Below, one piece after another: positions 1-64,000 of a stretch of 64,000 nucleotides of DNA (position 1 is the first letter of the stretch; each line of letters begins with the position of its first letter). Made by a program: the position numbers and the translations under genes. The notes beneath the pieces were generated by a model. That model made no database searches. It was not told the origin of the DNA and saw only the letters and a list, made by a program, of their open reading frames with translations. The DNA comes from Pseudomonas flavescens (GTDB taxonomy: Bacteria > Pseudomonadota > Gammaproteobacteria > Pseudomonadales > Pseudomonadaceae), in NCBI RefSeq assembly GCF_013408425.1, contig NZ_JACBYV010000001.1, positions 2,790,001-2,854,000 on the forward strand. Direction: 5' to 3'.

Positions 1-182
1 AGCAACCAGCCACTCATGTCCGAGGCGCCAGCCGACAGAGCGGTAACGAAGCTGCCGAGGCTGCGCCCACCGAGGATGTAGTCGGAGAAGTTCTTGGTCG
101 CGCGGTAGGCAACGAAGCCAATCAGCACCATGGCCAGGATATAGACCACGAAGGTGACCAGCATGGGAGTACTTGCAGTCAT
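1..182 (-). CDS. putP: Sodium/proline symporter PutP (N-terminal fragment, cut by window edge)
   Basis: Only the first ~60 residues lie in the window. They read MTASTPMLVTFVVY... and ...SDYILGGRSLGSFVTAL..., matching the start of PutP of the solute:sodium symporter family, which imports proline with Na+ across the inner membrane. A hydrophobic first helix is visible at residues ~7-25. The ATG is at 182. It lies downstream of putA on the same strand, 191 bp away, so uptake and degradation are genetically linked, but a terminator-like hairpin lies between them and putP may have its own promoter. Confidence 0.9.
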   Translation of the reverse strand, partial: MTASTPMLVTFVVYILAMVLIGFVAYRATKNFSDYILGGRSLGSFVTALSAGASDMSGWL

Positions 183-332
183 TTGGGGAATGCCCCTCTC
201 GTTTGTTTTTATTCGAACCGGGGATTACCCGGTCCAGTTGGCACATCACGACCATCGGTCACGGTCGTGCTCCAGATAAGCCATTCTTCTAACCGCAGAT
301 GGCGTTACCGATTCGGGGCATACGCCCCCAAT

Positions 333-367
333 AGCAAAACGGGCAGAAACCTGATGATTTCTGCCCG
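333..367 (-). terminator. Intrinsic terminator after putA
   Basis: A 10-bp perfect inverted repeat (340-349 with 358-367) is followed, in the putA reading direction, by a short T-rich stretch. It sits just past the putA stop codon at 374, so it probably ends or attenuates the putA transcript before putP. Confidence 0.75.
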
Positions 368-373
368 TTGGTA

Positions 374-3300
374 TCACTCGTCGCCCAGCGACAGCAGTGA
401 GGCGTTTCCGCCCACCGCCGTGGTATTCACAGACGTGGTGCGCTCGTTGACGAAGCGCAACAGGTAGCTCGGGCCACCGGCTTTCGGGCCGGTACCGGAC
501 AGGCCGCAGCCGCCGAACGGCTGTACGCCGACCACCGCACCGATCTGGTTGCGGTTCACGTACAGGTTGCCGACCCGCGCCAGGGCTTCGATGCGGGCGG
601 CAGTTTCCTCGTTTCGGCTGTGGATGCCAAGGGTCAATCCGTACCCGGTGGCGTTGATCGCCGCGACAACCTTCTCCAGATCGCTGGCGTCGAAGCGAAC
701 CACGTGCAGAACCGGACCGAATTGTTCCTTCTTCAGTTCGTCAATGCCACCAATCTCGAACGCCACCGGTGCGATGAAGTGGCCGTTCAGATCGGCACGC
801 AGCGAGGCCTCGGCAATCAGCTTGCCTTCGCCCTTGAGCTGGTTGATGTGCGCCAGCAAGCCTTCACGGGCTTCGGCGTCGATCACCGGGCCGATATCGT
901 TCTCGCGCAGGTGGGTCGGGCCGATCTTCAGCTCGGCCATGGCCCCCTTGAGCAGGTCGATCACCCGCTCGGCGATATCGCGCTGCACGTACAGCACGCG
1001 CAGTGCCGAGCAGCGCTGGCCCGCACTGGTGAAGGCCGAACCGACGGCATCCTTGACCACCTGCTCAGGCAGCGCAGTGGAGTCGACGATCATGGCGTTC
1101 TGGCCGCCGGTCTCGGCGATCAGGGTGGCGATCATGCCGTCCTTTTCGGCCAACTGACGGTTGATGATGCGCGCCGTGTCGGTGGAACCGGTGAAGCACA
1201 CGCCGGCAACGCGCGGGTCGCGGCAGAACACGCCGCCCAGGGTGGCACCGTCGCCTGGCAGGAAGGCGATCACATCCTCTGGCAGGCCGGCTTCGAACAT
1301 CAGTTCCAGGGCGCGTGCGGCGATCAGGCTGGTCTGCTCGGCCGGTTTGGCCAGCACCACGTTGCCGGCCACCAGCGCGGCGCTGATCTGGCCGAGGTAA
1401 ATGGCCAGCGGGAAGTTCCACGGGCTGACGCAGACGAAAATGCCACGGCCTTCATGGAACAGTTCGTTGCGCTCGCCGGTCGGGCCCTTGAGCTCTTCGC
1501 GGCCCAGCTTGAGGCGCGCCTGCTGCGCGTAGTAGCGGCAGAAATCCACGGCTTCGCGGACTTCGTCGATGCCGTCCTGCATGGACTTGCCGGCTTCCAC
1601 GGTGCACAGCGCCATCAACTCGGCACGGTTGCGCTCCAGCAGGTCAGCGAGGCGCTCGAGAATGCTTGCCCGCTCATCGATAGCGACCGCATTCCAACGC
1701 GGCCAGGCGGCACTCAGGCCATCCAGCGCTTGGGCGGCTTGGGCGGCGGTGGCGAACTGGGCAGTGCCGACCACCTTGTCCAGGTCGAAGGGGCAGCGCA
1801 CTTGCTGGGCGGTGCCGCTCAGGGTCTGGCCGTTTATCACAGGGGCAGCCTGCCATTGACGGTCGAGTTGCGGCTTGTAGGCGTTTTCGAGCTCGGTCAA
1901 AGAATTCTGGATATTCATGTTGATGCCCTGGGAGTTTTTCCGTGTGGCCCCGTACAGCGCAGGTGGCAGCGGGATTTTGTTATTGCCGAGGCTGGCGAAT
2001 CTGCTCAGCTGGGTGACCGGGTGATCGATCAGCGATTCGACCGGCACGCTCGGGTCGACCAGTTGGTGAACGAACGACGAGTTGGCACCGTTCTCCAGCA
2101 GGCGGCGCACCAGGTAAGGCAGCAGATCCTTGTGAGCCCCCACCGGCGCATAGATGCGCACGGTCTTGCGATGCGTCTCCAGCACCGTGTCGTACAGCGC
2201 ATCGCCCATGCCGTGCAGGCGCTGGAACTCGAACTCGCGCGGTGACGTCTGCTCGGCGGCCATGGCCAGGATGCAGCTGACGGTGTGCGCGTTGTGGCTG
2301 GCGAACTGCGGGTAGATGACGCCACGGGTGAACTCGCTGAGCAGGTAGCGGGCGCAAGCCAGGTAGGAGGTATCGGTGCCTTCCTTACGGGTGAACACCG
2401 GGTAGCCGTCGAGGCCCCAGACCTGGCACTGCTTGATCTCGCTGTCCCAGTAGGCCCCCTTGACCAGGCGCAGCGGCATCTTCTCGCCGAGTTCCCTGCC
2501 CAGCAGGGTCAGCCAGACCAGCACCGGCAGGCAGCGCTTGGAATAGGCCTGGATCACCAGACCGAACTCGCCCCAGCCGGCGACGGCGGGATCACGCAGC
2601 AGCTTCTCGTAGAGTTCCAGGGACAGCTCGAGGCGATCCGCCTCCTCCGCGTCCACGGAAATCCCGACGTTCAGCTTGCGCGCCCGGATCACCAACTCGC
2701 GCACGTTGGCGAACAGCTCGCTCAGCACGCGCTCGCGCTGGGCCACTTCGTAACGGGGGTGCAGTGCCGAGAGCTTGATCGAGATCGACGGCTTCGGGCC
2801 CGGGCCGACCTGCGGCTCGGCGCCGACGGTATCGATGGCCTTGCGGTAGTCGGCCATGTACTTCTCGGCGTCTTCGGCGGTCAGCGCCGCTTCACCGAGC
2901 ATGTCGAAGGAATAGGTGTAGCCCTTTTCACGCTCCGGGCGGCCGTTCTTCAGCGCTTCGCTGATGGTACGGCCGAGCACGAACTGCTTGCCCATGAGCT
3001 TCATGGCCTGGTTCATGGCCGCGCGGATCACCGGCTCGCCGGAACGCTGGATCAGACGACCGAGTACGTTCTTCGGACGGCCATCGCGGGTCTGCGGATC
3101 GACCACCTTGCCGGTCATCACCAGCCCCCAGGCGGCGAAATTGACCAGCACGCTGTCGCTCTTGCCGAGGTGACGCTCCCACTCGGCGGCGCTGAGCTTG
3201 TCGCGGATCAAGGCATCGGCGGTGGCGGCATCCGGCACCCGCAGCAGGGCTTCGGCCAGGCACATCAGCATCAGGCCTTCCTGGGTATCCAGGCTGTACT

Positions 3301-3550
3301 GACGCAGCAGCGCATCGAGGGTGTCGACCGCGTTGTCGCGACCACGCACGTCCTGGATCAGGCTGCGCGCCTGCTGGCGAACGGCATCGATACCGGCAGC
3401 ACCGGGATCGGCCAGCTGCAGCAGTTCGCCGAGATAGGCTGCCTCGTCAACGTTGTAGTTGGCGCTGATGACAGGGAAAAAATCGGCGGCCTTGGCAGCG
3501 GAGATCCGGTCAAGGAACTCCTGGTGCAAGACGTGACTGGCTTTGAACAT
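374..3550 (-). CDS. putA: Bifunctional proline dehydrogenase / P5C dehydrogenase PutA (short form)
   Basis: About 1058 aa. PutA oxidises proline to P5C with FAD, then glutamate semialdehyde to glutamate with NAD+, channelling the intermediate between the two sites. The proline dehydrogenase barrel lies at about residues 80-500 and the aldehyde dehydrogenase part at about 560-1030, with the catalytic Cys in SAGQRCSA near residue 835. I chose the ATG at 3550 (MFKASHVLHQ), which matches the start of the P. aeruginosa-type protein; the frame stays open further upstream without resemblance to PutA. The protein lacks the N-terminal ribbon-helix-helix DNA-binding domain found in ~1310-aa PutA proteins, so it cannot repress its own operon that way. 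An unlinked activator is likely (inference). Confidence 0.95.
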   Translation of the reverse strand: MFKASHVLHQEFLDRISAAKAADFFPVISANYNVDEAAYLGELLQLADPGAAGIDAVRQQARSLIQDVRGRDNAVDTLDALLRQYSLDTQEGLMLMCLAEALLRVPDAATADALIRDKLSAAEWERHLGKSDSVLVNFAAWGLVMTGKVVDPQTRDGRPKNVLGRLIQRSGEPVIRAAMNQAMKLMGKQFVLGRTISEALKNGRPEREKGYTYSFDMLGEAALTAEDAEKYMADYRKAIDTVGAEPQVGPGPKPSISIKLSALHPRYEVAQRERVLSELFANVRELVIRARKLNVGISVDAEEADRLELSLELYEKLLRDPAVAGWGEFGLVIQAYSKRCLPVLVWLTLLGRELGEKMPLRLVKGAYWDSEIKQCQVWGLDGYPVFTRKEGTDTSYLACARYLLSEFTRGVIYPQFASHNAHTVSCILAMAAEQTSPREFEFQRLHGMGDALYDTVLETHRKTVRIYAPVGAHKDLLPYLVRRLLENGANSSFVHQLVDPSVPVESLIDHPVTQLSRFASLGNNKIPLPPALYGATRKNSQGINMNIQNSLTELENAYKPQLDRQWQAAPVINGQTLSGTAQQVRCPFDLDKVVGTAQFATAAQAAQALDGLSAAWPRWNAVAIDERASILERLADLLERNRAELMALCTVEAGKSMQDGIDEVREAVDFCRYYAQQARLKLGREELKGPTGERNELFHEGRGIFVCVSPWNFPLAIYLGQISAALVAGNVVLAKPAEQTSLIAARALELMFEAGLPEDVIAFLPGDGATLGGVFCRDPRVAGVCFTGSTDTARIINRQLAEKDGMIATLIAETGGQNAMIVDSTALPEQVVKDAVGSAFTSAGQRCSALRVLYVQRDIAERVIDLLKGAMAELKIGPTHLRENDIGPVIDAEAREGLLAHINQLKGEGKLIAEASLRADLNGHFIAPVAFEIGGIDELKKEQFGPVLHVVRFDASDLEKVVAAINATGYGLTLGIHSRNEETAARIEALARVGNLYVNRNQIGAVVGVQPFGGCGLSGTGPKAGGPSYLLRFVNERTTSVNTTAVGGNASLLSLGDE

Positions 3551-4064
3551 CACGCCCATCCTCTTGTTATGGAGATTATCTGTGGGATACCCCTGCTTTG
3601 GGTCTAGCTCAGATACGGGTATCTGGCGATCGCACGACGCAGAAGTGGATGGCGGAATGTAGAGGCAGATTGGTGACGGCTTCTTGCGAAAACCTCTGGA
3701 GTTTTTGCAGAAAACTCCGAAGAGTTGGTGAGATCTCTGGGTATGCATGGCAGACAGGATGCGTCGATGGGGGCGCATCGCCGGTAGCCAGACTGCTATC
3801 ACCTAAATGGGCAATAGAGGACAGCACGAGAACAGCGAAATCCGCTATATACCAAGTGGACCCAACAGAAGCTGCTGGAGCCACGAATCACTAAAAAGAC
3901 ACAGGATACCTTCCCCCTATGAGCCAAGAAAACCGCAGGCACCACAACACGGCAGGTATAGAAAGACAATGATTTTACTACTGGATAGCGCATTTCCTGC
4001 GAAGCAACTTTAAGGCAGTGCTGAACTCGATCTTCGCAACATATCGATTAAAGTCTGGCCAACG
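3551..4064. other. Intergenic region upstream of putA and the LRR gene
   Basis: 514 bp between two divergent genes. Short open frames exist on both strands, but none has a convincing start, ribosome binding site or recognisable product. Composition becomes AT-richer towards 4064, matching the neighbouring LRR gene. It presumably holds the putA promoter; I could not place a specific operator. Confidence 0.5.
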
Positions 4065-4694
4065 TTGCTATCCAAGTGCACTGCTACAAATCTACGCCTC
4101 TATCACCTGAAACTAAGCTCGCTTGAAGGGATTGATTCACTCATTAACACTCGAGAACTTGCATTGGAATGGGCAACGAAAATTGAAAGCTTAATGCCTG
4201 TTTTTAAGCTCCAGAATCTGACACATCTCTCCGTATCAGATTTTCCAAAATTACGGGATATTGATGGTATCCACGAGTTGCATGAGCTGGTCGAATTGAA
4301 CCTGTCTGGCAACCTTGGGGGCGGCTCCTCCCCTCTTCGCCTCAATTCCATTGAGCCTGTATCGCAACTTCCTAAACTCACCAAGCTTTCTTTGCTTAAT
4401 ATAAAACTTCAAACCAATGACATCACATCCCTTGCTCGCTGCTCTCAGCTTCGCAACCTACGGCTGTCGAATCAGTTTGAGCGAAGCCAAGTCGCATTTC
4501 TTGCCAGCCGGCTGAACGAGCAACTCATTGAACCTCTGACCGCTTACACTGGCACCCACATAAACTGCGAAAAATGCAATGGCCTGAAATCAATGTTCAC
4601 GGGGCGGAGAATGCCATTTCTTTGCCGACTCTGTGATACAGCGCGTTTTGAAAAGCTGACCCGTGAGTTTAAGCAGATGGCGCTCAACTCATAA
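4065..4694 (+). CDS. Leucine-rich-repeat protein with C-terminal paired CxxC motifs, function unknown
   Basis: About 209 aa. Leucine-rich repeats occupy roughly residues 10-140, with repeated patterns such as LTHLSVSDFPKL, LVELNLSGN, LTKLSLLNI and LRNLRLSN. The C-terminus carries CEKC and CRLC about 25 residues apart, the spacing of a small zinc-binding module. The first usable start is a TTG at 4065. The same frame stays open upstream to 4014 with plausible repeat-like residues, so the 5' end is uncertain and the gene may be truncated or use another start. Base composition is clearly AT-richer than its neighbours, and it faces a serine recombinase gene 43 bp away, so recent acquisition is likely (inference). 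No function can be assigned. Confidence 0.65.
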   Translation: MLSKCTATNLRLYHLKLSSLEGIDSLINTRELALEWATKIESLMPVFKLQNLTHLSVSDFPKLRDIDGIHELHELVELNLSGNLGGGSSPLRLNSIEPVSQLPKLTKLSLLNIKLQTNDITSLARCSQLRNLRLSNQFERSQVAFLASRLNEQLIEPLTAYTGTHINCEKCNGLKSMFTGRRMPFLCRLCDTARFEKLTREFKQMALNS

Positions 4695-4737
4695 CTACAT
4701 ATATTTAAACATGGCGATAGCTGATAAAAATCGCGCA

Positions 4738-5355
4738 TCAGTCACTAGATTGTTGTTTCTCCACCCGCCGCAACGCCCGGTAGAGCGTGGAGCGGTGAAC
4801 CTTGAGTACCTTGGCGGCCTGATCGACGGACTGCCCGTCCTCGTTGATCAAGCGGCGCGCCTCGTCGATCTGCTCACTGGACAGCGTGGGTTTTGCGCCG
4901 AATTTCACGCCGCGGGCTTTGGCAGCGTCGCGGCCGTCCTTGGTTCGTTCGAGAATCAGCGAGCGCTCGAACTCGACGATACCGGCGAAAACCGCCAGAA
5001 CCGCCAGACCGTTTTCCGTGGTGGTGTCAGCCCAGGGCTCGGACAGGCTGCGAAGCCCCGCGCCACTGACGTGAATCCGCTCGGCGATCTCCAACAACTC
5101 TCGCGTGCTGCGTGCCAGGCGATCGAGCTTGGTCACGGTGAGCACGTCACCTGGGCCCAGCTCGGCGAGCAAGCGGGTCAGCTCGGGGCGGTTGCGCCAG
5201 TTGTTCTTGGTCTGCTCCGAAACGAGCCGGGTGCATCCCGCCAGCTCCAGCCCGAACAGCTGGCTGAGCAGGTTTGGCGTTTCACTGGCTCTCGCATAAC
5301 CGAGGTAACGGGGTCCCGTTTCCTGGAGCGACTCTGATTCCGGCGCAACGCTCAT
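4738..5355 (-). CDS. Serine recombinase of the resolvase/invertase family
   Basis: About 205 aa. The N-terminal catalytic domain has GYARASE, with the nucleophilic Ser in the usual place, followed by GPGDVLTVTKLDRLARS and IVEFERSLILERTKDGR, both typical of Tn3-resolvase/Pin-type enzymes. A C-terminal helix-turn-helix of Hin type (about residues 160-200, VDQAAKVLKVHRSTLYRAL) binds DNA. Start chosen at ATG 5355 (MSVAPESES); the frame continues upstream but without family resemblance. Such enzymes cut and rejoin DNA at specific sites via a phosphoserine bond. No transposase lies next to it, so it may be a remnant of a mobile element or a stand-alone invertase. Confidence 0.85.
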   Translation of the reverse strand: MSVAPESESLQETGPRYLGYARASETPNLLSQLFGLELAGCTRLVSEQTKNNWRNRPELTRLLAELGPGDVLTVTKLDRLARSTRELLEIAERIHVSGAGLRSLSEPWADTTTENGLAVLAVFAGIVEFERSLILERTKDGRDAAKARGVKFGAKPTLSSEQIDEARRLINEDGQSVDQAAKVLKVHRSTLYRALRRVEKQQSSD

Positions 5356-5748
5356 CGGCGGGTAACTCCGGGCAAGGCCACATTGCACCGCATCGCGGCT
5401 GCCGAGATGACGCTGATAGATTTGTGTGGCGGCGATGAGGGAAGGTATCGAGGGAAGGATTGGCAAGAAAAGGCTGGAATCATGCTGCATTTACTCTGCG
5501 CTGGCGGCCCGACCTGCGCGAAACTGAACCTGCCTTGCCGCGATTGCGGTGGCACCCGTGAAATAACCTACACCAAGCTCTGCAGCGTGGAAACCCTGGG
5601 GCGTAGCGCTCGCAAGCGAACGCAGCGCCCTGTACCCCGCTGAAGATGTCACCAAGCGCCGAACCGCTGCCAGGCAAAACCCCTGACCCTCAACGAGAAC
5701 GCCGCCGCCCTTTACGGTAACGGCGGCGCACGGTCTGGCATTGCGCAA
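5356..5748. other. Intergenic region between recombinase and purC
   Basis: 393 bp. Several short open frames overlap here (for example 5383-5643 on the plus strand), none with recognisable similarity or a good ribosome binding site. A GC-rich inverted repeat near 5700-5730, just after the purC stop, could help end transcription but has no clear U-run. Nothing else recognised. Confidence 0.4.
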
Positions 5749-6615
5749 TCAGGCAGTCAGACGGGTCAGCGCCTCACGGTACTTGTCGGCGGTCTTCTGC
5801 GCGACGTCGGCCGGTACTGCCGGCGCTGGCGGCTCCTTGTTCCAGCCGGTGGATTCCAACCAGTTGCGCACGAACTGCTTGTCGAAGCTCGGCGGGTTGG
5901 TGCCTTCGGCGTAGCTGTCGGCTGGCCAGAAGCGGCTGGAGTCGGGGGTCAGCACTTCGTCCATCAGGGTCAGGGTGCCGTTTTCGTCGAGGCCGAATTC
6001 GAACTTGGTGTCGGCGATGATGATGCCGCGGGTGGCTGCGTACTCGACTGCCGCGACGTACAGCGCGATGGAGGTGTCGCGCACCTTGGCGGCCAGCTCG
6101 GCACCGATGATCGCTTCGCACTGCTCGAAGCTGATGTTCTCGTCATGGTCGCCCACGGCGGCCTTGGTCGACGGGGTGAAGATCGGCTGTGGCAGCTTGG
6201 CGGCTTCCTTCAGACCGGCGGGGAGCTGGATACCGCATACGGTGCCGCTCTTCTGATACTCCTTCCAGCCCGAACCGACGAGGTAACCGCGCACGATGGC
6301 CTCCACGGCAACCGGCTTGAGGCGCTTGGCGACCACGGCGCGGCCCTCGACCAGCGACAGCTCGGCGGCCGGCACCACGTCTTCGACGCGATCACCGGTG
6401 AAGTGGTTGGGCACCACATGGGCCAGCTTGTCGAACCAGAAGTTGGAGATGGCGGTAAGGATCTTGCCCTTCTCCGGAATTGGCTGCTCGAGGATCACGT
6501 CGAAAGCCGACAGGCGATCGGTTGCGACCATCAGCATGCGCTTGTCGTCGATCTCGTAGAGATCGCGGACTTTGCCCGAATAGATCTTTTTCAGGCTCAG
6601 GGAAGGTGTGGTCAT
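5749..6615 (-). CDS. purC: Phosphoribosylaminoimidazole-succinocarboxamide synthase, long (Ade1-like) form
   Basis: 288 aa. SAICAR synthase joins CAIR and aspartate with ATP in de novo purine synthesis. The N-terminus [40 protein letters not shown] and the late motif [15 protein letters not shown] are those of the ~290-300 aa form common in yeast and betaproteobacteria. The PurC usual in Pseudomonas is about 236 aa with different sequence. Start at ATG 6615 ([10 protein letters not shown]). It stands alone downstream of bamC, separated by a MITE-like repeat. Whether a second, short purC exists elsewhere cannot be seen here. Confidence 0.93.
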
Positions 6616-6708
6616 ATCGAGATTCCGCCTTGTCGCGTGAAAGTCGCGCCGCTCTTCGTCAAAGCTGACGACCGACGGCCGGGTAAGTAGCAACAGCGCC
6701 GGAGGGCA

Positions 6709-6837
6709 CCTCTAAAAACTACCTGCGTTGTCATCGCTGCGTTGAAAACAGGCTCGAGATGCTCATTTACAACTCGTGAACTGCGCTTTTCGCCTGTTCT
6801 CGCCTTGCGCCGACTGCCTCGCCTAGGTTTTTAGAGG
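6709..6837. mobile_element. MITE-like element with terminal inverted repeats
   Basis: A ~129-bp non-coding segment starts with CCTCTAAAAACTA (6709-6721) and ends with its near-perfect inverse (6824-6837; one extra base). It carries no ORF. The internal sequence beginning acctgcgttgtcatcgctgc resembles a dispersed repeat I recall from several Pseudomonas genomes. It lies between bamC and purC. No clear target duplication could be defined. The transposase that would move it is not in the window. Confidence 0.6.
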
Positions 6838-6861
6838 CCCCAGTTGGCCTGCCTGTGAAAA

Positions 6862-6891
6862 CAAAAGGCGAAACCCCTGGAGGTTTCGCCT
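6862..6891 (-). terminator. Intrinsic terminator after bamC
   Basis: A 10-bp stem (6866-6875 with 6882-6891) with a 6-nt loop is followed by a T-run on the minus strand. It lies 25 bp past the bamC stop and closes the dapA-bamC transcript. Confidence 0.8.
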
Positions 6892-6916
6892 ATCGCCAAC
6901 CACTCGCCAAGAATCC

Positions 6917-8035
6917 TTAGCCGAGGTTTTCCTGAATCATGTCCAGCACGCGGCGTGCGACATCGGCCGGTGCGATGGTGTTGAGGTCTTTCTCGACCGT
7001 CACCTGCACGGTATCGCCAACGGCGGTCAGGCGGACCTGATAGCGCTCGGCGCGAGCTTCGATGTCGTCCTTGTTCTCCGAGCCGCCGAACAGACGGCTG
7101 AAGAAGCCAGGCTTCTCGTTGGCACGTTGCGGGCCTTCGGCCAGGTTGACGTAATAGACGCCCAGGGTACGGTTGATGTCGTCGACGCGCAGGTCAGCCA
7201 TACGCAGCGAGCGGCCAACGCCGGACCAGGCACGGTCGAAGTCGGTGCTCAGGTTCAGCACCGGGTTGCCATTGCCATCGGCGGAGAGGCTCACGCGGCT
7301 CGGTGCGTCGTAGTCACGACCGGCCAGCAGCGATACCGAACCGCCCTGCTCGACGCTGCGCGTCAGGCTGGCCTGCAGGTCGTCGAGCAGCGCGGCATCC
7401 AATGCCTTGTTGACGCTACGCTCGGTGAACGGCACGTCGCTGGTGCTGCCGGCCGGACGCTGAGCGGTGACCACGAAGATTTCGCTGGTGTTGCGCTGTA
7501 CGCCTGGCTCGAGGCGCACGTGCACACGGGTCTCGGTGTTGCTGTCGAGGCCGGCGACACGGCCGCCCAGGCGGCTCTGCATGCTGCTGGACAGCGCATC
7601 GAAGCGCTGCCAGTCGGTGCTGAATTCGCCGGTCTGTGGACGCTCGTCGACGATGCGGAAGCCGCCGTCCTCGAAGTACTGGCGGGCACCCGGCCAGACT
7701 TCAGCGGGAACGCGCTGAGCGACCAGCCAGCTGGAGTCGCCGCTGTTCTGCAGGCTGAACTCGCTGACGCTCTCGCTAACGGCGAGTGCTTGCGGGCGCG
7801 GCACTTCGTACTCGCCCTCCACGTCGCTGTTGCGGATCTGATTCGGCACCGGCAGCAGCGGATCGAGACGCTTGGCCTCGACATCGGCAGGCAGTTGCAT
7901 CGGTGCGGTCTGCCGCGCGGTCAGGTAATCGCTACCGCGATCGCGGAAGTAGCCATTTTCGCCCCAGATCCAGCCACAGCCACTGGTGCTGGTGATGATC
8001 AGAGCAAGTGCGGAAAGTCCGGCCAGTCGCTTCAT
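6917..8035 (-). CDS. bamC: Outer membrane assembly lipoprotein BamC
   Basis: About 372 aa. BamC is a lipoprotein subunit of the BAM complex that folds beta-barrel proteins into the outer membrane. A signal peptide with lipobox-like TSGC lies at about residues 16-20 ([20 protein letters not shown]). It is followed by the unstructured N-terminal segment seen in the family, then two helix-grip domains. Start is ATG 8035. It follows dapA by 17 bp, the same dapA-bamC pairing seen in E. coli and other gammaproteobacteria, so they are co-transcribed. It ends at a strong terminator. Confidence 0.93.
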
Positions 8036-8052
8036 GCGTCGTAATTCCTCGA

Positions 8053-8931
8053 TTAGACCAATACACCGGACTGGCGCAGGGCCTGACGCAGCGGTTCGTG
8101 ACAACGGGGGCTCAGCCAGGTCAGCGGCAAGCGAATGCCGTCGGCCATCATGCCCATTTCGTTCAGCGCCCATTTCACCGGAATCGGGTTGGCTTCGATG
8201 AACAGGTTCTTGTGCAGGGGCATCAGGCGGTCGTTGATCGCCCGTGCGATCGCCGCTTCACCGCGCATGGCCGCCGAACACATGTCGCTCATCGCCCGCG
8301 GGGCCACGTTGGCGGTCACGGAAATGTTGCCCTTGCCGCCCAGCAGCATCAGCTCGACCGCCGTGGCGTCGTCGCCGGAATAGAGCAGGAAGTTCGAGCT
8401 GACACGGTCGAGGATGTCACGGGCACGCTGCAGGTCGCCGGTGGCTTCCTTGATGCCGATGATGTTGTCGACGGCGGACAGGCGCTCGACGGTTTCCGGC
8501 AGCATGTCGCAGGCGGTACGCCCCGGCACGTTGTAGAGAATCTGCGGAATGGCCACGGCTTCGGCAATGTGGCGGAAGTGCAGGTACAGGCCTTCCTGGG
8601 TCGGCTTGTTGTAGTACGGCGTGACCAGCAGGCAGGCATCGGCGCCGGCGGTCTTGGCGTTCTGGGTCAGCTCGACCGCTTCGCGGGTGGAGTTGGCACC
8701 CGTGCCGGCGATCACCGGGATGCGCCCGGCGACCTGATCGACCACGCGGCGGATGACTTCGATGTGCTCGTTGACATCGAGGGTCGCCGACTCACCCGTG
8801 GTGCCGACCGCGACGATGGCGTTGGTGCCCTCTTGCAGGTGGAAATCCACCAGCTTGCTCAAGGCATCCCAATCGAGATTACCCTGTGCATCCATGGGCG
8901 TGGCCAGTGCCACCATACTGCCCGCAATCAT
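8053..8931 (-). CDS. dapA: 4-hydroxy-tetrahydrodipicolinate synthase
   Basis: 292 aa, the usual length. DapA condenses pyruvate with aspartate semialdehyde, the first committed step of lysine and diaminopimelate synthesis. Signature GTTGESATL, the substrate loop YYNKPTQEG with Tyr in ILYNVPGRT, and the Schiff-base Lys in GIKEATGD are all present. Start is ATG 8931 ([12 protein letters not shown]), as in other pseudomonads. First gene of a dapA-bamC operon; divergent from the gcvR-like gene across 226 bp. Confidence 0.97.
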
Positions 8932-9157
8932 GCAACCGCTCCTGCTGAAAAAGAGAGCCGTAATGGTACTGGCGCCACCAGCCTTGCACAAGCTAAGTAG
9001 CAGGTGGCGTGAACGACCGTCATTGCATGCCTCTGGCGCCGCGCTTCGCTTGCCGATAGCGGTATCTGGTCATTCCCCTGGCGGGCGCTTTTCGCTACCC
9101 TGCGAGTTTGTTTGGCACTGTCTATAGAGCCGAGCGTTCAACGTTTAGGAAGGCTGC

Positions 9158-9715
9158 ATGTCCACCCCCCCAGTTCGCGAACAATTCCTCGTCATCAGTG
9201 CACTCGGCACCAACGCCATGGAGCTGACCAACGTACTGTGCCGAGCCAGCCATGAAAACCGCTGCGCGGTCGTCAGCACGCGCCTGAGCCGCCACGGCGA
9301 GTTCAGCGCGCTGGTGCTGCAGGTGTCTGGCAACTGGGATGCCCTGGCGCGCCTGGAAACGGGCCTGCCGGCACTCTCCAAGAAGCATGAGTTCACCGCC
9401 AACGTGATCCGTAGCGCAGCGTCGGAGGTCCGCCCCCAGGCGCTGCCCTACGTGGCCTACGTCAGCTCGGTGTACCGCCCGGACATCCTCAACGAGCTGT
9501 GCCAGTTCTTCATCGATCACCGCGTCGAACTGGAGGCCCTGACCTGCGACACCTATCAGGCGCCGCAGACCGGCGGCACCATGCTCAACGCCACGCTGAC
9601 CGTCACCCTGCCAGCCGGCACCCAGATCAGTTGGCTGCGCGACCAGTTCCTGGATTTCGCCGACGCGCTGAATCTGGATGCGCTGATCGAACCCTGGCGC
9701 CCACAGAACCCATAA
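9158..9715 (+). CDS. GcvR-like tandem ACT-domain protein
   Basis: 185 aa. Two ACT domains (about residues 8-80 and 95-175) resemble GcvR, the glycine-cleavage accessory repressor, which in E. coli acts through GcvA. N-terminal motif VISALGTNAMELTNVLCRASHENRC fits. A good ribosome binding site (aggaagg) precedes ATG 9158. It lies 10 bp upstream of bcp and the two are probably co-transcribed. Binding of an amino acid is inferred from the ACT fold; the actual regulatory target in Pseudomonas is unclear. Confidence 0.85.
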   Translation: MSTPPVREQFLVISALGTNAMELTNVLCRASHENRCAVVSTRLSRHGEFSALVLQVSGNWDALARLETGLPALSKKHEFTANVIRSAASEVRPQALPYVAYVSSVYRPDILNELCQFFIDHRVELEALTCDTYQAPQTGGTMLNATLTVTLPAGTQISWLRDQFLDFADALNLDALIEPWRPQNP

Positions 9716-9725
9716 GGAGCCCTTC

Positions 9726-10196
9726 ATGGCCATCGCTATCGACGCCCCTGTCCCCGACTTCAGCGCCCCCGCGACGGGCGGCGAGTTCAACCTGGCCGCC
9801 TACAAGGGCAAGCAGTTGGTGATCTACTTCTACCCGAAGGACAATACTCCGGGCTGCACCACCCAAGGCCAGGGCTTTCGGGATGGCCACGCGGCCTTCG
9901 CTGCGGCCAACACGGTCGTCGTCGGCGTGTCGCGCGACAGCCTGAAGACCCATGAGAACTTCAAGGCCAAGCAGGGCTTCGCCTTCGAACTGATTTCGGA
10001 CAAGGACGAAAGCGTCTGCCAGCTGTTCGACGTGATCAAGCTGAAGAAGCTCTACGGCAAGGAGTACCTGGGCGTCGACCGCAGCACCTTCCTGATCGAC
10101 AAGAACGGCGTACTGCGCCAGGAATGGCGAGGGGTCAAGGTGCCCGGCCATGTCGATGAGGTACTGGCCGCAGCCCAGGCCCTCAACAAAGCCTGA
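9726..10196 (+). CDS. bcp: Thioredoxin-dependent thiol peroxidase Bcp/PrxQ
   Basis: 156 aa. A cytoplasmic peroxiredoxin that reduces H2O2 and organic hydroperoxides with thioredoxin. The peroxidatic Cys lies in DNTPGCTTQGQGF (about residue 43). The five-residue CxxxxC pair of E. coli Bcp is not present, but a second Cys occurs near residue 98 (ESVCQLFDV), as in atypical PrxQ members, so the disulfide partner may differ. Second gene after the gcvR-like ORF; a strong bidirectional terminator follows 8 bp after the stop. Confidence 0.95.
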   Translation: MAIAIDAPVPDFSAPATGGEFNLAAYKGKQLVIYFYPKDNTPGCTTQGQGFRDGHAAFAAANTVVVGVSRDSLKTHENFKAKQGFAFELISDKDESVCQLFDVIKLKKLYGKEYLGVDRSTFLIDKNGVLRQEWRGVKVPGHVDEVLAAAQALNKA

Positions 10197-10204
10197 TACA
10201 TATG

Positions 10205-10232
10205 AAAAATGCCGCTCTCGAGCGGCATTTTT
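10205..10232. terminator. Bidirectional terminator between bcp and the tusA-like gene
   Basis: A perfect 12-bp stem (10205-10216 with 10221-10232) with a 4-nt loop CTCG has A-run and T-run flanks, so it can stop transcription from both convergent genes. Confidence 0.9.
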
Positions 10233-10256
10233 CATGGCGACCTCTTCACCCTGGCA

Positions 10257-10508
10257 TCACGCCTTGCGCAGCCAGTAACGGAACACGTCACCCTCGGTTT
10301 CCTCACGCAGCAGCTCATGGCCAGCCAGCCGGGCGAAGGCCCGGAAATCGCGCTGCGACCCGGCATCCGTGGCCAACACCTTGAGCACCTCGCCACTGGC
10401 CAGGCCATTGAGCGCCATCTTGGCCTTGAGCAAAGGCAGCGGGCAATTCAAGCCACACGCATCCAGCTCGGCCTGATGCTCGCCCCGCCACACCGCTACA
10501 TCCCCCAT
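10257..10508 (-). CDS. TusA/SirA-like sulfur-carrier protein
   Basis: 83 aa. The CPxP signature with the persulfide-carrying Cys is in CGLNCPLPLLKAK (about residues 18-30), diagnostic of the TusA family. These proteins relay sulfur for tRNA thiolation or molybdenum-cofactor enzymes. In P. aeruginosa the homologue at this locus has been tied to molybdenum-enzyme function (recollection). Start ATG 10508. Convergent with bcp and divergent from bepA. Confidence 0.9.
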   Translation of the reverse strand: MGDVAVWRGEHQAELDACGLNCPLPLLKAKMALNGLASGEVLKVLATDAGSQRDFRAFARLAGHELLREETEGDVFRYWLRKA

Positions 10509-10617
10509 AACGCCCTCCGTTTTTCCAGGCCGACAGCATAACCCAAGGCCCGCCGACGCTGGTCAGGCAAGTGCCTCCCGGCTACAGTACGGCACTGATC
10601 CGACAAGAGCTCCATGC

Positions 10618-12051
10618 ATGAATGTTTTGCGCCCTACCCTGCTGACGCTCGCCTGCCTGCTGGCACAACCGACGATGGCCAACGACCTGCCATCACTTGG
10701 CGATGCCAGCTCGTCGATGGTTTCTCCGCAACAGGAGTATCAACTGGGCCGGGCCTGGCTGAGCATCGTCCGCGGCCAGGTCAGCCAACTGTCGGATCCG
10801 CAGCTCAAGGACTTCGTCGAAAGCAGCGTCTACCGCCTGGCGGAAACCAGCCAGGTTCAGGACCGGCGCCTCGAGTTCGTCCTGCTCAACAGCCCGCAGA
10901 TCAACGCTTTTGCAGCGCCAGGCGGGATCATCGGCGTCAACGGCGGGCTGTTCCTCTACGCGCAGACCGAAGGCGAATACGCCTCGGTACTGGCCCACGA
11001 ACTGGCCCACTTGTCGCAGCGCCACTTCGCCCGCGGCCTGGAGGCCCAGCAACGCATGCAGTTGCCGGTCATGGCCGCGATGCTCGCTGGTATCGTCGCA
11101 GCGGCAGCGGGTGCCGGCGATGCCGGCATCGCCGCCATCGCCTCGACCCAGGCAGCAGCGATTCAGGAACAGCGGCGCTTCTCCCGGCAGAACGAACAGG
11201 AGGCCGACCGCATCGGTCTGGTCAACCTGGAAAAGGCCGGCTACGACCCCCGCTCGATGCCGAGCATGTTCGAACGCCTGATGCGTCAGTACCGCTACGA
11301 CCGCATGCCACCCGAATTCCTGCTGACCCACCCGGTCTCCGAATCGCGTATCGCCGATACCCGCAACCGCGCCGAGCAGTACCAGGCTGGCGGCACCGAA
11401 GACAGCCTGCGCTACCAGCTGATGCGTGCCCGGGTGCAGCTGACCTATGAAGAAACCCCGGGCATCGCCGCCAAACGCTTCCGTGCCCAGCTCGATGAAA
11501 ACCCGAACATGGACGCCGCCCGCTATGGCCTGACCATCGCCCTGATCAAGGGCAGCCAGTTCGACGAGGCACGCGACACCCTGGCGCCCCTGCTGCAGAA
11601 GGCACCGGACGACGTCACCTACAACCTGGCGCAGATCAGCCTGGACAGTGCAGCCAACCGCCTCGCCGCCGCCGATCAGCGCATCAAGCGTCTGCTCGAC
11701 CTGTACCCTGGCAACTACCCGCTGAACCAGGCGCGCATCGACCTGCTGCTCAAACAACGCAAAATTCCCGAGGCCGAGCAGGCCCTGAACGATCTGCTCA
11801 AGCGCCGCGTGAAGGATCCGGACGTCTGGTATCAGGTTGCGGAAGTGCGCGGCCTCAGCGGCAACACCATCGGCCTGCATCAGGCCCGGGCAGAGTTCTT
11901 CGCGCTGGTGGGGGATTTCAACCAGGCCATCGAGCAGCTCGACTTCGCCAAGCGCCGCGCCAGCAACAACTTCCAGCTGGCTTCACGCATCGACGCCCGC
12001 CAGAAAGAGCTGATCGAAGAGAAGCGCATGACCGAAGAGATGCTGCGCTGA
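10618..12051 (+). CDS. bepA: Periplasmic M48 metalloprotease with TPR domain, BepA-like
   Basis: 477 aa. A signal peptide (about residues 1-20, cleaved after TMA) directs it to the periplasm. The zinc motif HELAH is in SVLAHELAHLSQRH (about residue 128) and the third ligand in EQEADRIG (about 198). The C-terminal ~200 residues form TPR repeats. BepA degrades or promotes assembly of outer membrane proteins such as LptD and works with BAM. It lies divergent from the TusA-like gene and convergent with nadA. Confidence 0.92.
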   Translation: MNVLRPTLLTLACLLAQPTMANDLPSLGDASSSMVSPQQEYQLGRAWLSIVRGQVSQLSDPQLKDFVESSVYRLAETSQVQDRRLEFVLLNSPQINAFAAPGGIIGVNGGLFLYAQTEGEYASVLAHELAHLSQRHFARGLEAQQRMQLPVMAAMLAGIVAAAAGAGDAGIAAIASTQAAAIQEQRRFSRQNEQEADRIGLVNLEKAGYDPRSMPSMFERLMRQYRYDRMPPEFLLTHPVSESRIADTRNRAEQYQAGGTEDSLRYQLMRARVQLTYEETPGIAAKRFRAQLDENPNMDAARYGLTIALIKGSQFDEARDTLAPLLQKAPDDVTYNLAQISLDSAANRLAAADQRIKRLLDLYPGNYPLNQARIDLLLKQRKIPEAEQALNDLLKRRVKDPDVWYQVAEVRGLSGNTIGLHQARAEFFALVGDFNQAIEQLDFAKRRASNNFQLASRIDARQKELIEEKRMTEEMLR

Positions 12052-12134
12052 TGAACGAGCGCCAAGTCAGGGCCTGGTAGTCTCCTGCAGCCGTCTCTCG
12101 CTTGGCGCTTTGCCCTTGCAGAGTGCCGCTGCTG

Positions 12135-13193
12135 TCAGGCATTGCCAGCGAGCTTCAGGCGTGCCGCCTGGGTGAAGTCGAGCATACGCTTGAGCGGCTT
12201 GATCGCTCTGGGAATCAGCGCCGGGTCGACGAACACCTCGTTACTGCCCTCACGCAGGCACTGCAAGGTGCGCTGCAGGGTGTTCATCGCCATCCACGGG
12301 CAGTTGGCACAACTGCGGCAGGCGGCGCCATTGCCAGCTGTCGGCGCCGCGACGAACTCCTTGTCGGGACACAGCTGCTGCATCTTGTAGAAGATGCCGC
12401 GATCGGTGGCGACGATGAAGGTCTTGTTCGGCATCCGCTGCGCGGCAGCGATCAGTTGGCTGGTCGAGCCAACCGCATCGGCCAGGTCGATCACCGCGGT
12501 CGGCGACTCAGGGTGCACCAGCACGGCCGCTTGCGGATACAGCGCCTTCATTTCTTCCAGCTGGCGGGCCTTGAACTCTTCGTGGACGATGCAGGCACCG
12601 TCCCAGAGCAGCATGTCGGCACCGGTCTTGTTCTGGATGAAACGCCCCAGATGCTGATCCGGCGCCCAGATGATGCTCTCGCCGTTGTCCATCAGGTGCT
12701 CGACGATCTCCACGGCGCAGCTGGACGTCACCACCCAGTCGGCCCGCGCCTTCACCGCTGCCGAGGTATTGGCGTAAACCACCACGGTGCGCTGCGGATG
12801 CTGATCGCAGAACGCGGCGAATTCGTCGACCGGGCAACCCAGATCCAGAGAACAGGTGGCTTCCAGCGTCGGCATCAGCACGCGCTTTTCAGGGTTGAGG
12901 ATTTTCGCCGTCTCGCCCATGAACTTGACGCCGGCGACCAACACGGTCTGCGCCGAATGCTGATTGCCGAAGCGGGCCATCTCCAGCGAGTCGGACACGC
13001 AGCCACCGGTTTCTTCGGCAAGCGCCTGCAGCACCGGGTCGCAGTAGTAGTGGGCGACCAGAACGGCATTCTGGCGCTTCAGTTCTTTGCCAATTTCATC
13101 ACGGTAGAACGCTTCCTGCTCCGCCGTCAGCGTCTCTGGCTGTTTGGCATCGAGATGAGCTTGGACAAGAAGTCGTTCGGCAATCTGCGTCAT
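12135..13193 (-). CDS. nadA: Quinolinate synthase A
   Basis: 352 aa. NadA condenses iminoaspartate with dihydroxyacetone phosphate to quinolinate in NAD synthesis, using a [4Fe-4S] cluster. Conserved motifs include [25 protein letters not shown] and the C-terminal [13 protein letters not shown]. Cluster cysteines are visible in the first, middle ([10 protein letters not shown]) and last motif. Start ATG 13193. It is monocistronic in this window and converges with bepA. Confidence 0.96.
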
Positions 13194-13596
13194 GTCGTCA
13201 GGCCCTATCGAGGTCTATGAGCACGGAACGTTGAGTATACCGCCAGACGCACCGGGCTGGCCGGAACAGGCAGAGGGGCGTCGCAGGTTGCACAGCCGCG
13301 GGCTGCGAACCTTGCGCGGGCGCGCATGTTAAGGGCTTTGTCGGACGATTTTCAATCGCCCGGACGACCTCGCATCGATCCACCGGTTGATCGCCAGGAT
13401 AATCCGCCGCATCATCAGCATCAGGACAACGACTTGGCCGAGCGACAGCCGCCAGGCAGCAGGGCCGCAGGTGGCCAACCAGGTTCAGTCGCGCAGAGGC
13501 CGAATGCGACTTCTGCAAGAAGCACCGTTATCACCATTTTGGAAAACATCGACCACGCGCGCGCCCCGCGGTGGTCGTTCAGCGATTGAGGATGTC
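13194..13596. other. GC-rich intergenic region between nadA and ilvE
   Basis: 403 bp between divergent genes. Short frames on both strands show no recognisable product. A small inverted repeat, GACCAC...GTGGTC near 13551-13577, lies ~20 bp upstream of ilvE. It could be an operator or a 5'-UTR hairpin; nothing identifies it. Confidence 0.4.
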
Positions 13597-14616
13597 ATGG
13601 CTTACGAAAGCATCGAATGGGACAAGCTGGGTTTCGACTACATCAAGACCGACCAGCGCTACCTGTCGCACTGGCGCGACGGTGAATGGGATCAGGGCAA
13701 CCTGACCGAAGACAACGTACTGCACATCAGCGAGGGCTCCACGGCCCTGCATTATGGCCAGCAGTGCTTCGAAGGCCTCAAGGCCTACCGCTGCAAGGAT
13801 GGCTCGATCAACCTGTTCCGCCCTGACCAGAACGCTCTGCGCATGCAGCGCAGCTGTGCGCGCCTGCTGATGCCGGCACCGTCGAACGAGCAATTCATCG
13901 AGGCCTGCAAGCAGGTGGTACGCGCCAACGAGCGCTTCATCCCGCCATACGGTTCCGGTGGCGCGCTGTATCTGCGCCCGTTCGTGATCGGCGTTGGCGA
14001 CAACATCGGCGTACGCACCGCGCCGGAGTTCATCTTCTCGGTGTTCTGCATCCCGGTCGGCCCTTACTTCAAGGGCGGCATGAAGCCTAACAACTTCGTG
14101 ATCTCCGGCTATGACCGCGCCGCCCCCCAGGGCACCGGCGCAGCCAAGGTCGGCGGCAACTACGCCGCCAGCCTGATGCCCGGCTCGCAGGCCAAGAAGA
14201 ACAACTTCGCCGACTGCATTTACCTCGATCCGCAGACCCACACCAAGATAGAGGAAGTGGGCTCGGCGAACTTCTTCGCGATCACTCACAACGATGAATT
14301 CGTCACCCCGAAATCGCCATCGGTACTGCCAGGCATCACCCGCCTGTCGCTGATCGAACTAGCCCAGAGCCGCCTCGGCCTGAAGGTCATCGAAGGCGAC
14401 GTATTCATCGACCGCCTGGGCGACTTCAAGGAAGCGGGCGCTTGCGGCACCGCTGCCGTGATCACCCCGATCGGCGGTATCGAGTACCAGGGCAAGCTGC
14501 ACGTGTTCCACAGCGAGACCGAGGTCGGTCCGACCATCAGCCGCCTGTACAGCGAGCTGACCGGCGTGCAGTCCGGTGATGTCGAAGCACCGCAAGGCTG
14601 GATCGTCAAAGTCTGA
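13597..14616 (+). CDS. ilvE: Branched-chain amino acid aminotransferase (BCAT, class II form)
   Basis: 339 aa. Transfers the amino group between glutamate and the keto acids of Leu, Ile and Val with PLP. The PLP Lys is in AAKVGGNYAAS (about residue 185), and GVGDNIGVR and EVGSANFFA are family motifs of the larger eukaryote-like BCAT group. Start chosen at ATG 13597 (MAYESIEWDK), preceded by an AGGATG-type site; the frame is open further upstream without similarity. A bidirectional terminator follows. Confidence 0.94.
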   Translation: MAYESIEWDKLGFDYIKTDQRYLSHWRDGEWDQGNLTEDNVLHISEGSTALHYGQQCFEGLKAYRCKDGSINLFRPDQNALRMQRSCARLLMPAPSNEQFIEACKQVVRANERFIPPYGSGGALYLRPFVIGVGDNIGVRTAPEFIFSVFCIPVGPYFKGGMKPNNFVISGYDRAAPQGTGAAKVGGNYAASLMPGSQAKKNNFADCIYLDPQTHTKIEEVGSANFFAITHNDEFVTPKSPSVLPGITRLSLIELAQSRLGLKVIEGDVFIDRLGDFKEAGACGTAAVITPIGGIEYQGKLHVFHSETEVGPTISRLYSELTGVQSGDVEAPQGWIVKV

Positions 14617-14672
14617 TGCGACGCGCTGGCGGGCCTTGACGGCTCGCCAGCACAGACTGACTGCCGGAAACG

Positions 14673-14712
14673 AAAAAAGCCCGGATCTTTTCAAGAGATC
14701 CGGGCTTTTTTC
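14673..14712. terminator. Bidirectional terminator between ilvE and tRNA-Lys
   Basis: A long GC-rich stem (about 14678-14688 pairing with 14696-14706) is flanked by six or more A on the left and T on the right, so it works for ilvE and for the opposing tRNA transcript. Confidence 0.9.
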
Positions 14713-14738
14713 TGCGCCTTCACTTGGAAGGCTTGAGA

Positions 14739-14814
14739 TGGTGGGTCGTGTAGGATTCGAACCTACGACCAATTGGTTAAAAGCCAACTGCTCTACCAAC
14801 TGAGCTAACGACCC
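14739..14814 (-). tRNA. tRNA-Lys (anticodon TTT)
   Basis: 76 nt including an encoded CCA. The acceptor stem pairs GGGTCGT with ACGACCC, the D-arm contains AGCTCAGTTGGTAGAGC, the anticodon loop is CTTTTAA giving UUU, and the T-arm is GTAGGTTCGAATCCTAC. The gene lies downstream of queC on the same strand with its own promoter-like sequence. In P. aeruginosa the tRNA-Lys beside queC is a known island integration site. Here the 3' side runs straight into the ilvE terminator, with no island. Confidence 0.97.
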
Positions 14815-14828
14815 GTGGTGCGAGCGGC

Positions 14829-14856
14829 ATGATACTGATTTAATTCAGGAATTCAA
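14829..14856 (-). promoter_or_regulatory. Sigma70-type promoter for tRNA-Lys
   Basis: On the minus strand TTGAAT (14856-14851) is followed after 16 bp by TATCAT (14834-14829), ending 14 nt before the tRNA 5' end. Both boxes are close to the sigma70 consensus. Confidence 0.55.
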
Positions 14857-14874
14857 CACCCACCGGAAAATAAT

Positions 14875-15549
14875 TTACTGGTAACGGGTGGGATCGGGCA
14901 CACCGGCGGCGGCGAAGCCGGCCGAGCGCAAACGGCAGCTGTCGCATTTCCCACAGGCACGGCCGTCATCGTCGGCCAGATAGCAGGAAACGGTCAGACC
15001 GTAATCCACCCCCAGACGCGAACCCTCCTGGACGATTTCAGCCTTGCTCATCATCTGCAACGGCGCCTGGATACGGATGCCCTGCCCTTCCACGCCCATC
15101 CGGGTCGCCAGGTTGGCCACCCGCTCGAAGGCCTCGACGAACTCAGGCCGGCAATCGGGATAACCGGAGTAGTCCACCGCATTGACGCCGATGAAGATGT
15201 CCTGGGCTTCCAGCACCTCGGCCCAGCCCAGTGCCAGGGCCAGAAAAACGGTATTGCGTGCAGGCACATAGGTGACCGGAATACCCGTGGTCGGGCTCTG
15301 CGGTACATCGATGCTCGAGTCGGTCAACGCCGAGCCGCCGATACCACCGAGGTTCATGCCGATCACCTTGTGTTCGACTACACCCAACTGCCGGGCGACC
15401 CGCTCGGCTGCCTGGAGCTCGGAACGGTGCCGCTGACCGTAGTCGAAGCTCATGCTGTAGCAGCTGTAGCCCTGCTCCCTGGCCATCGCCACCACGGTCG
15501 CGGAGTCGAGGCCACCGGATAGCAGGATGACCGCTTTCTTTTCACTCAT
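14875..15549 (-). CDS. queC: 7-cyano-7-deazaguanine (preQ0) synthase
   Basis: 224 aa. QueC converts 7-carboxy-7-deazaguanine to preQ0 with ammonia and ATP, on the path to queuosine in tRNA. The PP-loop SGGLDSAT is at about residues 10-17, and a zinc-binding Cys cluster [17 protein letters not shown] is near residue 192. ATG 15549 ([10 protein letters not shown]) was chosen over an upstream Met because it starts 1 bp after the queE stop and fits the family length. Operon with queE. Confidence 0.96.
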
Positions 15550-15550
15550 G

Positions 15551-16198
15551 TCAGTGCCCCGGCTCATCGTTCCAAAGAATCTTGTGCAGCTGCAGTTGCA
15601 TGCGCACTGGCAGATTGTCGGCGATCACCCATTCGGCCAGCTCACGCCCACTCACCTGCTGGTGGCTCGGCGAAAACAGCAGCTCGCCGGCACGCTCGGC
15701 CAGGCCGTACTGGATGATCTTGCTCACCGACCAGTCGTAGTCCTCACGCGAACAGATCACGAACTTGACCTGATCCCGCGGCTGCAGGTACTCGATATTC
15801 TCGTAGCGGTTGCGGGCCACCTCGGCCGAACCCGGCGTTTTCAGGTCGATGACCTTGCTGACCCGAATATCGACAGCGGAAACATCCAGCGCGCCACTGG
15901 TTTCCAGAGACACGTCGTAACCGGCGTCACACAGACGCTGGAGCAAGGGAATGCAGTTGGGCTGCGCGAGCGGTTCGCCACCGGTAACGCACACATAGCG
16001 CGGACGGTAACTCGCCACCTGCTCGAGGATGGCGTCCAGCGAGAGGATTTTCCCGCCACTGAAGGCGTAGGCGGTATCGCAGTATTGACAGCGCAGGGGG
16101 CAGCCGGTCAGGCGCACGAATACCGTCGGCAAGCCGGCAGTACGCGTTTCCCCCTGCAACGAGAAAAAGATCTCGGTAATGCGCAGGGTATCTTTCAT
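15551..16198 (-). CDS. queE: 7-carboxy-7-deazaguanine synthase (radical SAM)
   Basis: 215 aa. Radical-SAM enzyme forming 7-carboxy-7-deazaguanine from 6-carboxytetrahydropterin. The cluster motif is in [13 protein letters not shown], with CxxxCxxC (about residues 31-38), followed by the SAM-binding TGGEPLAQ. Start ATG 16198 ([11 protein letters not shown]) is the family start. It lies just upstream of queC and after the cpoB terminator. Confidence 0.96.
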
Positions 16199-16340
16199 AA
16201 GGGCCACGGGCGTGACGGCGAAACAGGCCATCCGCCTCCGTTGCGAAAAAGGACGGCGATTCTAAACGAAAAGCATGGCTGGCAGCCATTTTTGACGTCT
16301 GCTGGCGACGGCCTGCAGGTCAAGTGCCCGGTTTGCAGGC

Positions 16341-16370
16341 AAAAAAAACCCGCGACAGGCACGGGTTTCT
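16341..16370 (-). terminator. Intrinsic terminator after cpoB
   Basis: A hairpin (16347-16353 with 16362-16368 as core) is followed on the minus strand by eight T residues (16348-16341). It separates the tol-pal-cpoB transcript from queE-queC, although readthrough is possible. Confidence 0.8.
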
Positions 16371-16385
16371 TTCACAAGCCGAGGC

Positions 16386-17204
16386 TCACTGAATGCGCTG
16401 CAGATCACGCTGGGCCAGCTGGGCAGCCGACGTGCCCGGGTACTGCGCGATGACCTGCTGCAGAATGCCCTTGGCCTTGTCGTTGTTGCCCATGCGGATT
16501 TCCACATCGGCCAGCTTGAACAGCGAATCCGGCACCTTGGAGTGCTGCGGATAGGCCTGACTGACCTTGGCGAAGGCCTGACCCGCACCCTGCAGATCGC
16601 CCTTGGCGAGGTTCACCTCACCAAGCCAGTACTGGGCATTGCCCGCGTATTGACTGTTCGGATAACGACGCAGGAATGCTGCGAAGGCTTGGCTGGCCTT
16701 GTCGAAATCCTTGGCCTTGATCAGGTCGAAAGCTGCATCGTAGAACAGCTTTTCCTTGGCCGGGTCTGCCGGCTCGCCGGAGGCTTGTGCCTGCCCTGCA
16801 TCACCCGCGGAAGCACCACCGGCACCATTGCTGGCACCCGTGGCTGGAGAATTCTGTGTGGCTGCAGCACCGGCTGCGGCACCACTACTCAGACGCTTAT
16901 CAAGATCCTGGTATCGCTCCAGGCCTTCTTGCTTCATACGCTGAATATCGTTCTGTTGCTCTTCGAGCATGCCACGCAGTTGCGCGATTTCCTGCTGCAT
17001 CTGCTGGAGCTGATTGAACAGCATGCCCTGCGCCGAAGACGGGGTTTCCACCCCACCTCCGGCGTAGGCGCCAGACGTGCCGTAACCGGCATTCGGATTA
17101 CCACCACCGTTACCGGTACTGCCATCCTGTACGGGAATCTGAGCCCAGGCCGCAAGCGGCAGGCTCAGCGCCATTACGGTTACTACACGTCGGCACATTC
17201 GCAT
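16386..17204 (-). CDS. cpoB: Cell division coordinator CpoB (YbgF)
   Basis: 272 aa, periplasmic. Signal peptide MRMCRRVVTVMALSLPLAAWA, then a Gly/Asn-rich linker, a coiled coil (about residues 60-105, QLQQMQQEIAQLRGMLEEQ) for trimerisation, a low-complexity Ala/Gly linker and C-terminal TPR repeats (about 150-272). CpoB ties Tol energy state to PBP1B-LpoB septal peptidoglycan synthesis. It lies 6 bp after pal, the conserved end of the tol-pal cluster. Confidence 0.95.
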   Translation of the reverse strand: MRMCRRVVTVMALSLPLAAWAQIPVQDGSTGNGGGNPNAGYGTSGAYAGGGVETPSSAQGMLFNQLQQMQQEIAQLRGMLEEQQNDIQRMKQEGLERYQDLDKRLSSGAAAGAAATQNSPATGASNGAGGASAGDAGQAQASGEPADPAKEKLFYDAAFDLIKAKDFDKASQAFAAFLRRYPNSQYAGNAQYWLGEVNLAKGDLQGAGQAFAKVSQAYPQHSKVPDSLFKLADVEIRMGNNDKAKGILQQVIAQYPGTSAAQLAQRDLQRIQ

Positions 17205-17210
17205 ATCGAA

Positions 17211-17708
17211 TTACTTACGCAGTTCGACGCGACGGTTCTGAGCCCAGGATTGCTCGTCGTTGCCGGTGGCAACAGGACGCTCTTCACCGTAGGAAACCAG
17301 TTCCAGCTGAGCTGGGGAAACGCCTTGCAGTACCAGGTAACGCTGAACGGCCTTGGCACGACGCTCGCCCAGAGCCATGTTGTATTCGCGGGTACCGCGC
17401 TCGTCAGCGTGGCCTTCCAGGACGACGCGAGCGCCATTGCCTTTCAGGTCTTTGGCATGAACGTCCAGAGCGCGCATGGCTTCCGGCTTCAGGTCAGAGC
17501 TGTCGTATTCGAAGTAGAAAGTGGTGATAGCGCGCAGAGCGGCTTCTTCACTCAGGCTGCCGTCGACGGCGCCGGTGTTTGCACCGTAGCCAGCGTTCGG
17601 GTCTACAGCGCCTTCGCCAGCGGTGTCACCGCCTTTGGAGGAACAGCCAACAGCCACGGCGAGAGCCAGGCTCAGTGCAGCAAATTTGCCAAATTTCAGC
17701 ATTTCCAT
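17211..17708 (-). CDS. pal: Peptidoglycan-associated lipoprotein Pal (OprL)
   Basis: 165 aa. Lipobox AVGC at about residues 18-21 gives an outer-membrane lipoprotein. The OmpA-like C-terminal domain (about 55-165) has the peptidoglycan-binding signature DVHAKDLKG...[20 protein letters not shown]. Nearly identical to P. aeruginosa OprL as I recall it. It binds TolB and diaminopimelate in peptidoglycan. Start ATG 17708 (MEMLKFGKF); 58 bp after tolB. Confidence 0.98.
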
Positions 17709-17766
17709 GTGTAACTCCTAATGAACCCCAGTGTGTTAAGCATACAAACAGGTGAAGCACCGCGCA

Positions 17767-19065
17767 TCAGTTCAGGAAGGGGGACCAGGATGGCTCTCGA
17801 ACTTCGCCTTGAGCGGTAGGTAGAGGGAGCCTAACGCGACCGTTAACGGACGCTAACATCAGGACTCCCCGCCCCTGCTGGCGGGTAGCGTAGATTAGCA
17901 TGGTGCCATTGGGCGCAACAGTAGGCGACTCATCCAAACTTGTATCTGAAAGAATGCGCAGATTGCCACGCTCGAGGTCCTGTGCCGCTACCTTGAACAC
18001 GGTGTAACCATCCTGGCGATGAATCATTACCAGGGTTTTCTCGTCGGCAGACAATTTAGGGTTGGCATTGTAGTTGCCGACGAAGGTCACTCGGTCGACC
18101 GCACCAGTATTGATGTTGGTCTTGTAAATCTGTGGTTTGCCGGAACGGTCGGAGGTGAAATAGATGGTCTGACCGTCCTTGCCCCAGAAGGGCTCGGTAT
18201 CGATGGCGTAATGATTGGTGACACGGCGCAGGTTCTTCGAACCAATGTCCATGACATAGATTTCAGGGTTGCCGTCTTTCGACAGGGTGAACGCCAGCTT
18301 GCTGCCATCCGGCGACCAGGCAGGGGCGCCGTTGAGGCCTTCGAAGTTGGTGACCTGCTCGCGACGACCGGTATCGATGTGCTGCACGAAGATGCGCGGG
18401 CGCTTCTGCTCGAATGAGACATAGGCGATACGCTTGCCATCCGACGCGAACGACGGCGACAGGATCGGCTCACGGGATTGCAGCAGGGTCACTGCACGAG
18501 CACCGTCATAGTCCGAACGCTGCAGGGTGTAACGGGTGTTGTTGACACCGAAACGCTCTGCAGTGACATACAGCATGCGGGTGGAGAATGCACCCTTGAC
18601 GCCGGTGAGCTTCTCGAACGACTGGTCGGCAATATGGTGAGCCATGTCGCGCAGTTGATCGGTGCTCCCCCCCACGTTGCCGGTCAGCACCTGCTGCTCG
18701 GTGGCCACGTTGAACAGGGCGAATTGAATCTGCAGACGTGCACCGTTGGGCACGATGTTGCCAACCAGCACGTATTGGGCGCCCAGCGCTTTCCAGTCAC
18801 GGTAGATGACTTCGCTGCCCTGGGTCGGCAGGCTGATCATGTTCTGCCGCGGGATCGGCTCGAACACACCGGAGTTGCGCAGGTCGTTACCGACGATGGT
18901 GGCGATGTCTTCGGGCAGGACGTTGCCGCCTTGCCAGCCGAAAGGCACCACGGCGATCGGGGTGGCCCGATCGGTGCCGGTGCTGATCACCAGTGGATCA
19001 GCCGCCTGCACGGAACCGACCAGCATGGCCAGCCCCAGTACAATGATTCGCATCAGGGTATTCAC
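17767..19065 (-). CDS. tolB: Tol-Pal system beta-propeller protein TolB
   Basis: 432 aa, periplasmic. Signal peptide about residues 1-21 (…[10 protein letters not shown]). An N-terminal alpha/beta domain to ~160 is followed by a six-bladed propeller with repeated motifs such as [25 protein letters not shown]. TolB links TolA to Pal. The start is a GTG at 19065 whose GTGA overlaps the tolA stop; an in-frame ATG four codons later is an alternative. Confidence 0.97.
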
Positions 19066-20075
19066 AGACCTAAATCCTCCGGTTTGAAGACGGCACGTCG
19101 CTGCCGGTAACGCTGGTCGAACGTAGCCCGATCCAGTTGCTGCATCTCTACAATGCGACCTACGTTGCGCACTGCCTGTACTGCTGAGCTGTCGAACGGC
19201 GAGTCGCCGCTGGAACGGCTGACACTGGCATTGGTGATGGTGCCATCGGGCAACATCTCGATCAGCACTTCCACACTCATGCCATTACGCGCCGACGGCG
19301 GACGCCGCCACTGCTCGCTCACCAGCTTGACGATCAGATCATCGAGGCTACCCGCAACCTGATCGCCCTGTGTCTCGGCCAGCGCTTGCTGTCGCTCGGT
19401 GTCTTCGGACAGCAACTCGGCCAGAGCCGCCGCTTTCTTGTCCTCGACGGCCTTGCGCTCGGCTGCCTGGGCATTGGCCTTTTTCTTGGCATCTTCGGCA
19501 GCTTTCTTCTTCGCTGCATCGGCTGCCGCTTTCTTCTTGGCCTCTTCGGCTGCCTTTTTCTTGGCATCCTCAGCGGCTTTTTTCTTCGCTTCCGCTTCAG
19601 CGGCCTTCTTCTTGTCGGCCTCCAGCGCAGCTTTCGCCTTGGCGACGTCGGCCAGCTTCTTCTGCTCGGCGGCTTTCGCCGCGGAAGCATCGGCCTCAGC
19701 CTTTTTCGCCGCATCGGCCTTTCGAGTTTCCTCGACTTTCTTTTGTTCCGCTGCTTTCGCTGCCTGCTGCTTCTGCTCTTCGGCCTGCGCCTGCTTTTCC
19801 TGCTCGGCTTTCTTCTGCTCGAGCTGTTCGGTCTCGAACTGCGGCGCGGCGGTCTTCTTCGCCTCACCCGCAATCTTCTGATTGGTCTGGGTAGTGGCCT
19901 GGCTCTGCGACTTCAATTGATACAGGGTAGCCTGCACGATCGGTTTCGCTGGCGGCAGATCGGGCGCGAAGGCAAAACTGACGAACAGCATGCCGAACAT
20001 CAGCACATGCAGGCCTACGGCCAGGATCACCGGCCAGAAAAGGCTTTCCGAAGGTGAGCGTTCACGCTGCTGCAT
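19062..20075 (-). CDS. tolA: Tol-Pal system energy transducer TolA
   Basis: 337 aa. One inner-membrane helix (about residues 13-33), a long Ala/Lys/Glu-rich helical domain II (about 75-225, many [12 protein letters not shown] repeats) spanning the periplasm, and a globular domain III (about 245-337) that contacts TolB and colicin or phage proteins. Transmits proton-motive force from TolQR. Stop and start codons overlap with tolB (GTGA) and tolR (ATGA), so translation is coupled. Confidence 0.97.
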
Positions 20076-20527
20076 CAGGGCGCCTCGGTAATCAGACCGA
20101 CGTTACCCACGCCAGCCTGCTGCAAGCCACCCATGGCGGACATCACGGTGCCGTAATCGACCGACTTGTCGCCACGCACGAACACCTGCACCTTCTTACC
20201 CTGGCTACGAGTCTGATTGATGATCGCCGTGACGGCACGGGTCATCTCGTCGAGGGTCAGGGCGCGATCCTGCACGGTATCGGTATCCACCTCAGTGCCC
20301 ATGTTCCAGTAGTAGGACTTGTCGGACTTGATGGAGATGGTCAGCACCTGTGAATCGTTGTCCTGAGGCAACACTTCACTGCTGACCTGCGGCAGGTCGA
20401 CCTTGACCCCCTGGTTGAGCATCGGCGCCGTCACCATGAAGATGACCAGCAGCACCAACATCACATCGATGTAGGGCACTACGTTCATCTCGGCGACGGG
20501 CTTGCGTCTGTTGCGAATTCTGGCCAT
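20075..20527 (-). CDS. tolR: Tol-Pal system protein TolR
   Basis: 150 aa. Single membrane helix (about residues 18-38) with the proton-path Asp in PYIDVMLVLLVIFM, ExbD-like fold, periplasmic C-terminal domain. Forms the stator with TolQ. Start ATG 20527; the stop overlaps the tolA ATG by one base. Confidence 0.97.
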   Translation of the reverse strand: MARIRNRRKPVAEMNVVPYIDVMLVLLVIFMVTAPMLNQGVKVDLPQVSSEVLPQDNDSQVLTISIKSDKSYYWNMGTEVDTDTVQDRALTLDEMTRAVTAIINQTRSQGKKVQVFVRGDKSVDYGTVMSAMGGLQQAGVGNVGLITEAP

Positions 20528-20561
20528 GGCTCTGAAAACCTATCTATTGATCGCCTGAGGC

Positions 20562-21257
20562 TTAGTCTTCACTACTGTGCACTTTGCGGTGCAGGATCGC
20601 CTGGAACTCATCGGCGAAGGTGTAGTAGCGCGAGATCAGCATTTCACCGCGGGCAGCGAAGCGGTTGTAGGCAATAACGGCGGGAATCGCAGCGAACAGG
20701 CCGATCGCCGTGGCGATCAGCGCCTCGGCGATGCCGGGCGCTACGGTCGCCAGGGTGGCCTGCTGCACCTGAGCCAGGCCACGGAAGGAGTTCATGATCC
20801 CCCAGACGGTACCGAACAGACCGATGTACGGGCTGGTGGAGCCGACGGTGGCGAGGAACGGCAGGCTCTGCTCGAGCTTCTCTTCCTCGCGGGAGATGGC
20901 AACGCGCATGGAGCGGGCAACGCCATCCATGACTGCATCCGGGTCCATGCCGGGCTGCTGACGCAGGCGGGAGAATTCCTTGAAACCGGCACGGAAGATC
21001 TGCTCCAGGCCCGAATCCGGATCCGGGTTGCTGCCTGCCTGACGATACAGCTTGGACAGGTCGATACCGGACCAGAAGCGCTCCTCGAAATTGTCCAGTG
21101 CACGCTTGGCGCCACGCAGCAAGTTGCTGCGCTGGAAAATCATGACCCACGAAGTGACCGAGGCGGCCACCAGGATCAACATCACCAACTGCACCACCAG
21201 GCTGGCGTTGCTGATCAGACTCCACATAGACATGTGGTCAACGGCGTTGGCTTCCAC
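20562..21257 (-). CDS. tolQ: Tol-Pal system protein TolQ
   Basis: 231 aa. Three membrane helices of the MotA/TolQ/ExbB family (about residues 18-38, 135-158 and 170-192), with the conserved GTVWGIMNSF and VAPGIAEALIATAIGLFAAIPAVIAY segments. Builds the proton channel with TolR. The start is a GTG at 21257 (VEANAVDHMSMW), matching the annotated start of pseudomonad TolQ; two later Met codons are possible but would shorten the N-terminus. Confidence 0.96.
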   Translation of the reverse strand: MEANAVDHMSMWSLISNASLVVQLVMLILVAASVTSWVMIFQRSNLLRGAKRALDNFEERFWSGIDLSKLYRQAGSNPDPDSGLEQIFRAGFKEFSRLRQQPGMDPDAVMDGVARSMRVAISREEEKLEQSLPFLATVGSTSPYIGLFGTVWGIMNSFRGLAQVQQATLATVAPGIAEALIATAIGLFAAIPAVIAYNRFAARGEMLISRYYTFADEFQAILHRKVHSSED

Positions 21258-21259
21258 GC

Positions 21260-21712
21260 TTACTCTCCTGCAGTAGATGTACCGGTACCGACCTGCTCGG
21301 CGAAGGCTGTTCGCAGAGACGGAGGCATGGCCCGGGGTTTGAAATTGTCGGCGCCCACACAGGCCACCAAAAACTGCCCTTCGCAGAGCAGCGCGTTATC
21401 CGTCACTCGCCTCACCTGCTGACGAAAGCGCAGGCTGGCACGGTTCAATTCGGTTACTTCGGCACTCACCAGCACTTCGTCGTCCAGCCGCGCCGGCGCG
21501 TGATAGCGCGCCTCGCTGGAGTGCACGACGAACAACAGGCCCTCTCCCGCCAGCGTCGACTGGGCAAAACCCAGTTCGCGCAGCCGCTCGGTTCGAGCCC
21601 GCTCCATGAATTTGAGGTAGTTGACGTAATAGACGACACCACCGGCATCGGTGTCTTCGTAGTAAACACGACAGCGATGGGCGAACGGCTGACCAGCGTA
21701 TTGCGCGCGCAT
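21260..21712 (-). CDS. ybgC: Tol-Pal associated acyl-CoA thioesterase YbgC
   Basis: 150 aa. Hot-dog fold of the 4-hydroxybenzoyl-CoA thioesterase family. The active-site Asp is in [18 protein letters not shown] (about residues 17-34). It hydrolyses acyl-CoA or acyl-ACP and probably links phospholipid synthesis to the envelope machine. Two bp upstream of tolQ and first gene of the tol-pal cluster. Confidence 0.95.
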
Positions 21713-21762
21713 ACTCTAGTGCCAGCCTCGAGTCTTGCCAATCGGCCCGACAAGTATTTTTT

Positions 21763-22818
21763 TCATTGCCCATCTCCATCGCTGAACAGGTCAGGTGTCG
21801 GTCGCTCATCCATGCGTTTCGGCGTATTCAGGCCAAAGTGCAAATAAGCATGTCGCGTGACCACTCGCCCTCTCGGCGTACGCATGATGTAACCCTGCTG
21901 GATCAGATACGGCTCCAGTACATCCTCGATGGTGTGGCGCTCTTCACTGATCGCCGCTGCCAGGCTGTCGACCCCGACCGGCCCACCGTCGAACTTCTCG
22001 ATCATGGTCAGCAGCAGGCGACGGTCCTGATGATCGAAGCCGCGCTCGTCCACATCCAACAGGTTCAAGGCCAGATCGGCGATCTGCCGGGTGATCTCGC
22101 CCTGCCCGCGCACTTCCGCGAAATCCCGCACGCGGCGCAACAGACGGTTGGCGATACGCGGCGTGCCACGAGCCCGGCGGGCGATCTCGAAGGCCCCCTC
22201 GGGCTCGATCGGCAATTCGAGAATGCCCGCCGCGCGCATGATGATGGTCGCCAGGTCCTCGGTGTTATAGAACTCGAGACGCTGCACGATACCGAAGCGG
22301 TCACGTAGCGGGTTGGTCAACATGCCCGCCCGGGTGGTCGCGCCGACCAGCGTGAAAGGCGGCAAATCGAGCTTGATCGAACGAGCGGCAGGCCCTTCGC
22401 CGATCATGATGTCGAGCTGAAAATCCTCCATCGCCGGGTACAGCACTTCTTCGACGATGGGCGACAGACGGTGAATCTCGTCGATGAACAGCACATCGCC
22501 GGGTTCGAGGTTGGTCAGCAGCGCAGCCAGGTCACCCGGGCGTTCGAGCACGGGGCCCGAGGTGCTCTTGATGGAGACGTTCATTTCCTGGGCGATGATG
22601 TTCGCCAGGGTGGTCTTGCCCAGCCCCGGCGGACCGAAGATCAGCGTGTGATCGAGGGACTCCTTGCGGCCGCGGGCCGCCTGGATGAACAGCTCCATCT
22701 GCTCGCGCACCACAGGCTGACCGATGTATTCGGCCAACTTGAGCGGACGAATGGCACGATCGACCTGCTCTTCGCGGTCGCGACCACCTGCCGTGACCAG
22801 CCTGTCTGCTTCGAGCAT
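21763..22818 (-). CDS. ruvB: Holliday junction branch migration ATPase RuvB
   Basis: 351 aa. AAA+ motor that drives branch migration with RuvA. Walker [11 protein letters not shown] (about residue 65), Walker [10 protein letters not shown], sensor motif [16 protein letters not shown] and a C-terminal winged helix are visible. Start ATG 22818 directly abuts the ruvA stop. A 50-bp gap precedes ybgC, so the ruvCAB and tol-pal units may be read through. Confidence 0.98.
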
Positions 22819-23424
22819 CTACAGCATTCCCTTCAGCGCACGACGAATCATGTCTTCACTACTCAACCCATCTTCTTTGACCGCCGAAACGGCGCGACTG
22901 GCTTCCTGCGGTTTGTAGCCCAGGGAAATAAGCGCACTGACCGCATCATTCTCCGCGCTTGTGACTGCGCTACCCGCACGAGGTTCAACCACCAGGTTGG
23001 CCATGCCGGGCACGGTCTCCCAGGCCTTGAAGCGATCCTTGAGCTCGACCAGCAGGCGCTCTGCGGTTTTCTTGCCGACGCCGGGAATCTTCACCAGCGC
23101 GGCCGTATCCTGAGCCTGCACGCAGCGCACCAACTCATCCACTTCGAGGCCGGACATCAAGGCCAGGGCCAGCTTCGGGCCGACACCATTGAGGCGGATC
23201 AGCTCACGAAACAGCTCGCGCTCACGCTTCTCGAAAAAGCCGTACAGCAGGTGCGCATCTTCGCGCACCACCAGGTGGGTGTGCAGCGTCAGCGGCTCAC
23301 CCACCGAGGGCAAACGGTACAACGTGGTCATGGGGACTTCCAGCTCATAGCCCAGACCATTCACATCCAGAATCAAATGTGGCGGCTGCTTTTCCGCCAG
23401 AGTGCCGCGTAAACGTCCGATCAC
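22819..23424 (-). CDS. ruvA: Holliday junction recognition protein RuvA
   Basis: 201 aa. N-terminal OB fold (MIGRLRGTL...), two helix-hairpin-helix motifs ([18 protein letters not shown] and [19 protein letters not shown], about residues 70-130) and a C-terminal UBA-like domain III that contacts RuvB. The start is a GTG at 23424. It binds four-way junctions as a tetramer. Confidence 0.98.
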
Positions 23425-23530
23425 CGGCGCATTCCTTTCAATTTAGAAAACGTGGGCCCTGTTGATGTCCCGTGCACCAGCTTGCTTTTGATGCAGCAGC
23501 GCCGACACACGGCACATCTTGACCAGGCAC

Positions 23531-24055
23531 CTATAAACGAAGACGACCGCCGCGCCGCTTGGCGCTGGCCAACCCATGGGGAATGAGACTCTGCCGATGA
23601 TGAGCATGACACAGGGCGATGCCCAAGGCGTCCGAGGCATCGATCTGCGGCTTCTGCACCAGTTTGAGCAGGTGCATGACCATCATCTGCACCTGTTGCT
23701 TGTCGGCGGCGCCCGTTCCTACCACTGCCTGCTTGACCTGGGTCGCGGTGTACTCGCTGATTTCCAGGCCGGCTTCCATGGCGGCGACGATGGCGGCGCC
23801 ACGGGCCTGGCCAAGCTTCAGCGCAGAATCCGCATTGCGCGCCATGAATACCTGCTCGATCCCCATGGTCACCGGCCCGAAGGTGCGAATCACCTCGCTG
23901 ACGCCGCGAAAGACGATCTGCAGGCGCTCGGGCAGCGGTCCGTTGCCCGTTCGAATGCAGCCTGACGCTACGTATTCGCAAGTGCGCCCCGTATCGCGTA
24001 TCACGCCGTAACCGGTAATGCGGGAACCGGGGTCGATTCCCAGAATCAGCGTCAT
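23531..24055 (-). CDS. ruvC: Crossover junction endodeoxyribonuclease RuvC
   Basis: 174 aa. Resolves Holliday junctions with a RNase H-like fold. Acidic catalytic residues lie in ILGIDPGSR (Asp ~7), GIEQVFMA (Glu ~67) and [14 protein letters not shown] (Asp ~140). ATG 24055 chosen; the longer upstream frame has no similarity. 106 bp separate it from ruvA. Upstream, where pmpR adjoins ruvC in P. aeruginosa, 2.2 kb of RNA gene, small ORFs and repeats intervene. Confidence 0.97.
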
Positions 24056-24363
24056 GCCTTTCATCCACCAGTGGCATCGGCTGCCACACTGTCTATTTAT
24101 CCAGGCGCGAGTATAGGGTCGTCGATAGCTTGCCGTCATCCACAGGATCCACAGCCCGTCGGACATAAATGCCTGAAAGCACCGTTTTGCCAGTAAAGGC
24201 CAGGCTCGCTCGCGGGGAGCGATCGCCGATTCGTATGCCGGTGATCGCGCCCGCACCGCGGACCCAAGGCCTCAGCACCCCGCGCGTGCCACTCGCAGCC
24301 GGCTTGCCGTTGACCATTTGCCACGCTACCCTTCCCACGTCGCTGCAAAATCAGCGAACGGGT
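24056..24363. other. Intergenic region upstream of ruvC and of the C4-like RNA
   Basis: 308 bp. No convincing protein gene. It must hold the ruvC promoter (leftward) and probably that of the rightward RNA module: TTGACC at 24310-24315 is a possible -35, but no good -10 at standard spacing was found. Confidence 0.4.
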
Positions 24364-24386
24364 TTGGCGACCCGATCAGATATAGG
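24364..24386 (+). promoter_or_regulatory. First copy of the C4-RNA target boxes
   Basis: Contains TTGGCGA (24364-24370) and GATATAGG (24379-24386). Both are exact reverse complements of unpaired segments of the C4-like RNA at 24498-24504 and 24484-24491. The same two boxes recur before the leader ORF (24532-24569), as in the paired a/b boxes of the P1 immI system. Confidence 0.6.
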
Positions 24387-24449
24387 CGCACAGGCGCCGT
24401 CTACCCCATTGCAGGCGCTTTTTTGTGCCCGCAATGCCGTGTTATGGCG

Positions 24450-24524
24450 GCCGTGCGCGGGAGACCTTCGGGTCTGCCGGGTTCCTATATCCCCGGTTCG
24501 CCAACCCGCGTACGGCTGCCACCC
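24450..24524 (+). ncRNA. C4-type antisense RNA
   Basis: Matches, from memory, the conserved C4 antisense RNA element of P1/P7/P4-like phages (gggagaccttcgggtctgcc core). It folds into a closing stem (24453-24460 with 24506-24513, one G-U), a UUCG tetraloop hairpin (24462-24475) and a second hairpin (24477-24481 with 24492-24496) whose loop TTCCTATATC is antisense to GATATAGG. The linker TCGCCAA (24498-24504) is antisense to TTGGCGA. C4 RNA of P1 blocks translation of a short ORF coupled to ant. Exact ends are estimated. Confidence 0.8.
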
Positions 24525-24531
24525 AAATCGT

Positions 24532-24569
24532 TTGGCGACGGTTCGTGGCAGCTCTTCAGCAGATATAGG
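24532..24569 (+). promoter_or_regulatory. Second copy of target boxes, overlapping the leader ORF ribosome binding site
   Basis: TTGGCGA (24532-24538) and GATATAGG (24562-24569) are complementary to the C4-like RNA. GATATAGG runs into AGGAG, the Shine-Dalgarno of the ATG at 24581, so RNA pairing would hide it. Between the boxes, GTGGCAGC (24545-24552) pairs with GCTGCCAC (24515-24522), giving an alternative hairpin. Confidence 0.6.
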
Positions 24570-24580
24570 AGCACCAGCCC

Positions 24581-24652
24581 ATGACGTCGTATACCCTTGA
24601 TCCGTCCGTACGCAGCCTTTCCAGTGATGAAGAAAGGAGGCTGGCACCATGA
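24581..24652 (+). CDS. 23-codon leader ORF, translationally coupled (icd-like)
   Basis: ATG 24581 is 9 bp after AGGAG and reads MTSYTLDPSVRSLSSDEERR then LAP and TGA. Its stop overlaps the next ATG (ATGA), and the next gene's AAAGGAGG site lies inside it. This architecture, with the ribosome binding site covered by C4 antisense complementarity, matches the icd leader of phage P1, which must be translated for ant to be expressed. The peptide itself has no recognised function. Confidence 0.6.
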   Translation: MTSYTLDPSVRSLSSDEERRLAP

Positions 24653-24924
24653 CTGACCTCATGCCGCTGTCCAGCAATCCAGGCAGCGCACCCGTGCTGC
24701 TGATCGATACCAGCCGCTCCTATATCGACCTGCAGGAAAGCGCGGAGCAACGCCTCAGCGCGGTGCGCGGCCTGTTGCAGAGCCTGGCGCTGATGACCAT
24801 CACACTGGCAGACGCCAATGACCTGCGCTATCTGAGCGAAGCCGCGTACCTGCTTACCGAGGATGCCTACGACCTGGCCAAAGCCGCTCACCATGCCGCG
24901 CTGCGCGAAGCGAGTCAGCGCTAG
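24649..24924 (+). CDS. Small helical protein of unknown function under the C4-like module
   Basis: 91 aa, mostly predicted helical (…ESAEQRLSAVRGLLQSLALMTI… and …YLSEAAYLLTEDAYDLAKAAH…). It loosely resembles small Pseudomonas DUF3077/DUF6124-like proteins, a tentative link. No catalytic motif, signal peptide or membrane segment. Ribosome binding site AAAGGAGG precedes ATG 24649. It is coupled to the 23-codon leader and lies just before the REPIN array. It is not part of a recognisable prophage here. Confidence 0.7.
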   Translation: MTDLMPLSSNPGSAPVLLIDTSRSYIDLQESAEQRLSAVRGLLQSLALMTITLADANDLRYLSEAAYLLTEDAYDLAKAAHHAALREASQR

Positions 24925-24984
24925 GCATCAGGCACCATCGACCCTGCCCACCTCGGGCTGCGCCTTTCACCTGGAACCTTCGCG

Positions 24985-26226
24985 TCGCGGCCGAGATCGA
25001 TTCGCTGGCAAGCCAGCTCCTACAATTCTGAGCCTTTGCGCGGCAGATGGATTGTGCAGACTTCGTCGTAGGAGCCCGCTTGCGGGCGATTGCGGTTACG
25101 ACATTCACGCAGATGTATCGCAGCCGAAATCGATTCGCTGGCAAGCCAGCGCCTACAATTTTTGGCTTTGCGCGGCAGATGGATTGGGTAGACACCTGTC
25201 GTAGGAGCCCGCTTGCGGGCGATCGCGGTTACGACATTCACGCAGGTATGTAGCGGCCGAGATCAATTCGCTGGCAAGCCAGCTCCTACAATTCTGAGCC
25301 TTTGCGCGGCAGATGGATTGGGTAGACACCTGTCGTAGGAGCCCGCTTGCGGGCGATTGCGGTTACGACATTCACGCAGGTGTGTCACGGCCGAGATCGA
25401 TTCGCTGGCAAGCCAGCTCCTACAATTCTGAGCCTTTGCGCGGCAGGTGGATTGTGCAGACTTCGTCGTAGGAGCCCGCTTGCGGGCGATTGCGGTTACG
25501 ACATTCACGCAGGTATGTAGCGGCCGAGATCGATTCGCTGGCAAGCCAGCTCCTACAATTTTGGGCCTTTGCGCGGCAGATGGATTGGGTAGACACCTGT
25601 CGTAGGAGCCCGCTTGCGGGCGATTGCGGTTACGACATTCACGCAAGTATGTAGCGGCCGAGATCGATTCGCTGGCAAGCCAGCTCCTACAATTTTGGGC
25701 CTCTGCGCGGCAGATGGATTGGGTAGACACCTGTCGTAGGAGCCCGCTTGCGGGCGATCGCGGTTACGACATTCACGCAGGTGTGTCACGGCCGAGATCG
25801 ATTCGCTGGCAAGCCAGCTCCTACAATTTTGGGCCTCTGCGCGGCAGATGGATTGGGTAGACACCTGTCGTAGGAGCCCGCTTGCGGGTGATTGCGGTTA
25901 CGACATTCACGCAAGTATGTAGCGGCCGAGATCGATTCGCTGGCAAGCCAGCTCCTACAATTCTGAGCCTTTGCGTGGCAGATAGGTTGGGTAGACACCT
26001 GTCGTAGGAGCCCGCTTGCGGGCGATTGCGGTTACGACATTCACGCAGGTGTGTAGCGGCCGAGATCGATTCGCTGGCAAGCCAGCTCCTACAATTTTGG
26101 GCCTCTGCGCGGCAGATGGATTGGGTAGACACCTGTCGTAGGAGCCCGCTTGCGGGCGATTGCGGTTACGACATTCAAGCAGGTGTGTCGCGGCCGAGAT
26201 CGATTCATTGGCAAGTCGACTCCTGC
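24985..26226. repeat. Tandem REPIN array, nine full units plus one degenerate
   Basis: A 133-134 bp unit repeats with CGCTGGCAAGC at 25003, 25136, 25269, 25403, 25536, 25670, 25804, 25938 and 26072, and a decayed copy at 26206. Each unit has one REP in each orientation (GCTGGCAAGCCAGCTCCTAC and GTAGGAGCCCGCTTGCGGGC), i.e. an inverted REP pair able to form a long hairpin. Copies differ by a few bases. Open frames seen here are artefacts of the repeat. Confidence 0.93.
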
Positions 26227-26240
26227 AGCGTGGTAGGCAG

Positions 26241-26266
26241 CCGGAGGTACCGATGGCTACCTCCGG
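26241..26266 (-). terminator. Probable terminator hairpin after pmpR
   Basis: Perfect 9-bp stem CCGGAGGTA/TACCTCCGG with an 8-nt loop, 19 bp past the pmpR stop. No clear U-run follows, so it may be a weak or Rho-assisted terminator. Confidence 0.45.
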
Positions 26267-26285
26267 TTTCAGCCACAGCCAGGAA

Positions 26286-27035
26286 TCAGCCGAGCTGTTC
26301 CATGATCTCGTCGGAGACTTCGGCGTTGTGGTAGACGTTCTGTACGTCGTCCAGGTCTTCGAGCATATCGATCAGCTTGAATACCTTCTGCGCGGTTTCC
26401 AGATCGGTGATCGGTGCGCTGATCGACGGGATCATGGCGATATCCGCCTCTTCACCCTTGAAGCCGGCAGCGTTCAGCGCTTCGTTCACCGCATGGAACT
26501 CGGTGAAGCTGGTCGAGACCAGCGCAGCGCCGTCATCGCCCATTTCCACGTCATCGGCGCCGGCTTCCAGCGCTGCTTCCATCAGCGCATCTTCATCGAC
26601 GCCGGAAGCGAAACCGATCTGCCCTCTGCGTTCGAACATGTAAGCCACCGAGCCATCGGTGCCCAGGTTGCCGCCACACTTGGTGAACGCATGGCGCACT
26701 TCGGCGGCGGTGCGGTTGCGGTTGTCGGTCATCACTTCGACGATGATCGCCACACCGCTCGGCGCATAACCTTCGTAGCTGAACTCGACGACGTTGTCGG
26801 CTTCGTTGTTACCGGCACCGCGGGCGATGGCACGGTCGATCACGTCGCGGGACATGTTGTTGGTCAGAGCCTTGTCGACGGCCAGGCGCAGGCGCGGATT
26901 GTCCGCCGGGATCGGCCCGCCATGCTTGGCGGCGACGGTCAGCTCACGGATGAGCTTGGTGAAGATCTTGCCGCGCTTGGCGTCCTGGCGTCCCTTGCGG
27001 TGCTTGATGTTGGCCCATTTGGAATGACCGGCCAT
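26286..27035 (-). CDS. pmpR: YebC/PmpR family regulator
   Basis: 249 aa, the usual length. N-terminus [22 protein letters not shown] is diagnostic of the TACO1/YebC family. PmpR was described as a repressor of the pqs quorum-sensing regulator in P. aeruginosa. Relatives also help ribosomes through polyproline stretches, so the molecular role may be translational. Between aspS and, normally, ruvC; here the REPIN array separates it from ruvC. Confidence 0.96.
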
Positions 27036-27070
27036 ATTCCACTCCAGATTTTTCAGATTTCACAATGAAC

Positions 27071-27092
27071 GAGCCCAGGTTTCCCTGGGCTC
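27071..27092 (-). terminator. Hairpin between aspS and pmpR
   Basis: Perfect 9-bp stem GAGCCCAGG/CCTGGGCTC with a 4-nt loop lies 17 bp after the aspS stop. The sequence after it on the minus strand is not U-rich, so it may attenuate rather than end transcription into pmpR. Confidence 0.5.
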
Positions 27093-27109
27093 GGCATACC
27101 GCTTGGCGC

Positions 27110-28885
27110 TTACTCCGCCTTGGGTTGTTCGCGAAGGCGAATGTGCAGCTCGCGCAGCGATTTGCCGTCCACTACACCCGGCGCCTGGGTCATGACGCAG
27201 GCAGCGCTCTGGGTTTTCGGGAAGGCGATGACTTCGCGAATCGAGCTCGCACCGGTCATCAGCATCACCAGGCGGTCGAGGCCGAAGGCCAGACCACCAT
27301 GGGGCGGTGCACCGTACTTGAGGGCGTCGAGCAGGAAGCCGAACTTCTCCTGCTGCTCGTCTTCGCTGATGCCCAGCACGCGGAACACGGTCTGCTGCAT
27401 GCCCTTGTCATGGATACGGATCGAACCGCCACCCAGTTCGGTACCGTTGAGCACCAGGTCGTAGGCGCGGGACAGGGCCGCGGCCGGGTTGGCCTCGAGC
27501 TCTTCGGCCGAGCATTTCGGCGACGTGAACGGGTGGTGCATGGCGGTCAGGCTGCCGTCGTCGTTCTCTTCGAACATCGGGAAGTCGACGACCCACAGCG
27601 GTGCCCACTCGGCAGTCAGCAGGTTCAGGTCATGGCCGAGCTTGATGCGCAGCGCGCCCAGCGCATCGCAAACCACCTTGGCCTTGTCGGCCCCGAAGAA
27701 CACGATGTCACCGTCGACAGCGCCAACGCGGTCGAGGATCACGTTGAGGTTCGGCTCGGCGATGTTCTTGACGATCGGCGACTGCAGACCTTCGACGCCG
27801 TTGGCGCGCTCGTTGACCTTGATGTAGGCCAGGCCCTTGGCACCGTAGTTGCCGACGAACTTGGTGTAGTCGTCGATCTGCTTGCGCGGCATGCTCGCCC
27901 CGCCCGGTACGCGCAACGCGGCAACGCGGCCTTTCGGATCGTTGGCCGGGCCGGAGAAGACCTTGAAGTCGACATCCTTGAGCTGATCGGCAACGTCGAC
28001 CAGCTCCATCGGAATGCGCAGGTCCGGCTTGTCGGAGCCGAAACGACGCATGGCTTCGGCCAGGGTCATGTGCGGCAGCTCGGCGAACTCGACGCCCAGC
28101 ACTTCCTTGAACAGGTTGCGGATCATGGTCTCGGTGAGATGCATGATGTCGGCTTCGTCGAGGAAGCTGGTTTCGATGTCGATCTGGGTGAATTCCGGCT
28201 GGCGGTCGGCACGCAGGTCTTCATCGCGGAAGCACTTGGCGATCTGGTAGTAGCGGTCGAAGCCGGCAACCATCAGCAACTGCTTGAACAGCTGGGGCGA
28301 CTGCGGCAGGGCGAAGAAGCTGCCGGCGTGGGTGCGGCTCGGCACCAGGTAGTCACGGGCACCTTCCGGGGTAGCGCGGGTGAGGATCGGCGTTTCCACG
28401 TCGAGGAAGCCGTTCTCGTCCAGGTAGCGACGGATGCTGCTGGTGATGCGCGAACGCAACTTGAGCTTCTCGGCCATTTCCGGGCGGCGCAGGTCGATGA
28501 AACGATAGCGCAGGCGGGTTTCTTCACCGACATCGGAGTATTCGTTGAGCGGGAACGGCGGGGTTTCCGCTTCGTTCAGCACCTCCAGCTCGTAGCCGAG
28601 CACTTCGATAGCGCCAGAGGCCATGTTGGCGTTGACCGCTCCGGCCGGACGCAGACGTACCTTGCCGGTGATCTTGACCACGTATTCGCTGCGCACGCGG
28701 TCAGCCTTGGCGAAGGTGTCGGCGCGATCCGGGTCGAACACCACCTGAGCCAGGCCTTCACGGTCACGGATGTCGAGGAAGATCACGCCACCGTGGTCAC
28801 GGCGACGGTGAACCCATCCGCAGAGGGTGATTTCCTGGCCTTCCAGGCTTTCGTTCAACTGGCCGCAATAGTGGCTGCGCATCAT
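27110..28885 (-). CDS. aspS: Aspartyl-tRNA synthetase (bacterial type)
   Basis: 591 aa. Class II synthetase: N-terminal OB anticodon-binding fold ([20 protein letters not shown]), motif 2 around [21 protein letters not shown] insertion domain (about residues 290-420) and motif 3 [14 protein letters not shown]. Charges tRNA-Asp. In P. aeruginosa this enzyme is non-discriminating and also charges tRNA-Asn for GatCAB, because AsnRS is absent (literature knowledge). Start ATG 28885 ([10 protein letters not shown]). It shares a 306-bp divergent region with dps. Confidence 0.98.
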
Positions 28886-29191
28886 GGGGATAATCGCTTC
28901 TCTTGAGTCTGAAATTCATTGAACCGCGAGCCGGCGTCTTTCGTCCGATCCGGCGCTAAGCATTGCGCGGATTGGCACGGACAAGCCAGACGGTGTGTCG
29001 CTGCAGCAAAGCAGCCGATTATATATGGTTAAGCAGCACCGCGCAGCCGAGCAAGCATCCATCGACGTCACGCATAGTTTTCGCTGATCGCTGCCATTGA
29101 TACAAAGCACATGGTCACTCGGGTTCACCATGATAGGCTCTGCCCATCTGCAAGGCTAAGCGCCCCATTACCACCAACAGGAGAAAAATCC
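28886..29191. other. Divergent promoter region of aspS and dps
   Basis: 306 bp without a gene. A consensus TATAAT lies on the minus strand at 29023-29018, a candidate -10 for aspS. A good ribosome binding site (caggag) precedes dps. No specific operator recognised. Confidence 0.4.
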
Positions 29192-29662
29192 ATGGAAATC
29201 AACATCGGAATCGCTGAACAGGATCGCGCCTCCATCGCCGAAGGTCTGTCGCGCCTGCTGGCCGACACCTACACCCTGTACCTGAAAACCCACAACTTCC
29301 ACTGGAACGTTACCGGGCCGATGTTCAACACCCTGCACCTGATGTTCGAAGGTCAGTACACCGAACTGGCGCTGGCTGTCGACGCCATCGCCGAGCGTAT
29401 CCGCGCCCTGGGTTTCCCGGCGCCGGGCACCTACGCCGCCTACGCGCGCCTGTCCTCGATCAAGGAAGAGGAAAATGTGCCGAGCGCCGACGAGATGATC
29501 AAACTGCTGGTTCAGGGCCAGGAAGCGGTGGTGCGCACCGCCCGCGGGATCTTCCCGCTGCTGGACAAGGTCAGCGACGAGCCGACCGCCGACCTGCTGA
29601 CCCAGCGCATGCAGGTTCACGAGAAAACCGCGTGGATGCTGCGCAGCCTGCTGGCTTCCTGA
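29192..29662 (+). CDS. dps: Dps-family ferritin-like DNA-protection protein
   Basis: 156 aa, forms 12-mers that oxidise and store iron and shield DNA. Inter-subunit ferroxidase residues are present: the His in [14 protein letters not shown] and the D/E set in [21 protein letters not shown]. Very close to the P. aeruginosa Dps at this same position. Start ATG 29192 ([11 protein letters not shown]) with CAGGAG upstream; the longer frame upstream is spurious. Confidence 0.96.
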
Positions 29663-29670
29663 TCCCCCTC

Positions 29671-29700
29671 GATGGCCGCCACTCTGGCGGCCATCATTCA
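29671..29700 (+). terminator. Terminator after dps
   Basis: Perfect 10-bp stem GATGGCCGCC/GGCGGCCATC with loop ACTCT, 8 bp after the stop and followed by a short T-rich stretch. Confidence 0.7.
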
Positions 29701-29915
29701 TTCCCGCCTCCATATTCGCGCAACAACCGCACACTATCGCAGCGCTGATTTGAGAAGCCCCCTCCTTTGCTGTTAAATACGCCCCGTGCCGTCATGCCGA
29801 GCCTTCGGAAGACGCATAGGCTGGCCCTCTCGTTTATTCCATCGCCCTTACGTCACGGCAAATCGCGTGGAGCCAGCTCTTCCTGGTGATCCTTTATCAA
29901 GTGAGTGCGTTAAAC

Positions 29916-30518
29916 ATGTTGAAAATCGTCCACCTGCTGGTGGGGCTGTCCGCCCTGCTGTTATCCACCACACCCAGCCTGAGCGACCACGCCCAGCCGT
30001 TCCTGCAACATGCGGACGCCCTGTGCCTGGCTCTCTTCGGCTTTCTCAATCTACTACTGGCCACTCAGTTCCCGATCTGGCACAACAACCTGCGTCAACA
30101 ACTGCAAAACCTGGTGTGCGCCCTGCTGATCCTCGGCACACTGCTGCAAGCACTGATTCTGCTTGCACCGCTGCCCTTGATCGCCGAGCAGCCAGCTCTT
30201 CTGTTCAGCCTGCTGATCATTTCCATCGCTGTCGCCCTGCATCTGGCGACCAATCTGCGCTTCGACAGGCAGAAAACCTCCGTACCACAGGACCTGGGTG
30301 ATCGCGAGACCGGTACGGTCAAGTGGTTCAACACCTCCAAGGGTTTCGGCTTCATCTCCCGCGATGTGGGCGAGGACATCTTCGTGCACTTCCGCGCCAT
30401 TCGCGGCGAAGGCCATCGCGTTCTGGTCGAAGGCCAGCGCGTCGAGTTTTCCGTGATGCAGCGTGACAAGGGCCTGCAGGCTGAAGACGTGATCGCGGCG
30501 TTGCCGACCCGACGCTGA
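29916..30518 (+). CDS. Membrane protein with C-terminal cold-shock domain
   Basis: 200 aa. Residues ~1-115 hold about four hydrophobic helices; residues ~130-198 form a complete cold-shock domain with both RNA-binding motifs KGFGFISR and DIFVHFRAI. It is therefore a membrane-anchored nucleic-acid-binding protein, unlike the usual ~70-aa soluble CspA. Start chosen at ATG 29916 ([10 protein letters not shown]). It lies between dps and slyX, as in P. aeruginosa. The role is unknown. Confidence 0.85.
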
Positions 30519-30532
30519 ATCACCGCACAAAG

Positions 30533-30559
30533 AAAAGCCCGCAGCGATGCGGGCTTTTT
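30533..30559. terminator. Bidirectional terminator between the cold-shock gene and slyX
   Basis: 9-bp stem AAGCCCGCA/TGCGGGCTT with loop GCGA, A-run on the left and T-run on the right, between convergent genes. Confidence 0.9.
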
Positions 30560-30577
30560 GGTTTTCGAGGCATGCAC

Positions 30578-30784
30578 TCAATAATGAGGCGGCGGCGCCT
30601 CATCCTGAGAACTGCCGAAGGGGCTGACCTCGTCCTGCCGCTTGGCCAGCGCCTGCATGTGCAGTTGCAGTCGCTCGATGAGTTTTTGCTGCTCCACGAG
30701 CGCATCGTTGAGCGCCTGGATGGTGTCGTCCTGAAACGCCTGACGGCTCTCCAGTTCGACGATGCGATCTTCCAGAACCTTCAT
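30578..30784 (-). CDS. slyX: SlyX family protein
   Basis: 68 aa, almost all coiled coil (residues ~1-50, [21 protein letters not shown]) followed by a short tail ending in PPHY, typical of SlyX. Function unknown. Start ATG 30784 directly abuts the stop of the HIT gene, so the two are co-transcribed and probably translationally coupled. Confidence 0.9.
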
Positions 30785-31210
30785 TCATGCATCCCCTGCA
30801 CGAAACTGCCCCGGCATGACCGAACGCAGCCTTTCACGCAGAGCGGACACCTGCTCCGGCTGGTAAGGCTTCGCCGGGTGGCGACCCCACACGGGAGCGG
30901 GCCAGGCATCATCGCCGCGGTAACGCACGATCACGTGCATGTGCAACTGACTGACCACATTACCGAGGGTGGCGATATTGATCTTGTCCGCCTTGAAGGC
31001 ATCCTTCAGCACCTCGGCAAGCAGCGCGGTTTCCGCCCACAGGGCACGCTGATCATCGGCATCGAGCTGGAACACTTCGCTGACATCCTCCCGGCGCGGA
31101 ACCAGAATGAACCACGGATAGCGCGCATCGTTGCTAAGCAGCAGACGGCTCAGGGGAAATTCCCCGAGCACGAAAGTGTCCTGCTGCAGGCGTGAATCCA
31201 GAACGAACAT
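30785..31210 (-). CDS. HIT-domain protein
   Basis: 141 aa. Histidine-triad fold of nucleotide-binding proteins. The motif reads QLHMHVIVRY, i.e. two of the three signature His, with the third position Ile, as I recall for this pseudomonad HIT subgroup. Hydrolase activity is therefore uncertain. ATG 31210 (MFVLDSRLQQ) chosen over an upstream Met in the longer frame. Operon with slyX. Confidence 0.85.
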   Translation of the reverse strand: MFVLDSRLQQDTFVLGEFPLSRLLLSNDARYPWFILVPRREDVSEVFQLDADDQRALWAETALLAEVLKDAFKADKINIATLGNVVSQLHMHVIVRYRGDDAWPAPVWGRHPAKPYQPEQVSALRERLRSVMPGQFRAGDA

Positions 31211-31885
31211 CAACTCACCACTCGACGTAAAAGGTAGCCACCGAAGGAGCGTCGGCGACCGAAACAAGGGCGGCCAGCATACCGGGCATCTGGCGAAAAT
31301 TTAACCCTGGCAGTGATGCACCAAAAAGTCGCAGAGCCCCCACAAGAAAATTTCAACACGCACCATATTGTTTCCCAAAGTAAACATTGCCGGAACAGCC
31401 GAGACCTTAATTAAAACTCATTATCAAGAAAACCCACCCAAAGATTCCCACCTACTAATAAGCTTCCTAAGTACTGCGCTGAAAATGACAACTTTAGGTC
31501 GAAAATTTGTATTTTCATTCCGCAAAACGACCTATTTAGACGCACTGGCCTATTTATTCGGCGGCATGGGCAATTTGAGCACGAGTCTTGCTTTAAAGCC
31601 TGCAACGCTCCTGTTCAGGGCAACGTGGTAACGTCACCGCGCCTGATCAAGAGCTGAAAAATAGTCGGCAGGTGCTGCACGAGTGGAGATGCTTGAGATT
31701 GCGACGTACCTCCTAGCCGCTTTGCGACAAAAGCAGAGGAGTGCGACCAGTGGATAGATTGAAACTATCGCCATACAAAGCGCCGTGCTATAAGTTCCAT
31801 CCGACACAAAAAGAAATAGAGCTGCTCTCCATAACAACCAACTGAGCAGTGGAACTACTCTTCTAAACCAAAGGAGCAAATCACG
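31211..31885. other. Long AT-rich intergenic region upstream of the OprD-like gene
   Basis: 675 bp, with the part from ~31330 to 31560 clearly AT-rich against the surrounding GC-rich genes. Short frames (31368-31631 plus, 31411-31605 minus) have no recognisable product. AAAGGAGC precedes the porin ATG. Such a long leader could hold several porin control sites (amino-acid and carbon-source regulators act on oprD in P. aeruginosa), but none was identified. Confidence 0.45.
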
Positions 31886-33148
31886 ATGCGAGTGATGAAG
31901 TGGAGCGTAATCGCCCTGGCAGTAGCCGCGGGTACCTCTCAAATGGCAGTGGCTTCGGACCAGTCCGAATCCAAGGGTTTCGTCGAAGACAGCAGCCTGT
32001 CGCTCCTTGCGCGCAGCATGTACTACAACCGTGATGCTCGGAACGGCGCTTCCCGTGGCGATCGCGGCAACGGCTACTCCGAAGAATGGGGCGCCAGTGC
32101 TCGCGCTGTATTCGAATCCGGCTTCACTCAAGGCACCGTTGGTTTTGGCGTTAACGCCTATGCTGGCGCTCTGTGGCAGCTCGACACTGGCAGCGGCCGT
32201 CGCGGCGTTGGCATGTTCCCGGAGAACGAAGGTAAAGACCTGAGCATCGCGAATGCTGCGGTCAAGGCTCGCTTCTCCAACACCGTAGTGACCTATGGCT
32301 CGCAAATGCCTGCCCTGCCGGTCCTGGCTTACGATGACGGCCGTCTGCTGCCGGAAACCTTCGAAGGCACCATGATCACCAGCACCGAGATCGAAGGTCT
32401 CGAGCTGAATGCTGGTCGCTTCACCGCTCAGAACACCATGCGTCAGTCTGGCAGCGATAGCGCTCGCCTGAAGTCGATCGACGTTGTAGGTGGCTCTTAC
32501 TCGTTCACTGATGACTTTAGCGCCGCTCTTTACTACAGCGACCTGGAAGATCAGTACAAGCGTAAGTACGGCAACCTGAACTACAAACTGCCGCTGACCG
32601 AAGAACAGGCTCTGAGCTTCGACTTCAATATTTATGACAGCGACTACAATCGCCAGGTTGGTGGCGGCGACAACACCATCTGGAGCCTCGCGACCACATA
32701 CAGCATCGGCGCTCACGCCTTCACCATCGCTCACCAGCGCAACACCGGCAGCCAGGGCTTCCTGTATGGCAACGGCGACGGCGGCGGCGCGATTTTCGTA
32801 GCCAACAGCTTCCTCTCCGACTTCAACCTGGAAGACGAACGCTCCTGGCAAGCTGCCTATGACATCGACTTCGCTACATTCGGCGTCCCAGGCCTGAGCT
32901 TCAAGACCGCTTATATCTGGGCTGACAACATCACTTCCCGCGACGGCGGCGTGATCACCAATACCAACGGTAAAGAACACGAGTTCTTCAACCAGGTGAA
33001 ATACACCGTACAGAGCGGCGCAGCCAAGGACCTGTCCTTCCGCCTGCGTGCTTCGCTGCTGCGTGCCAACTCGGCAGTTAGCGACGTCAACATCGCTGAC
33101 ACCAACGAAGTCCGCTTCTACGTGAACTACCCGCTCAGCGTTCTGTAA
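31886..33148 (+). CDS. oprD: OprD-family outer membrane porin
   Basis: 420 aa. Signal peptide (residues ~1-23, cleaved after AVA), then FVEDSSLSLLARSMYYNRD, the hallmark N-terminus of the OprD/OccD family. An 18-strand barrel is expected, and the last residue pattern FYVNYPLSVL is close to an outer-membrane C-terminal signature. Members take up basic amino acids, peptides or aromatic acids; OprD itself also admits carbapenems. Position between the HIT/slyX pair and proS matches oprD in P. aeruginosa, supporting orthology, but the substrate cannot be read from sequence. Confidence 0.85.
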   Translation: MRVMKWSVIALAVAAGTSQMAVASDQSESKGFVEDSSLSLLARSMYYNRDARNGASRGDRGNGYSEEWGASARAVFESGFTQGTVGFGVNAYAGALWQLDTGSGRRGVGMFPENEGKDLSIANAAVKARFSNTVVTYGSQMPALPVLAYDDGRLLPETFEGTMITSTEIEGLELNAGRFTAQNTMRQSGSDSARLKSIDVVGGSYSFTDDFSAALYYSDLEDQYKRKYGNLNYKLPLTEEQALSFDFNIYDSDYNRQVGGGDNTIWSLATTYSIGAHAFTIAHQRNTGSQGFLYGNGDGGGAIFVANSFLSDFNLEDERSWQAAYDIDFATFGVPGLSFKTAYIWADNITSRDGGVITNTNGKEHEFFNQVKYTVQSGAAKDLSFRLRASLLRANSAVSDVNIADTNEVRFYVNYPLSVL

Positions 33149-33175
33149 TCTCGCGCAAGCCTGATAACGGTTCAG

Positions 33176-33203
33176 AAAACCCGGCTTCGGCCGGGTTTTT
33201 TAT
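33176..33203 (+). terminator. Terminator after the OprD-like gene
   Basis: Stem AAACCCGGC/GCCGGGTTT-type hairpin followed by six T, 28 bp past the stop. Confidence 0.9.
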
Positions 33204-33445
33204 TGACTGAAAGAAACCCTCGAGGCGAGTCAGCCACGAACAGCACATTGAACCAGCCAGAGATCGACTCCAGACGCCCACAAGCGCACCAATATGGAAT
33301 GCCCGAGCAGACGTGACGCCCCGCCTTGACGCACAAGCCTGACTCCCATCCCTCACGGGTATTCTGCGTCCTGTACGCCACAGAGCTGTCGCCGTACAAT
33401 GCCGAGCCATAAAAATCCCCTTTGCAACCGACAGAACGGCCCATC

Positions 33446-35161
33446 ATGCGTACCAGTCAGTTCCTGCTTTCGACCCTCAAAGAAACGCCTTCCGATGCTG
33501 TCGTCATCAGCCACCAGCTGATGCTGCGCGCCGGGATGATCCGCAAGCTCGCCTCCGGTCTCTATACCTGGCTGCCGATGGGCCTGCGCACCCTGCGCAA
33601 GGTAGAGAAGATCGTGCGTGAAGAGATGGACGCTGCCGGTGCCCTGGAAGTGTTGATGCCCGCCATTCAGCCTGCCGAACTGTGGCAGGAGTCCGGTCGC
33701 TGGGTGCAGTACGGCCCGGAACTGCTGCGCGTGAAGGATCGCCATGACCGCGAGTTCTGCGTTGGCCCAACCCACGAAGAGGTCATCACCGACCTGGCCC
33801 GCAACGAGCTGAACAGCTACAAGCAGTTGCCGTTGAACCTGTACCAGATCCAGACCAAATTCCGCGATGAAATCCGCCCGCGCTTCGGCTTGATGCGTGG
33901 CCGTGAATTCATCATGAAGGACGCCTACTCCTTCCACGCCGACCAGGCTTCCCTGCAGCAGACCTACGACCGCATGCACCAGGCCTACTGCAATGTCTTC
34001 ACCCGCCTGGGCCTGAACTTCCGCCCGGTAGTGGCCGACAACGGCTCGATCGGTGGCGCCGGTTCCCACGAATTCCACGTGCTGGCCGACTCCGGCGAAG
34101 ATGACATCGTGTTCAGCAATGTCTCCGACTACGCTGCCAACATCGAAAAGGCCGAAGCGATTCCTCGCGAGACCACTCGCCCGGCAGCCGCTGAAGAACT
34201 GCGCCTGGTCGACACGCCAAACGCGAAAACCATTCAGCAACTGGTGGATGGCTTCGATCTGCCCGTCGAGCGCACCATCAAGACGCTGATCGTGCACGCC
34301 GAAGAAGAAGGCAAGCTGATCGCGCTGATCATCCGTGGCGACCACGAGCTGAACGAGATCAAGGCAGGCAACCAGCCGGGCGTCGCCAGCCCGCTGGTAA
34401 TGGCCTCGGATGCCGAACTGCGTGCTGCCATCGGTGCTGGCGCCGGTTCTCTGGGCCCGCTGAATCTGCCGCTGCCGATCATCATCGACCGCTCGGTAGA
34501 GCTGATGAGCGATTTCGCCATCGGCGCCAACATCGACGACAAGCACTATTTCGGCGTCAACTGGGAGCGCGACCTGCCCGTGCCGACCGTTGCCGACCTG
34601 CGCAACGTGGTGGCCGGCGACCCGAGCCCGGACGGCCAGGGCACCCTGGAAATCAAGCGTGGCATCGAAGTCGGGCACATCTTCCAGCTGGGCAGCAAAT
34701 ACAGCGAATCGATGAACTGCCAGGTGCTGGGCGAGAACGGCAAGCCGGTCACCCTGAGCATGGGCTGCTACGGCATCGGTGTTTCCCGCGTGGTGGCAGC
34801 TGCCATCGAACAGAACTCCGACGAGCGCGGCATCATCTGGAACGACACCCTGGCGCCCTTCCAGATCGCTCTGGTGCCGCTGCGTTACGAGACCGACGCG
34901 GTGCGTGAGGCGACTGACACGCTGTATGCGGAGCTTACCGCTGCCGGCTTTGACGTATTGCTCGACGACCGTGACAAAAAGACCAGTCCGGGCATCAAAT
35001 TCGCGGACATGGAATTGATCGGCATCCCGCATCGCATCGTGGTCAGCGACCGCGGTCTCGCCGAAGGCAATCTGGAATACAAGAGCCGCGTGGAAACCGA
35101 GGCTCAGCCGGTTGCCGTTGCCGATGTCCTGTCGTTCATCCAGAACCGTATCCGCCGCTGA
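33446..35161 (+). CDS. proS: Prolyl-tRNA synthetase (bacterial type with editing domain)
   Basis: 571 aa. Class II synthetase. Motif 2 region [21 protein letters not shown] is split from motif 3 ([18 protein letters not shown]) by the INS editing domain (about residues 225-405), which clears mis-charged Ala-tRNA-Pro. C-terminal anticodon-binding domain from ~470. ATG 33446 (MRTSQFLL) chosen, not the upstream Met of the longer frame. A lipoprotein gene follows 17 bp downstream. Confidence 0.98.
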
Positions 35162-35178
35162 CCCGCCAAAGAGCCGTC

Positions 35179-36132
35179 ATGTTCAAGCGAAGCACCTTAC
35201 GCCTCGTCGGCGCCACTACCTGTGGCGCCCTGCTCCTCACTGGCTGTGCCAATCATTTGCCACAGCGCAGCGAGCACGAGGAGCGCATCGAGCGCAAACT
35301 GTTGAGCCACAGCCTGCAGATCGACGTCGGCCAGCCTCAGGTCCTGGAGCTGCCGCAGCGTCGTGTGCGGGTGCACGAGCAGAAGGTCTTCGAGGTGACG
35401 CCCTTCGAGGTCACGCGCCACTACGATCGCTACACACCGTATCAGCCCTGGCGCGAAATCTACGAGGTGCCGCTGGGCGCGGTGGCCATCGTTGGCGGCG
35501 TTGGCGCCAACGTGCTCAACGTGGTGGCCCTCGGGCGCTTGCCGGATACAGCGACCAAGGACTGGATCAGCTACGGCGTGGCGGGCATCAATCCGTTCAT
35601 GAACGTCGAGTCCAACGGCCGCTCGCAACAGAACCTGGCGGGTATCGATGAAAAACGTCAGGACACCCGTACCGAATACTCCAGTTTGCCGTGGGCCGAG
35701 CGGCCAGTGCTGATCAAGGCCGGCGACCAGACCCACGAACTACTGACCGATCGCAACGGCGTGCTGCGCCTGAACCTGCTCGACGGCCCCTTCGCCGATC
35801 AGGACATCGCCCGTATCGGCACGCTGCTGCTGACGGTGAACGACGATCAGGACTCGACCAGTGCCGAGGCCACGTTGCTGGTCAGCCGAACCCTGCGCGG
35901 CAAGCTGCGCGAGGCCCATGACCTGATCTATGACGATCTCGAAGGCGCGGAAGTCGAGCAGTGGGTACATCGGGTCAAGCGCCTGTCCGAACTGGGCCTC
36001 GAAGAAGAAGCCAGCGAGCTCGAACAGAGCCTGATCGAACTGACGCGCAACGACCCGGAACTGCAGGCGGCGTTTCTCAAGTCGCTGACCGATGATGCAG
36101 GACGGCTGGTCGCCGATCCCGGCGAAGATTAA
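35179..36132 (+). CDS. Predicted lipoprotein, function unknown
   Basis: 317 aa. Signal peptide with lipobox LLLTGC (Cys ~23) predicts membrane anchoring; the next residue Ala favours the outer membrane. A glycine-rich hydrophobic patch (VPLGAVAIVGGVGANVLNVV, residues ~97-116) follows; the C-terminal third is acidic and helical. No known domain recognised. Close behind proS and probably co-transcribed. Conserved at this spot in pseudomonads (recollection). Confidence 0.8.
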   Translation: MFKRSTLRLVGATTCGALLLTGCANHLPQRSEHEERIERKLLSHSLQIDVGQPQVLELPQRRVRVHEQKVFEVTPFEVTRHYDRYTPYQPWREIYEVPLGAVAIVGGVGANVLNVVALGRLPDTATKDWISYGVAGINPFMNVESNGRSQQNLAGIDEKRQDTRTEYSSLPWAERPVLIKAGDQTHELLTDRNGVLRLNLLDGPFADQDIARIGTLLLTVNDDQDSTSAEATLLVSRTLRGKLREAHDLIYDDLEGAEVEQWVHRVKRLSELGLEEEASELEQSLIELTRNDPELQAAFLKSLTDDAGRLVADPGED

Positions 36133-36136
36133 GCAC

Positions 36137-36412
36137 TCACCGGCGCACGACGAAATCCGTGTGCCCTTGCCAGGGCTGCTCCTGCAGCTCGAGCTCGGTC
36201 ACCCTGGCCTGCGGTGGCCCACTTTTCAGCCAGCTCGCCAACGCGCGAACAGCAGCTGGATCGCCTTCGAAGGACACTCCGACCCGGCCATCACCGAGGT
36301 TACGCACCCACCCACACAGCCCCAGACGGACGGCCTCGGCCGCGGTGTCCTGGCGAAAACCAACGCCTTGAACGCGCCCCGTCACATGGCCGTGCATACT
36401 CGAACCGGTCAC
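36137..36412 (-). CDS. Acylphosphatase
   Basis: 91 aa. Hydrolyses acyl phosphates such as 1,3-bisphosphoglycerate and carbamoyl phosphate. Signature GRVQGVGFRQ (catalytic Arg) and WVRNLGDGRV (catalytic Asn) are present. I favour the GTG at 36412 because GGAAGGG lies at the right distance upstream; an ATG five codons later (36397) is possible. It lies 4 bp after the thioredoxin-like gene on the same strand. Confidence 0.9.
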   Translation of the reverse strand: MTGSSMHGHVTGRVQGVGFRQDTAAEAVRLGLCGWVRNLGDGRVGVSFEGDPAAVRALASWLKSGPPQARVTELELQEQPWQGHTDFVVRR

Positions 36413-36416
36413 CGCT

Positions 36417-36896
36417 CTACCCTTCCTGACGCAATGCAGCGAGGCGCGCCTTGAGCCCCTCGGCATTCTGCTCGCCAAGCAACCGCTCGCGCACCTTACC
36501 CTTGTCGTCGACGATATAGGTCACCGGCAGTGCATCACTGGGTGGCAATCCGTAACGCTCGGCGGGGTCCTTGGCCAGCACGGTGAACTCGATGCCCAGC
36601 GCCTCGGCGGCACGGGTGAGCTCATCACCCTGCAAGCCATCGAAGTTGACACCGAACACACTTACCGCCTGTTTCTCCAGCTCCGGGCTCAGTGCATTCA
36701 GCTCGGGGATCTCGGAACGGCAGGGGCCGCACCATTCAGCCCAATAATTGATGACCAACCACTGGCCTTCAAGGCGCTCAGCCGCTACCTTTCGCCCATG
36801 CTGGTCGACACCGAAGTCATCCCCGCATCCCGCCAGCGCCAATCCGGCGACGAGCACCATCATGATCCGAATGACTGACTGGAGTCGCTTTACCAT
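36417..36896 (-). CDS. TlpA-like thioredoxin-fold lipoprotein
   Basis: 159 aa. Lipobox LALAGC (Cys ~25) predicts a membrane-anchored periplasmic protein. The active site WAEWCGPCRSE (CxxC, about residues 55-58) and cis-Pro ALPVTYIVD fit the TlpA/ResA thiol-disulfide oxidoreductases. Likely reduces periplasmic disulfides. Start ATG 36896; the longer frame has no signal-like start. Operon with the acylphosphatase gene. Confidence 0.9.
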   Translation of the reverse strand: MVKRLQSVIRIMMVLVAGLALAGCGDDFGVDQHGRKVAAERLEGQWLVINYWAEWCGPCRSEIPELNALSPELEKQAVSVFGVNFDGLQGDELTRAAEALGIEFTVLAKDPAERYGLPPSDALPVTYIVDDKGKVRERLLGEQNAEGLKARLAALRQEG

Positions 36897-36926
36897 GGAA
36901 ACGGTCCTCATACCGGTAGGGTTGCT

Positions 36927-38324
36927 ATGACACTGGATGCCTTGCAGCTCGACGTACCCGACGCGCAGCAGACCAAATCGACTACCCAGGCCGAACTGGC
37001 CGAGCGGCTCGACGCGGCTCGCCAGCAGCCCGTGCAAGCCGGACTGCAGGAGACGCAAGCATTGCTCGCACGCCTCAATCGCAGTGCAATGACCTTACTC
37101 GAAAGGCAGCGCACGCTGCAAAATTTCAGCGATGAATATCGTCATTACAGCGCCGCCGAACACGGCGTGCCTTCGGTGCAGTTGCTTGCGCTGTGCAGCG
37201 AGCTGGCCATCGGCTTCAAGCGCCTGTTGCTGCAAATATTCCAGGGGCACAAGCCGTCTCGCCCTCACCTGGCCTGGTGCCTGTACATGGCCCAGCACTT
37301 CATTGCCCAGACGCTGCTGCGCAACTATCAGCAGTACCGCGAGCCCGCCGCCGAACTGTGGCGCGACAGCCACCTGTTGTACTGGCTCGGCGAGCAGCAG
37401 GACTGCCTCGACGAACCAGTGGCGGCAGCCTTCCTGCCAACGCCTGCCGATACGTTGCGCGGCCTCTACCAGCAAATGCTGTTGCTGGCCCTGAGCAATC
37501 CGCCCCACCTGCTTCCCGAAGAAAGCGAGCGACTGTTCGCGGCCCTGGCACCGCTGGCAGCGACCGCCCGGCTGTTGCCCTGGGATGTGGAGGACAAATC
37601 CGAAGGCGCGCTGATCGATCTGGCTCGCGCCCAGCCCTGCCTGACCTATCTGCAACGACCGGAAGCCGGCTCGGATACGCTGCGTCGCCTGGAACTGGGC
37701 GCACTGCAGGTGGCGCTGAGCGAGCCTGCACCCTTGCAGAGCAGCGCCGAGCGTGAGCTGCTCGAACGGGTACAACAGCACTGGTACGGCAACAATCAAC
37801 GCCGCCACCTGCGTACACCGCAGCAAAGCGATTGCCGGCTGGCGATTGGCGTACCGGCCATTCATGCGCAACTGCTCGAGCAACGCCCGCAATGCACGCC
37901 GGGGCAGATCCTCGATGTCGGCCCCGGCGGCGCGCGCCTGCTCTGCTCCGCCCAGGCAGCGAGCACATTGCCCATCGGCCAACTGGTGCTGCTGATCGCC
38001 GAGAGCGACGTCCTCGCGCTGGTCTGCTGGCGGCACCTGAATGCCGAGGGCCTGCATCTCGGCCTGCGCTACCTCAAGGGACTGGCGCAACCGACCTGGC
38101 TCAGGCGCACACCCAGCAGCCAGCCCCACCTCGGCATCCTGCAGAGCACACCAAAACCCCGCAACGGCTGGCACCACGGCCTGTGGGTGCCACGCAACCA
38201 GTTCGCCGACGAAGAGAATCTCTGGCTGCAGCTACCCAACGCGGTCAGCCAGAACCAACTGCAACTGCCACCCTGCAATCTGGCCAGCGCCACGGTTAGC
38301 CGCCACCCGCTCGAACTGCCATAA
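36927..38324 (+). CDS. Large soluble protein with possible degenerate PilZ-like C-terminal domain
   Basis: 465 aa, no signal peptide. The N-terminal ~300 residues are helical and unrecognised. From about 305, NNQRRHLRTPQQ followed ~45 residues later by LDVGPGGARLL resembles the RxxxR and D/NxSxxG spacing of PilZ c-di-GMP domains, but the Ser is Gly, so nucleotide binding is doubtful. It is divergent from the thioredoxin-like gene (30 bp). The PilZ idea is inference. Confidence 0.7.
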   Translation: MTLDALQLDVPDAQQTKSTTQAELAERLDAARQQPVQAGLQETQALLARLNRSAMTLLERQRTLQNFSDEYRHYSAAEHGVPSVQLLALCSELAIGFKRLLLQIFQGHKPSRPHLAWCLYMAQHFIAQTLLRNYQQYREPAAELWRDSHLLYWLGEQQDCLDEPVAAAFLPTPADTLRGLYQQMLLLALSNPPHLLPEESERLFAALAPLAATARLLPWDVEDKSEGALIDLARAQPCLTYLQRPEAGSDTLRRLELGALQVALSEPAPLQSSAERELLERVQQHWYGNNQRRHLRTPQQSDCRLAIGVPAIHAQLLEQRPQCTPGQILDVGPGGARLLCSAQAASTLPIGQLVLLIAESDVLALVCWRHLNAEGLHLGLRYLKGLAQPTWLRRTPSSQPHLGILQSTPKPRNGWHHGLWVPRNQFADEENLWLQLPNAVSQNQLQLPPCNLASATVSRHPLELP

Positions 38325-38428
38325 ATGAGAGACAGGTCACACCGAACGCCGGCCTGGCGCACAGTCTTGCAACAGGTGGGCTCTTTATACTTTCGCGCTG
38401 ACGTCCTTTTGCAGCCAGGGAAAGCCCC

Positions 38429-38827
38429 ATGCCCAACGCTCACGACACGCTGATCGGCCACGTACCGGCGCACCTAATCGAGGGTGCGCACTTGCAACTC
38501 ACCGCTTACGAAGGCCGGGTGGCCGAATTCAACATCGCTGCCTGGTTGCACCTGCCAGGTCAAGCCAACAGCCTGGTCTCGCTGCAGGTCAGCTATCGCG
38601 ACGGTGGCCAACTGCGCTCGGTGAATCTGGATCATGCCAAGGTGGGCGCCCAGGACAGAATCCTTCTGTCAGGCATCGCGCGCCTGGCCGTTTCGCAGCG
38701 CATCGAGGACATGCAGATTCGCCTGCGCACGGCATTGCCGCGAATCGAGGTGAAGGTCGAAGAGCTATTCGTCCAAGCTGTCGAGCCGGCGATAGCGCAA
38801 ACGCAAGGAAATCAGGCGAACGCCTGA
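38429..38827 (+). CDS. Hypothetical protein
   Basis: 132 aa, soluble, no motif recognised. Mixed strands and helices (…NIAAWLHLPG…SLQVSYRDGG…). ATG 38429 is preceded by GGGAAAG. Its last 16 bp overlap the 3' end of an opposing small gene. May be co-transcribed with the preceding 465-aa gene across 104 bp. Confidence 0.7.
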   Translation: MPNAHDTLIGHVPAHLIEGAHLQLTAYEGRVAEFNIAAWLHLPGQANSLVSLQVSYRDGGQLRSVNLDHAKVGAQDRILLSGIARLAVSQRIEDMQIRLRTALPRIEVKVEELFVQAVEPAIAQTQGNQANA

Positions 38828-39018
38828 CTGGCGGGTGCATCGGCGCCTGGCTCTGCGGGGCGCGAAGGTGCCACCGTTGGCGCCCCCATTCGCGCGTTGC
38901 AAACGAGAGACTCGGGCCAGCGGCTGAACGTGAGCCCGGTGATGCGATTCAGGCTCTCCAGCGCGGCCCTGCTATCTCGCGGATGAAGCATGACGACCTT
39001 CTCTGTGGCGTTACTCAT
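38812..39018 (-). CDS. Small hypothetical protein
   Basis: 68 aa. MSNATEKVVMLHPRDSRAALESLNRITGLTF then SRWPESL, followed by an Ala/Pro-rich tail. The ordered N-terminal half suggests a real gene. ATG 39018 preferred over one three codons upstream. Its 3' end overlaps the convergent 38429-38827 gene by 16 bp. No function recognised. Confidence 0.55.
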   Translation of the reverse strand: MSNATEKVVMLHPRDSRAALESLNRITGLTFSRWPESLVCNARMGAPTVAPSRPAEPGADAPASQAFA

Positions 39019-39180
39019 GGCATGCATTCCCCGACCCGGCTATCGACAACCTATTGAGTATGGCACTTAGCCAGAATCATGCCATTGTGCTGACGCCAGT
39101 TAAACGTCGACACGACAGGACTTCACCGAGTTTCGCCACCGCCCCCTGCCAGAATGGGCGCGCAACTAACGCGCAATCTG

Positions 39181-40410
39181 TCATTTTTTGTCACCTCCGT
39201 CGCCTTCGAGCCAGTGCGCCAGGCTGTCACCGAACAGCAGCGTCTGCTCCTCGTGCAGACGCTGCAGCGCCTGGCGCAACGCGGGATACCAGGGCTCGTC
39301 CAGCTCTGCCGGCAACTGATTGAGATGCGGCAGCGGCCAGGGACTACGTTCCAGCAACTGCTGCAACGAGTAGTGGCCAAGATCGCGACAGAGCATCCAG
39401 CTGTCTCCGCCCGTACAGGCAACCAGACGCTGGTTCTCCAGAAAGCTCAACACCTCCTCCCATTCATGCCCAGGCAACAGCCAGCCCTGCCGCTGCACAT
39501 CACGGTGACGCACCTTCAGCCCCGTACGCTGCCGCGCCTGGAAGACTCGCAGAATACCCAGCAACACCAGCACGCGAGGCATCGCCTGCTTGCGCCAGTG
39601 GTGGGATACGCCGAGGTTGCACACCAGTTCGGCGCCGACGAGCACGATCAGCCAGGACATGTAGATCCACAACAGAAACAGCGGCACCGTGGCGAACGCC
39701 CCGTAGATCAATTGATAACCTGGAAACAGGCGCACGTAGATGCCGAAAAGTGCCTTGGCAAGCTCCAGCAATATCGCCGTGAAGAGGCCACCCCAGAACG
39801 CATGCCGCAGGGGCACTCGCGCATTGGGTACAGCGGCGTAGAGCAACGTGAACGCTGCGACACTGAATAGCAGTGGCGTGAAACGCAGCAAAGTCTTGGC
39901 ACCGACGACCGCATCCGGCCCGCTGAGCAGCGAAAGCGAGGCGATGTAGGTGCTGACGGCAAAACCGGCGCCGAGCAGCATCGGCCCGAGACTGAGAATC
40001 GCCCAGTACAGCAGGAAGGTCGAAATACCCCGGCGCGGCTGCCGAACCCGCCAGATGGTGTTGAAGGTACGCTCGATGGTCACCAGCATCCAGAACGCCG
40101 TCACCGCCAGTACCGCGACGCCGATCCAGGTCAGTTGACGTGCCTGAGTGGTGAAATCGCTCAGGTATTCCTGCAGCGCCTCACCCGCCGAGGGCACGAA
40201 GTTGTGGAATATGAACGCCTGGATCTGCTCGCCACTGCCCTGGAAAGCGGGAACCGCAGACAGCATGGCAAAGGTGACCGTCATCATCGGCACCACAGCG
40301 AACAGCGTGGTGTAAGTCAGTGCGGCGGCATTGTCGGCACCGCGGTTTTCGAAAAACCGATGCCAGAGAAATCGCACGAACTCCCACCAGTCGCGCAAAA
40401 GTTGCTGCAT
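39181..40410 (-). CDS. YihY/BrkB-family inner membrane protein
   Basis: 409 aa. About six membrane helices in residues ~30-280 ([64 protein letters not shown]), the pattern of the YihY/UPF0761 family, then a C-terminal cytoplasmic winged-helix-like extension. Once proposed as RNase BN, which is now discounted. Transport or envelope role unknown. ATG 40410 preferred for its GAGAGGT site; an upstream Met exists at 40434. Confidence 0.88.
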
Positions 40411-40687
40411 ACCTACCTCTCGGAACCGATCCATATCTCGCGAACTACCGCCCTGCAGACATCACGCTCAGCACGGCGTCAGTACGCCGCGCCAGTGAAT
40501 CGAAAAGCCGGGTAGCGTTGAGGCCGAAGCCCCTGAAACCACGCCGAAATCGGGCAAGGGCGATGCAGCCGACGCATAACAGACGCTGAGCGCGCACTTA
40601 GGTTCGGATCCATTGACGCACCTGGTTCAGCGCAGGGCGCCTACGTGGTTAGAATAGCGTTCACCTGCCGCCAGAAGCGACCCTCTC

Positions 40688-42046
<1,359 letters not shown>

Positions 42047-42048
42047 AA

Positions 42049-42106
42049 TCGCCCGCAAGCGGGCTCCTACGTGACTGGTATCAATGCAGCCCTGTAGGAG
42101 CCGGCT
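42049..42106. repeat. First REPIN copy of array 2, interrupted by an IS
   Basis: Starts TCGCCCGCAAGCGGGCTCCTAC and runs to GTAGGAGCCGGCT, where the insertion sequence breaks the second REP. Removing the IS and one 3-bp duplication restores an exact 110-bp period with the copies right of the IS. Confidence 0.88.
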
Positions 42107-42178
42107 TGAACTGGCTTAATAAATCTGGACACCTCAATCGGGCGCTATGATGGCGTCCACAACAGGGGGTGTTTTGTT

Positions 42179-43314
<1,136 letters not shown>

Positions 43315-43350
43315 ACCATAAACGGTGTCCAGAATTACTTGACCAGTTCA

Positions 43351-43625
43351 GCTTGCCGGCGAATAGTCATCACGCCACAGATTCGGCTGGATACCTACAA
43401 TCGCATCGCCCGCAAGCGGGCTCCTACGTGGCTGGCACCGACAAAGCTCTGTAGGAGCCGGCTTGCCGGCGAATAGTCATCACGCCACGGATTCGGCTGG
43501 ATACCTGCAATCGCATCGCCCGCAAGCGGGCTCCTACGTGACTGGTATCGATGCAGCCCTGTAGGAGCCGGCTTGCCGGCGAATAGTCAGCCTGCCGCGG
43601 ATTCGGCTGGATGCCTGCAGTCGCA
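43351..43625. repeat. REPIN array 2, copies right of the IS
   Basis: The rest of the interrupted REPIN plus two further copies (TCGCCCGCAAGCGG at 43406 and 43516, 110-bp period), each an inverted pair GTAGGAGCCGGCTTGCCGGC / GCCCGCAAGCGGGCTCCTAC. The last decays near 43625. Located between the DUF2069 gene and the end of hda. Confidence 0.9.
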
Positions 43626-43659
43626 TGGTTCGGCAAACGGGCCAGAGCCCCGACGCCGA

Positions 43660-44364
43660 CTACCAGCCCAGGGTTTCTTTCAGGAAGGGAATGGTCAGCT
43701 TGCGTTGGGCCTGCAATGAGGCCTGATCGAGGCGTTCGAGCAGTTCGAACAAGGCGCTCATGCTGCGCTCGCCACGGGTGAGGATGAAGCGCCCCACGTC
43801 GTCGCTCATATGCAGCCCGCGCCGCGAGGCGCGCAATTGCAGCGCGCGCAGCTTGTCTTCATCGGACAGCGACTGCAGCTGGAATACCAGTGCCAGGGTC
43901 AGACGTGATTTCAGGTCGGGGAGCTTGATCGGCAACTCACGAGGCGAAGCGTTCGCTGCCAGCAGCAAGCGGCGGCCGCTGTCGCGCAGGCGGTTGAACA
44001 GATGGAACAGCGCTTCTTCCCAGATACGCTGACCGGAGGCTGCTTCGAGGTCGTCCAGGCAAACCAGCTCGAACTGCTCGAGATTGTCGAGAATCTCCGG
44101 GCCGTACTGCACCACCTCGGCCAGCGGCAGGTAAACGGCACGCTCACCAAGCTGCTCGAAACGCAGGCAGGCGGCCTGCAACAGATGGCTGCGACCGACA
44201 CCCTCACCGCCCCACAGGTAAATCAGGCTCTCCGTCCAGCCAGCGTCCGCTTCGCACAGGCGCTCGACATACCCCAGGGCTGCGGCATTGGCGCCCGGGT
44301 AGTAATTGGCGAAGGTAGCGTCGTCACGCAGACGCACACCCAAGGGCAACTGAATCGGTTTCAT
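43660..44364 (-). CDS. hda: DnaA regulatory inactivator Hda
   Basis: 234 aa. AAA+ DnaA homologue lacking the DNA-binding domain IV. N-terminal clamp-binding motif QLPLGV (residues 4-9) for the DnaN sliding clamp, then a Walker A with Arg in place of Lys, WGGEGVGRSHLL, as usual for Hda. Promotes ATP hydrolysis by DnaA to prevent re-initiation. Start ATG 44364. Confidence 0.93.
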   Translation of the reverse strand: MKPIQLPLGVRLRDDATFANYYPGANAAALGYVERLCEADAGWTESLIYLWGGEGVGRSHLLQAACLRFEQLGERAVYLPLAEVVQYGPEILDNLEQFELVCLDDLEAASGQRIWEEALFHLFNRLRDSGRRLLLAANASPRELPIKLPDLKSRLTLALVFQLQSLSDEDKLRALQLRASRRGLHMSDDVGRFILTRGERSMSALFELLERLDQASLQAQRKLTIPFLKETLGW

Positions 44365-44549
44365 GCTGGGGGGAAGGCTCGTCGGAGCCAGATCGAGGCT
44401 CTGGATAAAGGTGGCAAAGTCTATACCCTTGGAGGCGCCCTGTCATTGATGTACTTTCCAAGGCAATACAAGGGTTTAGGTAACCAGAGCGGTACCGCGC
44501 CAGGTTTCCAGCGAGACGCCGGTACCTGGCAGCGGCCATGCCAGGGATT

Positions 44550-45626
44550 TCAGGCGCCGGGCTTCTCTCCGCTGTAAGCCTCGGATTGCTTGTACAGATC
44601 GTGCACATGGCGCAGCAGCACCATGATCACCGCCGCCACCGGCAAAGCCAGCAGAATGCCGGTGAAGCCGAACAACTGGCCGCCCGCCATGATGGCGAAA
44701 ATCACCGCCACGGGGTGCAGGCCGATGCGATCACCGACCAGCAGCGGAGTCAGCAGCATGCCCTCGAGCATCTGCCCAACCACGAATACCCCGGCGATGG
44801 CCAGCAGCGGATAGGGATCGCCGCCGAACTGGAACAGTCCGGCAATCAGCGCCGAACCGATCCCGACCACCACACCGAGGTAAGGCACGATGCTGGCCAG
44901 GCCGGCCAGCAGGCCGATCAGCAAGCCCAGTTCCAGGCCGATGGCCATCAGGCCGACCGAATACATCACACCCAGTGCGAGCATCACCAACAACTGCCCA
45001 CGCAGGAAGGCACCCAGCACCTCGTGGCACTCGGCGAACAGCTTCACCACGACGCCTTCGTTGTCGCGCGGCACCAGGCTGCGCAGTTTGGCGACCAGCA
45101 GATCCCAGTCACGCATCAGGTAGAAGCTGACCACCGGAATCAACAGCAGGTTGGCGACCCAGGCCATCAGCGCCAGGCTCGACGCCGTCACCTGGGAAAG
45201 AATCAGCCCGGCGATATCGGTGGTCTGCCCCAGATGGCCGGAGATCGCCGCCTTGAGCTGATCGAAGCGCCAGAAGCCCTCGTTGAGCCCCAGCTTGACC
45301 TGAATCCACGGCAACGCTTGGTTCTGCGCCCAGTCGAGCATCTGCGGGAGCAGTTCGTAGAGGCGCGCCAGCTGCTTGCCGAGCATCGGGATGAGCACCA
45401 GCATCGCCAGCGCTATCAGCAACGTGAACAGCGTGAACACCACGATCACGCCCCAGGTGCGCGACAGTTTCAGACGCTCGAGACGATCCACCAGCGGATC
45501 ACCGAGGTAGGCGATCAGGATGCCGATCAGAAAAGGCGAAAGGATGGGATGCAACACGTACAGAAAGCCACCCAGCACCAGCAATGCAGCTATCCATAGC
45601 CAGCGAGACGAAAGGGGCATGCTCAA
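44550..45626 (-). CDS. AI-2E family transporter / PerM-like permease
   Basis: 358 aa. About eight hydrophobic helices with the family pattern (LLVLGGFLYVLHPILSPFLIGILIAYL at the start, VIFAIMAGGQLFGFTGILLALPVAAVIMVLL near the end; each quoted in part). Members are Na+/H+-coupled exporters or transporters of unclear substrate. It lies upstream of hda on the same strand (185 bp), as is common for perM-hda pairs in gammaproteobacteria. Confidence 0.88.
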   Translation of the reverse strand: MSMPLSSRWLWIAALLVLGGFLYVLHPILSPFLIGILIAYLGDPLVDRLERLKLSRTWGVIVVFTLFTLLIALAMLVLIPMLGKQLARLYELLPQMLDWAQNQALPWIQVKLGLNEGFWRFDQLKAAISGHLGQTTDIAGLILSQVTASSLALMAWVANLLLIPVVSFYLMRDWDLLVAKLRSLVPRDNEGVVVKLFAECHEVLGAFLRGQLLVMLALGVMYSVGLMAIGLELGLLIGLLAGLASIVPYLGVVVGIGSALIAGLFQFGGDPYPLLAIAGVFVVGQMLEGMLLTPLLVGDRIGLHPVAVIFAIMAGGQLFGFTGILLALPVAAVIMVLLRHVHDLYKQSEAYSGEKPGA

Positions 45627-45733
45627 TCCTCAGGGGGGAAGTGACGGATCACGGCGCGCTCGACTGCCGCGGGCAAGCGGCGGGAGCCCGGAGCAGTCGA
45701 CAGCGAAACGGTTCGGTTCAGATTGCGGGCAGT

Positions 45734-46816
45734 CTACCAGCGAAAGCGCAGGACATCGTCACGTGGCACGATGGCGGGCGCGGGAGGTGTTGCCTGAGGT
45801 TCGGCAGGCACCTGGCCCGCATCCACGGGCTCCGGCGCCTCGGCTTCAGCGGGTGCCTCGGCAGCCAGCTCGGCGGCGGAGACCTCACGCAACTGCAATA
45901 AGCCCAGCTGGGTACGCAACTGTTCGACGCTGGCGCTGACCCTGTAGGTCAGGCGATCGGCCTGCACCGACTGCAGCTGCGCACCAAAGGGTTCGAGCAC
46001 GCGCTGCAGCTCGGCGTAGCGCGACAGATCGGCACCGATGATTTCCACGGTTTGGGTCGTGCTCGCGCCCGGCGCAACCACGAAACGTGGTGCCAGGCGC
46101 TCGCTCACCGCCAGCAGCACGGCATCGGCCAGAGCAGCCTGATCGGCACCTTCGGCCTTGCCCTGCTCGCGCTCTTCGCCCAGCCACAGCTGCCAACTGG
46201 CCTGCCACTTGCCATCGGCCTCGCTGGCACGAACGGCCAGCAACGCGTCGGCGCCGTAGCGCTCGGAGGCCGAGCGCAGGGAATCCGGATCCTTCGCAGC
46301 GAGATTTTCGCTGGTCGCCAGCAACTGCTCACTAAGATCCGCCAGCGGCAGGCGCAACGGCAGACCGCGGTGTTGCGCAGCCAGCCGCAGGGGTTCGGCG
46401 CTGGCCTGACCATCGCCGACCATGTTCGAGCCGTTGGCCGTATCGTTCAGCCACCAGGCCAGAATGGCCGGGCGATTGACACCCCACAGCGGCAGCCCGG
46501 CCTGGCGCAGCGAGCGATCCGTGGACACGGCATCGAAATCGACCACCAGGTGATCACCCTCGTAGCCGTACTGACTGACGATCTGTTGAGGGTCCTTGCG
46601 CAGCTCCGCCAGCGCACTGCCCTTGGCCGCCTCAGGTTTGCCGGTCAGGCGCAGCACCAGTGTCTCTACGGCACGTTGCAGGGCGGCATCACGTTCCTCG
46701 GGCTGCTGGCTGGCGACCGGCTCCTTCACCTGATAGAGGTCACTGACCGTAGCCGCCAGGGTCGGCAGACTGAGGAGCGACAGGCAAAGAAGCAGCGGGC
46801 GGAAGGTCGGGCGCAT
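45734..46816 (-). CDS. DUF2066 protein, exported
   Basis: 360 aa. Signal peptide (residues ~1-21, cleaved after TLA). The body begins VSDLYQVKEPVASQQPEERDAAL, typical of DUF2066; the C-terminal ~45 residues are Ala/Pro/Glu-rich. Function unknown. Divergent from purM and upstream of the PerM-like gene, an arrangement conserved in pseudomonads as I recall. Confidence 0.85.
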   Translation of the reverse strand: MRPTFRPLLLCLSLLSLPTLAATVSDLYQVKEPVASQQPEERDAALQRAVETLVLRLTGKPEAAKGSALAELRKDPQQIVSQYGYEGDHLVVDFDAVSTDRSLRQAGLPLWGVNRPAILAWWLNDTANGSNMVGDGQASAEPLRLAAQHRGLPLRLPLADLSEQLLATSENLAAKDPDSLRSASERYGADALLAVRASEADGKWQASWQLWLGEEREQGKAEGADQAALADAVLLAVSERLAPRFVVAPGASTTQTVEIIGADLSRYAELQRVLEPFGAQLQSVQADRLTYRVSASVEQLRTQLGLLQLREVSAAELAAEAPAEAEAPEPVDAGQVPAEPQATPPAPAIVPRDDVLRFRW

Positions 46817-47119
46817 GAATTGGGACTCTCGACGGAAAGAAGACGGCGCACGGCAGAAGCCGAGGCGTTATACCTTAGGGGCTGTTGCCCTCGCATCGCA
46901 AGCCGCGTTGCCACGTCAGACGCTGGTGCCGTGTCCGTTTGTGACCTGCGCCCAGAGCGTGGGTTTCATTTTCGAACCTCGCAGGACATATCGATCAGCC
47001 TCCGCCCGGCGCTGTGGCTGGCCGCTGCCGGGCAAGCCTGATAAAATCGCGCGCCTTCGCAGAACGGCCCCGAGGGGCCGGTGCTATTCCGACTTTTCCC
47101 CTTCCAAAGGCCTGGATCT
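46817..47119. other. Divergent promoter region of DUF2066 gene and purM
   Basis: 303 bp without a gene. An AT-rich spot TGATAAAATC near 47039-47048 could be part of a purM promoter. No operator recognised. Confidence 0.35.
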
Positions 47120-48178
47120 ATGAGCAAGCAACCCTCCATCAGCTACAAGGACGCAGGTGTAGATATCGACGCGGGTGAAGCCCTGGTCGAGCGCATCAAG
47201 GGCGTAGCCAAGCGCACCGCCCGTCCTGAAGTCATGGGTGGCCTGGGTGGCTTCGGCGCCCTGTGCGAGATCCCGGCCGGCTACAAGCAACCCGTACTGG
47301 TCTCCGGCACAGACGGCGTGGGCACCAAGCTGCGCCTGGCCCTGAACCTGAACAAGCACGACAGCATCGGCCAGGATCTGGTCGCCATGTGCGTGAACGA
47401 CCTGGTGGTCTGCGGCGCCGAGCCGCTGTTCTTCCTCGATTATTACGCCACCGGCAAGCTCAACGTCGACGTGGCGGCCACCGTGGTCACCGGTATCGGC
47501 GCCGGCTGCGAACTGGCCGGCTGCTCGCTGGTCGGCGGCGAAACCGCAGAAATGCCTGGCATGTACGAAGGTGAAGACTACGACCTGGCCGGTTTCTGTG
47601 TCGGCGTCGTGGAAAAAGCCGAGATCATCGACGGCTCCAAGGTCGCTACCGGCGACGCACTGATCGCACTGCCCTCCTCCGGCCCGCACTCCAATGGCTA
47701 CTCGCTGATCCGCAAGATCCTCGAAGTGTCCGCTACCGACATCGAGAAGACCGAACTCGATGGCAAACCGCTGGCCGACCTGCTGATGGCTCCGACGCGC
47801 ATCTACGTCAAACCCCTGCTCAAGCTGATCAAGGACACTGGCGCGGTCAAGGCCATGGCCCACATCACCGGCGGCGGCCTGCTCGACAACATCCCGCGCG
47901 TGCTGCCGGACAACGCCCAGGCAGTGATCGACGTGGCCAGCTGGCAGCGTCCGGTGGTATTCGACTTCCTGCAGGAAAAAGGCAACGTCGACGAGCACGA
48001 AATGCACCGCGTGCTGAACTGCGGCGTGGGCATGGTCATCTGCGTAGCCCAGGAGCATGTCGGAGTCGCCCTGCAGACCCTGCGCGCCGCTGGTGAGCAG
48101 CCCTGGGTCATCGGTCAGATCGCCGCGGCCGCCGAAGGTGCCGAGCGCGTCGTGCTGAACAACCTGAAAAGCCACTGA
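47120..48178 (+). CDS. purM: Phosphoribosylformylglycinamidine cyclo-ligase
   Basis: 352 aa. AIR synthetase, which closes the imidazole ring of FGAM with ATP. Motifs [25 protein letters not shown] and [13 protein letters not shown] are those of PurM. Start ATG 47120 ([11 protein letters not shown]); an upstream Met in frame is not family-like. Its stop overlaps the purN ATG (TGATG), so the two are coupled. Confidence 0.98.
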
Positions 48179-48852
48179 TGCCGCGACCCTGTAACGTGGT
48201 GGTGCTGTTGTCCGGCACCGGTAGCAATCTTCAGGCGCTGATCGACAGCATCGACCAGGGCGAAAACCCGGCGCGAGTCGCCGCGGTGATCGCCAATCGC
48301 AGCGATGCCTTCGGCCTGCAGCGAGCGCGGGACGCGGGTATCGCGACCCGCGTTCTGGAGCATGGCGAATACGACGGGCGCGATGCCTTCGACCAGGCGC
48401 TGATGCAGGCCATCGATGACTTCGCGCCACAACTGGTGGTGCTGGCAGGCTTCATGCGCATCCTCACCTCCGGGTTCGTGCGCCACTACCATGGGCGCCT
48501 GCTGAACATTCACCCATCGCTGCTGCCTCGCCACAAAGGCCTGCACACCCATCAGCGCGCTCTGCAAGCCGGAGACGCCGAGCATGGCTGTAGCGTGCAC
48601 TTCGTGACAGAGGAACTCGATGGTGGCCCTCTGGTCGTACAGGCAGTAATCCCGGTACAGTCGCAAGACACTGCCGCCAGCCTGGCGCAGCGGGTTCACG
48701 TGCAGGAGCACCAGATCTACCCGCTCGCCGTACGCTGGTTCGCCGAAGGCCGTTTGCGCCTCGGCGAGTCGGGCCCGCTGCTCGACGGCAATGCATTGCC
48801 GGCTACCGGCTACCTCATCAACAGCAAGGAGACTCCATGCGCCGCGCCCTAA
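48178..48852 (+). CDS. purN: Phosphoribosylglycinamide formyltransferase
   Basis: 224 aa. Formylates GAR using 10-formyl-tetrahydrofolate. VVLLSGTGSNLQALID phosphate loop at the start, the catalytic Asn/His in LNIHPSLLPRHKGL (about 105-118) and Asp in EELDGGPLV. Second gene of purMN, and its 3' end overlaps the DUF3108 gene by 16 bp. Confidence 0.97.
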   Translation: MPRPCNVVVLLSGTGSNLQALIDSIDQGENPARVAAVIANRSDAFGLQRARDAGIATRVLEHGEYDGRDAFDQALMQAIDDFAPQLVVLAGFMRILTSGFVRHYHGRLLNIHPSLLPRHKGLHTHQRALQAGDAEHGCSVHFVTEELDGGPLVVQAVIPVQSQDTAASLAQRVHVQEHQIYPLAVRWFAEGRLRLGESGPLLDGNALPATGYLINSKETPCAAP

Positions 48853-49553
48853 TGTTAGCCCTGGCGTTGTTCAGCCTGCCTGCCCTCGCCGAAGAGCCCA
48901 AGCCCTTCTCCGCCAGCTATACCGCCGACTGGAAACAGGTACCGGTCAGCGGTTCGGCCGAACGCAGCCTGCAGAAACTAGACGATGGACGCTGGCAGCT
49001 GGTCTTCAAGGCCTCGATGTTGGTCGCCGGCCTGACCGAGCAGAGCACCTTCACGGTCGAGGACGATGCCTTCCTGCCGCAGAGCTACAAGTTCGAACGC
49101 AGCGGCCTGGGCAAGAGCAAGGATGTCGAATTCGATTTCGACTGGTCGCAGAAACAGGTGATCGGCAGCGACCGTGGCGACCCCGTGCGCTTTCCGCTCA
49201 ACCGCGGCATGCAGGACAAGTCCACCTACCAGCTCGTCCTGCAGCATGACGTTGCCGCTGGCGAGAAGAGCATGAGCTATCAGGTGGTCGACGGTGACGA
49301 AATCGAAACCTACGACTTCCGTGTGCTTGGCGAAGAAGTGGTGCGCACCAGCGCCGGACTGATCGATGCGATCAAGGTCGAACGCGTGCGTGACCCCACG
49401 CAGAGCAGCCGCAAGACCATCCTCTGGTTCGCCAAGGACTGGGACTACCTGCTGGTGCGCCTGCACCAAGTGGAGAAGGACGGCAAGGAATACCAGATCA
49501 TGCTCAAGTCGGGCACGGTCGACGGCAAACCCGTCGAAGGCCGCCGCGACTGA
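48837..49553 (+). CDS. DUF3108 protein, exported
   Basis: 238 aa. Signal peptide (residues ~1-18, cleaved after ALA), then a beta-rich domain typical of DUF3108 (KPFSASYTADWKQVPVSG..., ...VRTSAGLIDAIKVERVRD). Periplasmic or outer-membrane linked; function unknown. Starts inside purN, so it is part of the purMN transcript; a terminator follows. Confidence 0.87.
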   Translation: MRRALMLALALFSLPALAEEPKPFSASYTADWKQVPVSGSAERSLQKLDDGRWQLVFKASMLVAGLTEQSTFTVEDDAFLPQSYKFERSGLGKSKDVEFDFDWSQKQVIGSDRGDPVRFPLNRGMQDKSTYQLVLQHDVAAGEKSMSYQVVDGDEIETYDFRVLGEEVVRTSAGLIDAIKVERVRDPTQSSRKTILWFAKDWDYLLVRLHQVEKDGKEYQIMLKSGTVDGKPVEGRRD

Positions 49554-49574
49554 CGTCGAGCAGCAGGAAACGAG

Positions 49575-49598
49575 AAGCCGGGCATGTCCCGGCTTTTT
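49575..49598 (+). terminator. Terminator of the purMN-DUF3108 operon
   Basis: Stem AAGCCGGG/CCCGGCTT with a 5-nt loop and a T-run, 21 bp past the stop. Confidence 0.9.
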
Positions 49599-49780
49599 CA
49601 TGCCTGCAGAATACCGCCAGGCCAGGCGGCCCATTCTAGAGCCATCGCCAATCGCCAAGCGAAGCGCTTGCGGAACTTGTAACTAATTACTACAGTCCTA
49701 ATCGTGTCGTTGCTTAGCAGGCTAAGCGCGACCGTGAAGGCTTTGCGCCGCATCTATCCGGCAAAACTGGAGAAAGAACA

Positions 49781-49963
49781 ATGAGCGTAGTAGTAGTGAC
49801 CGAGCGTGACGAACACCACATGTCTCATGAAGCCCAGGCCGAAGGCAAACGCATCTGGGACGTCCACCAGAACGACCAGTTGGTCGGCATATTCCCCTCT
49901 GAAGAAGAGGCAGTCGCCTACCAGGCGGAACTGGAGTCCTCCGAAGTCGCCCACTCGCACTGA
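49781..49963 (+). CDS. Small hypothetical protein
   Basis: 60 aa, acidic and His-rich at its ends (TERDEHHMSHE…, …SSEVAHSH). ACTGGAGAAAG ahead of ATG 49781 and a strong terminator 14 bp after the stop support a real, monocistronic gene. Function unknown. Confidence 0.7.
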   Translation: MSVVVVTERDEHHMSHEAQAEGKRIWDVHQNDQLVGIFPSEEEAVAYQAELESSEVAHSH

Positions 49964-49976
49964 TCGGAATCGCAAC

Positions 49977-50003
49977 AAAAAGCCCGCGGATCGCGGGCTT
50001 TTC
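49977..50003. terminator. Bidirectional terminator
   Basis: Stem AGCCCGCG/CGCGGGCT with 3-nt loop, A-run left and T-run right, between the 60-aa gene and the convergent DUF2058 gene. Confidence 0.9.
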
Positions 50004-50022
50004 AATTTTCACTGTCAGGCAC

Positions 50023-50562
50023 TCACCACATCAGGTCGTCGGGCACCTGATACGCAGCGTACGGATCATCCTCGTCCGGCGCTTCGGTTGGCGTGTTGAG
50101 CAACAGGATACGCTGCGGGTCGCGCTCCTGGATCTTCAGCGCCGCTTCACGGGGAATCACCTCGTAGCCGCCGCCATGACGGACGATGGCCAGGGAGCCT
50201 CGGCTCAGCTTGTCGCGCATCAGCGCATTGACCGAAAGGCGCTTGACCTTCTTGTCGTCGACGAAGTTGTAATAATCCTCGGTGGTCAGCTTGGGCAACC
50301 GGGAAATTTCGATCAGTTGCTTGATCTGCGCAGCACGGGCTTTCTGCTCGGCCTTTTCCTGTTGCTGGCGGTTGAGTTCCTGGTCACGGGCGGCTTTCTC
50401 GGCCTTGGCCTGCTGGGCGGCCAGTTGACCGGACTTGTCCTCCTCGGCCTGCCCCTTCTTCACCATTCGCTGCTGCTTGTGCTGTTGCTTGCTGGCTTGC
50501 TTGACCTGCTTCTCGTTGACCAACCCGGCCTTGAGCAACTGGTCACGTAATGAAATCGCCAT
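50023..50562 (-). CDS. DUF2058 (YaiL-like) protein
   Basis: 179 aa. MAISLRDQLLKAGLVNEKQ is the DUF2058 N-terminus. A long Lys/Gln/Glu-rich helix (about residues 20-85) is followed by a compact C-terminal domain (…EDYYNFVDDKKVKRLSV…). Resembles a nucleoprotein or polysome-associated protein; role unknown. Downstream of mazG on the same strand. Confidence 0.88.
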   Translation of the reverse strand: MAISLRDQLLKAGLVNEKQVKQASKQQHKQQRMVKKGQAEEDKSGQLAAQQAKAEKAARDQELNRQQQEKAEQKARAAQIKQLIEISRLPKLTTEDYYNFVDDKKVKRLSVNALMRDKLSRGSLAIVRHGGGYEVIPREAALKIQERDPQRILLLNTPTEAPDEDDPYAAYQVPDDLMW

Positions 50563-50640
50563 AACCTACCTATCCGCAGACAATTTAATGAGATGGGCAC
50601 GCCCATCGGATTTCCATCAAGGCGACAGTGCCACCCCGGT

Positions 50641-51468
50641 TCAGCAGCCTCGCTGCCTCTCGTTCTTCTTGGCCTCACCCCACAGGGCATCGAGCTCATC
50701 CAGTGTGCAATTCTCGATGGGGCGCCCTGCTTCGCGCAATGCCTGCTCGATAAAACGGAAGCGCCGCTCGAATTTTTCATTGGCTGCCCGCAGCGCCGCT
50801 TCCGGATCGACCTTGAGATGCCGCGCCAGATTGGTGGCGCTGAACAGCAGGTCACCGATTTCCTCGGCAATGGCTTGCGGATCGTTTTCGCTGATCGCCT
50901 CGAGCACCTCGTCCAGCTCTTCGCGCACCTTGTCGAGCACCGGCAGTGCATCGGGCCAGTCGAAACCGACCCGAGCGGCCCGGCCTTGCAGCTTCTTGGC
51001 GCGGCTCAGGGCTGGCAACACATTGGGCACGTCATCGAGCAATGACAGTTGCTGAGGTGCCGCTGAGCGCTCGGCACGCTCTTCGGCCTTGATGGTCTCC
51101 CAACGCTGCTTGACCTCGGCCTCGCTCAGCCGTGGCTGATCCACGGGGCCGTACAGGTCGCCATCGGGAAATACATGGGGATGGCGACGAACCAGCTTGC
51201 GGGTGATGCCATCGACCACGTCGGCGAACTCGAAACGCCCCTCTTCCCTGGCCAGCTGGCTGTAGTAAACCACCTGAAACAGCAGGTCGCCGAGCTCGCC
51301 GGGCAGTTCGGCAAAGGCCTCGCGCTCGATGGCATCCGCTACTTCGTAGGCTTCTTCGAGGGTGTGCGGCACGATGCTGGCGTAGGACTGACGCAGATCC
51401 CAGGGGCAACCATGCTGCGGGTCACGCAGGCGGGCCATGAGGTTGAGCAGGTCGGTAAGTTGGTACAT
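50641..51468 (-). CDS. mazG: Nucleoside triphosphate pyrophosphohydrolase MazG
   Basis: 275 aa. Two all-alpha MazG domains with metal-binding EExxE...ExxD-type motifs: LEEAYEVADAIE plus ELPGELGDLLFQV in the first, EVLEAISENDPQAI plus AEEIGDLLFS in the second. Hydrolyses (d)NTPs to monophosphates; E. coli MazG also lowers ppGpp. ATG 51468 (MYQLTDLLNLM) chosen. A strong hairpin lies just upstream, between relA and mazG. Confidence 0.94.
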   Translation of the reverse strand: MYQLTDLLNLMARLRDPQHGCPWDLRQSYASIVPHTLEEAYEVADAIEREAFAELPGELGDLLFQVVYYSQLAREEGRFEFADVVDGITRKLVRRHPHVFPDGDLYGPVDQPRLSEAEVKQRWETIKAEERAERSAAPQQLSLLDDVPNVLPALSRAKKLQGRAARVGFDWPDALPVLDKVREELDEVLEAISENDPQAIAEEIGDLLFSATNLARHLKVDPEAALRAANEKFERRFRFIEQALREAGRPIENCTLDELDALWGEAKKNERQRGC

Positions 51469-51485
51469 GAAGTCTTCCAGTCGAT

Positions 51486-51521
51486 ACAGGGGGCAAGGCG
51501 CAGGTGCGCCTTGCCCCCTGT
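51486..51521 (-). promoter_or_regulatory. Perfect 17-bp inverted repeat between relA and mazG
   Basis: 51486-51502 and 51505-51521 are exact inverse complements with a 2-nt centre, forming a very stable hairpin that ends 17 nt before the mazG ATG. There is no U-run after it in the reading direction, so it is more likely an attenuator, RNase III site or translational control element than a simple terminator (inference). Confidence 0.65.
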
Positions 51522-51529
51522 CTAGCGGC

Positions 51530-53776
51530 TCAAGGTGCCCGATGGCGCCGCGCTTCGATGATGTTGGGCAACTGCGACAGGCGGCCGAGCAGACGCCCCA
51601 GCGCATCCAGCCCCGGAATCTCAACGGTCAGCGACATCGACGCCGTGTTGTCTTCCTTGTTGGAGCGGGTGTTGACCGCCAGTACGTTGAGTTTCTCGTT
51701 GAGCAGCATCTGGGTCACGTCACGCAGCAGACCGGAGCGGTCGTAGGCACGAATGATGATGTCCACCGGGTAGGTCTGCACCGGCACCGGGCCCCAGCTG
51801 ACCTGAATGATCCGCTCCGGCTCGCGCCCACCGAGTTGCAGGACCGCCGCGCAATCCTGACGATGGATGCTGACACCGCGCCCCAGGGTGATGTAGCCGA
51901 CGATGGGGTCCCCCGGCAGCGGCTGGCAACAGCCGGCCATCTGCGTCATCAGGTTGCCGACGCCCTGAATCTGGATGTCGCCACGCTTGCCAGGCTTGAA
52001 GCCCTGCGCCTTGCGTGGAATCAGCTCGAGCTGCTCGTGCCCACGCTCCGGCTCTACCAGTTGCTGAGCGAGATTGACCAGTTGCGCCAGACGCAAGTCG
52101 CCGGCCCCCAGGGACGCGAACATATCCTCGGCGGTACGCAGATTGGCTTTCTCGGCGAGCTTCTCGAAGTCCACCGGTGGCAGCGCTACCCGCGCCAGCT
52201 CGCGCTCGAGCATGGTTCTGCCGGCAGCGACGTTCTGGTCGCGGTCCTGCAACTTGAACCAGTGGACAATCTTCGCCCGCGCCCGCGAGGTGGTGATGTA
52301 ACCGAGGTTCGAGTTCAGCCAGTCACGGCTCGGCGTGCCCTGCTTGCTGGTGATGATCTCGACCTGTTCGCCGGTCTGCAGGCTGTAGGTCAGCGGCACG
52401 ATGCGACCGTTGATCTTGGCGCCACGGCAGTTGTGACCGATCTCGGTATGCACGCGGTAGGCGAAGTCCAGCGGCGTGGCGCCTTTGGGCAGGTCGATGG
52501 CATGGCCGTCAGGGGTGAATACGTAGACTCGGTCGGGCTCGATATCGACACGCAACTGCTCGGCCAGACCGCCGATGTCGCCCAGCTCCTCGTGCCACTC
52601 CAGCACCTGGCGCAGCCAGGAAATCTTCTCTTCGTAATGGCTGGAACCGGATTTGACGTCGGTGCCCTTGTAGCGCCAGTGGGCGCAGACGCCGAGTTCG
52701 GCCTCTTCGTGCATGTTGGAGGTGCGAATCTGCACCTCCAGCACCTTGCCCTCGGGCCCCAGCACGGCGGTGTGCAGCGAGCGGTAGCCGTTCTCCTTGG
52801 GGTTGGCGATGTAGTCGTCGAACTCCTTGGGAATATGCCGCCACAGGGTGTGCACGATACCCAGCGCGGTGTAGCAATCGCGCACCGCGGGCACCAGTAC
52901 GCGTACCGCACGCACATCATAGATCTGGCTGAACTGCAGGCCTTTGCGCTGCATCTTGCGCCAGATCGAGTAGATATGTTTCGCCCGGCCGCTGATGTCC
53001 GCCTTGATGCCGGTGGCTTCCAGTTCGTCGCGCAGTTGTTCCATCACTTCGTTGATGTAGTGCTCGCGATCGAGCCGGCGCTCGTGCAGCAGGTTGGCGA
53101 TCTGCTTGTATTGCTCGGGCTCGAGGTAGCGGAAGGACAGGTCCTCCAGCTCCCACTTGATATGACCAATGCCCAGACGGTGGGCAAGCGGCGCATAGAT
53201 ATCGAAGACTTCACGGGCGACACGCTGACGACGCTCCTCGTCGGTGTCCTTCACCGCGCGGATCGCACAGGTTCGCTCGGCCAGCTTGATCAAGGCGACG
53301 CGTACGTCATCGACCATCGCCACCAGCATCTTGCGCAGGTTGTCGACCTGGGCCTGGGAACCGAGCACCAGGGACTCGCCACGCGGATTGAGGCTGGCGC
53401 TAATGGCGGCCATGCGCAGCACCCCCTCGATCAGCTTGCCCACTACCGGGCCGAAGCGCTGACGGACGTCAGCCAGGGGAATCTTGCCTTCGCGCACGCC
53501 GCGATAAATCACCGCAGCGACCAGGGAATCCTGATCGAGCTTGAGGTCGGCGAGGATCTCGGCGATTTCCAGCCCGGCACTGTAGCTGGACGAGCCCTCG
53601 GTCCACAGATTCTGTGCTGCGTTGGCCTGCTGCTCGGCCGCTCGGGCAAACTCACAAGCGTCACGCAGAGCATCACGGTCGAGTGCGGGGTCGACACTCG
53701 TAACGTGCTCCAACCAGGCCTCGAGATTGATACTGCCATCATCGTTGATGGGCTGGTGCACTCTAACCTGAACCAT
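51530..53776 (-). CDS. relA: GTP pyrophosphokinase RelA
   Basis: 748 aa. Ribosome-associated (p)ppGpp synthetase of the stringent response. In order: an inactive hydrolase domain (about 30-190, lacking the HD pair), the synthetase domain (about 230-385, with NPKENGYRSLHTAV and EVQIRT), TGS (about 400-465), helical and zinc-finger-like regions with the Cys pair in AGCCQPLPGD, and a C-terminal ACT domain (about 670-745). ATG 53776 (MVQVRVHQPI) chosen. Upstream of mazG, the usual pairing. Confidence 0.97.
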   Translation of the reverse strand: MVQVRVHQPINDDGSINLEAWLEHVTSVDPALDRDALRDACEFARAAEQQANAAQNLWTEGSSSYSAGLEIAEILADLKLDQDSLVAAVIYRGVREGKIPLADVRQRFGPVVGKLIEGVLRMAAISASLNPRGESLVLGSQAQVDNLRKMLVAMVDDVRVALIKLAERTCAIRAVKDTDEERRQRVAREVFDIYAPLAHRLGIGHIKWELEDLSFRYLEPEQYKQIANLLHERRLDREHYINEVMEQLRDELEATGIKADISGRAKHIYSIWRKMQRKGLQFSQIYDVRAVRVLVPAVRDCYTALGIVHTLWRHIPKEFDDYIANPKENGYRSLHTAVLGPEGKVLEVQIRTSNMHEEAELGVCAHWRYKGTDVKSGSSHYEEKISWLRQVLEWHEELGDIGGLAEQLRVDIEPDRVYVFTPDGHAIDLPKGATPLDFAYRVHTEIGHNCRGAKINGRIVPLTYSLQTGEQVEIITSKQGTPSRDWLNSNLGYITTSRARAKIVHWFKLQDRDQNVAAGRTMLERELARVALPPVDFEKLAEKANLRTAEDMFASLGAGDLRLAQLVNLAQQLVEPERGHEQLELIPRKAQGFKPGKRGDIQIQGVGNLMTQMAGCCQPLPGDPIVGYITLGRGVSIHRQDCAAVLQLGGREPERIIQVSWGPVPVQTYPVDIIIRAYDRSGLLRDVTQMLLNEKLNVLAVNTRSNKEDNTASMSLTVEIPGLDALGRLLGRLSQLPNIIEARRHRAP

Positions 53777-53961
53777 CTTTACCTTCCCTACAGCGGGGCG
53801 TGCCCCACTAAATGTCGCCTGGCTTCTGCGAGCCGGTCGGTTTGACCACATCGGCGCAATCCCTGTGCGCCATTGCACTTATTATCTACCTACATCTCGG
53901 AACCTGCCCGAGGCCTGGAGAGGCATCCGATGGACAGTTGCCCAGCGCGCCCCCAGGCATG

Positions 53962-55314
53962 TCATGAGCGCTCGAACAGCGCCATCGCCTCAACATGTGC
54001 CGTTTGCGGAAACATGTCCAGAATACCGGCTTTTTTCAGTCGATAACCCTGTTGCAACAATTCGCCACTGTCCCGCGCCAGGGTAGTCGGGTTGCAGGAT
54101 ACGTAAACCAGCCGCTTGGCGCCGAGGCCCGCGATCCGCTGAACCACCTGCAGCGCACCATCACGTGGCGGGTCGAGCAAAATAGCGTCGAAACCGCCCG
54201 CAGCCCAGTCAGTATCGGTCAGCGGTTTGGACAGGTCGGCCTGATAAAAGTGCGCATTGCCCAGGCCGTTGGCGCGGGCATTGTCTGCCGCACGCTCGAC
54301 CATGGCCTGCACGCCCTCCACGGCGATCACTTCGCGCGCTTGCCGGGCCAGCGGCAAGGCGAAGTTGCCGAGCCCGCAGAACAGATCCAGCACCCGTTCA
54401 TCGCTACGCGGCGCCAACCAGTGCAAGGCCTGGGCCACCATCGCCTCGTTGACGGCGGCATTCACCTGCACGAAGTCACCCGGCCGGTAAGCCAACTGCA
54501 GGTTCCAGGTGTCCAGCCGATAGCCCAGTTGCTGCGCGGCATCCACCGGCTGAGGCTCACCCTCGCCCTGCAGCCACAGCTGCGCGCGATGCACCGTGCA
54601 GAAGGCTTGCAGTCGAGCCTGGTCCACCTCGCTCAAGGCGTCGGTGTGGCGCACCAGAACGGCACTGGCGGTGCCCTGGAACAGCTCGACATGACCGATG
54701 GCGCGAGGTGCCTGCAATCCGCCGAGCAACGCGGGCAACGCACGCAGGATCGGCTGCAGCGGTTCGACCAGTACCGGGCAGTCGCCAATGGCGACGATGT
54801 CCTGGCTGGCCGCCGCGCGGAAGCCAACTTCCAGGCGCTTGCCGCGCATGTCCCAACGGACGGCGATACGTGCACGGCGGCGGTAGGCGAATTCGGGGCT
54901 GCTCAGCGGCTCGGCCCAGATATCGGGTCGCAAGCCGCCAAGACGTTCGAGCTGCTCGGCGAGCATGCGCTGCTTCAGGGCAAGCTGTTCGCCATGGGCA
55001 ATGTGCTGCACGCTGCAGCCGCCACACACGCGGGCGTGTACGCACGGCTCGTCGCGGCGCTCTGAGCTGGCCTGGAAGACCCGTTCGGTACGCGCGTCCA
55101 CGACCTTGCTGCGGGCACCGAGCACCCGCGCCTCGACCTCTTCACCGGGCAACGCGCCGCTGACGAACCAGGTTCGACCTTCGATGAACGCGATACCGCG
55201 GCCGTCATTGGCCAGCCGCTCGATCTTCAGACGCTGTTTCTTGCCGACGGGCACCTGAGCCGTTCGCGTGCCGCCGCTTGGCTGAAAGCGCAGACCGCCA
55301 TTCTTGCCGGCCAT
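53962..55314 (-). CDS. rlmD: 23S rRNA (uracil(1939)-C5)-methyltransferase
   Basis: 450 aa. N-terminal TRAM domain (about 20-80, [17 protein letters not shown]), an Fe-S cluster site [16 protein letters not shown] with a later Cys in IGDCPVL, and a C-terminal SAM-dependent domain with [14 protein letters not shown] and catalytic Cys in [12 protein letters not shown]. Start ATG 55314 overlaps the cysM stop by one base. It lies upstream of relA, as in P. aeruginosa. Confidence 0.96.
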
Positions 55315-56219
55315 CAGTTCTCCGTGGCGTCGTACACGCCAGTGGACAGATAGCGGTCACCGCGATCACAGATGATGGCGACCAGTACCGCATTCTCCAG
55401 TTGCCTGGACAGGCGCAGCATGGCCGCGACCGCACCGCCGGAGGACACGCCGCAGAAGATACCCTCCTCGCGTGCCATGCGACGCATCACGTCTTCGGCC
55501 TCGGCCTGCGCCATGTCGACGATCTGGTCGACACGCTCGGATTCGAAGATTTTCGGCAGGTACTCTTCCGGCCAGCGACGGATGCCCGGAATCGCCGAGC
55601 CCTCCATAGGCTGCAGACCGACGATCTGCACGTGCGGATTTTGCTCCTTGAGGTAACGCGACACGCCCATGATGGTGCCGGTGGTTCCCATGGAGCTGAT
55701 GAAGTGAGTGATCTGCCCGCCCGTCTGGCGCCAGATTTCCGGGCCGGTACCGGTGTAATGGGCAACCGGATTGTCGCCGTTGGCGAACTGATCGAGCACC
55801 TTGCCGCGGCCGTCGGCCTGCATGGAGAGGGCCAGATCGCGGGCACCCTCCATACCCTGCTCCTTGCTCACCAGGATCAGCTCGGCGCCGTAGGCGGTCA
55901 TCGCCGCCTTGCGCTCGGCACTGGAGTTGTCCGGCATGATCAGGATCATCTTGTAGCCCTTGATCGCTGCGGCCATGGCCAGTGCGATGCCGGTGTTACC
56001 CGAAGTCGCCTCGATCAGCGTGTCGCCGGGTTCGATGTCACCGCGCAGTTCGGCACGGGTGATCATCGACAATGCCGGGCGATCTTTCACCGAGCCGGCC
56101 GGGTTATTGCCTTCGAGCTTCACCAGCAGGGTGTTGCTGGTATCGCCGGCCAGTCGTTGCAGGCGAACCAGAGGCGTATTGCCGACGCATTCGGCGATCG
56201 TGGGGTATTGCGGGGTCAT
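55314..56219 (-). CDS. cysM: Cysteine synthase B
   Basis: 301 aa. PLP enzyme making cysteine from O-acetylserine and sulfide or thiosulfate. PLP Lys in [11 protein letters not shown] (about residue 43), substrate loop [12 protein letters not shown], and PLP phosphate loop [10 protein letters not shown]. Arg at the CysM-specific [10 protein letters not shown] supports CysM rather than CysK. First gene of a cysM-rlmD pair. Confidence 0.95.
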
Positions 56220-56431
56220 AGCGTCGATCGAGTCCAGACGGCTGCAGGGGGCGGTAATGATACCGGCAAAAAGGTCCGAGCCCTACTATCACCTGCATCG
56301 CCGTCGACTGGCTGGCAACGGCTGTCGGGTAGCGCTGGAGCCCCAGCCCTCTGCGTCGCAGGCCAACGGATCAAGACCATCAAACAAGACGATCTAAGCT
56401 AATAACGGATCGGTCTAGGATTCACGGAGGT

Positions 56432-57268
56432 TCAACCCTCGGCCGTGCGGGCGCCCCTCGTGACACCCGCGATCACCGGGGTGCCACTGAGCGGATCGCG
56501 CATCAGCGTGCAGCGTACGTCGTAGAGCTCCTCGACCAGTGCCGGTGTGACGATGTCGACCGGCGAACCCTCGGCGACGATACGCCCCGCCTTCATCGCC
56601 ACCAGATGATCGGCATAGCGGCAGGCGCTGGACAGGTCGTGTACCACCATCACCACGGTCTTGCCCACCGACGCCAAGCTGCGGATCAGCTCGAACACTT
56701 CGATCTGGTGGCCTAAATCAAGCGCCGAGGTGGGTTCGTCGAGCAACAGCAACGGCGTCTGCTGCGCTACCGCCATGGCGATCCAGGCGCGCTGGCGCTG
56801 GCCACCGGACATCGACTCCAGCGGACGCTCGGCCAGTGTTTGCAGGTCGGCCACGCGCAGCGCCTCTTCGACGATGGCCTGGTCGTCCGCCGACCACTGA
56901 CGCAGCAGGCTCTGGTGCGGCTGGCGACCGAAGCGGATCAGCTCGGAAACGGTCAGGCCGTCGGGTGCCGTGGCGTCCTGGGGCAGCAGTGCCAGTTGCC
57001 TCGCCACCTGTTTGGACGGCAGGCTGCCGATGGCCCGGCCGTTGAGCAGCACCGCGCCGGCACTGGGTTTGTGCAAACGCGACAGGCCGGCCAGCAAGGT
57101 CGATTTGCCACAACCATTGGGGCCGACGATGGCGGTCACCTGTCCTGACGGAATGCGCAGGGACAAGCGCTCGATGATCGCTGCATGGGGGTAACCCAGG
57201 CTCAGGCCCTCGGCCTGCAGGGTAACCTCGGCCTCGGGCCGAGTGGCGAACAGCTTGGACGTAGTCAT
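56432..57268 (-). CDS. Ferric-siderophore ABC transporter ATPase (FepC/FecE-like)
   Basis: 278 aa. Walker A GPNGCGKSTL (about residue 50), Q-loop LLPQDA, signature MSGGQRQRAWIAMA, Walker B LLLLDEPTSALD and the switch His in VVHDLSSA are complete. Powers import through the two permeases encoded upstream. Last gene of the fepBDGC-like operon, 39 bp after the second permease. Confidence 0.92.
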   Translation of the reverse strand: MTTSKLFATRPEAEVTLQAEGLSLGYPHAAIIERLSLRIPSGQVTAIVGPNGCGKSTLLAGLSRLHKPSAGAVLLNGRAIGSLPSKQVARQLALLPQDATAPDGLTVSELIRFGRQPHQSLLRQWSADDQAIVEEALRVADLQTLAERPLESMSGGQRQRAWIAMAVAQQTPLLLLDEPTSALDLGHQIEVFELIRSLASVGKTVVMVVHDLSSACRYADHLVAMKAGRIVAEGSPVDIVTPALVEELYDVRCTLMRDPLSGTPVIAGVTRGARTAEG

Positions 57269-57307
57269 CGGCTCAACTCCGCAGCGGCCGCCGATGGGGG
57301 CGGCCTT

Positions 57308-58372
57308 TCATGTCAGTCTGCGCGACGGCTGGCGCAACAGGATCCACAGCAAATAGGGCCCGCCAACCACGGCGGTGATCACCCCGACGGGAATTTCGAT
57401 GGGTGCCAGCCAGGTACGCCCGACCCAGTCCGCACAGGTCATCAACAGCGCACCCGCCAATGCCGAACACAGCACAGGCACGCCGCGATGGCCACTCAGG
57501 TAGCGGGCCATCTCCGGCGCGGCGAGGGCCACCAGCCCCACCGGCCCGGCCACCGCAACGGCCAGCGCGGTGAGCAGTACCGTAGTGATCAGGGTCAGCA
57601 GGCGCATGGCCCTGAGACGCACGCCAAGCCCCACCGCCACGCTGTCGGAAAAACGCATCAGTTCCAGGCGCTGAGCCAGGTACTTGACCAGTGGCAGGCA
57701 CAGGGTCAGGCCGATACCCAGTAGCCAGATGGCCAGCGCGGGGCGCGCGTTGAGGCTGCCGACCGTCCAGGGGTAGGCCACGTTGGCGGCATCGATATCG
57801 GCGCGTGCCAGCATCAAATTGGTCAGCGCGCCGAACACGGCACCCACGGCGATGCCGACCACGATGAAGCGATAGCCCCGGGCACCCGCACCGGCACTCA
57901 GACCGAAAGCCAGCACCGCCGCAGTGGTAGCGCCGGTAAGCGCCAGCGCGGAAGGTGCCAGGGTGGTGGGTACGGCAACGATGGACGCCACGGCGAAGGC
58001 CGTGGCGCCGTCGTCGATGCCGATCACTCCCGGGGTAGCCAGGCGGTTGCGCGCCAGGGTCTGCAGCAAGCAGCCACCAATCCCGAACGCCGCGCCGGTG
58101 AGCAGACCGGCGACCAGGCGTTGCAAGCGCAGCTCCTGAACCAGAAACACGTGCATGGGCTCACCCTGACCAAACGCAGCCGCCAGGGCCGTCCATGGGG
58201 ACAGGCCAGCGGCGCCGGAGGCCAGACTGATGCCGGTGATGAGCACGATTGCCGCCGAGAGCCCCAGTGCGGCGAACACGCCACGCCTGTTCAACAGCAC
58301 GCGCAGCGAGCCAAACGCCAGCAACCAGTATCCGCTCGGTGCCTTGGGCATGGACGACAGAGGGCCACTCAT
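57308..58372 (-). CDS. Iron-siderophore ABC permease (FepG-like, FecCD family)
   Basis: 354 aa. Nine to ten membrane helices. The C-terminal coupling segment VAVAGPVGLVALAAPEMARYL is the FecCD signature that docks on the ATPase. ATGA overlap with the preceding permease gives coupled translation, and the two permeases probably form a heterodimer. Confidence 0.9.
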   Translation of the reverse strand: MSGPLSSMPKAPSGYWLLAFGSLRVLLNRRGVFAALGLSAAIVLITGISLASGAAGLSPWTALAAAFGQGEPMHVFLVQELRLQRLVAGLLTGAAFGIGGCLLQTLARNRLATPGVIGIDDGATAFAVASIVAVPTTLAPSALALTGATTAAVLAFGLSAGAGARGYRFIVVGIAVGAVFGALTNLMLARADIDAANVAYPWTVGSLNARPALAIWLLGIGLTLCLPLVKYLAQRLELMRFSDSVAVGLGVRLRAMRLLTLITTVLLTALAVAVAGPVGLVALAAPEMARYLSGHRGVPVLCSALAGALLMTCADWVGRTWLAPIEIPVGVITAVVGGPYLLWILLRQPSRRLT

Positions 58373-59382
58373 AAGGTCGGCAACCTGTGGCTACGTACCA
58401 CGGCGATCAGCACCGGCGCGCCGATCAGGGCGGTCACCACGCCAATCGGCAGCTCGTAGGGGCTGACCAGCAGGCGCGACAGGATATCGGCGAACAACAC
58501 GATGATCGGCCCGAGCAACAGCGACGCACCGATGGTGCGGCGAATGTCCGGCCCCAGCAGGCGACGCGCCACGAACGGCACGACCAGGCCAACGAAGGCC
58601 ATCGGGCCGGCCGCCGCCGTGGCGGTACCGACCAGCACGGCCACGCCCAGCAAGGCGCCAAGCCGGGTCAGGCCAGGATGGTGGCCGAGACCGGTGGCCA
58701 TCTTCTCGCCAAGGGCCAGGGCAGCCAGCGGGCGGATCAACGGCACGAGCAGCAGCAAGCCCAGCACCAGGCCAGGCGTACTCCAGGTCAATACATCCTG
58801 AGGGCGACCGGCCAGGGCACCGATGATCCAGAAACGAATCTCGTCGGCGCTGCGCTGGTCGTGCAGCAGAATCAAGGTGCTGATGGCGGTGAGAATGCCC
58901 GAGAAGGCTGCACCGGCCAGCACCAGGCGCACCGGATCGTCACCGACACCACGCACCTGGGTGACCAGCAATACCAGCAGGCAACCCGCCATGGCGCCCG
59001 CGATGGCCACGCCGAGATTCAGGGTGGCCGCACTGGCGCCCAGACTGATCGCCACCACCACCGCGAAGGACGCCCCGGCACTCACGCCCAGCAGACCGGG
59101 CTCGGCCAGCGGATTGCGGGTCGCCGACTGCAGCACCACACCAGCGGCCCCCAGCGCGACGCCGACCAGCACACCCAGCAGCGTGCGGGGCAGGCGCAAC
59201 TCGAAGAGCACGAAGCGCGCTTCGTCATCCGCAGCGCCAAACAGCGCCCACAGGCTCCGGGTGATACCGACCTCCCCCGCGCCGATCAGCAGGCTGGCAA
59301 CGCACAATAGCGCCAACGACGCGGCCACCCCCGCCAGCGCTTTGGCCAGTGGCGGACGACCGCCCTTCACATCCACGGTCAT
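58369..59382 (-). CDS. Iron-siderophore ABC permease (FepD-like, FecCD family)
   Basis: 337 aa. Multi-helix FecCD permease with TATAAAGPMAFVGLVVPFVAR (quoted in part) as coupling signature and GEVGITRSLWALFG near the N-terminus. ATGA overlaps at both ends, with the binding-protein gene upstream and the second permease downstream. Confidence 0.9.
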   Translation of the reverse strand: MTVDVKGGRPPLAKALAGVAASLALLCVASLLIGAGEVGITRSLWALFGAADDEARFVLFELRLPRTLLGVLVGVALGAAGVVLQSATRNPLAEPGLLGVSAGASFAVVVAISLGASAATLNLGVAIAGAMAGCLLVLLVTQVRGVGDDPVRLVLAGAAFSGILTAISTLILLHDQRSADEIRFWIIGALAGRPQDVLTWSTPGLVLGLLLLVPLIRPLAALALGEKMATGLGHHPGLTRLGALLGVAVLVGTATAAAGPMAFVGLVVPFVARRLLGPDIRRTIGASLLLGPIIVLFADILSRLLVSPYELPIGVVTALIGAPVLIAVVRSHRLPTL

Positions 59383-60302
59383 TGCGAGGCGACGGCCTTC
59401 TCCACGTCATCGAGAATCACGTTGGCAGCCAGCGGCCCGCTGCCACTGCTCCAGATCTGCCCGTCGACGCTCTGCACATGGCCGCTGCTGACCGCCTTCA
59501 GGCGCGCGAATGCCGGCTGCTGGCGGGCCTGCTCCAGGGCCTTGTCGCCATCGGCGTTGAGGGTGGCAAGGAACAGCCAGTCACCGTCGATGCGCGACAG
59601 GTTCTCTAGGCTCAGGGCATCGCTATGGGGCTTGCTGGTCAGTTCCGCCGCCATTGCCGTGCCCTTGAAACCAAGCTGGCTCAGCAGCTGGCCCACGAAC
59701 AGGTGCTGGGACATCACGCCCGGCCCCTGCGGGCTCCAGCGCACCACCGAAGCGACCTGCCCCGGCTCGACCCTGCTCTTGATGCTCCGGATGCGCGTGT
59801 CGACCGCGGCGATGGCGGCCTTGGCTTCATCGACCTTGCCAAGAGCCTTGCCATAGAACTCGACATTATTGCGCCAGTCTTGGAACGAGTTGCCCTTGGG
59901 CACCGCGGTCGGCGCGATCAGGCTGAGCTTCTGGTACTGATCCCGGGTGAGCTCCGGCGAAGCCAGAATCAGATCCGGCTGCAGGGCGAACACCGACTCC
60001 AGATTGGTTTCCCGGGCGGTGCCGACGATGCGGATATCACCCGCCTTGCTCTTCAAGTACGCCGACACATCGCTGCCACCGCGCGTGGCAACGCTGCCCA
60101 GGGGCTTGACGCCAACGGCCAGGGCGACATCCAGTGCATTCTCGCCCAGGGTGACCACACGCTGCGGCGTGCCCTGCAACTCGAGCGCACCGAAGGCCGT
60201 ATCGAGGGTGCGTGATTCGGCCACGGCACTGCCCAGTGGCAACAGCGCGACCAGGCCGGAAAACGCCAGCAGGCGTGAGCATCGGGATAAGCTAGCAATC
60301 AT
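59379..60302 (-). CDS. Periplasmic ferric-siderophore binding protein (FepB-like)
   Basis: 307 aa. Signal peptide (residues ~1-28, cleaved after AVA). Bilobal TroA/FhuD-like fold with RVVTLGENALDVALAVGVKPLG near the start and LQPDLILASPELTRDQY. Carries the ferric siderophore from receptor to permeases. AAAGGAGGT ahead of ATG 60302 is an excellent site. First gene of the importer operon, with a palindromic site upstream. Confidence 0.9.
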   Translation of the reverse strand: MIASLSRCSRLLAFSGLVALLPLGSAVAESRTLDTAFGALELQGTPQRVVTLGENALDVALAVGVKPLGSVATRGGSDVSAYLKSKAGDIRIVGTARETNLESVFALQPDLILASPELTRDQYQKLSLIAPTAVPKGNSFQDWRNNVEFYGKALGKVDEAKAAIAAVDTRIRSIKSRVEPGQVASVVRWSPQGPGVMSQHLFVGQLLSQLGFKGTAMAAELTSKPHSDALSLENLSRIDGDWLFLATLNADGDKALEQARQQPAFARLKAVSSGHVQSVDGQIWSSGSGPLAANVILDDVEKAVASQ

Positions 60303-60422
60303 CGAAACCTCCTTTCTTTAGGGTGAAACGAACGGCTGCGCCCTGCAGGCGGTCGCAGCGCAGTGGCACGGTCCTGGCTTCGCGGCAGCAGCCATACTGC
60401 GGCAAAAATGTTCAGGATTTTC

Positions 60423-60438
60423 ATTTACATATGTAAAT
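60423..60438. promoter_or_regulatory. 16-bp perfect palindrome upstream of the fepB-like gene
   Basis: ATTTACATATGTAAAT lies in the 168-bp gap upstream of the importer operon, 121 bp before its ATG, inside an AT-rich patch. It looks like the operator of a dimeric regulator. It does not match the Fur consensus well. Regulator unknown. Confidence 0.5.
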
Positions 60439-60469
60439 TCCGGGTGCATCGCCGCCGCGCCGAACCGGC

Positions 60470-61426
60470 TCATTGCGGCACCACTCGGGCAACGGCGGTA
60501 TCGTCTCCGGCGCTCAGGCGCAGAGCCGGGCCGAGCGAGGCCGGCAGCATCGGGCCGTGACTCAGTTCCGGATAGCGCCGATAGCGAACGCGGGCTTGCG
60601 GGATGGCCGCCAGGCGCTCGACCAGTTGCTCGGCGGCGTTGGCCGGTACTGCTGCGGTGGCCTCGCGGCGCGCGCGCACGTGCGGGGCCTCGTCCTTGTC
60701 GACAGGCGGGCGCTTGCGCTCTGCGCCCCCGGTCAGCAGCGTCAGGTCGAACGCCTGCCCTCTGGTGATGAACGCCCGGGCCTCCTGAAGAATGAAACCG
60801 CTCTGCCACCACAGCGAAGGATCGGCAGCGATGTAGCGCTGGAAGCTGTCAGGACGGGTGAACAGCGCGTGCAGGGTCAGCAGACCGCCATAGGAGTGTC
60901 CCCACAGACTTTGTCGCTGCGGGTCGATGCTGACCCGAGCCTGGACCAGCGGCTTGATGCGCTGCTCGAGCAGATCGAGGAACAGATCCGCCCCCCCGCC
61001 GTGGCGCTGACGGGCTATATCGTCGATCACCGGTTCGCCGCCGGGCAGCGGTAGTGTGTAGTCGTACGCCCGGGCAGTCGCATCGAAACGCAGGTCAGTG
61101 GCATAACCGACGAACACCAGCACGGGCGGTCCACGCCGGTCCAGGTCAACTAACTGCTGCTCCTGCAATGCACCGAGCGCGGCGTTGCCATCGAGCAGGT
61201 AAAGCACCGGATAGCCAGAGGCAGGCGCGGCCTGTCTGGGGGTAGCGATCCAGATGCGGTAATGGCGTTGGCCGTCAACGGAAGCCAGATCCTGCTGGGT
61301 GAAACGGTAATGGGCAGAACCGTGATCGGCCAGGGTCGGCCCCAGCGGTTGGGAAAGATCCGGCCTGGCCACGGCGACACCAGTGATTGTCAGTAACAGG
61401 ACGAAGATGCCCAGCCATGCGTTCAT
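60470..61426 (-). CDS. Predicted siderophore esterase (IroE/PfeE/Fes-like alpha/beta hydrolase)
   Basis: 318 aa. Signal peptide (residues ~1-21). Alpha/beta hydrolase of the esterase-D group with nucleophile elbow LWGHSYGGLL (Ser ~172), LYLLDGNAALG near the N-terminus and the His in ELSHGPML near the C-terminus. Relatives IroE and PfeE cut enterobactin trilactone in the periplasm to release iron, and the locus context supports this. Start overlaps the methyltransferase stop (TGATG). Confidence 0.85.
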   Translation of the reverse strand: MNAWLGIFVLLLTITGVAVARPDLSQPLGPTLADHGSAHYRFTQQDLASVDGQRHYRIWIATPRQAAPASGYPVLYLLDGNAALGALQEQQLVDLDRRGPPVLVFVGYATDLRFDATARAYDYTLPLPGGEPVIDDIARQRHGGGADLFLDLLEQRIKPLVQARVSIDPQRQSLWGHSYGGLLTLHALFTRPDSFQRYIAADPSLWWQSGFILQEARAFITRGQAFDLTLLTGGAERKRPPVDKDEAPHVRARREATAAVPANAAEQLVERLAAIPQARVRYRRYPELSHGPMLPASLGPALRLSAGDDTAVARVVPQ

Positions 61427-62928
61427 CAGCCCACCACACCGAGTTGTTGCCAGATGGGCAGCGTGTCGCTTTCGAAGCGGCTCAGTTGGGCCTGCAGGGG
61501 ATCCACGGGGTTGGCCAGGGGCTGCCAGCCGACCTTTCGCAGCAAGGCGTCCACGGTCTGGCGAAGCGCCGCGCCACGCAAGTGCGGATGGTCGAGCAGA
61601 ACCCGCGCGGCAGCCATCTCGACGAAATTAGCGGAGATCCCTGAGCCCAGACTTGGCGCCGCCAGATGGGAATAGCGAGCACCGCCAAGAACGCGCTCGC
61701 TGATCACTCTGTTGAAGGCCTGGCAGCCCGCCAGATCGATCTGGCCGGGCAGCAAGGGATGCACGTGCCCGGCGGCAGCCAGTGCTTGCAGCGCCGGGCT
61801 GATACTCCCTGCCTGCCCTGCCAGCGCGGGTAACCTCAACAAAGCGGGAAAGCTCTGCGGACGCTGCGCCAGGGCCTGCAGAATCGGCGAGAACAGCTGC
61901 TCGGCGCCCTCGACCGCGCCAATCCGCGTATCGAATGTCACGCCCCCGCTGGCCGGCGCCCCCGGTAACGCGGCCACTACCTGATCGAACAAGGCAGCCT
62001 TGTGCGCGTATTCGTCGAGCGTGCTGCCGCCACGCTGGTAGAGATCGCGGCGCTGGGTCTGGTTGCGTGCCAGATCCTTGAAGGTTTCCCGCAGGGCAGC
62101 CCCCTGCAGCCCGGCGAGCTGCTCGATGACGTTCGCCGGCAGGGACAGGTCGTCGATGTTGTCCATCAGGCTGGCGCTGCCGATATACCCCGTGCCGCAC
62201 GACTCGAAGTCCGCCATCACCTCGGCGACCGGCAGCGTCGACCAGTGCTCGTTGAGCAACTCGTGGGCAAGGTAACAAGGGTCGTCCTGCAGGCTGCGCT
62301 CGATATGCCCGGCTACTTGCCGATCATGGGCGAACAACCCCGCACCACTCGCGCACAGACGCTGCAGTGCACGCAAGGCTTCGACGACGCGTTGCGCGGA
62401 AGAGCCGCAGAGGGTCTGTGCGTATTGCTGCACGAAACGTCGAGGCGCCGCGAAGAAGTCCAGCCCGGGCTGTGCCATGTAGCCGAGGAATACGATGCCA
62501 TCCGGCTTCAGTTGCCGCTCGACGAACTGCCGGAGCCGTTGCCGATCCGCCGAGGGAACCCAGGAGTACACGCCGTGCAGGATGATGAAATCGTATCGTG
62601 GCGATGGGCTGGCGTTCTCCAGCATGGCCTGGAAACTGTCTTCGACGAACTCCACGTTGCTCACGCCTGCGGCCTTGGCCAACGCTCGGGCGTGGGCGAT
62701 GTGCCGAGCATTGAAGTCCACTCCAACGAAATGCCCATGGGGGTTGGCCACAGCCTGCAGCACGGTGGCGAAGCCCTGACCGCAACCCAGCTCGCAGGAC
62801 ACGAATGGCTGACGCAAGTCGGGGCTCGCACGCCCCAGCGCACGGGCCGCGAAACTCAGCCAGATCGGCGTGGTTTCCCGCTGGAAGAAATGCGGATAGG
62901 GAACGTCGGTGATGTACTCGGCAGCCAT
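61426..62928 (-). CDS. SAM methyltransferase with regulatory domain (PKMT-like)
   Basis: 500 aa, no signal peptide. The N-terminal Rossmann domain has the SAM motif SCELGCGQGFAT (about residues 43-54), VGVDFNARHIAHA and IILHGVYSWVP. A methyltransferase-regulatory region follows (about 220-310), then an unrecognised C-terminal domain. This layout is that of rickettsial outer-membrane-protein lysine methyltransferases. Here it lies between a TonB receptor and a siderophore esterase in one transcriptional unit, so the target may be an outer membrane protein or a siderophore part (inference). Confidence 0.8.
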   Translation of the reverse strand: MAAEYITDVPYPHFFQRETTPIWLSFAARALGRASPDLRQPFVSCELGCGQGFATVLQAVANPHGHFVGVDFNARHIAHARALAKAAGVSNVEFVEDSFQAMLENASPSPRYDFIILHGVYSWVPSADRQRLRQFVERQLKPDGIVFLGYMAQPGLDFFAAPRRFVQQYAQTLCGSSAQRVVEALRALQRLCASGAGLFAHDRQVAGHIERSLQDDPCYLAHELLNEHWSTLPVAEVMADFESCGTGYIGSASLMDNIDDLSLPANVIEQLAGLQGAALRETFKDLARNQTQRRDLYQRGGSTLDEYAHKAALFDQVVAALPGAPASGGVTFDTRIGAVEGAEQLFSPILQALAQRPQSFPALLRLPALAGQAGSISPALQALAAAGHVHPLLPGQIDLAGCQAFNRVISERVLGGARYSHLAAPSLGSGISANFVEMAAARVLLDHPHLRGAALRQTVDALLRKVGWQPLANPVDPLQAQLSRFESDTLPIWQQLGVVG

Positions 62929-62997
62929 GGATCTCGATCCGTAGAAACGCGAAAAGCCATCGCCCTGTGCAAGGGGCGATGGCCTGGATGCGACTAG

Positions 62998-64000
62998 TCA
63001 GAACGAGGTGGTCGCGGAGACATAGAACGCTCGACCTGGCTCGTTGTAGTTGTTGGCGCCTTCGGCACCGGAAATGCTCTCGCGGCGGATCTGCTTGTCG
63101 AACAGGTTGCTGACACCAGCCGCGAAACGCCAGTTTTCGCTCAGCTCGTAGTTGGCCCCCAGACCGACCAGCGTGTAGGGATCACGTGCCCGCAAGGCAT
63201 CGCCGCTGGCAGCGCCACCATCGGTGGTCAGACGTCGCGGTTCCTGTTTGCCGTAATGGGTGACGATCAGCGACAGATCCAGCGCCTGGGTGACGCTCCA
63301 GTCGAGCATGGAGTTGACGGTGTACTTCGGAATCACCGACAGCGGCTCGCCGGTGCTCTTGTTCTTGTTCTGGATCATGTAGGTGAAATTGGTATTCCAG
63401 CTCAGGGTCTCGCCCTGGGTGCCGAGCAGCGGGACCGTGAGGTTCCCTTCCCAGCCGGATACGATGGCCTTGGGGGCGTTTTCCCACTCGAAAACCTGTG
63501 CGACATTGGTACCCGTACCAGGAATGAGCTGAACCGGACCGCTGCCGTTGCCCATGCCGGCGACGATCTTGTCCTTGTAGTCGTTGTGGAAGTAGGTCAA
63601 CCCCGCGATCCAGCCCGCGTCATCGAACGCGATGCCGATTTCCTTGTTGATGCTGGTCTCGGCATCGAGATTCTCGTTACCCAGGATGTAGCAACCGGCG
63701 CCCTGATTCGGGGAGTTGATCGGGCAGCCATTACCCATCGAGAAATACACGTAGTTGGGGTTGGACTGATACAGATTGGGCGCCTTGAACGCCTTGGCCA
63801 CTCCCCCCTTGAGGGTAATGGTGTCGGTCAGTTTGTAGGAGCTGTTGAGGCTCGGGCTCCAGTTGCTGCCGAAGATGCTGTTGTCATCGAAGCGCAGGCC
63901 AGGCGTCAGCGTCCAGTCCGGCGTCAGCTCGATATTGTCCTCGATATAGAGCGCATAGTTGTCGGCGTCCGACTCCCCGCTGCGCCCACCGGCACTCATG
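62998..64000 (-). CDS. FepA/PfeA/PirA-like TonB-dependent siderophore receptor (C-terminal part, cut by window edge)
   Basis: The last 333 residues are in the window; the gene continues beyond 64000. The segments LTLKGG-like TITLKGGVAKAFKAPNLYQ, SNPNYVYFSMGNGCP and YTVNSMLDWSVTQALDLSL align with E. coli FepA as I recall it. It ends ...EPGRAFYVSATTSF with a terminal Phe, the barrel-assembly signal. Imports ferric enterobactin-type catecholates. Next to cysM-relA in P. aeruginosa lies pirA, so this may be its counterpart, here with an added importer operon. Confidence 0.92.
   Translation of the reverse strand, partial: MSAGGRSGESDADNYALYIEDNIELTPDWTLTPGLRFDDNSIFGSNWSPSLNSSYKLTDTITLKGGVAKAFKAPNLYQSNPNYVYFSMGNGCPINSPNQGAGCYILGNENLDAETSINKEIGIAFDDAGWIAGLTYFHNDYKDKIVAGMGNGSGPVQLIPGTGTNVAQVFEWENAPKAIVSGWEGNLTVPLLGTQGETLSWNTNFTYMIQNKNKSTGEPLSVIPKYTVNSMLDWSVTQALDLSLIVTHYGKQEPRRLTTDGGAASGDALRARDPYTLVGLGANYELSENWRFAAGVSNLFDKQIRRESISGAEGANNYNEPGRAFYVSATTSF

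Follow-up and report, generated by a model that had tools for sequence, protein, structure and literature searches.

Analysis of a 64,000-nucleotide stretch of Pseudomonas flavescens DNA (the window) revealed a C4 antisense RNA switch that was probably captured from a phage or satellite, has multiplied, and now appears to serve a chromosomal gene in cis; we put the probability of this reading at about 0.83. C4 has been familiar from phage immunity, and a member of the family would be expected to be processed to about 77 nt and to act as antisense. Judging from the sequences compared here, C4 looks like a genus-wide, multicopy chromosomal regulator with self-specific codes.

The original prediction placed a C4-like RNA at 24450-24524 and proposed a search with the C4 model. 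An Rfam scan of the window returned RF01695 (C4) at 24440-24526 over the full model (1-87), with 91.2 bits against a cut-off of 45 (E 7.6e-17); this and all other features of the module lie on the plus strand. Taken alone, the RNA folds at -52.8 kcal/mol (z -6.0), and none of 200 shuffles folded as well. Its helices also covary across the 17 copies in the genome: 92.8% of cells are paired (a value reached by none of 500 shuffles), 12 pairs are altered on both sides, and two-sided changes occur in 42 cells versus a shuffled mean of 15.5. The three-helix fold is thus supported both by folding and by base-pair changes. The loop (CCTATATC, 24484-24491) and the linker (TCGCCAA, 24498-24504) are complementary to boxes on both sides of the RNA, and both box pairs sit where they had been predicted (24364-24386 and 24532-24569). 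Upstream, the linker complement a1 (TTGGCGA, 24364-24370) lies within a hairpin loop, and the loop complement b1 (GATATAGG, 24379-24386) ends in a GG that also forms the first two bases of a further hairpin, H1. Downstream, a2 (TTGGCGA, 24532-24538) again complements the linker, and b2 (24562-24571, with GATATAGG at 24562-24569) overlaps the GGAG that serves a leader ORF of 23 codons as its Shine-Dalgarno sequence; GATATAGGAG spans this Shine-Dalgarno sequence. By every sequence feature examined, then, the window RNA is a C4 RNA.

The leader ORF (24581-24652) holds AAAGGAGG, the Shine-Dalgarno sequence of the next gene, and its stop overlaps the start of a 91-aa ORF (24649-24924) as ATGA, the ATG lying inside the leader stop, just as originally described. 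With the leader Shine-Dalgarno sequence under b2 and the next gene overlapping, the P1-type anatomy is present, and coupling between the two ORFs is predicted from it. The 91-aa protein has no match in Pfam, PHROGs or NCBIfam at E 1, and hence none to DUF3077 or DUF6124 in Pfam (0 families at E 1); neither DUF has a hit anywhere in the P. flavescens genome at E 0.001. Searched as a family, it gives no significant match in the same three collections, with one chance-like hit at E 0.0085. At E 0.01, tblastn likewise finds no match among 50,697 phage records, and searches of a genome-contig collection with the protein and with alignment A5 returned no relative. The P. flavescens genome, on the other hand, encodes ten members of the family including that of the window, to which the others are 65 to 88% identical, and profile matches occur in 139 of 298 Pseudomonas genomes, window genome included. 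C4 lies just upstream of the relatives in 23 of 29 fetched loci outside the window genome (nhmmer). By these profile searches, the gene is a member of a third, unnamed family beside DUF6124 and DUF3077. As to its role, our guess is that of a small helper in phage/satellite or stress biology.

Also in line with the original prediction, no prophage and no antirepressor accompanies the module, which has ruvA and ruvC as neighbours to one side and yebC and aspS to the other. No C4 was found near ruvC in the 12 relatives examined, and yebC lies 19 to 259 bp from ruvC in the 11 in which it was seen; in P. flavescens, this gap measures 2.2 kb and holds the C4 module together with nine 134-bp repeats. 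The latter form a tandem array (24984-26227, between the 91-aa gene and yebC) in which each unit carries GTAGGAGC...GCTCCTAC, sequences that we take to be REP-like. Motifs of this type are also numerous (20 within 3 kb) at a second C4 locus of the genome, L011; each of the remaining 15 loci has 0 or 1. Elsewhere in the window, an nhaA-I RNA lies at 5499-5557 on the minus strand (46.9 bits; cut-off 37).

The P. flavescens genome contains 17 C4 RNAs that score over the cut-off. In ten (group A), C4 is followed by a leader of 23 to 25 codons and a member of the 91-aa family (91 to 106 aa), and in five (group B) by a 28-codon leader and a different protein of 89 to 92 aa. The remaining two (L016 and L017) have no leader ORF, C4 being followed directly by Bro-N proteins of 159 to 160 aa (PF02498, antirepressor type). 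The suggestion of a domesticated switch that serves a small family of Pseudomonas proteins fits, with present use by the host as the inferred part, but it was an understatement because the same genome has nine more such modules and seven other C4 modules, with differing codes. At two loci (L014 and L015), the C4-linked 89-aa gene is followed by a 115-aa ORF; that of L014 matches QslA, of the LasR anti-activator family (PF18226, E 2.7e-40), so a gene of quorum-sensing type may sit in a C4-controlled operon.

C4 scores over the cut-off in 277 of 298 Pseudomonas genomes, window genome included, and eight closed Pseudomonas genomes hold 42, 47, 26, 24, 35, 32, 42 and 4 matches (252 in total, at E 0.001); in three of these eight, 118 of 121 matches are over the cut-off. 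Outside Pseudomonas, C4 occurs in 27 of 369 genomes of the class, with 1 to 3 copies in 22 of the 27 among the matches listed, and it was found in none of 14 control genomes. The highest number outside the genus among the matches listed, at least 10 (out of 11 candidates scored), belongs to a genome of another family of the same class (G540).

For comparisons between loci, we used 172 loci from 34 genomes: the 17 from P. flavescens, the best 130 of the 252 above (so that the set leans to high-scoring copies), and one from each of 25 further genomes; ten loci that repeat P. flavescens loci (L018 to L027) were excluded. A simple rule assigned a downstream ORF to 168 of the 172, and in most loci these ORFs are related. 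The largest cluster comprises 100 of the 168 proteins, of which 72 match DUF6124 and 37 DUF3077, some matching both (E 0.01). The linkage also holds when approached from the genes: in the three genomes, 98 of 109 DUF6124/DUF3077 hits are preceded on their own strand by a C4 no more than 900 nt away. This count (97 DUF6124 and 12 DUF3077 hits, including a few fragments) omits three DUF3077 rows that repeat DUF6124, one row for the second fragment of a gene, and two sub-cut-off DUF6124 rows without a listed C4 nearby, with which the linkage becomes 98 of 111. Conversely, 96 of the 121 C4 RNAs in these genomes have a DUF6124 or DUF3077 gene. In two genomes, C4-DUF6124 modules stand in tandem, about 0.85 kb apart (3628832-3630617 in G005 and 2361642-2362583 in G062), which points to a possible route of multiplication.

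The targets of C4 lie outside the C4 model, yet complements of the linker recur in each locus's own flanking windows, which argues that the box matches are not due to chance. A linker complement of at least 7 nt is present in the locus's own upstream window in 165 of 172 loci, in its own downstream window in 165, and in both in 159; in the windows of other loci, the rates are 6.8% (upstream) and 7.0% (downstream). For the loop, a complement of at least 7 nt occurs downstream in 129 of 172 loci versus 3.6% for other loci (43 fall below 7 nt) and upstream in 88 versus 2.6%, the b1 match thus being weaker than that of b2. The codes themselves are diverse, with 38 linkers, 131 loops and 143 linker/loop pairs among the 172 loci, and all 17 P. 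flavescens copies differ in their linker/loop pair. Within the RNA, variation is greatest in the loop, which is close to random (up to 2.0 bits of entropy in its central columns), while the stems are conserved (mean 0.56). Each copy's code therefore appears to fit mainly its own targets. In nine genomes (seven of them partly covered), only 3 of 2510 ordered non-self pairs match both downstream boxes over at least 7 nt. This figure is not significantly below permutation in any of the nine, and selected avoidance of cross-talk was rejected as an explanation. We also considered whether the 3' arm of C4 might instead pair with downstream GTGGCAGC. Such pairing reaches at least 7 nt in 55 of 172 loci against 1.8% of shuffled windows; since it does so in 21% of the windows of other loci as well, it reflects a conserved sequence without clear covariation and was left out of the model.

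Some loci allow the change of a code to be followed at one site. At least 200 bp of one or both flanks is shared by 112 pairs of loci, many of which are not true orthologues and which overlap one another; both flanks are shared in 16 pairs, and the loop differs in 13 of these. In L057 and L107, which occupy one chromosomal site in two species, the loop and b2 have changed together, while the flanks (90 to 92%), the scaffold and the linker are kept; the changed loop in L057 has no b1 match (4 nt). In L101 and L074, the flanks and genes are highly identical, but the sequence between them, from b1 to b2, is for the most part different. This pattern is as compatible with replacement as with point change; the L074 loop matches b2 over only 5 nt.

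Upstream of C4, a sigma-70-like promoter, TTGCCG-17 nt-TACCCT, lies at 24304-24332. The original prediction had included neither this promoter nor the possible terminator/antiterminator pair described below, nor the genome's other 16 C4 copies. A generic promoter scan of the stretch did not report the promoter. Of the 165 C4 loci in which a1 was matched, 147 show the pattern TTG...TANNNT, where shuffles lead one to expect 2.9, and in 92 of the 147 the -10 box ends 31 nt 5' of a1. The c4-a1b1 element (RF03163; 24326-24378; 58.6 bits, cut-off 46.7) comprises a hairpin followed by a second one that loops out a1, and arms of 4 or more pairs flank a1 in 158 of the 165 loci. Because the 5' end of the match covers the -10 box, that end of the Rfam match seems to be promoter DNA. 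The minimum-energy fold then contains H1 (24385-24398), GGCGC-ACAG-GCGCC, a candidate antiterminator. Its 3' arm can pair alternatively with GGCGC followed by six T (24414-24424), giving H2 (24394-24424), GCGCC-15 nt-GGCGC-TTTTTT, a candidate terminator that is mutually exclusive with H1. H2 has a 5-bp stem with a 15-nt loop, and a generic scan restricted to terminator loops of 3 to 8 nt found none. The stretch from a1b1 to the terminator folds little better than shuffles (z -0.98 for the whole leader, and -0.27).

When conservation was scored with one fixed motif, H1/H2 and the T-run were kept in 14 of 14 satellite-type leader loci and in 9 of the 10 group A loci. They were rare in DUF6124/DUF3077 loci (16 of 100) and in other 91-aa-like loci (5 of 27), and were found in none of 8 Bro-N loci, 5 group B loci or 8 other loci. 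With H1/H2 so poorly kept, attenuation cannot be general, and we read the pair as a putative inherited attenuator which many host copies have lost. The isrK model (RF01394) gives 45.2 bits at 24339-24424, below its cut-off of 50, and the window leader is accordingly not assigned to isrK; among eight phage/viral loci scanned, four reach that cut-off (L364, 60.2; L250, 59.6; L393, 53.8; L184, 50.8), and in several such loci the isrK and c4-a1b1 models overlap. In the available part of a start-site study of Burkholderia cenocepacia, an 81-nt isrK and a 90-nt C4 are adjacent among the candidate small RNAs (PMC4603805), and C4 and isrK are also listed side by side in the available part of a report on Xylella (PMC12189769), which would fit one conserved leader-C4 unit.

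The DNA of the switch is matched by 33 phage records at 60 to 80% identity, the best being phiAH14b (79% over 250 bp). In this satellite, which carries an integrase, AlpA and a primase, the C4 module heads the replication genes: C4 is followed by a 52-aa leader and then by a series of small genes that leads up to the primase. The host leaders look like shortened versions of the phiAH14b leader, often with an M..NPS start and with GG(A/G)(Q/K) or GGQ near the end, a likeness that is weakest in the window's own leader. The leader end has presumably been kept because it encodes the Shine-Dalgarno sequence of the next gene. Group A has seven distinct loops, and six of them recur among 171 viral C4 loci, more than the 9.2% predicted by base composition. 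As the viral loci share loops among themselves at a rate of 68%, group A is in line with them and seems to have been drawn recently from the pool present in phages. Sharing with viral loci is lower for group B (0 of 5) and for the DUF6124/DUF3077 loops (6 of 33 loops of 12 nt). In some IMG/VR contigs (among them L217, L237 and L382), DUF3077-like genes come after C4; either such genes occur in phages as well, or the collection contains host DNA.

We propose that one transcript from the sigma-70-like promoter would span a1b1, C4 and the gene. The three-helix C4 RNA would pair through its loop and linker with b2 and a2 and mask the leader Shine-Dalgarno sequence, and the 91-aa gene, coupled through ATGA, would stay off while the leader is blocked; some signal would presumably relieve C4. 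In copies that keep H1/H2, pairing of C4 with b1 would take the GG of the putative antiterminator H1, and the freed GCGCC could form the terminator H2, so that transcription would stop before C4. C4 would thereby limit its own supply and, with a separate linker/loop code for each copy, many copies could run side by side.

Several other explanations deserve consideration. The loci might be the remnants of dead C4-bearing prophages without any current role, as would suit a phage and prophage RNA whose DNA is matched in 33 phage records and which, in most carriers outside the genus, is present in 1 to 3 copies among the matches listed. Against such decay stand the up to 47 copies per genome, a linker code with matches both upstream and downstream in 159 of 172 loci, the recurrent promoter pattern, the related downstream ORFs, and the absence of phage genes adjoining the window module, and we regard it as very unlikely. 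A selfish origin, in which C4 would have spread together with the small gene as a mobile or addiction cassette and would resemble an antitoxin RNA, has more to recommend it. It would account for the many dispersed copies with some tandem arrays, for the presence of one protein family ten times over in a single genome, and for a module between yebC and ruvC that is seen only in P. flavescens among the relatives examined. However, neither of the module's two ORFs is a mobility gene, no toxin family is matched, and Unstab_antitox touches only 2 of 42 proteins, not significantly (best E 0.08); we consider this explanation unlikely. If instead the copies regulated each other's genes as one trans network, one would expect shared codes, and there are some: four P. 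flavescens loci (L006, L010, L011 and L012) have the loop CCTAGAGT in common, six have the linker TCGCCAA, and L008 fits the boxes of L003 at no less than 7 nt. With full cross-matches confined to 3 of the 2510 pairs in the nine genomes, seven of them partly covered, and no linker/loop pair repeated among the 17, though, we find a single network highly doubtful. Finally, CTCCTATATC, at 24717-24726 within the 91-aa ORF, complements GATATAGGAG exactly (10 of 10) and could be taken for a second antisense or a self-sequestering arm. Of 168 loci, only that of the window has even a 9-nt copy, and the others resemble the non-self distribution; we rejected this candidate, which probably arose by chance in conserved SYI codons and is hardly credible as a regulatory element.

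A more ambitious idea is that the chromosomal C4 RNAs form a repertoire for RNA immunity which, besides controlling their own genes, would silence in trans the replication or antirepressor operons of incoming phages and satellites with the same code. If this were true, a genome's dozens of codes would resist dozens of C4-controlled elements, and the switching of codes at fixed sites would reflect an arms race. The recurrence of group A loops among viral loci speaks for it, as does the fact that L008 and L012 have both linker and loop in common with the phage/satellite-type loci L250 and L339. However, given the rate at which viral loci share loops among themselves, common descent suffices, and a full code is shared by 3 of the 10 group A loci, a number that does not exceed permutation (mean 2.2). 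Sharing by the DUF6124/DUF3077 loci (6 of 100) does exceed permutation (mean 0.9), but in four of the six the viral partners listed mostly carry DUF3077-like genes. These partners thus appear to be loci of one kind with them rather than targets, and the viral set is evidently not purely phage; viral codes as targets of the DUF6124/DUF3077 C4 RNAs were rejected on this account for those four. Furthermore, the window's target pair occurs in 46 viral stretches versus 27 for a shuffled control with no C4 in either set, which marks these occurrences as background. We consider the repertoire quite unlikely, and hold to capture, multiplication and present use in cis as the preferred reading.

In the c4-icd-ant operon of P1 and P7, C4, two box pairs, a leader whose Shine-Dalgarno sequence is the target, and a coupled downstream gene occur together. 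The original prediction likened the module to this plan, and the identity of C4 and the overlap of the leader with the next ORF bear it out. The window module shares with P1/P7 the C4 RNA, the two box pairs, the leader with a targeted Shine-Dalgarno sequence, and the adjacent gene. It differs in lacking a prophage and Ant, in its 23-codon leader, and in being one of 17 copies with different codes; with phage and antirepressor missing, it is not a P1-type immunity operon. C4, Icd and Ant are named in one regulatory circuit in the available part of another report (PMC8201110). The IsrK/orf45/anrP region of Gifsy-1, as described in the available part of that account, is similar in having a leader RNA with a terminator and read-through and a short ORF coupled to an antirepressor-like gene (PMC4825925). 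There, however, the short IsrK activates anrP, while the layout here predicts repression by C4, and the gene product differs. The same source names the CI RNA of satellite P4, an antisense RNA between two complementary sequences (seqA and seqC) (PMC4825925). The layout of the window module is similar to that of CI as well as to that of P1 c4; C4, in contrast, constitutes its own RNA family with a three-helix fold. The RF01695 and RF03163 entries, to both of which the locus belongs by score, cover Proteobacteria and phages (PMC2864571), and the available part of that text makes no mention of multicopy coded sets or of DUF6124/DUF3077. C4 is likewise presented as a family found in phages in the portion available of a further paper (PMC4666395). 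Among literature titles and abstracts, a scope that takes in few subscription papers in full, we found neither multicopy coded chromosomal C4 RNAs nor a tie to DUF6124 or DUF3077.

If our reading is correct, it would provide a regulatory handle on DUF6124 and DUF3077, two Pseudomonas families of unknown function, and on the third, unnamed family to which the 91-aa protein appears to belong. It would also reveal a naturally occurring set of antisense pairs that are largely insulated from one another, with 17 in the P. flavescens genome and up to 47 matches elsewhere. Such a set would make it possible to test how duplicated antisense RNAs come to differ in specificity, and whether satellites under C4 control meet with interference from the host copies.
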